DNA of 34,047 nt from the NCBI GenBank assembly GCA_006226595.1, contig SBGP01000015.1:1-34047 (forward strand). The letters run 5' to 3'. Position numbers and translations under genes: made by a program. This DNA is from Deltaproteobacteria bacterium (lineage in GTDB: Bacteria > Myxococcota_A > UBA796 > GCA-2862545). The notes below the pieces were generated by a model. That model saw only the letters and a program-made list of their open reading frames with translations, made no database searches and was not told the origin of the DNA. Positions 1 through 34,047 of the stretch are shown here, piece by piece (position 1 is the first letter of the stretch; each line of letters opens with the position of its first letter).

Positions 1-90
1 GGAAGCGTGCTGAAGCACGTGACCGACGAGACGACGGGCGAAGGTGTGAAACGGGTCCAGAACGCGACGGGAGAGTTTTTCAGCAGCCTG
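1..90. other. Window-edge noncoding stretch
   Basis: No gene is supported in the first 90 bases. The stretch holds a small inverted repeat at positions 6-19 (CGTGCT-GA-AGCACG) and, at 71-94, a T-run followed by CAGCAGCCTGCTAG that touches the stop codon of the neighbouring kinase gene. The latter resembles insertion-sequence ends I recall, but this cannot be verified here. A reading frame running through these bases is an antisense shadow of the kinase. Confidence 0.4.
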
Positions 91-1869
91 CTAGGAGACC
101 GCGAGGGCCATCGCCGCCCGCAGCTCGTCGATGTGGTACGGCTTGCGCACCATCGAGATCATGCCGACCTCGAGACAGCGCCGCTCGACCTCCGGCTGCG
201 TGTCCGCGGTGACCGCGACGACCGGCAGCGTGGGGTGGAGGAGCCACAGCGCTTCACAGGTCTCGAAGCCGTCCATCTCGGGCATATGAAGGTCGAGGAG
301 GGCCACGTCCACCGCCACCTCGCGGAGCAGGGCCACCGCCTCGGCTCCGGAGTTCGCCCGGTACACGTGGTGTTTGTCCGCCTCGAGCATCAGCTGGAGC
401 ACGACGGCGTTCGCCGGGTTGTCCTCGACCATGAGCACGCGCAGCGTTCGAAGACCGACCTCGCCGCGGGGAATCGGGTCGTCCGCCGTCTCGGGCTCGG
501 TGCGGGGCAATCGGACCCGGAACGTGGTGCCCGACCCGAGCTCACTGTCGAACTCGATGCTCCCGCCCATGCGCCGCGTGAGCTGATGCGCAATCGCCAG
601 GCCCAGACCGACGCCGCCGAACCGCCGCGTGGAAGACGCGTCGCCCTGGGTGAACGGCGCGAAGATGCTGTCCCGGTATGCCTCGGGGATGCCGGGTCCG
701 GTGTCGCTGACCGAGATCACGACCCAGTCGCCATCCTCGCGGGCGCCCACGCGGATCTCGCCGCGCTCGGTGAACTTGACCGCGTTGTGGAGGATGGCGG
801 CGACCACCTGCTTGAGGCGAGCCGGATCGGCGCGGACCCACCCGGAGATCTCATCGAGCTCGAACCGCAGTCCGTCGGCCTGGGCAAGCGCCCGGTAGGC
901 CTTGAAGATGATCTCGAGGGTGCCGGCCACGTGGGTGCCCTCGAGGTCGAACTCCACGGCCCCCGACTCAAGGCGGGCGATCTCGAGGATCTCGTCGATC
1001 AGCTCGAGCAGGGCACGCCCCGATGTCTGCAGCACGTCGACGTACTCGCGTTGCTCGGCGGACAGCCCGGTGCGCCGTAGGATCTCGCTCATGCCCAGCA
1101 CGCCGTTCAGCGGCGTGCGCAGTTCGTGGCCGACGTTTGCGAGGAACTGGGCGCGAATGCTCGACGCCGCCTCGGCGGTCGCCAGGGCATGGACCAGGGC
1201 ATCCTGCGTGTGCTTGGTCTCGGTGAAGTCGCGAACCACGGCTATCCAGGTCCCGTCCGGCAGGGAGCGGATGCGCGCCTCGAAGTGGCCGATGCCAGCC
1301 GGCGTCTCGAGGTCGTACTCGACGACCTGGACCTCACCGGTCGCGCGACTGCGACGCTTGGCACCGAGGAAGCGCTCCTGCATGTCGGGAGGCAGCGCGT
1401 CGCGGAGGTTGGTGCCCAGCCAATCCTCGGGCGGCCGGAGCAGCCGCTTGTCCACCGGGCCCCGGTAGAAGAGGTAGTCGTCGTCCGCGGACAGCATGAA
1501 CACCATGTCCGGCAGGGTCGACAGGATGGACAGCTCGCGCGCTTCGACCTCCGCCACGCGCGGCTTCAGATCGAGCATGGTCCCCACCCAACCGCCGCCC
1601 TTCACGGGCGCGGCCTGGATCCCGACCAGGTGGCCGTTCATCGTCTCGAACTCGAGCTGGATGCCCTCGACTCCGGCCACCCCGAGCAGCCAGGCCTCGA
1701 GCACCTGGGTCTGATCGCACCGCGCGACGCAGTCGTACCAGGCAAAGCCCGACGCGAGCCCGAGCAGCCTCCGACCGGCATCGTTGACCATATTCCACTG
1801 GCCTCGCTCGTCCGCTTCGAACACGCCGACAGCCGACGTCTGAGCCAGGGTGGAGAATCGCTGGGGCAT
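91..1869 (-). CDS. Hybrid sensor histidine kinase/response regulator (PAS-HisKA-HATPase-REC)
   Basis: This is a predicted soluble hybrid histidine kinase of about 592 residues. The N-terminal half looks like two PAS-type sensory modules (one begins near FSTLAQTSAVGVFEADERG, one near LSILSTLPDMVFMLSADDD), with no membrane segment visible. The HisKA phosphoacceptor is His248 in NVGHELRTPLNG. The ATP-binding domain shows the N-box (ILHNAVKFTERG), G1 (SDTGPGIP) and G2 (GGVGLGLAI). The C-terminal receiver has the acidic cluster VEDN, phosphoacceptor Asp526 (LLDLHMPEMDG) and Lys526+50 (Lys576, RKPYH). There is no DNA-binding output, so phosphate presumably passes to a separate Hpt or REC partner. 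The ATG at 1869 is chosen because GGAG lies just upstream and the PAS region starts there; an in-frame start at 1947 would add 26 uncharacteristic residues. It follows the GMC oxidoreductase gene on the same strand after about 130 bp. Ligand and target are unknown. Confidence 0.9.
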   Translation of the reverse strand: MPQRFSTLAQTSAVGVFEADERGQWNMVNDAGRRLLGLASGFAWYDCVARCDQTQVLEAWLLGVAGVEGIQLEFETMNGHLVGIQAAPVKGGGWVGTMLDLKPRVAEVEARELSILSTLPDMVFMLSADDDYLFYRGPVDKRLLRPPEDWLGTNLRDALPPDMQERFLGAKRRSRATGEVQVVEYDLETPAGIGHFEARIRSLPDGTWIAVVRDFTETKHTQDALVHALATAEAASSIRAQFLANVGHELRTPLNGVLGMSEILRRTGLSAEQREYVDVLQTSGRALLELIDEILEIARLESGAVEFDLEGTHVAGTLEIIFKAYRALAQADGLRFELDEISGWVRADPARLKQVVAAILHNAVKFTERGEIRVGAREDGDWVVISVSDTGPGIPEAYRDSIFAPFTQGDASSTRRFGGVGLGLAIAHQLTRRMGGSIEFDSELGSGTTFRVRLPRTEPETADDPIPRGEVGLRTLRVLMVEDNPANAVVLQLMLEADKHHVYRANSGAEAVALLREVAVDVALLDLHMPEMDGFETCEALWLLHPTLPVVAVTADTQPEVERRCLEVGMISMVRKPYHIDELRAAMALAVS

Positions 1870-1976
1870 GACTCCTCGAGCCGTGAAGTACCAGGCCCGG
1901 CCCTTCCCCGTAAAGGCACCGCCGGGCGGTGTCGGACACATCCCCACAGGACGCCCACCGACGGTCGCCGCGACGC

Positions 1977-1990
1977 GGACCCCGCGGTCC
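1977..1990 (-). terminator. Possible hairpin downstream of GMC oxidoreductase
   Basis: GGACC-CCGC-GGTCC can form a 5-bp GC stem with a 4-base loop about 10 bases past the stop codon of the GMC oxidoreductase. No T-tract follows, so an intrinsic terminator is only a possibility. Confidence 0.2.
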
Positions 1991-1999
1991 CGGAACTCG

Positions 2000-3568
2000 C
2001 TAGGACTCGCGCGAGTCAGGACCGCGCGGCGGAAGGAGCGACATGGCCCGCTCGGCCATGGCCGTGATCGTGAGCGACGGATTCACGCCCGGATTGGCCG
2101 ACACCGCAGCTCCATCGCAGACATAGAGCCCGGGGTAGCCGTGTACCTGGTGGTCCGCACCGATGACCCCGTCCGAGCCACTGTCTCCGATGCACGCGCC
2201 ACCGAGGATGTGCGCCGTGGTCGGAATGTTGGCGAGGGTCTCGGTGAACATCGAGACCACGAACCCATCGAGCTTCTCGGCGAAGCGCTCGGCGAGTTCC
2301 GAAGCCTCGGGAATCGAGGCGGTGGGCGGATCGCCCTGGGATACGCGACTCGCCAGGCCGAAGCGACCGAGCCGGAACGCGAGCTGACCTTCGGTCGCGC
2401 GCATGTAGAGCAGGATCGCCGTGGACTTCGACCAGTCGCGCACCGTCATCGCGGCCAGCGCCCGCCGAGGATGCCGGACCATCGTGCCGAGGCTCGCGGC
2501 CAGCCTGCGAGGCAGGCTCTTGCCTGGCGCGTGCGGAAGCACCATCAGCCGGTACAGACCGGCGCCAGCCGAGTAGCGTACGGGCTCGAGGTGGCTCACC
2601 GCGTCGGTGTGGAGGATCGAGCCGATGGCCACGCCCCGCGTGAAGTCGGCGCTGGGATCCCGCGCGGTCACCCCGATGATGCTCTCGGAGTTGGTGCGAA
2701 CGGCCTCGCCGACGCGATCCGACAGGGCGGGCAGACCCTCGGGATCGGCCTTCATGCGCAGCAACAGCTCGGTGGTGCCCATCACGCCGCCGGAGAGCAC
2801 GACGCGATCGGCATGCCAGCGCAGCGTCTCGCCGCCGAAGGTGGGCTCGGCGATCACCTCGTAGCCGCCGTCCCGCGCGGGTCGCACCGCGCTCACCCGG
2901 GTCTCGGGAAGGATCTGCGCCCCATGGTGCTTCTCGGCGAGCCAGAGGTAGTTCTTGTCGAGGGTGTTCTTGGCGCCGTGCTGGCAGCCGAGCATGCACC
3001 CGCCACAGAAGTGGCAGCCCGTGCGGTCGGGGCCCTTGCCGTCGAAGTACGGGTCCGGCACGGTGACGCCGGGCTTGCCGAAGAACACGCCGACGTCGGT
3101 GTGCCGGTACTGGTCGGACTGACCGCGCTCCTCGGCGATCTCGGCGAGGACGGTGTCGGTGATGCCCGCGTGGGGGTTCCGAGCCGCGCCCAGCATGCGC
3201 TGGGCCGTCGCATAGTGCGGTGCGAGCTCGGTCTCCCAGTCGCGCAGGCCCGCCCAGCTCCCGGACTCGAAGAAGGTCTTCTCGGGCACGGGCAGCGTGT
3301 TCGCGTACACGAGCGATCCGCCGCCGACGCCGATGCCGTGCAGCACCGTGACGTGGCGGGTGAACGACATCTTGAACGGACCGGTCATGCCGAGCTGCGG
3401 CTGCCACATGAACCGACGCAGGTCCCAGTTGGTCTTCGGGAGATCACCGGGCTCGAAGCGGCGTCCCTGCTCGATCACGAGCACGGAGTAGCCCTTCTCG
3501 GCGAGGCGGAGCGCGCTGACCGAGCCGCCGAAGCCCGAGCCGACCACGATGGCGTCGAAGTGCTGCAT
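2000..3568 (-). CDS. GMC-family FAD-dependent oxidoreductase (cholesterol oxidase-like)
   Basis: A 522-residue flavoenzyme of the glucose-methanol-choline oxidoreductase family. The N-terminal Rossmann FAD motif is VVGSGFGGSVSA (residues 8-19), followed by an acidic ribose-binding strand (VLVIEQG). A second FAD-contact segment, HGIGVGGGSLVYAN (77-90), is typical of the family. The C-terminal signature NPGVNPSLTITAMAERAM contains the conserved Asn-Pro element near the active site. Four cysteines (C185, C188, C191, C195) sit in GCHFCGGCMLGC followed by an AKNTLDKNYL-like segment, an arrangement I associate with actinobacterial ChoD-like proteins. Substrate is most likely a sterol or other secondary alcohol, but this is inference. 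No signal peptide is visible, so it should be cytosolic. The ATG start sits immediately before the FAD strand. It is divergent from the NUDIX gene with only 44 bp between starts. Confidence 0.88.
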   Translation of the reverse strand: MQHFDAIVVGSGFGGSVSALRLAEKGYSVLVIEQGRRFEPGDLPKTNWDLRRFMWQPQLGMTGPFKMSFTRHVTVLHGIGVGGGSLVYANTLPVPEKTFFESGSWAGLRDWETELAPHYATAQRMLGAARNPHAGITDTVLAEIAEERGQSDQYRHTDVGVFFGKPGVTVPDPYFDGKGPDRTGCHFCGGCMLGCQHGAKNTLDKNYLWLAEKHHGAQILPETRVSAVRPARDGGYEVIAEPTFGGETLRWHADRVVLSGGVMGTTELLLRMKADPEGLPALSDRVGEAVRTNSESIIGVTARDPSADFTRGVAIGSILHTDAVSHLEPVRYSAGAGLYRLMVLPHAPGKSLPRRLAASLGTMVRHPRRALAAMTVRDWSKSTAILLYMRATEGQLAFRLGRFGLASRVSQGDPPTASIPEASELAERFAEKLDGFVVSMFTETLANIPTTAHILGGACIGDSGSDGVIGADHQVHGYPGLYVCDGAAVSANPGVNPSLTITAMAERAMSLLPPRGPDSRES

Positions 3569-3612
3569 GCGCAGTGCCGTAGCACGTCGTCGCGGGGGTG
3601 CTATCTGCTCGC

Positions 3613-4161
3613 ATGCCCTTGCTCGGACCCCGCCGCTGGCGCCCCGTCGCCACTCGCTCCGCCGTCGCGGTGATCCTGCGCGATGGCCCCCGCGGTGACG
3701 AGGTCCTGCTCACCCGCCGCGCGGCGCGCGAGGGCGATCGCTGGTCGGGACACGTGAGCTTTCCGGGGGGCCGCGCCCACCCCGAGGATCGCGATGCCGC
3801 GGCCACCGCGCGCCGCGAGACCCTCGAAGAGATCGGCCTCGAGCTCGGCGATCCCGCGCACCGCCTGCCCTCGGTACTCACCCTGGCCCACGGCTCCCGG
3901 CGACCCATGGCCGTCGATCCCTTCGTATTCCGCATCGACGGCGATCCCGAGCTTCGCCTCAACCATGAGGTCGCCGCCGCGTTCTGGGTCCCCCTGGCGG
4001 CGCTCGCGTCGGGCGAGCTCGCAACGCGGCGCCCGTGGCGCCTCTTCGGTCGCAGCCTGCGCATGCCCGCGTGGCAGTGGGAAGAGCACGTGATCTGGGG
4101 CCTGACCTACGAGATGCTGCGCAGCCTGCTGCACGATCCGCGCGCTCGATCCCCGCGCTAA
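3613..4161 (+). CDS. NUDIX hydrolase, CoA pyrophosphatase-like
   Basis: A 182-residue NUDIX hydrolase. The Nudix box runs from about residue 52 to 76 (PGGRAHPEDRD then AARRETLEEIGLELG region), with metal-binding glutamates at E69, E72 and E73. The extended spacing between the first Gly-Gly and the REx2EE core, together with SFPGG upstream, matches the NudL/CoA-diphosphatase branch, which cleaves CoA or related nucleotide pyrophosphates. The exact substrate is inferred. The ATG at 3613 is preferred over an in-frame GTG at 3598 because the G-rich run GGGGGTG is then well placed as a ribosome site. The small methyltransferase starts 18 bp downstream, so the two are probably cotranscribed. Confidence 0.85.
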   Translation: MPLLGPRRWRPVATRSAVAVILRDGPRGDEVLLTRRAAREGDRWSGHVSFPGGRAHPEDRDAAATARRETLEEIGLELGDPAHRLPSVLTLAHGSRRPMAVDPFVFRIDGDPELRLNHEVAAAFWVPLAALASGELATRRPWRLFGRSLRMPAWQWEEHVIWGLTYEMLRSLLHDPRARSPR

Positions 4162-4179
4162 GCTCGACCGGGGGGACGC

Positions 4180-4767
4180 ATGCGCTGGGTGTTCCGCGAG
4201 CTTCGCGACTGGTGGCGGGGGCAGCGAGAGCCCGAGAGCCGCGCCTTCGACGCGCAGTATGGCACGCGCACGGTGTGGTTCGACCTGTTCAACTACGAGC
4301 CCAGCCTGCCCTCGGTGATCGAAGCCTCGCTCGATGCCCTGGACATCGATGTCGAGGACTACACATTCGTAGATCTCGGCTCTGGCAAGGGACGGGTCGT
4401 GCTGCTCGCCGCGATGCGGCCGTTCCACGAGGTGGTCGGCATCGAGTACCGCGAGCGCCTGCACGGACTCGCCCTCGACAACCTCGCGAGCTTTCGCGGA
4501 GACCTCGCCGCCCCGGTGCGCTTCGAGTGTGCCGATGCCGCCAGGGCCCGCCTTCCCGACGGTCCACTCGTGCTCTACCTGTTCAACCCTTTCCCGGCCG
4601 AGGTGCTGGTCGGCATCCTCGCGAAGATCCAGGACAGCGCGCGGCTCGTGTACGTGAACCCGGTCGCGGGTGAGGTCCTCGACGAGCTCGGCTGGGAGGA
4701 GATCGCGCGCCACGAAGACGAGGACGTCGTGCGCAGCTGGAGGATCTACGCTGGACCGTATGACTGA
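4180..4767 (+). CDS. Class I SAM-dependent methyltransferase, substrate unknown
   Basis: A 195-residue predicted methyltransferase with a Rossmann-like fold. Motif I is FVDLGSGKGRV (residues 63-73), binding S-adenosylmethionine, and the acidic end of strand 2 is VVGIEY with Glu89. A motif IV-like segment is VLYLFNPFP. The N-terminal region is rich in Trp and Arg (WVFRELRDWWRGQ) and may be amphipathic. The FNPF element differs from the NPPY of N6-adenine enzymes and from typical protein-Arg enzymes, so no substrate is assigned. The ATG follows a GGGGGG run at a good distance. It lies between the NUDIX gene and the phosphodiesterase/kinase pair, all on the same strand. Confidence 0.8.
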   Translation: MRWVFRELRDWWRGQREPESRAFDAQYGTRTVWFDLFNYEPSLPSVIEASLDALDIDVEDYTFVDLGSGKGRVVLLAAMRPFHEVVGIEYRERLHGLALDNLASFRGDLAAPVRFECADAARARLPDGPLVLYLFNPFPAEVLVGILAKIQDSARLVYVNPVAGEVLDELGWEEIARHEDEDVVRSWRIYAGPYD

Positions 4768-4776
4768 CGATCGTCA
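4765..4776. promoter_or_regulatory. 12-bp perfect palindrome at methyltransferase stop
   Basis: TGACGATCGTCA is a perfect 12-base palindrome that begins with the TGA stop of the methyltransferase and lies 27 bases before the next start codon. It could be an operator for the downstream phosphodiesterase-kinase pair or simply a small hairpin. No matching second copy was noticed. Confidence 0.25.
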
Positions 4777-4802
4777 CTCGGGCCGGCGGACCTCGCGCTA
4801 GC

Positions 4803-5660
4803 TTGCGCCCCATGACGCCCCTGATCCTCGTCCTGCTCGCCTGTGGTCAACCCGAACCCGAGCCCGTCGATCCGCTCCGCAAGGTGCTGGTGGTGGGCTG
4901 GGACGGCGTGCGCGCCGATGCCATCGACGCCGTGGACACGCCGAACCTCGACCGACTGCACGTCGACACCGCCGCGAGCACCCAGCTCACCGGACCGACG
5001 AAGAGCGCGCCCGGGTGGATGAGCGTGCTCACCGGGGTCGAGCCCGAGAAGCACGGGGTGGTCGCCAACGGCGAGTACGACGGACGCGACGCGAGCTGGA
5101 CGACCCTGGCGACCCGGGCCAACGAGGCCGGCGCTGGCCCGGTGGTGGCCGCGGTGCACTGGCCCGAGGTGCTCGCGAGCATCCTCGAGCCCGAGAGCAC
5201 CGCGGACGCGACCCTCGGCACCGACGAGGAGGTGGCGTCGTGGATGGCCGCCGCCATCGACACGGACGACGGGCGCGTGGGCATCACCCACTTCGACGAC
5301 CCCGATCACGCCGGGCACGCCGGGCACGCCAGCGGCTACAGCGTCGACAACCCCGAGTACACGCAGGCCATCGCCGGAGACGACGCGTTCCTCGGCGAGA
5401 TGCTCGACGCGATCGAAGCCAGTGTCGAGGCGCGCGACGAGTCGTGGCTCGTGCTCGTCACCACCGACCACGGCGGCGAAGGCACCGACCACGGGCCGCA
5501 AGAGCCCGTGTACCAGGAGATCTTCCTCGCGGCGGGCGTGTTCGGCGAGGCCGTCGACTTCGACTTCGCGGGAACGAGCCACCTCGACGTGACGCCCACC
5601 GCCCTCACCTGGCTCGGCGTCGCCCACGAAGGACTCGACGGCAACGTGCTCATCCCGTAG
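4803..5660 (+). CDS. Type I phosphodiesterase/alkaline phosphatase-superfamily lipoprotein
   Basis: A 285-residue predicted periplasmic or outer-membrane lipoprotein. A very short hydrophobic stretch ends in the lipobox LLAC (Cys14), followed by a Pro/Glu linker. The catalytic fold starts at VLVVGWDGVRAD with metal ligand Asp34. The nucleophile is probably Ser68 in TKSAPGWMSVLTG, followed by EPEKHGV. Further metal ligands are in HFDDPDHAGH and TTDHGGEGTDHG. This set is typical of nucleotide pyrophosphatase/phosphodiesterase-like enzymes of the alkaline phosphatase superfamily; the substrate is unknown. The HAGHAGHAS stretch contains an exact 9-bp tandem duplication. The TTG at 4803 is used because it adds an Arg to the signal peptide; the ATG at 4812 is the alternative. 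The Ser/Thr kinase starts 18 bp after its stop, which suggests joint expression. Confidence 0.83.
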   Translation: MRPMTPLILVLLACGQPEPEPVDPLRKVLVVGWDGVRADAIDAVDTPNLDRLHVDTAASTQLTGPTKSAPGWMSVLTGVEPEKHGVVANGEYDGRDASWTTLATRANEAGAGPVVAAVHWPEVLASILEPESTADATLGTDEEVASWMAAAIDTDDGRVGITHFDDPDHAGHAGHASGYSVDNPEYTQAIAGDDAFLGEMLDAIEASVEARDESWLVLVTTDHGGEGTDHGPQEPVYQEIFLAAGVFGEAVDFDFAGTSHLDVTPTALTWLGVAHEGLDGNVLIP

Positions 5661-5678
5661 CGGACGGTAGACTGGGTC

Positions 5679-8288
5679 GTGCACCTCGACCTCGGAACCG
5701 CCATCGATCGCTACGTCGTGGAGCGCCGCCTCGGCCAGGGCGGCGTAGCGACGGTGTACCGCGTGCGCCACGAGGGCCTCGGGACGGTGCACGCGCTCAA
5801 GGTGGTGCACGTCCCCTCCCCCGCGATCACCGAGCGCTTGCTCCGCGAGGGGCGCGCCCAGGGCCAGCTGCGCCACCCGAACGTCGTCGCCGTCACCGAC
5901 CTCGTGAGCGTGCGCGGCGCCCCGGGCCTGGTCATGGAGCTCGTGCCCGGCCCCTCGCTCGACCGCTTCCTCGAGGAAGTGCCGCTCACCCTCGACGAAG
6001 CCGACCTGCTCGCGCGGGGCATCCTCGCGGGGGTTGCCGCCGCCCACCGGGCGGGGCTCGTCCATCGCGATCTCAAGCCCGGGAACGTGCTCCTCGAGGT
6101 CCAGGATCACCAGGTCGTGCCGAAGATCGTCGACTTCGGGCTGGCGAAGGCACTGACCACCGACTCGGCCTCGCCGCTGGAGACCCGCGCCGGCGCCTCC
6201 CTCGGCACCCCCGCGTACATGGCTCCCGAGCAGATCGACGACGCGAGCAGCGTGGACGAGCGTGCCGACGTGTTCGCCCTCGGCGCCATCCTCTACGAGC
6301 TCGCCGTGGGCCGTCGAGCCTACGAGGCCGACACCGTGCCCGCCATCTACGCGCAGATCCGCTCGGGTGCGCACGGACCGGTCCCGGACACGCTCCCGGA
6401 CCGCATGCAGCGCGCGATCCGCGGCGCGCTGTCGCTGAGCCCCGACGACCGGCCGGCTTCCGTCGCTGCGCTCGCCGAGCTGTGGGCCGAGGACACGCCG
6501 CCCCCCCGCGTCACGTGGGGTACACGCGCCCTCGAGGTCGCCTCGGCACCGGCGATCTCCGCCCCGTCCGCGCTCGACACGCCCTCGACCTCGACCTTCG
6601 CCGGCGAAGACGACAACCGCACGACCCAGGAGACCTGGGCCGCCGACGACTTCGCGCTGCAGTCCACCGTGGACCAGACGCTGCCACCCGTGGATCCGCC
6701 GCCATCCCGACGGCCATGGCTCGCCCTGGTCGGCGGACTGCTCGCGGCCCTCGTCATCGGCGTGGGCGTCGCCTCGCTCGACCCCCACCCCACCGACCAG
6801 GTCCTGCGCGTCGACGGCACGCCGGTGCTCGCAGACGCCGCGACCCAGCGCCAGTTCGAGGAGGCATGGCAGGCCTACCTCGACGGCGACTTCGCCGAGA
6901 CCTCGCGGCGCCTGGTGGCCGTGCGCGAAGCGCTGCCCGACGAGCCGCTGCCCCACATGCTCGCCAGCGGCGCCCTCATGTTCGATGGCGACGTGCCCGA
7001 GGCCCTCGACGCGATGACCGCCGCGCGCACCGCAGCGAACCTGCACCCCGAGGCCATCGGCGCTTCCCTGGCACGCACCTTCCACGACCTGCAGCTCGCC
7101 GGCAAGAGCGTCGGACCGCCGCTCGATGCGTACATCGACGCCCATCCCGAGGACTACCTCGCGAAGGTCATGCGGGCGCAGTACTGCTCGACCACCTCGG
7201 ACCCGAAGGTGTGCGAGACGAGCCACGCGAGCCTGCTCGCCCACGACGACCAGCAGATCGTCGCCCACCACGCGCGCGCGCGGTCGTGGCTGGACCTCGG
7301 TGAGCTCGCCCGCGTGCGCGAGGCCGCCGAGGACGGGCTGGCGATCGATCCCGCCGAGCCCGGGCTGCTCGCCCTGTATGGCAACGCGTGGATGGCCGAA
7401 GGCGCACACGACCGGGCACGAGAGGCCTTCGAGCGCGCTCTGAAGGCCGATCCACGCGAGAACGGTCCCAAGCTGTCCCTCGCCAAGCTGTCCCTGCTCT
7501 CCGACGACGGAACCTGGGACGTCCGCACCGCCGAGCTGCTCGCGCCCACCGTGCCTGCCGAGCAGCGCACCTCCGTGCACACCGAGGCCGCCGAGACCCT
7601 GCTCGCCATCGGACGTCCGCACGCAGCCCTCGCCCACCTCGACCAGGCTCTCGCCATCGAGCGGGAGGAGGGCAGCGCCCTCGGCGTGCTCACGGTGATG
7701 AGCCTGCGTTCGCCGGCCCTGCAGATGCTGGAGCAGCCCGAGGCGATCTCCACGCTGATCGACGACCAGCTGGCGCTGATCGCCGGAGCGCCGGAAATCC
7801 CGAACCCGGTGCGCAACCGCTATGCCGCGTATCGCCCGTGGACCGACGGCATGATCGCGGCGAAGGCCGGCGATCGCGCTGGCGTGGCCCAGGCCCTCGA
7901 CCGCGTGCAGCGCGCCGAGGTGCCCCAGAAGGGCGTGGTCGAGGCCCTGTCCCGCGAGCTGGCCGTCCTCGACGGGGACGTCGACGGCATCGCCGCTCAC
8001 GCGACCTTCTTCTGGACCACCTGCGATCGCCAGGCCGCCCTCGGCGGCGCCTACCGCCGCGCCGGAGCCCTGGACCTCGCCGAGCAAGCCTGGCAAGCCG
8101 TGCTCGACGCCCCGTGTCGCCTCCATCGTCCCGAGCGAGCCAAGCGCGTGGGCGCACTCGTCGGCCTCGCCGAGCTACGCAGTGGATCCGAGCGCGACGC
8201 GCTGGTCGCCGAGGCCCGCGCCCTGTGGCCGGCCCCCGAGCCCGACGTGCCCCTCGCACAGCGCCTCGCCGCGCTCACCCCGCCCTAG
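5679..8288 (+). CDS. Membrane-anchored Ser/Thr protein kinase with TPR-like extracytoplasmic region
   Basis: An 869-residue bacterial eukaryotic-type Ser/Thr kinase. The N-terminal catalytic domain (about residues 12-275) has the Gly-rich loop LGQGGVATVYR (18-28), Lys41, C-helix Glu57, the catalytic HRDLKPGN with Asp131, DFG at 152-154 and an APE motif (MAPEQ). A Pro/Ser/Thr-rich linker precedes one transmembrane helix near residues 345-366. The C-terminal part (about 390-869) is alpha-helical and Ala/Leu-rich with TPR-like repeats such as LYGNAWMAEGAHDRAREAFERALKADP, so it should lie outside the cytoplasm. Similar kinase-TM-TPR architectures are common in Myxococcota. The start is GTG with a weak ribosome site, consistent with coupling to the lipoprotein gene upstream. 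Signal and substrates are unknown. Confidence 0.93.
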   Translation: MHLDLGTAIDRYVVERRLGQGGVATVYRVRHEGLGTVHALKVVHVPSPAITERLLREGRAQGQLRHPNVVAVTDLVSVRGAPGLVMELVPGPSLDRFLEEVPLTLDEADLLARGILAGVAAAHRAGLVHRDLKPGNVLLEVQDHQVVPKIVDFGLAKALTTDSASPLETRAGASLGTPAYMAPEQIDDASSVDERADVFALGAILYELAVGRRAYEADTVPAIYAQIRSGAHGPVPDTLPDRMQRAIRGALSLSPDDRPASVAALAELWAEDTPPPRVTWGTRALEVASAPAISAPSALDTPSTSTFAGEDDNRTTQETWAADDFALQSTVDQTLPPVDPPPSRRPWLALVGGLLAALVIGVGVASLDPHPTDQVLRVDGTPVLADAATQRQFEEAWQAYLDGDFAETSRRLVAVREALPDEPLPHMLASGALMFDGDVPEALDAMTAARTAANLHPEAIGASLARTFHDLQLAGKSVGPPLDAYIDAHPEDYLAKVMRAQYCSTTSDPKVCETSHASLLAHDDQQIVAHHARARSWLDLGELARVREAAEDGLAIDPAEPGLLALYGNAWMAEGAHDRAREAFERALKADPRENGPKLSLAKLSLLSDDGTWDVRTAELLAPTVPAEQRTSVHTEAAETLLAIGRPHAALAHLDQALAIEREEGSALGVLTVMSLRSPALQMLEQPEAISTLIDDQLALIAGAPEIPNPVRNRYAAYRPWTDGMIAAKAGDRAGVAQALDRVQRAEVPQKGVVEALSRELAVLDGDVDGIAAHATFFWTTCDRQAALGGAYRRAGALDLAEQAWQAVLDAPCRLHRPERAKRVGALVGLAELRSGSERDALVAEARALWPAPEPDVPLAQRLAALTPP

Positions 8289-8324
8289 CGTGGACAAACC
8301 CGGACATGACTTCAGGGTGGGGTA

Positions 8325-8903
8325 CTAGCCCACCCAGGCGGCCATGCGGTCGGCGATCACCGCCTCCCAGTCGCCGGGCAGCGGGCGCGACTCGGCCAGC
8401 GCCTGCAGCTCGACGGGCACCGGTCGCTCGTCCGCCTCGGCACCGTCGTACCGGGCGAGCCACGCCGCGAGTGGCGCCTCGGCCTCGTGCCCCAACCACA
8501 CATGGGTCACCGCGAGCAGCTCGTGCACCTTGATCGCGAGCCAGGCCTGGGTCGCCGGGAACCCGTTCTCCGCCAGCTTCACCAGCCACGGCAGCGCCTC
8601 GTCCCAGCGCTCGTCGTCGAAGTGGATGCACGCGAGCAGCACCGCCGCGTCCAGGTCCTCGGGATCTTCGGCCAGCAGGGCCTCGGCGAGCCCGCGAGCG
8701 CGGTCCAGATCTTCCTCGCCGAGCTCCTCGGCGTAGTCGTAGAGCGCACGGGCAGCGAGGAACCGGGGCGTGGCCTCGGTCGCGGCGGCAGCCACCTCGA
8801 TCGCCGGGGGAAGATCGGCGCGCGGAACGCCCTGCTCGGCGGCGCGAAGCACCTCCACCGCCCGTTCCAACGTCATCGTCGCCGCCAGCGAGTTCCCCGG
8901 CAT
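8325..8903 (-). CDS. TPR-like helical protein, function unknown
   Basis: A 192-residue protein, almost entirely Ala/Leu/Glu-rich helices with TPR-like periodicity (RGLAEALLAEDPEDLDAAVL then CIHFDDERWDEALPWL). No signal peptide, membrane segment or catalytic motif is visible. The ATG at 8903 is chosen because GGGAG lies five bases before it; two further in-frame ATGs at 8921 and 8915 lack such a site. It lies 83 bp downstream of the MMPL exporter gene on the same strand and converges on the kinase gene, whose stop is 36 bp away. It could be a scaffold or adaptor, but no function is assigned. Confidence 0.7.
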   Translation of the reverse strand: MPGNSLAATMTLERAVEVLRAAEQGVPRADLPPAIEVAAAATEATPRFLAARALYDYAEELGEEDLDRARGLAEALLAEDPEDLDAAVLLACIHFDDERWDEALPWLVKLAENGFPATQAWLAIKVHELLAVTHVWLGHEAEAPLAAWLARYDGAEADERPVPVELQALAESRPLPGDWEAVIADRMAAWVG

Positions 8904-8986
8904 CGCATCTCCCATGCGCACAACGTGCCGTATGAACCTGGGTCTTGGCTACGCAGCAAGACGTGGCGTGCCACGGGATGTGGCGA

Positions 8987-11218
8987 TCAGCGCCGCCCGA
9001 CGCCCACGAACACTCGACTCGCCGCGCCGATCAATGTGCCGACGACGAGCGCGACGCACACGAGCTGTCCGACAGAGCGAAGGCCCCCGCTGCTCGCCGC
9101 GAGCAGCGCCAGGAAGGACACGACGGTCGTCGCGGTCGACAAGGCCGACGCAGGGAGCACCGTGGCGAGCACCACCTCGGTCGGCTCCCCCTCGTCGAGG
9201 CGATGGGCGAGGTGCAGGATCACGTCGACACACAGCCCGAGCAAGATCGGCAGGCCCACGAGATTCACCAGGGTGAGCTTGATCCCGAGGGCCGCGACTA
9301 CACCGAGCGCCCAGGCCAGTCCGACGCCGAGACTGGCGATCACCCACAGCGTGCGGCCGGGACGACGACGGTCGAGCAGCGCGAGCAGCGCGACGAGTCC
9401 GAGCGCGAGCAGCGCGCCACGAGGCAGGTCGTCGAGGATCAGCCTGTAGAGAGCTCCCTGGAGCGCAAGCTCGCTCACCGCCCCCGGTACGTGGGCCTGC
9501 AGCTCGTCGAGCAGCTGCGCCGACTCGCGCATGTCGTGCAGGTCGCCGGCGAGCGGAAGCACGAGGAGCTCGCCATCGCCGAGCAGGTCGCGCACACCCC
9601 GTGGCAGGTCCTCGCGAGTGCGGGCCACCGGGGTCCACTCGCGAAGCTTCGCGAGCCGCTCGACCAGCGGTGGCGGCAGCCGGCGGACGCGCGGGTCCAT
9701 CGCCTGCTCCCGGAGGCGAGCGAGCGCGGCCACCCTCCGGTCCTGGTCTGGCGGCAGCAGGTCGTCCATCGACAGCACGCCGGCCACGTGCGGCAGGTCT
9801 CCGGCGGAGATGTGGTCGCGGATCTTCTGCTGGACGGTCGCCCGCGTCGCATCGGTCACCGCGACGAGCGCGGGAGGCACCGCACTCCGGGTGAGCTCGC
9901 GCGCCTGGTCGCCCAGCTGCTCGAAGCGAAGGGTGTCGCGTCCGAGGGCGGTGAAGTCGTGCTCGAGGCGCAGGGAGCGCGCGGAGAACAGCCCGAGCAC
10001 CGCGCCGACGCCGATCGCGACGAGCCCGAGACGGGCGACGCCCGCCGAAGGCGAGGCGACCGCCAGCCTCCGTGGCGGTTGATCCGCGAGTCCGGTCCAC
10101 CCGATCAGCGCGGGCAGCAGCACCAACACAGACGCGAGCGCGAGCAGCACGCCGACGCTCATCGCGACCGCGAGCTGCGACAGGCCCTGAAAGCGGGCCA
10201 CCCCCAGCGCCGAGAAGCCCGCGGCGGAAGTGAGGGCCGCGAACACCACCGCCGGACCCGTGCTCCGCCACGCGATGACCACCGGCTCGTCCTCGCCAGC
10301 CGCTCGCGCCTCGCGAACCCGCGCGAGCAGGTGGATGCCGAAGTCGATGCCGAGCCCGAACAGCACCGCCGTGCCCATCACCGTGTACGGGCTGAGGGCG
10401 CCGAGCAGTGCCTGGACGACCGCGAGCTGGAGCACCGCGGCGAGCACCAGCGGCGCGAACAACACCAGCGGCGCCCGCCACGAGCGCAGGCCCACCACCA
10501 GCAGCGCGAGCACGAGCAGCGCGGACACCCCGGAGGTGCGCCCGAGATCGGCGCGGATGCCGCGGTTGCCGTCGGCGACGACCACGTAAGGTCCCGCCAT
10601 GCCGTCGACCCCGGCGCCCGCGTGCGCGGCGATCACCGCCTCCACCGCGTTGACCACCGCCAGGCTGGCCGCGGGATCGTGGTGGGGAAGCTTCGGTCGC
10701 ACGAACAGGCGGTGCCCGTCGGCATCGCTGGGTGCCAGCGGCCCGAGAGCCAGGTCTGGCGCGCTGATCGCGCCCACTGCGCCAAGGAGCTTCTGCGAGA
10801 TCGCGGGGCTCGCGGCCGCCGAGCCGAGCGCGAAGGACAGGCGCAGGCGCGCCCCGAGATCCTCGAGCTTCTCGGGGTCGAGCTGCATCAGTGCGAGGTG
10901 CAGTGCGAGGTCGGGGTCGAGTCGCCACAGCACGTAGTCGACCTCGTCCCGCGCTTCGAGGGCGAGCGCGAGCGCTTCCACCTCGGCCTCAGCGCCGCTC
11001 GCGTGCAGCCAGATGCCCGAGGGCAGTCGATCGGCGCCCATCTCGTCCAGCGCCTTCGCGGCGGGGACCGTGTGGGGCACCAGCGCGAGCATGTTGGGGT
11101 CCACCCGCGGCGGAAACGCAGCCACCGCACCGAGGACGAGCAGCACGAGGGCACCCAGACGCACGGCCGTCGCGTGCGTCATCCCCCATCGGGCCAGCTG
11201 GCCAAGCCACTCACGCAC
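8987..11218 (-). CDS. MMPL/RND-superfamily transporter
   Basis: A 743-residue polytopic inner-membrane protein with the internal duplication of the RND/MMPL superfamily. Each half begins with one helix (first: VRLGALVLLVLGAVAAF), continues with a periplasmic loop of about 170-200 residues and closes with a five-helix bundle. Conserved transmembrane motifs are GLGIDFGIHLLARVRE in half 1 and GLCVDVILHLAHRLDEGE in half 2. The Asp residues fit the proton-relay position. The closest general types are hopanoid- or lipid-exporting MMPL proteins, which use proton motive force; the cargo is not determined. Its size is normal for the family. The GTG at 11218 has GGAG at a suitable distance. It is divergent from a small anchored protein (113 bp between starts) and precedes the TPR-like protein. 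Confidence 0.88.
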   Translation of the reverse strand: MREWLGQLARWGMTHATAVRLGALVLLVLGAVAAFPPRVDPNMLALVPHTVPAAKALDEMGADRLPSGIWLHASGAEAEVEALALALEARDEVDYVLWRLDPDLALHLALMQLDPEKLEDLGARLRLSFALGSAAASPAISQKLLGAVGAISAPDLALGPLAPSDADGHRLFVRPKLPHHDPAASLAVVNAVEAVIAAHAGAGVDGMAGPYVVVADGNRGIRADLGRTSGVSALLVLALLVVGLRSWRAPLVLFAPLVLAAVLQLAVVQALLGALSPYTVMGTAVLFGLGIDFGIHLLARVREARAAGEDEPVVIAWRSTGPAVVFAALTSAAGFSALGVARFQGLSQLAVAMSVGVLLALASVLVLLPALIGWTGLADQPPRRLAVASPSAGVARLGLVAIGVGAVLGLFSARSLRLEHDFTALGRDTLRFEQLGDQARELTRSAVPPALVAVTDATRATVQQKIRDHISAGDLPHVAGVLSMDDLLPPDQDRRVAALARLREQAMDPRVRRLPPPLVERLAKLREWTPVARTREDLPRGVRDLLGDGELLVLPLAGDLHDMRESAQLLDELQAHVPGAVSELALQGALYRLILDDLPRGALLALGLVALLALLDRRRPGRTLWVIASLGVGLAWALGVVAALGIKLTLVNLVGLPILLGLCVDVILHLAHRLDEGEPTEVVLATVLPASALSTATTVVSFLALLAASSGGLRSVGQLVCVALVVGTLIGAASRVFVGVGRR

Positions 11219-11331
11219 GCCATCTCCGAGGCACCGTCACGCCCACCGCACGCGACCTCGCGGATGATAGCAGCGGGTTCGCGGGACCCGGATAGGATGC
11301 GCACGCCCCCTTCCCCACTCGTAAGGTCGTC

Positions 11332-11769
11332 ATGCGTCCCTCCCTGGTGCCCGAGCGCGAAGCTCCCCGTCCCTGGCTGCCCATGGCCGTGCTCGCCGTC
11401 GTCGCGATCGCGCTGTTCGCCGTCGTTCGCGCCGTTCCCACCGACACGCCGACCCCCGAGGCGACCGCGCCCGCCTCACCCGTCAGCGACAAGGTCGTGC
11501 TGATCACCTCCGATCCCGCCGACATGCCACGCACGCGCGTGCACCTGCAGTGGCACGCGGAGCCGGGCTGGACCTACGACGTACACGTCGCCGACGACAG
11601 CCTGCGCGCCGTCCACGCCCAGCAAGCCGTCGAGGGCGGCGAGCTGGTCATCCCCGACGAGGCCACCCGCGGACTGCCGGTCGGGAGCACGCTCATGTGG
11701 CGGGTCCAGGGCACGTCGCCCACCGGCGAATCGAAGACGTCGCCCACGGCGGTCATCCACCTCCTCTGA
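11332..11769 (+). CDS. Single-pass membrane-anchored protein with possible beta-sandwich domain
   Basis: A 145-residue protein of unknown function. A positively charged start (RPSLVPEREAPRP) is followed by one hydrophobic helix (WLPMAVLAVVAIALFAVVRAV, about residues 15-35), a Thr/Pro/Ala linker (about 36-52) and a C-terminal domain of about 90 residues. The C-terminal domain alternates short beta-like segments (VHLQWHAEPGWTYDVHV, TLMWRVQGTSPTGESKTSP), resembling a fibronectin type III-like fold facing the periplasm; this is a fold guess, not a family match. The start has AAGG five bases upstream. It is divergent from the MMPL exporter and could share its control region. Confidence 0.7.
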   Translation: MRPSLVPEREAPRPWLPMAVLAVVAIALFAVVRAVPTDTPTPEATAPASPVSDKVVLITSDPADMPRTRVHLQWHAEPGWTYDVHVADDSLRAVHAQQAVEGGELVIPDEATRGLPVGSTLMWRVQGTSPTGESKTSPTAVIHLL

Positions 11770-11789
11770 GGTGGGCAGGAAATGGCAGT

Positions 11790-12302
11790 CTAGGCCGTAC
11801 GGAGGATGTCCAGGCTGCCGATGTAGGCGCGCTTGCCCAGCGGCACGCCGTTGTGGCGCAAGATCGCGTAGGCCATGTTCACGTGGAAGAAGAAGTTCGG
11901 CAGGCCAAAGCCCCGCGCGTACTCCTGACCAGTGAGCCCCGTGCCAGGCGGCAGGAAGTTCACGGTGATCGTGCGACCGGCGCAGTCCGCGAGGGCCTCG
12001 GCATCGATGCCGTCGAGAAAGGCAAGGGTCTTCGCGATGCGCTCACGCAGCTGGCCCAGCGTCGTCTCGTCGTCCGCATCGACCGGTGCCTTGGCATCCG
12101 AGAGGCGAGCGGCGAGGAACTTGGCGGTGTCGCATGCCGCCTGGACCTGGCGGGACAGCGGGAACATGTCCGGCGCGAGACGGCTGTCGACGAGCACGTC
12201 GACCTCGAAGCCACGCTCTTCCGCGAACTTCTCGGCCTCGTCCAGCCAACCGTCGAGGTTGCCCAGGTACTTCACCAGGTACGGAACGAGCTCGTCGTAC
12301 AT
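11790..12302 (-). CDS. DUF1993 family protein (DinB-like helical fold)
   Basis: A 170-residue protein that matches the DUF1993 family by pattern: an N-terminal helical region (LVPYLVKYLGNLDGWLDEAE), APDMFPLSRQVQAACDTAK, a middle segment with the repeated Asp/Glu-Leu motif, and a C-terminal LPNFFFHVNMAYAILRHNGVPLGK. Members are predicted to adopt a DinB/YfiT-like four-helix bundle; their activity is not established. It is cytosolic, with no signal. It starts five bases after the stop of the proline-rich lipoprotein gene, so it is the last gene of a three-gene operon. Why a DUF1993 protein is encoded with two envelope lipoproteins is unclear. Confidence 0.85.
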   Translation of the reverse strand: MYDELVPYLVKYLGNLDGWLDEAEKFAEERGFEVDVLVDSRLAPDMFPLSRQVQAACDTAKFLAARLSDAKAPVDADDETTLGQLRERIAKTLAFLDGIDAEALADCAGRTITVNFLPPGTGLTGQEYARGFGLPNFFFHVNMAYAILRHNGVPLGKRAYIGSLDILRTA

Positions 12303-12306
12303 GCGA

Positions 12307-12789
12307 CTACTTTCCCGTGTCCATCGACCCGAACTCGTGGCGGCCGGACTTGCACCACTTCCCGCTGCTCGAGCAGGTGATGACCTTCTCGTCCTTCGGG
12401 TCCACCCCGAAGCGCATGGCGATCACGGGCACGGGGTCCCCTTCCCACCAGGCCTTGAGCTTGTACGCGCCCGCATCGACCTCGCCGCCCGCGCTGTACT
12501 GGGCGTCGTGGCCATCACCGAGCAGCAGGAAGGACTTGGCGTCGCCGAGCACGGTCACGGTGGCCTTGCCGCGAGGCTCGGGCTTCGGCTCGACCTTCGG
12601 CTTGGGCTTGGGCTTGGGCTTGGGCGCGGCCTTGGTGGCTTCGGGCTTGTCGACCGGCTCGGGCTCGGGAACCGGCTCGGGCTCGGGCTCGGGCTCGGGC
12701 GCGACCTCGGCGGGAGCCGGCGGTTCGACCACATCTTCGGCCGGAAAGCAGCACCCGGTGAGCAGAAGGGCGAGAAGCGCGGACCTCAC
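12307..12789 (-). CDS. Lipoprotein with Pro-Glu/Pro-Lys spacer and PEGA-like C-terminus
   Basis: A 160-residue predicted lipoprotein. The GTG start at 12789 overlaps the TGA of the upstream gene (GTGA), giving VRSALLALLLTGC with lipobox LTGC. After the Cys comes an acidic Pro-Glu repeat spacer, then a basic Pro-Lys spacer, similar to the rigid arms of TonB-like or wall-spanning proteins. The C-terminal domain of about 80 residues (KATVTVLGDAKSFLLL onwards, with AGAYKLKAWWEGD) resembles PEGA-type beta domains and contains two cysteines in TCSSSGKWCK that could form a disulfide. The spacer could let the domain reach across the periplasm or peptidoglycan. Longer reading into the preceding gene is a shadow. 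Function is unknown. Confidence 0.75.
   Translation of the reverse strand: MRSALLALLLTGCCFPAEDVVEPPAPAEVAPEPEPEPEPVPEPEPVDKPEATKAAPKPKPKPKPKVEPKPEPRGKATVTVLGDAKSFLLLGDGHDAQYSAGGEVDAGAYKLKAWWEGDPVPVIAMRFGVDPKDEKVITCSSSGKWCKSGRHEFGSMDTGK
12599..12697 (-). repeat. Hexanucleotide tandem repeats encoding PK and PE spacers
   Basis: Two runs of 6-bp units lie inside the lipoprotein gene. GGCTTG occurs four times from 12599, encoding Pro-Lys pairs. GGCTCG occurs six times between 12656 and 12697, interrupted once by GGAACC, encoding Pro-Glu pairs. In-frame gain or loss of units would change spacer length without a frameshift. Confidence 0.85.
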
Positions 12790-14105
12790 TCGGCCTCCTC
12801 GGGCGCGGCGAGCTGGCGCTCCACCCGCTCCTGCTCCTCGATACGGCGCTCGAGCGAGCGGGCATAGCCCTGGGAGATCTTGTGGTTGTTCTCGACCGCG
12901 GCCTTCTGGGCGAGCTTGTGCGCCTTCTTGAGCTGGCCCTTCATCTCGGCGGCCACGGCGAGGTTGTGGCGGGCCTTGCCCTTGGTCTTCAGGCTCGCCG
13001 ACGGGTCGTCGACCACCGCCTTCCACTGCTCGATGGCTCCGTCCCAGTCTCCGGCGAGCACGTAGCGCTTGCCCATCTTCAGAGCGCCGCCCGCGAAGTA
13101 CTTGCGCTGCAAGCCGACCCAGGTCGGCGAGATGCGGGTGCCGTACTCCTTGCCGAGCTTGCGGCCATCGGAGCTGATCATCGACGAGGCCGAGGCGAGC
13201 TTGCCCACCGCTTCCTCGATCGTGTAGCCCTCGGCCCGGCGCTGACTGCCCATCACGCGGTCGCGCTCCTCGTCAAGGATGGCGTCGGCGCTCGCGTCGT
13301 ACATGCGCCAGGTCGCGTTGATGCGCGTGGTGCGCTGCGCCCAGTGCGTGAACGGAGGCGGCTCATCGGTGGCGGGATCGGTCGTGGCCGTGTCCGTGGT
13401 CGGGCTCGTCGCCGGCTCGGGGGTGGTGCCCTTGGCGGGGGTGGTGCCCGTGTCCGCCGTCGTCCCACCGCCGGTCGTGGATCCCCCGCCCGTGGTGCCA
13501 CCGCCGCCGATCGTCCCCCCTCCACCGACCGTTGCCGGCTTCGCGGGGTTGGGGGTCGGCGTCGCGGGGCTCGGAGCCGGCGCCGACTGAGTCGCCGCGG
13601 TCACCGCACCCTCGATGAGGCCGCTCGCGAGCTTGGCGTCGGTGTCGAAGGTCTCGAGGGCGATCACCGCGTCACAGCCGTGCTCCTGGCAGAGCTTCAC
13701 GACTTCCTTGTACGTCCACGGCTTGTCCATGAGGGTCGAGTCGACCTCCTTGGACGTGACCGCAGGCCGCACGACCTCGAAGCGCGGAGCGGCCTCGAGC
13801 GTCGCGACGAGCTCGCTGATCGCGAGCCGCCGTCCCTCGTTGTCCTCGAGCGGCGCCTCGCCGGTGACCACCCCTTCGAGCACGCCGAGGGCCGTCTCTC
13901 CGGCATTCTTCGGCTGGGAGCGGTCGATCACCGCGACGCGCTGCACGCGTGTCGGGATGTCCACCGACGCGGCACTCATCGCCTTGATGTAGACCTTGGG
14001 CGCGCCACAGCCCGTCGCAAGGCCAGCGAGCAGCAGGCACACGCCCGTGCGAAGGGTGGAACGGAGCGGCGCGAGCGCCGAGGACGTGGGGGGGTTGCGA
14101 GTCAT
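12786..14105 (-). CDS. DUF6340-like lipoprotein with Gly/Thr-rich insert and C-terminal repeat region
   Basis: A 439-residue predicted lipoprotein. A long N-terminal signal ends at the Cys in LAGLATGCGAPK (Cys33). The next part (about 35-190) looks like the DUF6340 type best known from Bacteroidota: VDIPTRVQRVAVIDRS, EVVKLCQEHGCDAVIALETFDTD. A low-complexity Gly/Thr/Pro insert follows (about 180-265: GGGGTIGGGGTTGGG and TTP/TTD runs), then WAQRTTRINATWRMYDASADAILDEE, resuming the family pattern. The C-terminal third is helical and TPR-like (LAGDWDGAIEQWKAVVDDP) and ends with a charged coil. It is probably an outer-membrane-anchored structural or assembly factor, but no function is established. 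It is the first gene of the three-gene minus operon and overlaps the next gene by GTGA. Confidence 0.78.
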   Translation of the reverse strand: MTRNPPTSSALAPLRSTLRTGVCLLLAGLATGCGAPKVYIKAMSAASVDIPTRVQRVAVIDRSQPKNAGETALGVLEGVVTGEAPLEDNEGRRLAISELVATLEAAPRFEVVRPAVTSKEVDSTLMDKPWTYKEVVKLCQEHGCDAVIALETFDTDAKLASGLIEGAVTAATQSAPAPSPATPTPNPAKPATVGGGGTIGGGGTTGGGSTTGGGTTADTGTTPAKGTTPEPATSPTTDTATTDPATDEPPPFTHWAQRTTRINATWRMYDASADAILDEERDRVMGSQRRAEGYTIEEAVGKLASASSMISSDGRKLGKEYGTRISPTWVGLQRKYFAGGALKMGKRYVLAGDWDGAIEQWKAVVDDPSASLKTKGKARHNLAVAAEMKGQLKKAHKLAQKAAVENNHKISQGYARSLERRIEEQERVERQLAAPEEAE

Positions 14106-14288
14106 GGCGCGAGTCTACTCCCTGCGAATGGCAACGGGTCACTCCGCGCGCGCAGCCACGCCGAGTTTCCCAGAGGCCATGCGAACACGGGATGCAAGCC
14201 GAGCAATCCCATCCGTCGGCACGCGGTGTTCGGCCACCAACCGAAGAAATTCGCCGGTTCGGCCCGATCCCTGCGATACTTCCGCTCC

Positions 14289-15967
<1,679 letters not shown>

Positions 15968-15971
<4 letters not shown>

Positions 15972-16861
15972 CCGAGGGCCTCGGCGAGCGCGTCGAAGAC
16001 CACGCGAATGCGCCGGCTCGTGCGCAGCTCGCGGTGGGAGATCAGCCACATCGGGATCGGGATGGCGACCTCGGGAAGCACCGGGACGACGCGAGGCTCG
16101 GCATCTCCGACCTCCTGCATCACCATGCACAGGCCGACCCCACCCTTGCACAGCTCCCACTGCACCAGGTGGTTCGCGGCAATCACTCGGAAGTTCTCGG
16201 GACCGAGCTCGACGCCCATCGCCCGGAAGCCGTCGATCATCAGCGGGCTGCGGTCGAAGGCGAGGATCTCGGCATGGACCAGGTCTTCGGGCCGTTCCAG
16301 CGGCGGCAGGGTCTCGAGATAGGCCGGGGAGGCGTACAGCCGCGCGCGTCGGTCCGAGAGACGGCGAGCGACCAGGTCCGGGTGCTCCGGAGGTGTGTTG
16401 CGAATCGCGATGTCCGCCTCGCGACGAAGCAGGTCACGCACCGCGTTCGACGCCACCAGCTCGAGCTCGATCGCCGGGTGTGTGCGCCGCAGATCGCGCA
16501 CCACTGGGGGCAGGTGAAAGGCCGAGATCAGCTCGCTCGCGGTGATCACCACCGTGCCCTCGATCGACGTCGACTGCCCGGTCGCGGACAGCGACAGCCG
16601 CGTGGCCGCCTCGGCCATCGCCCGCACGTGATCGAGCAGCTCGAGGCCCGCACCCGTGAGCTCGAGGCGGCTGCCGACCCGCTCGAACAGGGCCACGCCG
16701 AGCTCCTCCTCGAGGGCGGCGACCTGGCGACCGACGGTTGGCTGCGACAGGCCGAGGGCCTCCCCCGCCGCCGAGAAGGTGCCCTCCTCGGCCGTCACCA
16801 GGAACGCGCGCGAGCGGTTCCAGTCGAAGCGAATCGCCCGCCAGTCCATGCGTTTATGCAT
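15968..16861 (-). CDS. LysR-family transcriptional regulator
   Basis: A 297-residue LysR-type regulator. The winged helix-turn-helix spans about residues 14-75 (NRSRAFLVTAEEGTFSAAGEALGLSQPTVGRQV split by the turn, then FERVGSRLELTGAG). The C-terminal effector-binding domain runs from about 95 to 295 (VVITASELISAFHLPPVV). It belongs to the branch that commonly controls an adjacent divergent gene, here the NAD(P)-binding protein starting 74 bp away. The first ATG (16861) lies inside a perfect 10-bp palindrome, while Met5 (ATG at 16849) is a possible start placed clear of it. Its stop codon overlaps the hybrid kinase stop on the other strand (CTAG). Effector is unknown. Confidence 0.9.
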
Positions 16862-16863
16862 AA
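16854..16863. promoter_or_regulatory. Candidate LysR operator in divergent promoter region
   Basis: TTATGCATAA is a perfect 10-bp palindrome with unusually low G+C for this genome. It lies at the LysR start in the 74-bp gap to the divergent NAD(P)-binding gene. LysR-type regulators generally bind interrupted palindromes with T-N11-A cores, so this is a reasonable autoregulatory site. Its overlap with the first ATG suggests that translation may begin at the next ATG. Confidence 0.4.
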
Positions 16864-16935
16864 CATATCCCCAGATCTTCGCGAGGCCTCAAACGTCGGT
16901 GCAGGTGACCTTGTAGGCATGACCCGGGAGGTCCC

Positions 16936-17658
16936 ATGTCCGCTTCGTCCCCAGCTCGTCCCATCCGCAAGGTCGCGATCATCGGCGCGTCCGGAAAGCT
17001 CGGCCAGTACATGGTCCAGCACTGCCTCGACCGCGGGTGGGAAGTGGTCGGCGTGTGCCGCGAGGAGAGCGTGTCCAAGCTCGATCGCTTCGCCGGCCGC
17101 ATCACCGTTCACCCCGGCATGACCAATGACCGCGCGGTGATCCGCGAGGCGGTGAAGGGCTGCGACGGCGTGCTCGTGGTCCTCGCGCCCTGGGGCGTGC
17201 AGCAGTACAGCTCGGGCACGGCCCAGGCGGTGCTCGACTTTGCGGAGCCCGACGCGCGGCTCGTGTTCAGCTGCGGCTGGCACATCACCATGGACGGAGA
17301 GGATCGCTACAGCCTCGCCTTTCGACTGTTCGTGTCCTTCTTCGGCTTCATCGGCTGGCTCACGCGCTTCGCCGAGCTCTCGGATCAGGTCGAGGCCACC
17401 AACCGCGTGTTCGCCAGCGACCGGCGGTGGACCGTGGTCCGCGGTAGCGACCTGGAGGAGGGCGAGAGCGAAGGGCTGCCGGTGTGGAGTCACCACGTGC
17501 ACGACCCGATCCTCGCGAGCAACCTCACCCGGCGCATCGACTTCGCGGCGTTCATGGTCCATGCCCTCACCGACGACGGGCTGATTGGCGAGGCGCCGGC
17601 CATCGTGAGCTGTCAGTCGGCCTCGGCCCGCGCCTATCGCCCTCGACTCGCGGGGTGA
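16936..17658 (+). CDS. NAD(P)-binding protein, atypical SDR/NmrA-like
   Basis: A 240-residue protein with an N-terminal Rossmann fold. The nucleotide motif VAIIGASGKLGQYMV (Gly17, Gly20, Gly23) has the GxxGxxG spacing of atypical short-chain dehydrogenases. VVGVCRE after strand 2 suggests NADP preference through the Arg. There is no clear YxxxK catalytic pair, as expected of NmrA-like or NAD(P)H-binding members that may act as redox sensors or reductases. A hydrophobic stretch (LAFRLFVSFFGFIGWLTRF) could be buried or membrane-touching. GGGAGG lies four bases before the ATG, a strong ribosome site. It is divergent from the LysR gene and is its most probable regulated target. Substrate is not assigned. 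Confidence 0.82.
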   Translation: MSASSPARPIRKVAIIGASGKLGQYMVQHCLDRGWEVVGVCREESVSKLDRFAGRITVHPGMTNDRAVIREAVKGCDGVLVVLAPWGVQQYSSGTAQAVLDFAEPDARLVFSCGWHITMDGEDRYSLAFRLFVSFFGFIGWLTRFAELSDQVEATNRVFASDRRWTVVRGSDLEEGESEGLPVWSHHVHDPILASNLTRRIDFAAFMVHALTDDGLIGEAPAIVSCQSASARAYRPRLAG

Positions 17659-17699
17659 GTCGCGTCGCGGGGAGTGGGTCGCGCGGTTAGGCGCGAAGC

Positions 17700-18458
17700 A
17701 TGTTCCGCCTCACCCTGCACCTGCTCCCCTCCAAGCACGGTATCTCGTGGCGCAGTCCCGCCGACCTCGCGCGCTCGGCGGTGCGCAACCACGTGTCCCG
17801 CGGCGATCGGCGGCTCGGGCACGTCGCCATCGCGCTCAGCGGCCCCGACGGCGAGGTGCTCACCGGCATGACCGATGACGGCATGGACTCGCTGGGCCGA
17901 TTGTTGCGAGGTCACGGTCTCGAGGTGCTGCTCGCCGGCTTCCCGGGACGCATGGAGCGCGCCGAGGACCTGCGTGCCGAGCTGGCCCGCAAGCGCGGCG
18001 GTCCCCGCCACGGCGCGATCAGCTGGCAGCTGTCGGAGGCCGCGTACGCGCGCACCGCCCGCTACCTGCAGGAGTACCGGGAGCGCGGCGTGGACCGGAT
18101 CTACGGCCTGCCGCACCGTCCCCGCTTCGGCGAGGGCGCCGGATGCTCGGCCTTCGCGGTGTCCGTGGCCGACGTCGCGGGCGTGATGACCGAGGACCTG
18201 CACCGGGCGTGGGGCTACCGACTTCACCTGCCCCACGAGCTGGTCGGCGGTCCCGGCAAGCGCGTGCCCCTGCGCCGGCTGCTCACCGACGACGCGCCGT
18301 GGGCCGGACGCGAGGGCGTGCCGCTGCACTTCTACGACCCGGACACGATGCACGCCTGGCTGGTGCGCGAGCTTGGCCATCGTGGCGTCTCCGAGAGCAC
18401 ACTGACCCTCGATGCCCGCGAGTGGGCCGTCCCCGACGAGCCCATCTGGCTCGACTAG
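17700..18458 (+). CDS. Unknown protein, possible permuted NlpC/P60-like fold
   Basis: A 252-residue protein not assigned to a known family. A His in LGHVAIALSGPDGEVLTG (His41) comes before a Cys in GEGAGCSAFAVSV (Cys149). This His-then-Cys order, with the His at the start of a beta strand followed by a Gly-rich turn, is typical of circularly permuted NlpC/P60 or LRAT-like papain-fold proteins, which act as peptidases or acyl transferases. This is fold inference only. No signal peptide or membrane helix is obvious. The middle is Arg-rich and helical (MERAEDLRAELARKRGG), and the C-terminus is acidic. It lies 41 bp after the NAD(P)-binding gene on the same strand and converges on the sirtuin gene. 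Confidence 0.7.
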   Translation: MFRLTLHLLPSKHGISWRSPADLARSAVRNHVSRGDRRLGHVAIALSGPDGEVLTGMTDDGMDSLGRLLRGHGLEVLLAGFPGRMERAEDLRAELARKRGGPRHGAISWQLSEAAYARTARYLQEYRERGVDRIYGLPHRPRFGEGAGCSAFAVSVADVAGVMTEDLHRAWGYRLHLPHELVGGPGKRVPLRRLLTDDAPWAGREGVPLHFYDPDTMHAWLVRELGHRGVSESTLTLDAREWAVPDEPIWLD

Positions 18459-18466
18459 CGACGATG

Positions 18467-18482
18467 CGGGCTCGCGAGCCCG
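18467..18482. terminator. 16-bp palindrome between convergent genes
   Basis: CGGGCTCGCGAGCCCG is a perfect 16-base palindrome in the 34-bp gap between two converging stop codons. It could fold into a GC hairpin on either strand and serve as a bidirectional terminator, although no T-tract is present. Confidence 0.4.
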
Positions 18483-18492
18483 GCACTCGCGG

Positions 18493-19296
18493 TCACAGCC
18501 GCTCGACGAGGGCGGGCAGGACCTCCTGGACGGGGCCATCGACGCGCACGTTCGCGTGGGCATCGCCTCGGCTGGGTCCGAGGTTCACCACGCCGATGGG
18601 CAGACCGATGGCCGCGGCCTCGCGCACGAAGCGGTAGCCGCTGAACACGGCGAGCGAGGTACCGGCGACGAGCAGGCCCTCGGCCTGGCGCAGCAGCGAG
18701 AAGGCGCGGTCGACGCGGGGGCGCGGCACGCTCTCCCCGAAGAATACGACGTGAGGTTTGAGCACACCGCCGCAGGCACAGGCGGGAATTCGGAAGTCGG
18801 CGGTGTCGTCGAGCTCGGCGTCCCCGTCGGGTGCGAAGTCGGCCGTGCGATGGGCGAAGCGGGGGTTGAGCTGGACCAGAGCCTGCTGAAGCGCCGCGCG
18901 CGAGGACAGCGCGCCGCATGACAGGCACACGACCTCTTCGAGGGCACCGTGCAGCTCGACCACTCCGCGACTGCCGGCCCGGTGGTGCAGGCGGTCCACG
19001 TTCTGGGTGATCAGCCCGGTGGTGCGGCCCCGCTCCTCGAGGGCGGCGAGGGCGCGATGCGCGAGGTTGGGCGCGGCGGCGGCCACGCGCTGCCATCCCA
19101 CCGTCGACCGCGCCCAGTAGCGGCGGCGAGTCGCGTCGGAGTCGACGAACTCGCGGTATTGGATCGGGTTGCGAGCCCGCGCCAGCGTGCCCGGGCCTCG
19201 GTAGTCCGGGATGCCGGAAGCCGTGGACAGGCCCGCCCCGGTGAGCACCGCGATGCGGCGCCCCTCGAACAGCTCGGCGAGTGCGTCGACGGACAT
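18493..19296 (-). CDS. Sir2-family NAD-dependent deacylase, class II (SIRT4-like)
   Basis: A 267-residue sirtuin. NAD-binding motifs are VLTGAGLSTASGIPDYRG (residues 17-34) and ITQNVD (96-101). The general base is His116 in VELHG. The zinc cysteines are C124 and C127 (CLSC) with C173 and C175; the second pair is CxC rather than the CxxC of human SIRT4. The strings RNPIQYREFV, RRRYWARSTVGWQ and KPHVVFFGESVP match the class II sirtuins, which remove acyl groups from lysines or ADP-ribosylate proteins. It is cytosolic. The ATG at 19296 is chosen because the family begins there and GGAGG precedes it, though closely. An upstream frame to 19488 reads through the palindromic repeats (Gly-Ser-Asp-Pro units) and is artefactual. 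Confidence 0.9.
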   Translation of the reverse strand: MSVDALAELFEGRRIAVLTGAGLSTASGIPDYRGPGTLARARNPIQYREFVDSDATRRRYWARSTVGWQRVAAAAPNLAHRALAALEERGRTTGLITQNVDRLHHRAGSRGVVELHGALEEVVCLSCGALSSRAALQQALVQLNPRFAHRTADFAPDGDAELDDTADFRIPACACGGVLKPHVVFFGESVPRPRVDRAFSLLRQAEGLLVAGTSLAVFSGYRFVREAAAIGLPIGVVNLGPSRGDAHANVRVDGPVQEVLPALVERL

Positions 19297-19430
19297 GCCT
19301 CCGCGTATCACGTCCGTTCGCGGCGATTTGTCGCGAAGCGTCGGGTCGCCAGCAAGTTCCACGCCAGACCACGCGTTTCGCGGCCCGTCTGGGCGCTTCG
19401 GATCGCGGAGAGGCCGTAGCCATGCACATC

Positions 19431-19484
19431 CTGTGGGGTCAGACCCCCCTGTGGGGTCAGACCCCCCTGCGGGGTCTGACCCTG
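19431..19484. repeat. Three-unit tandem palindromic repeat (18-bp period)
   Basis: Three 18-bp units stand in tandem. The palindromic core GGGGTCAGACCCC occurs at 19435-19447 and 19453-19465, and a variant with a central T and a last-base change is at 19471-19483. Five-base linkers (CCTGT, CCTGC) separate the cores. A related core with the same period occurs at the end of the window (34024). The arrangement resembles REP-type repeats mobilised by RAYT transposases, but no transposase is present here. Confidence 0.85.
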
Positions 19485-19500
19485 TCACCGCACCGCTACT

Positions 19501-19515
19501 TGAAAATGAATATCA
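19501..19515. promoter_or_regulatory. Fur box-like operator upstream of bfd-bfr
   Basis: TGAAAATGAATATCA matches the 7-1-7 Fur consensus TGATAATnATTATCA at 12 of the 14 specified positions. It lies in a short AT-rich island (19500-19530) 37 bases before the bfd start. Fur-type control of iron-storage genes is well known, so iron-dependent regulation of this pair is likely. The genus-specific Fur consensus is unknown here. Confidence 0.65.
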
Positions 19516-19552
19516 ACTTCATTAAGACGTACATCCAAGCAGGAGGGGTCCC

Positions 19553-19750
19553 GTGATCCTGTGCCTCTGCGAAGCCGTCAACGACCGCACCATCGACACC
19601 GTCATCCGCGACGGCGCCCATAGCGTCCGCGAGATCGGTCGCCGCTGTGGTGCCGGTACCGGCTGTGGCCTGTGCAAGGTCGACCTTCGCGAGCGCCTCG
19701 CCGAACGCCGTGAGCGCGATGGCGAGCCGGAGCCCGTGCTCTCCAAGTAG
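19553..19750 (+). CDS. bfd: Bacterioferritin-associated ferredoxin
   Basis: A 65-residue BFD-like [2Fe-2S] protein that reduces the haem of bacterioferritin so that stored iron can be released. The cluster cysteines C4, C6, C38 and C41 (CLC near the start; GCGLC near the middle) are at the same positions as in E. coli Bfd. An extra Cys32 is present. The C-terminus is charged and short. The start is GTG, supported by AGGAGG seven bases upstream. It is the first gene of a pair with bfr 75 bp downstream, behind a Fur-box-like site. Related BFD domains occur in nitrite reductases and NifU, but the small size and the bfr neighbour make Bfd clear. Confidence 0.92.
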   Translation: MILCLCEAVNDRTIDTVIRDGAHSVREIGRRCGAGTGCGLCKVDLRERLAERRERDGEPEPVLSK

Positions 19751-19793
19751 GCGGCTGGGCGCGAACTCCCTCACACGGTAAGACATCGACCGA

Positions 19794-19820
19794 TGGAGGC
19801 GACCCCTCCACGCGCGGAGG
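19794..19820 (+). promoter_or_regulatory. Possible bfr translation switch: competing hairpins over the ribosome site
   Basis: TGGAGG (19794-19799) can pair with CCTCCA (19805-19810) across a 5-base loop. The same CCTCC (19805-19809) can instead pair with the bfr Shine-Dalgarno GGAGG (19816-19820) across a 6-base loop. The two structures exclude each other, so the leader could expose or hide the ribosome site. No ligand is evident, and coincidence is possible in GC-rich DNA. Confidence 0.35.
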
Positions 19821-19825
19821 TTCGT

Positions 19826-20296
19826 ATGGCAGTGAAGAGCGGCAAGGTGATCATCGACGCACTCAACGAGGTGCTCAGCGGCGAGCTCGCCGCGATCAAC
19901 CAGTACTTCCTGCACGCCAAGATGTTCGAGAACTGGGGTTACACCAAGCTCTACGAGAAGGTGTACCACGAGTCGATCGACGAGATGAAGCACGCCGACG
20001 TGCTCATCGAGCGCATCCTCTACCTCGACGGTCTGCCGAACGTGCAGCGCCTGGGTCGCGTGCGCATCGGCGAGAACCCGCGCGAGATGTTCGAAGCCGA
20101 CCTCGCCCTCGAGCAGGAAGCGATTCCGCGGCTGAACGACTTCATCAAGCTCTGCCGCGACGAAGGCGACAACGGCACCCGTGCGCTGCTCGTCGACATT
20201 CTCCGCAGCGAAGAAGAGCACCTCGACTGGCTCGAGACCCAGCTGGGCCTCATGGACCGGCTCGGAGAGAAGGCCTACCTCGCCGAGCAGCTCTAG
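19826..20296 (+). CDS. bfr: Bacterioferritin
   Basis: A 156-residue bacterioferritin, near the usual 158. It forms 24-subunit iron-storage shells that oxidise Fe(II) and keep the mineral core. Compared with E. coli Bfr the numbering is shifted by +2, and all ferroxidase ligands are present: E20, E53, H56, E96, E129 and H132, with Tyr27 nearby. The haem-binding Met54 is in SIDEMKHAD. The ATG at 19826 is chosen because GGAGG lies five bases upstream and it matches the family N-terminus; an in-frame ATG at 19793 has no ribosome site. It follows bfd, which provides the reductant for iron release. Its stop codon lies inside a hairpin shared with the converging gene. Confidence 0.97.
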   Translation: MAVKSGKVIIDALNEVLSGELAAINQYFLHAKMFENWGYTKLYEKVYHESIDEMKHADVLIERILYLDGLPNVQRLGRVRIGENPREMFEADLALEQEAIPRLNDFIKLCRDEGDNGTRALLVDILRSEEEHLDWLETQLGLMDRLGEKAYLAEQL

Positions 20297-20308
20297 GCAG
20301 TCTAGAGC
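20290..20308. terminator. Bidirectional hairpin containing both convergent stop codons
   Basis: GCTCTAG-GCAGT-CTAGAGC forms a perfect 7-bp stem with a 5-base loop. The left arm contains the bfr TAG stop (20294-20296), and the right arm contains the stop of the minus-strand membrane protein (20302-20304). It probably ends transcripts from both sides or marks their 3' ends, although no T-tract follows. Confidence 0.5.
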
Positions 20309-20862
20309 AGGCAGGCCAGCATCACGCCCATGAAGCCGAGCAGTCCCGCGTACACACGCAGGATGATCAGGATCAGGTCGTCACGAGCGTTCTCCTCGAT
20401 GACCTGCTTCGCAGCCGAGGCCCGCTCCTCGGGCGGCAGCATGAGGATCGGATCGGCGATCTTCGTGCGCAGCCGCATGAACTCGTTGCGCGGTGTGCGC
20501 AGGAACGCGTAGCTCCGCTGCTCGCCGCTCACGAAGGTGAACCGCCCCTTCGCGTCCTTTCCGGGACCCTCGAAGCCGACGATGTCGAGCTCGTTCCAGG
20601 GCAGCAGCTCGTTCTTCTCGACCTTCACGAGCACGATGCCCTTCTCGTCCGCGATGATGAATCCAGCCATCATCAGCCGCCACGTGGCGAGCGCCAGCAC
20701 CGCCGACATCGCGACGCCGGTGAAGTAGAACATCGACGTCGGCAGGAAGAGCAGCAGGCTCTTCGCCGTCAGGTTGACGAAGGGGATGAACGGCACCGCC
20801 AGTGCCCCGGCCAGGGCAACGACGAGGATGGGTCCCCACTCGGGCTTCGAGATCCAGCGCAT
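20302..20862 (-). CDS. Membrane protein with PH-like middle domain, unknown function
   Basis: A 186-residue protein. Two hydrophobic helices lie near the N-terminus (GPILVVALAGALAVPFIPFV; SLLLFLPTSMFYFTGVAMSAVL split by a turn), followed by a cytosolic segment of about 100 residues. The middle segment (GIVLVKVEKNELLPWNELDIVGFEG, then RSYAFLRTPRNEFMRLRTKI) resembles bacterial PH-like domains, where an LPWxEI element is common. A last helix (LILIILRVYAGLLGFMGVMLACLL) closes the protein. No catalytic residues are seen. It is the last gene of the exonuclease-purF-propeller run and ends in the hairpin shared with bfr. Confidence 0.72.
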   Translation of the reverse strand: MRWISKPEWGPILVVALAGALAVPFIPFVNLTAKSLLLFLPTSMFYFTGVAMSAVLALATWRLMMAGFIIADEKGIVLVKVEKNELLPWNELDIVGFEGPGKDAKGRFTFVSGEQRSYAFLRTPRNEFMRLRTKIADPILMLPPEERASAAKQVIEENARDDLILIILRVYAGLLGFMGVMLACLL

Positions 20863-20940
20863 GCCGAATCATCCCACGTGCGACGGCGAACCCAACCCCT
20901 CATTCGCATGTCACCGCGGCAGGTGCCGGGGTGAGCGGCC

Positions 20941-21831
20941 CTACTCTTCCCAGCTCCACAGCTGCACGCGCTCGGCGGCGGTGGCGAGCCAGCGCCCGCG
21001 GGTCGAGAACTCGGCGGCGGTCACCGCGCCCTCGAAGGCCTTGACCAGGTCCGGGCGAGCGCGCTTGTCCGGCGAATCGAGCACCGCCAACGCCACGGCG
21101 CCGGTGCGGGTCCCGAGACCCATGAAGCGACCGTCGGCGGAGATCGCGGCGGCCGTGACCTCGGGCATGCGCATCGACTGGGGCTGGCCGCCTTCGTGGC
21201 CCCAGATCGCCACGCCGGTCTTGGTCATGCCCATCACGAAGTGGCCGCTGACGCGCAGGCGGTGGCCGGTGGTGCCGCCCTCTGCCTTGGGGAAGCTGGA
21301 GCCGCGACCAAAGGGAATCACCTGCAGGCCCATCGGCACGGAACGCGCGAGCAGCGGGCGCCCCTCCGGGTGCAGGAAGGCACTCACGCCCTTGGGCAGC
21401 TTGGCGCGAGTCTTGACCTCGCCGTCCTTGATCGCGATGAGCAGGCGGCTGTCGACCCGGTCGCCGACGATCACCGCGAAGTCACCGAACCAGAAGCAGT
21501 CGATGTTCGCCATCATCTCGTGGCGACCTTCGCCGATCACCTGGCCCTTGATCGTGCGCTGGTACCAGTTGCCGTTGCGCGAGACGATGATGATGCGCTC
21601 GCGATCGGGGTGCACCTGCATCGCCGCTGGCTCGCCCACGTCCGAGTAGATCAGGCGAGTACCGAGCACCGGATCCACGCTGTGGACCTCGCCGGCCTTG
21701 GTGCCCACCAGCAGCTCGGCGCGCTTCGGGATCCAGGCGAGGGCCGTCGGGTCGGGAACCGGCGGACGCAGAATCGCCTCGAGGCCATGGCGCTCGTGCA
21801 GGTAATGGGCTTCGGTGACTTCACGCGTCAT
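20941..21831 (-). CDS. Beta-propeller-like protein, unknown function
   Basis: A 296-residue protein with repeating segments of about 40 residues that alternate beta strands and loops, like WD40/YVTN-type propellers: TALAWIPKRAELLVGTKAGE, PAAMQVHPDRERIIIVSRNG, AAAISADGRFMGLGTRTGAV and AAEFSTRGRWLATAAERVQL. No signal peptide is visible, so it is probably a cytosolic binding or scaffold protein. The ATG at 21831 is preferred; a GTG at 21870 would add 13 residues. It follows purF by 45 bp on the same strand and is likely cotranscribed with it. No enzymatic motif is seen, and its link with purine synthesis is unknown. Confidence 0.72.
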   Translation of the reverse strand: MTREVTEAHYLHERHGLEAILRPPVPDPTALAWIPKRAELLVGTKAGEVHSVDPVLGTRLIYSDVGEPAAMQVHPDRERIIIVSRNGNWYQRTIKGQVIGEGRHEMMANIDCFWFGDFAVIVGDRVDSRLLIAIKDGEVKTRAKLPKGVSAFLHPEGRPLLARSVPMGLQVIPFGRGSSFPKAEGGTTGHRLRVSGHFVMGMTKTGVAIWGHEGGQPQSMRMPEVTAAAISADGRFMGLGTRTGAVALAVLDSPDKRARPDLVKAFEGAVTAAEFSTRGRWLATAAERVQLWSWEE

Positions 21832-21876
21832 TCGCCGTACTCTACCGGAGTCGTCGGCGATCGCGATCACCAGACC

Positions 21877-23310
21877 TCAACAAGACCGACGGTCTTTGAG
21901 GATGTAGCTGCGTTCCGAGTCGGTGATCGGAACCACGTAGTCGCCGTCGAAGCAGGCGCTACACATGTTCATGCCGGCAACTTCGCGCAGTCCCTCGAGC
22001 GACAGATAGCTGACGCTGTCCACGTGAAAGGCCTCGGCGAGCTCCGCCTCGACTTCCTCGCGGGACTTGCCCGCCGCGATCAGCTCCGCCTCGGACGGCA
22101 TGTCGATGCCGTAGTAGCAGGGGTGCTTCACCGGAGGGCTGAAGATCAGCAGGTGGATCGCCGCCGGGTTGAGATCCTTCACCATCGCGGCGATGCGGCG
22201 CATCGTGCTGCCGCGGACCACGCTGTCGTCGATCAGCAGCACGCGCTTGCCCTCGAAGATCTCCCGGATCGGGTTCAGCTTCAGGCGGAGGGCCGCATCG
22301 CGGGTGGTCTGGTCCGGCATGATGAACGTGCGGCCGGAGTAGCGGTTCTTGATGAAGCCCTCGCGGTGCGGGATGCCGAGGGTCTCCGCGATCGCGAAGG
22401 CAGCGGGGCGCGAGGTGTCCGGGATCGCGACGACCACGTCGGCCTCGAAGCCCTTGCTGGCCCACTCGCGCGCGAGCTGCCGGCCGAGGCGACCGCGCAG
22501 GCTGTTCACGCGACCATCCTCCATCATCGAGTCGGGGCGCGCGAAGTAGATGCGCTCGAACACGCAGTGGCGGACCTGGCGCGGGAGGACGGCGCGGCGC
22601 ACCGGCTCCTTGCCCTTGCGGAACAGCACCATCTCGCCGGCCTCGACGAAGCCCTTGCGCGCGAAGCCCAGCACGTCGAGGGCGACGGACTCGGAGGCGC
22701 AGATCCACGCGCCGTCGGGCCGCTGGCCGAACACGGCGGGGCGGATCGCGTGCGGATCGCGGAAGGCGAGCAGCGTCTCCTCGCCGTCGACCTCGAGCAC
22801 CGCGACCACCGAGTAGCTGCCCTTGACCTGCTCCATCACCGCGCGGACCGCGCTGGCGACCTCGTCCTCGGTGTGGCCGGAGGGACGCAGCTTGTTCAGG
22901 GCGTCGGCGAGCACGAGCAGGATCGGCTCGCTGTCGCACTTGCTGTACACGTGCCAGCCGCGCTCGAGCAGGCTCGTGTGCAGCTCGTCCATGTTCGTGA
23001 CGTTGCCGTTGTGGGCGAGGATGATGCCCGGGCGACGGGTCATGAACGGCTGGGCGTCACCCCGCTCCGAGCTGCCCTGGGTCGGGTAGCGGACATGCCC
23101 GATGCCGCTCGCACCGGGGAGCTCCTCGGCGACGACGTGGGGCGGCAGGGCCTGGGTGACCATGCCGAGATCCTTGTGCAGGTGGAACCAGCCACCCTCG
23201 AAGGTGGCGATGCCCGCCGCGTCCTGTCCACGGTGTTGGATCGACTGCAGTCCCAGCGCGATGGCGGGGGCCACATGATCGACACCGACGATGCCTACGA
23301 ATCCGCACAT
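21877..23310 (-). CDS. purF: Amidophosphoribosyltransferase (glutamine PRPP amidotransferase)
   Basis: A 477-residue enzyme for the first committed step of purine synthesis, converting PRPP and glutamine to phosphoribosylamine. The N-terminal glutaminase has Cys2 as nucleophile (MCGFVGIVG), so no propeptide is needed if Met is removed, unlike B. subtilis. The PRPP-binding loop is VLLIDDSVVRGST (residues 357-369). Cysteines in RHCVFERIYFARPDS, HPCYYGID and MCSACFDGD correspond to the four [4Fe-4S] ligands of the B. subtilis-type enzyme, so an oxygen-labile cluster is predicted. Its start overlaps the 3' end of the exonuclease gene by 16 bases, which shows coupling. The open frame beyond 23310 is a shadow of that gene. 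Confidence 0.97.
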   Translation of the reverse strand: MCGFVGIVGVDHVAPAIALGLQSIQHRGQDAAGIATFEGGWFHLHKDLGMVTQALPPHVVAEELPGASGIGHVRYPTQGSSERGDAQPFMTRRPGIILAHNGNVTNMDELHTSLLERGWHVYSKCDSEPILLVLADALNKLRPSGHTEDEVASAVRAVMEQVKGSYSVVAVLEVDGEETLLAFRDPHAIRPAVFGQRPDGAWICASESVALDVLGFARKGFVEAGEMVLFRKGKEPVRRAVLPRQVRHCVFERIYFARPDSMMEDGRVNSLRGRLGRQLAREWASKGFEADVVVAIPDTSRPAAFAIAETLGIPHREGFIKNRYSGRTFIMPDQTTRDAALRLKLNPIREIFEGKRVLLIDDSVVRGSTMRRIAAMVKDLNPAAIHLLIFSPPVKHPCYYGIDMPSEAELIAAGKSREEVEAELAEAFHVDSVSYLSLEGLREVAGMNMCSACFDGDYVVPITDSERSYILKDRRSC

Positions 23311-23870
23311 GCGCGCTCCAGCAGCCGCACCAGGATCAGGGCCTGGTATTCGGCGTCGTAGTCGGCCCGATGGACCAGCTTGTCGTCCTGCGGGGGCAGG
23401 TCGAGGAGGCTCTCCAGCGTCTCCTTGTTGGAGTCCAGCCAGTGCAGCCCCAGGGTGCCCGTCGCCAGCGCCTTGGTATCCAGCGCCTTGTACCCGAACG
23501 GGTTCGCCCGCCCGCACGCGTGATACGCGTAGTTCACGAAGGACCAGTCGAAGGGCGCGTTGTGCCCCACGAACACGGGAGTCGATCCATCCACCGTCTG
23601 CTCGCGAACCCACTCGGAGAGCGCATCGAGGGCCTCGTCCAAGGCCTTGCCCTCGCGGCGGAGCGTGGCGATGTCCAGGCCGTTGACCTTCATCGCGCCC
23701 GGGTCCACGCGGGGAGCCGTCGGCGCGATCTCGACGTACCAGGGCTCGCCGATCGCGTAGCCATCGGCCTCTTCGACCACGCGCACCGCTCCGAGCGAGA
23801 TCATGTCGTACAACGCGGGAACGGGACCGCTGCACTCGATGTCGACGCAGAAGTAGGTGGCGCGGGGCAT
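23295..23870 (-). CDS. DEDDh-type 3'-5' exonuclease family protein
   Basis: A 191-residue RNase T/DnaQ-like exonuclease domain on its own. Exo I is FCVDIECSG (Asp10, Glu12), Exo II is VGHNAPFDWSFVN, and Exo III is VHRADYDAEYQ with the His-x4-Asp spacing of the DEDDh group. Members degrade single-stranded DNA or RNA ends using two metal ions; whether this one prefers RNA (RNase T or oligoribonuclease role) or DNA is not visible. AGGAG lies six bases before the ATG. It is the first gene of a minus-strand run with purF, the propeller protein and the PH-like membrane protein, and it is divergent from the retropepsin-like gene. Confidence 0.87.
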   Translation of the reverse strand: MPRATYFCVDIECSGPVPALYDMISLGAVRVVEEADGYAIGEPWYVEIAPTAPRVDPGAMKVNGLDIATLRREGKALDEALDALSEWVREQTVDGSTPVFVGHNAPFDWSFVNYAYHACGRANPFGYKALDTKALATGTLGLHWLDSNKETLESLLDLPPQDDKLVHRADYDAEYQALILVRLLERACADS

Positions 23871-23938
23871 CGGGACTCCTGTCGGAGACGCGCTCTAGCC
23901 CATCGCCCCCGGCCCCCTCAAGCAACGACGGAGTGCCA

Positions 23939-25039
23939 TTGACGCGCCTTCCCACATCGGTGCTGCTCGCGCTGGGTGCCGTGCCCGCCGCGGTGACCTA
24001 CGCGGCGCTGCTCGGGCTGGGTCTGCACCGTCACGCGTCCCCCCTCGCGATCTCGCTCGTCGCCACCTCGTTGCTCTTCGGTCCTCCCCTGCTCTCCGGC
24101 GCGTTCGCGGCCCGCGAGCGCTCGCGGATCTTCGCGGGCGTGCTCATCGGCTGGTCGCTGTGCGTGCTGCTCGCGCTGCCGGTGTACTTCCCCGGAGAGC
24201 GCCAGCAGGCGGTTGCTTCGGGGCTCGCGCTGGTCGCACCCGAGGCCGCAGGCCGGTGGATCGCCGAGGGCCTGCCCGAGGAACCGGTCGTCAGCCGTCC
24301 CGAGATCCCCGTGGCCGAGACCGTGCTCGCCGAGGCCCCCACCCCGAGCACCACCGCGCTCGAGGAGCACGAGATCGCCTTGCCCGTGGAGGGTGAGGGT
24401 CGCCGCCTCTCGGTGCCCGTGGTGTTCGAGCACGGCGGGCGGACCGTCGAGGTGTGGATGATGCTCGACACCGGCGCCACCTACACGACCCTGCCGGTCG
24501 AGGTGCTCGAGCTGCTCGGCGCGGCGCCCGGCCCCGGCGATCCGATGATCCGCCTGCACACCGCCAACGGCGAGCGCGAGGCCAGCGTGGCCCTGCTCGA
24601 CGAGGTGTGGCTCGGCAACCTCTCGCTCAAGGGCGTCGCCATTGCCACCTGCGACCTGTGCGAGAGCGGCGAGAACGCTGGATTGCTCGGTCTCAACGTG
24701 ACGGGCGGCTTCAACTGGCAGCTCAACGCCGACACCGCCGAGGTGATCTTCTCGAAGCGCGGCGAGCACAACCGCAAGCTCGACGTGTCGCCCTTCGCGG
24801 ACCTCGCGGCCAGCTTCTCGCGTTTTCCAGGCGGACGGGTCGAGGTCGAGGTCGACCTCGAGAACCTCGCCGATCGCGACATTGCCGAGGCCACCGCCCT
24901 CGTCCAGTGCGGCTCGGCCATGTGGACCGTGAAGCACGAGGGCATCGCCCCCGGCGACTCCGAGACCGCCAAGCGGCGCCTGCCCGTGCACGAGCCCTGC
25001 GACAGCTACCAGATCAGCCTGTTCTCGGCCCGCTGGTAG
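23939..25039 (+). CDS. Membrane-anchored retropepsin-like aspartic protease
   Basis: A 366-residue protein. The N-terminus has three hydrophobic segments (SVLLALGAVPAAVTYAALLGLG; ISLVATSLLFGPPLLSGAF; IFAGVLIGWSLCVLLALPVYF). A Pro/Glu-rich linker (about 100-145) leads to a retropepsin-type domain with the active-site Asp177 in MMLDTGATYTTLP and the second hydrophobic-Gly element GLLGLNV. Such domains work as dimers with one Asp per subunit. The remaining C-terminal region (about 260-366) has cysteines and beta segments and could bind substrate. The TTG at 23939 is favoured because GGAG stands five bases before it; the GTG at 23933 overlaps that site. It overlaps the converging flavoenzyme gene by 26 bases. 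Substrate is unknown. Confidence 0.82.
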   Translation: MTRLPTSVLLALGAVPAAVTYAALLGLGLHRHASPLAISLVATSLLFGPPLLSGAFAARERSRIFAGVLIGWSLCVLLALPVYFPGERQQAVASGLALVAPEAAGRWIAEGLPEEPVVSRPEIPVAETVLAEAPTPSTTALEEHEIALPVEGEGRRLSVPVVFEHGGRTVEVWMMLDTGATYTTLPVEVLELLGAAPGPGDPMIRLHTANGEREASVALLDEVWLGNLSLKGVAIATCDLCESGENAGLLGLNVTGGFNWQLNADTAEVIFSKRGEHNRKLDVSPFADLAASFSRFPGGRVEVEVDLENLADRDIAEATALVQCGSAMWTVKHEGIAPGDSETAKRRLPVHEPCDSYQISLFSARW

Positions 25040-26453
25040 CCCGGAGCGCGAGGGTCGCGACCCGGTGGCCGCCGACGGCGGTCGCGAGCGTGCTCTGGCC
25101 GGGGAACACGCTGTCGCCGACCAGGTACAGCCCCGGGGCCACCGCACCGGGGAACGCGCCGCGCACGTTGGCGAGGCTAGGCACTCGCGGGGGGCCGCCC
25201 ACGAAGCCGCCCGGGCGGCCGACGAAGCGGGCATAGGTCCGCGGCGACGCGGGCAGCGCGTGCACGATGCGCAGCTCGGGCGCGAGAGAGGCCAGGGTGT
25301 GGCGCATCGCCGCCTGCACCGCCGCCACGTCCTCGGGCGTCGCCGGCATCGGAAGGTGGGTCGATGCGGTCATCACCCGCTGTCCGGGTCCCGCGCGCCG
25401 CTCGTCCGCGCCGCTCACGCTCGCGAGCAGGTGGTTGCCCGCGATCAGCGGAGCCTCGGGATCGGCGACGAGCTGCCAGTGGAAGGCCTCCGCGGGCAGC
25501 TCACCCTCGACCACCGCGAACCAGGCGGCCGCACCCCAGCTGCGCTCGACCTCGTCCTGGAGCGGATCCAGCGACGGCAGTGGCGCCTCGGTCAGGTCCC
25601 GCAGCGCCTCGGGGAGCAGGTTGGCGACGACCACGTCGGCGGCGGTCTCTCCGCGGCGGTGGGACACGATCCACCGCTCCCTTTCCCGGCGAAGGCCCTT
25701 GGCGCGATCCGAGAAGGACACCCGACCGCCGAGCTGGCGAATGCCCTCCACCAGGGCGTCCGCGAGGTGACCCATGCCGCCCTTCACGTGGGTGGGCTCG
25801 CGAAACCAGAAGTCGAGCGCCGAGAGCCCGAAGGCCGCATCCGCCTCTGCAGCGGAGGTCTGCACGGTGATCTGCAGGCCGGCGTCGATCGCGAGACGCA
25901 GCGGCGCGAAGCCCTCCACCCCGTGGCGTCGCATCACGGCCTCGACCGTGCGCCCGAAGGCCCCGAGCACGGGCAGGTAGGAGCCAGCGCGCCCCACGTG
26001 ACGCGCGAGCATGCTCGCCGAGAGCGGTGGAAGCAGGCTTGGATCCGCGAACAGCGGCCACAGGGCATCGGCGACGCGACCCTGCGTCGCGAAGAAGGCC
26101 TCGATGCCGGCTGGGGCTCCAGGCATCGACGCGAGCTGGCGTGCGAAGGCATCGCGATCCGAGGGCACGACCAGGGACGAGCCCGGCGTGCGCAGCTCGA
26201 CCGCCGGAGAGAGGACCTCGGCGTCGACCGACAAGCCAAGCCGATCCAGCCACTGCCGGAACAGCTGGCCCTCGCCCAGGCCGGCCGCGACCGTGGCCCC
26301 GGCATCGAAGGTCGCCCCGTCCCGGGTGAAGCTGCCCGCGCAGCCGCCCGGGTAGTTCAGCCGCTCGAGCACGAGCACGTCGGCGCCCGCCTCGGCCAGC
26401 GTCAGCGCCGCGCCGAGACCTCCGAAGCCCGTACCGATGACAACCGCGTCCAG
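25014..26453 (-). CDS. FAD-dependent oxidoreductase, phytoene desaturase/CrtI-like
   Basis: A predicted 479-residue flavoprotein. The dinucleotide motif VVIGTGFGGLGAALTLAEAG is followed by VLVLERLNYPGGCAGSF, as in phytoene desaturase, carotenoid isomerase and retinol-saturase-like enzymes. The C-terminal FAD signature is LYLVGDSVFPGQSTLATAVGG. A carotenoid or other polyisoprenoid substrate is likely but not proven; no crtB or crtE gene is present here. No ATG, GTG or TTG exists just before the family N-terminus. A CTG at 26453 with GAGG five bases before it and a seven-base gap after the upstream stop is the best start; the ATG at 26507 inside the upstream gene is the alternative. It overlaps the converging protease gene at its 3' end. 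Confidence 0.83.
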   Translation of the reverse strand: MDAVVIGTGFGGLGAALTLAEAGADVLVLERLNYPGGCAGSFTRDGATFDAGATVAAGLGEGQLFRQWLDRLGLSVDAEVLSPAVELRTPGSSLVVPSDRDAFARQLASMPGAPAGIEAFFATQGRVADALWPLFADPSLLPPLSASMLARHVGRAGSYLPVLGAFGRTVEAVMRRHGVEGFAPLRLAIDAGLQITVQTSAAEADAAFGLSALDFWFREPTHVKGGMGHLADALVEGIRQLGGRVSFSDRAKGLRRERERWIVSHRRGETAADVVVANLLPEALRDLTEAPLPSLDPLQDEVERSWGAAAWFAVVEGELPAEAFHWQLVADPEAPLIAGNHLLASVSGADERRAGPGQRVMTASTHLPMPATPEDVAAVQAAMRHTLASLAPELRIVHALPASPRTYARFVGRPGGFVGGPPRVPSLANVRGAFPGAVAPGLYLVGDSVFPGQSTLATAVGGHRVATLALRATSGPRTG

Positions 26454-26460
26454 AAGCGCC

Positions 26461-27099
26461 TCAGCGAACGATGGCCATGTGGAAGTCCCCGGTGCCGAGC
26501 GCGCCATAGAGTCGCGTCCACAGCAGCAGCCAGGCTTCCATGCCACGGGCGTTGGTGATGTCGCCGAGGTCGACGATGTCGGTCCACCCGAACCACTCGC
26601 CGAGCCACCCGGCGACCCGAGCCTTGGCCTCGGCGTCGTTGCCGCAGATCGGCAGGCTCTTCGGGCCCGCGATGCGGTCGGGGTCGACCATGAGCGCGTT
26701 GGCGACCGTGTTCAGCGCCTTGACCACGCGAAGCTCGGGGTGGGTCCGCTGGATGCGCTCGCCCAGCGAGTCGTCGTTGCACACCGACAGCGTCGGCGGA
26801 AAGCCGTTCGAGAAGTCGAGGGGGTTGGCGACGTCGACGAGGATCTTGCCGGCGAGCGCGTCCCGGCCCGCGAGCTCGAGGGCGGTGAGGCTGTGCAGGC
26901 CCGAGGTGCAGTTGAGCAGGAGCTCCGAGCGGCCGGCGACCTCGGCGAAGGTGTCGGTTCCCCCGCCGTCCACGGCCCAGGCCGTCGCCTTGGGATGGTC
27001 GGGCGCGCGGCTGCCGAGCCACACGTCGTGTCCCTTTGCGCGCAGCGCCGTGCCGAGCGTGCGCGCGACGTCCCCGGTGCCGAGAATGCCGATGTGCAT
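26461..27099 (-). CDS. F420-dependent NADP reductase-like NAD(P)-binding protein
   Basis: A 212-residue protein of the NADP oxidoreductase/coenzyme F420-dependent type. It starts with MHIGILGTGDVARTLGTAL (nucleotide-binding GxGxxA), and LGSRAPDH after strand 2 is consistent with NADP binding. The conserved ALNTVANALMVDP and LPICGNDAEAK segments and the C-terminal MEAWLLLWTRLYGALGTGDFH fit the family. Whether F420 or only NADP is used cannot be decided. Length is normal. GGAGGG lies four bases before the ATG, and the frame upstream of 27099 is not coding. The CrtI-like gene begins seven bases after its stop, so they form an operon. It is divergent from mltG. Confidence 0.88.
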   Translation of the reverse strand: MHIGILGTGDVARTLGTALRAKGHDVWLGSRAPDHPKATAWAVDGGGTDTFAEVAGRSELLLNCTSGLHSLTALELAGRDALAGKILVDVANPLDFSNGFPPTLSVCNDDSLGERIQRTHPELRVVKALNTVANALMVDPDRIAGPKSLPICGNDAEAKARVAGWLGEWFGWTDIVDLGDITNARGMEAWLLLWTRLYGALGTGDFHMAIVR

Positions 27100-27184
27100 G
27101 TGCCCTCCGATGCAAAGAGCATATGCGTGCGCTTCCCGCAGAGCCCGATTTTGGCTAGGTTCCCCACGATTCCACGGAGAATGC

Positions 27185-28135
27185 GTGCTCCTCTTCCTCG
27201 CCCTCGCTGGCTGCGTCGACCCGGACGCCCCCCTCTCGTCCGACAGCACCGCGGTCGTGTTCGAGGTTCCTCCTGGCTCCGCGGCCTCCACCCTCGGCGA
27301 CGACCTCGAAGGGGCGGGCCTCGCGGTCTCCGAGTTCCAGTGGAAGATGTTCCTCCGCGGCACCGACGGCAGCTGCCTGAAGGCCGGCAAGTTCGAGCTG
27401 CGCAAGGACATGAGCCTCACCGAGGTCATGACGACCCTGTGCGGGCCGCCGATCCCGGACGACGTGCCGTTCACCGTGGTCGAAGGCTGGCGCATCCGCG
27501 ACATCGACGCCGCCCTCGCCGAGAAGGGGTGGATCGAGGCCGGCGAGTACGCGGCGCTCGCGCTGGACAAGGCGGTCGACGCGCCCTTCGAGGTCACCTC
27601 GCCGACCTACGAGGGCTACCTGTGGCCCGAGACCTACATGGTCCGCCCGCCGCCGGCCTTCGAGCCCGAGGACCTGATCGCGCGCCAGCTCGCGACGTTC
27701 AAGGAGCGCTTCCTCGACAGCCACGAGCTCGGCGGTAAGCCGCTGCACGACGTCGTGGTCATGGCCTCGATGCTCGAGCGCGAAGAGCCCAAGCCGACCC
27801 AGCGCCCCATCGTCGCCGGCATCCTCTGGAAGCGCATCGACAACGGCTGGCAGCTCGGCGTGGACGCCACCAGCCGCTACGAGCTCGAGAACTGGAACGA
27901 CCGCAGCGCGTTCCTCAAGAAGCTCCGCGACCCTGAAGACGCGTACAATACGCGTGTGCACAAGGGGCTTCCCCCGACGGCCATTGGCAACCCGACGCTG
28001 GCGTCGCTCGAGGCCGCCCTCGAGCCCAAGGAGAGCCCCTACTGGTTCTACCTGCACGACGGCAGCGGCACGTTCCACGGCGGAAAGGACGCAACCGAGC
28101 ACGAGGCCAACCGGAAGAAGTACAACGTCTACTGA
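27185..28135 (+). CDS. mltG: Endolytic peptidoglycan transglycosylase MltG, lipoprotein form
   Basis: A 316-residue YceG/MltG protein that cuts nascent peptidoglycan strands. Family features are the N-terminal LysM-like part (VVFEVPPGSAASTLGDDL, then VVEGWRIRDIDAALA), YEGYLWPETY, the catalytic Glu198 in ASMLEREEPKPTQRP, GVDATSRYE and the C-terminal YNTRVHKGLPPTAIGNP. Instead of the usual transmembrane anchor there is a very short hydrophobic start ending in LAGC (Cys10), so it is predicted to be a lipoprotein. The GTG at 27185 has GGAGA upstream. An in-frame ATG at 27110 would give an Arg-rich N-region but lacks a ribosome site. Downstream is a REC-domain gene. It is divergent from the F420-reductase-like gene. 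Confidence 0.93.
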   Translation: MLLFLALAGCVDPDAPLSSDSTAVVFEVPPGSAASTLGDDLEGAGLAVSEFQWKMFLRGTDGSCLKAGKFELRKDMSLTEVMTTLCGPPIPDDVPFTVVEGWRIRDIDAALAEKGWIEAGEYAALALDKAVDAPFEVTSPTYEGYLWPETYMVRPPPAFEPEDLIARQLATFKERFLDSHELGGKPLHDVVVMASMLEREEPKPTQRPIVAGILWKRIDNGWQLGVDATSRYELENWNDRSAFLKKLRDPEDAYNTRVHKGLPPTAIGNPTLASLEAALEPKESPYWFYLHDGSGTFHGGKDATEHEANRKKYNVY

Positions 28136-28145
28136 TCCGCGAACC

Positions 28146-28472
28146 ATCCTCGTCGTCGACGACGACCCCAGCGTGCGGGCGCTGCACTGCCGCGCGCTGG
28201 AGGCGCTCGGCTACCGCGCCATCGCGGCCTCGACCGGCGCGCAAGCGCTCGAAGCCGCATCGCGCGCCGACCTGGTACTCACCGACCTGAACCTGCCAGA
28301 CATGTGGGGCGAGGATCTGGCGCGGGCGCTGCGAGAAGCAGGCATCACGGCTCCCATCCTCGGCGTCACCGGCGAGTCCGCGGAGGCCAGGGACCCCCTC
28401 GATCACGTCGAGCAGAAGCCCATGCGCGTGGCGCGACTGCGACAACTGCTCGCCGAGTTCCTCCCGGCTTGA
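28146..28472 (+). CDS. Single-domain response regulator (REC only), start codon unclear
   Basis: A complete receiver domain of about 108 residues. The acidic pocket is VVDDD (residues 3-7), the phosphoacceptor is Asp47 (LTDLNLP), the switch Thr is Thr75 (GVTGES) and the conserved Lys is Lys91 (EQKP). It has no output domain, so it resembles CheY-like or phosphorelay intermediates. The domain begins right after the mltG stop in the +1 frame. No ATG, GTG or TTG lies between the mltG stop and the domain start; the first in-frame codon that could serve is ATC at 28146. The next GTG at 28173 would delete the acidic pocket, and the GTG at 27954 lies deep inside mltG. A rare start codon, a coupled frameshift or a sequence error are all possible. 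Confidence 0.65.
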   Translation: MLVVDDDPSVRALHCRALEALGYRAIAASTGAQALEAASRADLVLTDLNLPDMWGEDLARALREAGITAPILGVTGESAEARDPLDHVEQKPMRVARLRQLLAEFLPA

Positions 28473-28499
28473 TCTGCGGCGCGCAGCCCGCTGTATACT
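28469..28499 (+). promoter_or_regulatory. Candidate sigma70-type promoter for the downstream lipoprotein
   Basis: TTGATC (28469-28474) and TATACT (28494-28499) resemble -35 and -10 elements with a 19-base spacer, slightly long. The -10 box lies 21 bases before the GTG start of the lipoprotein gene and is AT-rich against a GC-rich background. This is a visual match only. Confidence 0.35.
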
Positions 28500-28520
28500 T
28501 TTCGCCGGAGGAAAAGACCC

Positions 28521-29333
28521 GTGCATCTCCTCGCACCGCGAGCTGCCGCCCTTACGCTGATGCTCGCGCTGACGCTGACCGCGTGCGGAAAGAAGACGGC
28601 CCCGAGCGCTGGTGGCGACACCAGTGGCGGCGACACGACCGCGGCCGCACCCGCGCCTTCCGGACCCATCGACATCGTCTTCGACGACGAGGAGTGGGAC
28701 GAAGAAGAGACGATGAGCTTCCTCGAGGAGACCGCCGACTGCGGCGACCTCTACGCCCTCGAGCCCGCGGCCATGCTCGGAAACCTCTCCGACCCGCAGA
28801 TCTCCTGCCTCGAGGACAAGCTCAACGTCACCGAGGTCCAGACGTTCAAGAAGCGCCTGTCGCTGCTGCTCATCGTCGACGCCTGGTCGTCCGGCGAGTC
28901 GGAGCGCATGCGGTGGGAAGCGCTCGTTCGCCGTCACCTCGACGAGTTCGACCGCTCGGACCCGGACCTCTGCTACAAGTTCGCGCGCCACCTGCAGAAG
29001 CGCGGCTCGGAGTATGGCGAAGAGGCAGTGCGCTGGGCGGACGTCGCGCTCGAGAACAAGACGCGGTGGACCGGCGATACCTACGTGAGCCGCGTGTACA
29101 GCCTGCTCAAGCTCAAGTCGATGGCCGCCGCGGACGTGTGGCAGGCCAGCGAGGCCGCGTTCTCGGCGAACCCCGGCGACGAGTCGCTGCGCGAGGCACG
29201 CGACACCCGCCGCAACGAGGCGAAGACGATGGCGCGCGAGTGGCTCGACTACGCCCGCGAGTCCGGCAAGGACCCGACCCGCGCCTTCGACCTGTGCGTG
29301 AGCGCCGCCGGTACCGAGCAGTACTGCAGCTGA
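28521..29333 (+). CDS. Lipoprotein of unknown function
   Basis: A 270-residue predicted lipoprotein. The signal peptide ends in the lipobox LTAC with Cys22, followed by a Gly/Ser/Thr/Ala linker (about 25-47) and an acidic segment (DDEEWDEEETMSFLEE). The remainder is helical and probably TPR-like, with TFKKRLSLLLIVDAWSSGESERMRWEAL and RWADVALENKTRWTGDTYVSRVYSLLKLK. Cysteines recur at DCGDLYA, ISCLED, DLCYKF, LCVSAA and the C-terminal YCS, so disulfides in the periplasm are possible. The GTG at 28521 has GGAGG upstream. It is not assigned to any family I know. A GC hairpin follows its stop. Confidence 0.75.
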   Translation: MHLLAPRAAALTLMLALTLTACGKKTAPSAGGDTSGGDTTAAAPAPSGPIDIVFDDEEWDEEETMSFLEETADCGDLYALEPAAMLGNLSDPQISCLEDKLNVTEVQTFKKRLSLLLIVDAWSSGESERMRWEALVRRHLDEFDRSDPDLCYKFARHLQKRGSEYGEEAVRWADVALENKTRWTGDTYVSRVYSLLKLKSMAAADVWQASEAAFSANPGDESLREARDTRRNEAKTMAREWLDYARESGKDPTRAFDLCVSAAGTEQYCS

Positions 29334-29344
29334 TGCGTCCACGG

Positions 29345-29360
29345 CGCGGCCCCGGCCGCG
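29345..29360 (+). terminator. GC-rich hairpin after the lipoprotein gene
   Basis: CGCGGC-CCCG-GCCGCG forms a 6-bp stem with a 4-base loop twelve bases after the lipoprotein stop and 31 bases before the SNF2 gene start. Without a T-run it is a weak candidate for an intrinsic terminator. Confidence 0.35.
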
Positions 29361-29390
29361 TCGCGCGATAGGTTCTGGCTCGGAGAAGCG

Positions 29391-32300
29391 TTGCCCCGTC
29401 CGCTGCCAGTCCCAGACCCGCACATCAAGGCGCACGTCGGCGGTCAGCCGTTCTACAACCGCGGCTGGGCCTACCACCGCGACCGTCGCGTCGCGCGGCG
29501 GCAGTGGTCCGAGGACCGGGTGTACGCGGCGGTCCAGGGCAACCAGGCCTTTCCGTACCAGGTCGAGGCCCGCATCGGGCGCGGCCAGAAGGTGGTGTCG
29601 TCGACGTGCACCTGCGCGATGGGCGGCGCGTGCAAGCACGTCGCGGCGCTGCTCATCGCCTTCGAGCAGGAACCCACGACCTTCCGCGAGATCGAGGCGG
29701 CCCCGCCGCGAGCGCCCGTGCGCGACTGGCAGACCTGGGCCGAGGAGCGCGGGGTCGCGGACCTGCTCGACGAGCCTGTGACCCGGGTGTTCTCGTCGTG
29801 GCGCATGTACGAGCTGCCGCTGAACCGCCAGGACACGGTGCGCGGCGCCCTCACCGGCGAGCCTCGGGGCAGCCGCCACCAGCAGGCCGCGCTGTCCCGC
29901 GCACTCGACGACCTCGTCGACTGGCTCGAGGACGAGGCCCAGCACCGACGCGACGTGCGGCACTACAACGCCGAGGCCGAGAGCTGGCGGGAGGTCCCGC
30001 CGCGCGAGACCTGGCTCGTTCCCCTGTACAGCTGGCTTCGGGCGAGCGTCGCCGAAGCCCCGCCCCACCTCGGCCTCGCCGGACCCGAGCTCGAGTCCCA
30101 GCTGCACCTTCACGAGGACCCGCCCGCGATCGCCGTGCCCACCGAAGAGGGCCAGGCCTCCTCGCCGATCCCGCTCCAGCCGCGACCCGACGAGGCACCC
30201 GCGGAACCGGCCGCCGCCCGGGCGGTACTCGACGTGCTCACGCACCCGGACTTCGCTGGGGGGCGGGTTCGCGAGTGGATGTCCGCGATGGCGCGCATTC
30301 CCACGTGGGAGCGGGCGCTCATGGCGCTCGACCAGCTGGTCGATGCCAACGGCCTGCCCGAGGACCCGGAGGGCCGCGAACCCGGCTGGCGCATCGAGCA
30401 CAAGGGCACGTACAAGCTCACGCCGGTGTGGGTGCGGCCGTTCAAGACCAAGGGCGGGCTGCGAGCCTGGCCGATGGGCTACGAGAGCGAGCGCCTCACC
30501 GATCCTCGCGACCGGGAGGCCCTCGACATCCTCAAGGGCTACGGCCATGCGAAGAATGCCCAGGTGCTGTGGGCGCTCGCCGCGCTGATCGGCCATCCGC
30601 GGGTGATCTGGGAGCGGGGCGAGCACATGGCCGTGCGCAAGGGCGAGGTCGGCCTCGAGTGGCGCCCCGCGGCGGGTGGGGTGGAGCTGGTACCGACCGT
30701 CGACGACGACGAGGTCGACGCCGCCGAGCTCCTCCGCGCCCTGGACCAGGCATCCGGCGAACGCCTGCTGTGGGTGGACGTGCGCCGCTCGCGGCTGGTG
30801 CTGTGCCCCTGCCCCCCGGGCACCGAGAGGCTGCTGCGCAAGGTGCTCGGTCGCAGCCGGCGCTTCCCGCCGGAGGCCGTCGAGCCGATGCTCCGCCGGT
30901 TCGAGTCCCTGTCGACCCTCGCGCCAATGCGGCTGCGCGGCGAGCTGCGCGGCGAGGCCGTGGCCCCCGACCTGCGACCGCTCGTGCGACTGGCGCCCGC
31001 ACCCGACGGCAGCCTCGAGCTGGTCGTGCGCTCGCGGGTGCTGCCGGGCTCGATCCCCCAGCCTCCTGGACGTGGCCCCGACGAGGTCGCCGCCGTGCGC
31101 GACGGGGTGCGCGTGTTCGCGGAGCGTCAGCTGGACGACGAGCCCGAAGCCTTCCGCCATGCACTCGCGGCGCTGGACCTCCCCGATCAAGAGGGCTTCA
31201 CCTGGACCCTCGACGATCCCGAGCAGGCACTGCCCGTGGTCCTCGCGCTTCGCGAGCACCAGGCGCGCTTCCAGGTCGAGTGGTCTCGCCCGCCCCCGCG
31301 CATCTCGCGACGGGCCACGGCGGGCGACCTCAAGGTGAAGGGCGACGAGCGCCGCGACTGGTTCGGAGTCGAAGGCGGGCTCGACGTCGACGGGGACGCA
31401 CTGCCGCTTGCCGACCTGTTGCTCGCGATCCGCTCGAAGAAGCACTTCGTGCGCCTCGACGACGGCGGGTTCATCCACCTGTCGCGTCGGCTGGTCGCGC
31501 AGCTCAAGGACACCGCCGAGTCCGCGTGGGACACCCGAGACGGCGTGGCCATCGCCCCGCTGGCCGCCGAGACCCTGGCCGAGGTCGAGGCCGATGGCGC
31601 CGAGATCGCGCTGCCCGACTCCTTCCGAGTACGGGCCGAGCGGCTGCGTGAGGCTGCGGACCTCGACATCCCCGTCCCCGAGGGGCTGAACGCGACCTTG
31701 CGGCCGTATCAGGTCGATGGACTGCGGTTCCTGGCGCGCCTCGCCCACTGGGCACCCGGCGCGGTGCTCGCCGACGACATGGGCCTCGGGAAGACACTGC
31801 AGACCCTGGCGCTGCTGCTGCGACGGCGTGAGCGCGGTCCGGCGCTGGTCGTGGCACCCGCCTCGGTGAATACGAACTGGATGCGCGAGGCCGCGCGCTT
31901 CGCACCGGGGCTCGATGTGCGACCGTACCGGGGCAGTCGCCGGCTGAAGCTGCTCGATGCCCTCGGCCCGAACCAGGTGCTCGTCACCAGCTGGGACCTG
32001 ATGACCCGCGACGCGAAGGCGCTGTCCAAGCACCGCTTCGCGACCGTGGTGCTCGACGAGGCCCAGGCGATCAAGAACCCGGGCACCCGCCGGGCACGCG
32101 CCTCGGTGGCCCTCGACGGGGAGTTCGTCGTCGCCCTCACCGGAACGCCGGTCGAGAACCGCGTCGGCGAGGTGTGGAGTCTGTTTCGGACCGTGGTTCC
32201 CGGGCTTCTCGGCCCGGCCTTCGCGTTCAAGGAACGCTTCGTGTCGCCGATCGAGAAGAGCGGCAGCAGCACCGCCCAGGCGGCGCTGTCCCGGCTGATC

Positions 32301-33398
32301 CGCCCCTTCCTGCTCCGTCGACTCAAGTCCGAGGTCGCCCGCGACCTGCCCGCCCGCGAGGAGGTCGAGGTGCGCATCGCCCTGTCCCGCGCCGAGCGGC
32401 GGATCTACGACCGCTTCCGGACCGCGGTGGTGCAGGCCATGGAGGACGAGCAGGCCAAGGAGGAGCGCTTCCAGATCCTCGCTGCGCTCACCCGACTGCG
32501 CCAGCTCGCGTGCGATGCGCGGCTGGTCGACCCGGACGCCGCGGTGGACGGCTCCTCCAAGCTCGACCGGCTGGTGCACCTCGCCACCGATCTGCGGGAC
32601 GGCGGACACCAGGCGCTGGTGTTCAGCCAGTTCACCGGCCTGCTCGGCTATGCGCGCACCGCGCTCGAGGAAGCCGGCCTGTCCGTGCGCTACCTCGATG
32701 GCAGCACGCCACTCCACCGCCGCCAGGCCGAGGTGGACGCCTTCCAGGCCGGCGACGGCGACGTGTTCCTGATCAGCCTCAAGGCCGGCGGCGTAGGCCT
32801 GAACCTGACCGCGGCCAGCTACGTGGTGCACCTCGACCCGTGGTGGAACCCGGCGGCCGAGGACCAGGCGACCGACCGAGCCCACCGCATCGGTCAGACC
32901 CAGCCGGTCACGGTGTACCGCTTCGTCGCCGTGGACACGGTGGAGGAGCGGGTCCTCGCGCTACACGACGAGAAGCGCGCGCTGGTCGAGGGCTTGCTCG
33001 CCGGCACCGGCAAGGCCGCCGCGCTGTCCACGCCCGAGCTCCTCACGCTGCTCGGCGGTGGCGCCGACGTCGACGATGACGAGGATGACGACGAGGTCGA
33101 GGAGGAGGCCGGTCCGTGGGCCGAGGCCCTGCTCCTGCGCTTTCAGACCCTCCTCGACGAAGAGCTCGATGCCGGGCGGCTCAGCAAGCCCTCGGTCGCG
33201 CAGAACTACCGACGGGTGGTCAACCGACTGGTCTCGTTCGTGCGAGCCCGCGAAGGAGCCCTGCGCGCCCCCGAGGACGTGGCGCACTGGGGCGAGCGCT
33301 ACCTGGTGGCGGTCGACAACGGCGAAGTGGCCGGGCTCGCGGACCAGCGCCACGCGGAGCCGGCCTTCCGGCGGCTCGGGCGCCTGTTACTCGACTAG
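29391..33398 (+). CDS. SNF2-family helicase with N-terminal SWIM zinc finger
   Basis: A 1335-residue bacterial SNF2 protein. A SWIM zinc finger near the N-terminus has C73, C75, C81 and H83 (CTCAMGGACKH). The middle (about 90-760) is a bacterial SNF2-associated region. The ATPase core starts near residue 765 (LNATLRPYQVDGLRFLARL). Walker A is DDMGLGKT with Lys801, Walker B is LDEAQ (Asp889), and a TGTPVENR motif follows. The helicase-C half includes VFSQFTGLLGYA, SLKAGGVGLNLT and DQATDRAHRIGQ with the Arg finger. Such proteins are ATP-driven DNA translocases thought to remodel RNA polymerase or nucleoprotein. An acidic stretch (about 1224-1237) and a helical tail of about 100 residues follow the core. 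The TTG start has GGAGA upstream. It stands alone, and its 3' end overlaps the converging gene. Confidence 0.95.
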   Translation: MPRPLPVPDPHIKAHVGGQPFYNRGWAYHRDRRVARRQWSEDRVYAAVQGNQAFPYQVEARIGRGQKVVSSTCTCAMGGACKHVAALLIAFEQEPTTFREIEAAPPRAPVRDWQTWAEERGVADLLDEPVTRVFSSWRMYELPLNRQDTVRGALTGEPRGSRHQQAALSRALDDLVDWLEDEAQHRRDVRHYNAEAESWREVPPRETWLVPLYSWLRASVAEAPPHLGLAGPELESQLHLHEDPPAIAVPTEEGQASSPIPLQPRPDEAPAEPAAARAVLDVLTHPDFAGGRVREWMSAMARIPTWERALMALDQLVDANGLPEDPEGREPGWRIEHKGTYKLTPVWVRPFKTKGGLRAWPMGYESERLTDPRDREALDILKGYGHAKNAQVLWALAALIGHPRVIWERGEHMAVRKGEVGLEWRPAAGGVELVPTVDDDEVDAAELLRALDQASGERLLWVDVRRSRLVLCPCPPGTERLLRKVLGRSRRFPPEAVEPMLRRFESLSTLAPMRLRGELRGEAVAPDLRPLVRLAPAPDGSLELVVRSRVLPGSIPQPPGRGPDEVAAVRDGVRVFAERQLDDEPEAFRHALAALDLPDQEGFTWTLDDPEQALPVVLALREHQARFQVEWSRPPPRISRRATAGDLKVKGDERRDWFGVEGGLDVDGDALPLADLLLAIRSKKHFVRLDDGGFIHLSRRLVAQLKDTAESAWDTRDGVAIAPLAAETLAEVEADGAEIALPDSFRVRAERLREAADLDIPVPEGLNATLRPYQVDGLRFLARLAHWAPGAVLADDMGLGKTLQTLALLLRRRERGPALVVAPASVNTNWMREAARFAPGLDVRPYRGSRRLKLLDALGPNQVLVTSWDLMTRDAKALSKHRFATVVLDEAQAIKNPGTRRARASVALDGEFVVALTGTPVENRVGEVWSLFRTVVPGLLGPAFAFKERFVSPIEKSGSSTAQAALSRLIRPFLLRRLKSEVARDLPAREEVEVRIALSRAERRIYDRFRTAVVQAMEDEQAKEERFQILAALTRLRQLACDARLVDPDAAVDGSSKLDRLVHLATDLRDGGHQALVFSQFTGLLGYARTALEEAGLSVRYLDGSTPLHRRQAEVDAFQAGDGDVFLISLKAGGVGLNLTAASYVVHLDPWWNPAAEDQATDRAHRIGQTQPVTVYRFVAVDTVEERVLALHDEKRALVEGLLAGTGKAAALSTPELLTLLGGGADVDDDEDDDEVEEEAGPWAEALLLRFQTLLDEELDAGRLSKPSVAQNYRRVVNRLVSFVRAREGALRAPEDVAHWGERYLVAVDNGEVAGLADQRHAEPAFRRLGRLLLD

Positions 33399-33863
33399 GC
33401 AGTCGCGAAGCGCGTCGCTCGAAGCGGTGCGCACGTCCTCGCCCAGGCAGGCCTCCAGCGAGGCTCGATCGCGCACGACGAAGGGCACGCGGCGGCCGTC
33501 TTCGCCGCGGTACCAGCCACCGCCGAGGGCGCCCGGCTCGGGCAGGGTCACGTGGCTGATGCCCTCGACCGCGCGTCCGCCCATGTCCGCAGTGTAGGCG
33601 TAGGCCAGGCCGGTTCCGCTGTCGGCGAACACGGTGTGCGAGCGCCACGTCGCGAAGGCCATGCCGCGGGAGAAGGCGGTGCCGTCGACCACGACCCCCT
33701 GAACGTCGCGGCGCACGTGGAAGCAGCTCACCCGCAGGCTGCGCGCGCCGACGACCTCGCAATACGCGCCCTTGCGGGCGACCGTCGGGTCGTCGGGGGT
33801 GCTGGCGGTGGTGCCGCCGAGGACGGCGGTCGAGGTCGCGAAGAGCAGGGCAAAGCGAAGCAT
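33387..33863 (-). CDS. Small secreted protein, unknown function
   Basis: A 158-residue protein with an N-terminal signal peptide (MLRFALLFATSTAVLGGTTA) and no lipobox. The mature part contains four cysteines in two groups (YCEVVG, RVSCFHV, EACLGED, RDCLVE) that could pair, and beta-rich segments (RSHTVFADSGTGLAYAY). No family is recognised. It should be periplasmic or outside the cell. Its 3' end overlaps the SNF2 helicase 3' end by 12 bases, tail to tail. Nothing in its sequence suggests a role in the helicase function. Confidence 0.7.
   Translation of the reverse strand: MLRFALLFATSTAVLGGTTASTPDDPTVARKGAYCEVVGARSLRVSCFHVRRDVQGVVVDGTAFSRGMAFATWRSHTVFADSGTGLAYAYTADMGGRAVEGISHVTLPEPGALGGGWYRGEDGRRVPFVVRDRASLEACLGEDVRTASSDALRDCLVE
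33392..33405. terminator. Small hairpin at the SNF2 stop codon
   Basis: CGACT-AGGC-AGTCG forms a 5-bp stem with a 4-base loop, containing the SNF2 TAG stop (33396-33398). It lies within the tail-to-tail overlap region and has no T-tract. Confidence 0.25.
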
Positions 33864-34023
33864 GGACCTCGCGTAACCCGAAGTGTTCGTCGATTCTCGT
33901 CAGCGGCAATCGTCGTGCCACGCGGTGCTCGAGGTCGGCCGGACCGGCCGCCTCCGCGTCGTCTCATCCCGGCACCGGCATCCCCAACGCTCACCGCGGA
34001 ACCTCACTTGACGCCGATCCACA
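33864..34023. other. Noncoding stretch before edge repeat
   Basis: About 160 bases upstream of the small secreted protein hold no supported gene. They contain its promoter region presumably, but no clear box is visible. The palindromic repeat follows. Confidence 0.4.
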
Positions 34024-34047
34024 GGGGTCTGACCCCATCCGGGGGTC
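34024..34047. repeat. Palindromic repeat, second locus (cut by window end)
   Basis: GGGGTCTGACCCC (34024-34036) is the same odd-length palindrome as at 19.4 kb with a central T instead of A. After a 5-base linker (ATCCG) a second GGGGTC begins at 34042 and is cut by the window end. The 18-bp period is therefore the same as in the first array. Confidence 0.75.

Follow-up and report, generated by a model that had tools for sequence, protein, structure and literature searches.

The question raised by this locus is how a receiver (REC) domain gene can be translated when no conventional start codon stands in front of it. The window, the whole stretch of DNA analysed here (34,047 nucleotides), carries such a gene directly behind mltG. 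The features concerned were as follows.

27185..28135, + strand: mltG, YceG-like endolytic transglycosylase (Pfam YceG 3.3e-55 when read from 27182; NCBIfam TIGR00247 MltG above cut-off)
28125..28127, + strand: candidate near-cognate ACG within the end of mltG, 7 codons before the domain
28125..28472, + strand: REC-domain gene, a single-domain response regulator (Pfam Response_reg), with the ACG candidate as its 5' limit
28146..28148, + strand: candidate near-cognate ATC, ten bases past the mltG stop, at the first Pfam-match position
28158..28166, + strand: acidic pocket Asp-Asp-Asp
28173..28175, + strand: GTG, the first conventional in-frame codon after the mltG stop in the in-frame codon listing
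28284..28286, + strand: phospho-acceptor Asp
28368..28370, + strand: Thr of the REC
28368..28418, + strand: short β4-β5 link, Thr to Lys (16 residues against the usual 22)
28416..28418, + strand: Lys of the REC
28475..28495, + strand: weak terminator-like hairpin directly 3' of the REC stop
28521..29333, + strand: downstream lipoprotein-like gene with a GTG start, the end of the syntenic block

A receiver gene without a conventional start

The REC frame was +1 relative to mltG, contained no internal stop, ended with the TGA at 28470-28472 and read ...STDPRTILVVDDDPSVRALH.... The Pfam Response_reg profile (PF00072) matched it with an E-value of 1.6e-15 and 57.7 bits (curated cut-off 30.2). The alignment covered profile positions 1-82 of 111, and the unmatched last quarter fits the short β4-β5 link. 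The acidic pocket, the Asp (invariant across a 22-row alignment), the Thr and the Lys were all present. An earlier note on this DNA had claimed an intact gene with all phosphorylation residues and without ATG, GTG or TTG before the acidic pocket outside mltG, and both claims held. Between the mltG stop (TGA 28133-28135) and the acidic pocket, the listing of in-frame codons contained no ATG, GTG or TTG. From 27954 to 28180 the only conventional codons in the REC frame were GTG 27954 and TTG 27984, both within mltG, and GTG 28173, past the acidic pocket.

To place this gene among the receivers of its own genome, the genome was surveyed with the Pfam REC profile, which gave 94 matches. Of these, 60 had no upstream coding signal, defined by our own, loose threshold as a hexamer coding score below 3 or an open frame of 40 codons or fewer. 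A conventional codon was found 0-20 codons before the domain in 55 of the 60 (at 3-7 codons in 31), although so loose a criterion may have let in, among the 55, internal RECs that happen to have a conventional codon there. Of the other five, three lay within long open frames (1107, 853 and 669 aa) and one was a remnant. The fifth was the window gene, the sole start-less case of the 60 to which neither description applies. The remnant (L153, G000:C81:127920-128132, - strand) was a half REC covering profile positions 39-109, had no conventional start in its upstream open frame and is probably left over from a larger signalling gene. A broader survey covered 340 coding segments and found 15 in which -60..+45 held no start, and many of these had one slightly further off. 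It was not discriminating, and it scored the window REC as having a start on account of GTG 28173.

The locus in relatives

All 21 family genomes examined carried mltG. Among the 22 mltG loci, a REC-like β1 motif within 900 bases behind the gene was found only in the window and in G001, a genome of the same genus; the search at L049 covered 583 bases, and the genus was sampled by two genomes, the window's own and G001. A scan of contigs at four loci by eye, with L056 and L057 also searched by motif, found a REC behind mltG in none of the three besides G001. Gene order in G001 was the same as in the window: mltG, six bases, the ATG of the REC, and then the same lipoprotein-like gene. The G001 REC lay in the frame of mltG itself (L002 1495-1827), whereas the window REC lay in the +1 frame. 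The distance from the mltG stop to the acidic pocket was 22 bases in the window and 24 in G001; the two must differ by one or more insertions or deletions. In addition to its upstream ATG, the G001 REC contained an in-frame GTG corresponding to GTG 28173. At the triplet aligned with window ACG 28125, the end of G001 mltG had an ATG; its frame closes nine codons on, and therefore it is not the start of the REC there.

The comparison with orthologues that had been proposed as a check thus yielded an ATG six bases past the mltG stop in the one relative with the gene. The state of the window is accordingly a lineage-specific loss or an error, and a conserved unusual start was rejected. From this single relative the ATG state is tentatively taken to be the older one. 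Conserved non-canonical starts are exemplified by sigR and infC, and the conservation among relatives seen in such cases was absent here. As far as the available text of PMC5472188 describes it, Streptomyces sigR starts with GTC, which IF3 represses. It resembles the window REC in being a regulatory gene without ATG, GTG or TTG at its true start; it differs in that its ribosome site is strong and highly conserved and GTC is kept in 32 of 34 Streptomyces, whereas the window REC has no clear ribosome site and its sister species has ATG. The same text gives ATT in E. coli and ATC in Streptomyces as starts of infC, which encodes IF3. ATC 28146 would be a near-cognate start of this type, but infC, unlike the window REC as far as the evidence goes, regulates its own start (PMC5472188, in the text available).

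The REC had also changed faster than its neighbours. Identity between the window and G001 was about 41-42% for the REC, 81% for mltG and 73-74% for the lipoprotein-like gene. The coding score of the REC was 10.7 over about 110 codons, compared with an average of 0.28 per codon in the training genes. Such weak constraint (41% identity against 81% and 74% for the flanks, with a low coding score) fits a loss, although the fast evolution could instead reflect a changed function. Weak constraint and the failure to find an efficient start speak against a living gene. In its favour are a Pfam score slightly above that of the relative (57.7 versus 52.8 bits), the retained phosphorylation residues and the absence of internal stops, and to judge from its sequence the intact domain is in itself no sign of silence.

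Taken together, a real, lineage-specific loss of the start codon is the reading we favour, with a probability of about 0.57, the REC then being weakly translated from a near-cognate codon or newly silent. The gene would be a genus-restricted single-domain response regulator behind mltG, read by termination-reinitiation that appears coupled to mltG, and mltG and the REC are probably co-transcribed. The window lineage would have lost the conventional start that the sister species has, leaving initiation only at a near-cognate, putatively ACG 28125 or ATC 28146. With only near-cognate starts remaining, little of the protein would be produced, or else the gene would be newly silent. If the loss is real, a signalling gene with a still intact body has been caught in the course of losing its start, and the locus allows the protein yield of a coupled near-cognate codon to be tested in a native setting. 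Such genes could be mis-annotated, either by truncation at GTG 28173 or by extension into mltG.

The main rival, second to a real loss, is an error of assembly or consensus in the draft, with the true gene starting conventionally; we regard it as unlikely, yet as deserving real weight. The conventional start in G001, the otherwise intact gene and the draft state of the genome (117 contigs) all agree with such an error. However, nine neighbour genes common to the window and G001 aligned in a single frame without frameshift, which argues mildly against poor local assembly. Internal stops were absent from all 94 REC matches of the genome, although a few partial matches lay outside the frameshift check. 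An error would also need to hit a start codon, and the distances of 22 and 24 bases from stop to pocket do not correspond to a one-base slip, whereas a substitution is still compatible with them. The single-base error suggested earlier survives in part: a sequence error is a live explanation, but one gained base yields no ATG, GTG or TTG. In particular, the base proposed to be gained near 28145 does not provide a remedy, since it gives CTG-ATC, which is still non-conventional. If a base-calling error is the cause, the matter is ordinary.

Candidate starts and ribosome pairing

Pairing with the anti-Shine-Dalgarno sequence was calculated for the starts of all three genes. At best it reached -3.5 kcal/mol for ACG 28125, +0.6 for ATC 28146 and -2.7 for the ATG of the G001 REC, whereas in both species the two flanking genes, mltG and the lipoprotein-like one, gave -6.6 to -10.2 kcal/mol at their starts (in the window, -6.6 for mltG and -9.5 for the lipoprotein-like gene). 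The interior of mltG served as background, with a mean of -3.05, a standard deviation of 2.42 and the most favourable 5% reaching -7.29 kcal/mol; the value of -6.6 for mltG itself is therefore within background, and the pairing control is soft. No Shine-Dalgarno sequence above the mltG-interior background was found for the REC starts of either species. Since the REC pairs at background level while the flanking starts pair well, the REC seems to be coupled to mltG in both species.

Both candidates, ACG 28125 and ATC 28146, were within 11 bases of the mltG stop. According to the available text of PMC10666635, reinitiation in six tested gene pairs depended on the genes overlapping or lying very close together, and the commonest gene overlaps were -4 and -1. 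ACG 28125 would overlap mltG by 11 bases, which is not among the common overlaps described there. The ATC proposed in the earlier note keeps its place as a candidate start, but without a Shine-Dalgarno sequence (+0.6 kcal/mol); the in-frame ACG, which that note omitted, is added here. Near-cognates of ATG make up 9 of the 64 codons, and chance alone should place one in frame in a stretch of about ten codons; the presence of these two codons therefore gives neither of them positive support. Genuine and useful initiation at ACG 28125, by ribosomes coming straight from the end of MltG synthesis, is improbable; the level of the REC would then be tied to MltG synthesis and, as for sigR, to initiation fidelity (IF3).

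Translation of the REC from a conventional codon elsewhere appears improbable. It would begin at TTG 27984 or GTG 27954 to give a long form, or at GTG 28173 to give a short form. All three codons are in the REC frame, and upstream of TTG 27984 a pairing of -4.7 kcal/mol was calculated at a spacer of 11. The long form, however, would add 54-64 residues read out of frame from conserved mltG, and it was rejected on the coding score of -88.8 over the 60 codons preceding the domain. The short form would cost the REC its β1 strand and the acidic pocket. G001, moreover, has its ATG just past the stop rather than a start elsewhere.

The +1 frameshifting at the mltG stop that had been put forward earlier, which would produce an MltG-REC fusion, has hardly any chance of being correct. 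The REC does lie +1 to mltG and starts immediately at its stop. But MltG begins with what looks like a lipoprotein signal in both species, so a fused REC would cross the membrane and be separated from histidine kinases; in our judgement the stop context UAC UGA U is not slippery and offers no good +1 re-pairing; and the G001 REC is in the mltG frame with a separate ATG of its own. The fusion was rejected on these grounds. The folding of the RNA at the junction of mltG and the REC showed nothing notable (z 0.73), and a role for RNA structure there was likewise rejected. Neither the conserved frame relation nor the stimulating structure of a programmed +1 frameshift was thus found.

The receiver fold and the neighbouring genes

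The receiver itself was unusual in the link between β4 and β5. The Thr-Lys distance was 22 in 55 of the 75 RECs in which it could be measured by pattern (of 94 in the genome). The distance of 16 and a non-aromatic residue three before the Lys were common to the RECs of both species. Only one other REC was as short as that of the window, with 15 residues, in a 555-aa open frame (L156, G000:C90:12722-12955, - strand). The residue three before the Lys, the position of the aromatic residue on β5, was Val in the window and Ile in the relative. An AlphaFold2 model of the window REC built from a two-row alignment had a pLDDT of 86.0 and a pTM of 0.82 (71.6-86.0 in pLDDT across the five models). Compared with solved structures, its 50 best matches listed had TM scores of 0.75-0.88 and mostly carried the names of receivers or response regulators. 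Helix α4 was absent from the model, with a local pLDDT of 61 at residues 81-90; given this low confidence, the α4-less assignment comes mainly from the length of the link. The five helices of a (βα)5 fold were accordingly not all seen in the model, a feature that is typical rather than strictly required. Judged from sequence and model, the REC is an atypical receiver, and the shortened link seen in both species has some interest of its own.

Receivers without α4 are known (PMC9981736, in the part available). The FATGUY receivers MrrA, SdrG and Sma0114 and the α4-less CckA-Rec are described as phosphorelay intermediates in the available text of PMC5964349 and PMC9981736. From these descriptions, the window REC is like the FATGUY proteins in being a stand-alone REC, and like the FATGUY type and CckA-Rec in having P-x-x-x-x-T-G at β4 and in the absence of α4. 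Sma0114 also has no aromatic residue on β5, as stated in the available part of PMC9981736, and the window REC combines the two traits, being predicted to be α4-less and having a non-aromatic residue at this position. The motif PFXFATG(G/Y) given in the available part of PMC5964349 was not matched, the corresponding segments being PILGVTGE in the window and PIVGVTGA in the relative. By analogy, the window REC may work like a phosphorelay intermediary of the FATGUY or CckA type; membership is not claimed. EpsW of Myxococcus xanthus is, in the available text of PMC4671073, also an orphan single-domain response regulator, but the window REC scored 35.6 bits against the EpsW model, whose cut-off is 200. 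An engineered E. coli circuit, as far as its available description goes, shares with the window REC a gene body without a normal start, which there still gives a working protein; it is not a native gene, unlike the window REC.

The genes on both sides of the REC were also compared between the two species. The GTG start of mltG was chosen from the GTG of the relative and from the lipoprotein-like N-terminus VLLFLALAGC. This N-terminus (window 27185-27214) corresponds to VILFLALVGC in G001 (L002 538-567), with a GTG start in both species, and we presume the motif to be a lipoprotein-like signal in both. A gene of the FAD-dependent amine oxidoreductase type (window 25017-26546, - strand) lies inside the block common to both species; the contig of the relative has no match to it, and the flanking matches there nearly abut (38895 and 38908). 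Two terminator-like hairpins were found in 27000-29500, compared with a mean of 1.0 in shuffles. No Pfam family matched the downstream lipoprotein-like gene, which starts with GTG in the window and TTG in the relative. The sequence TATACT..TCGCCGGAG was kept before this gene in both species (window 28494-28511; L002 1894-1910), and its conservation suggests that the gene has a promoter of its own together with a strong ribosome site.
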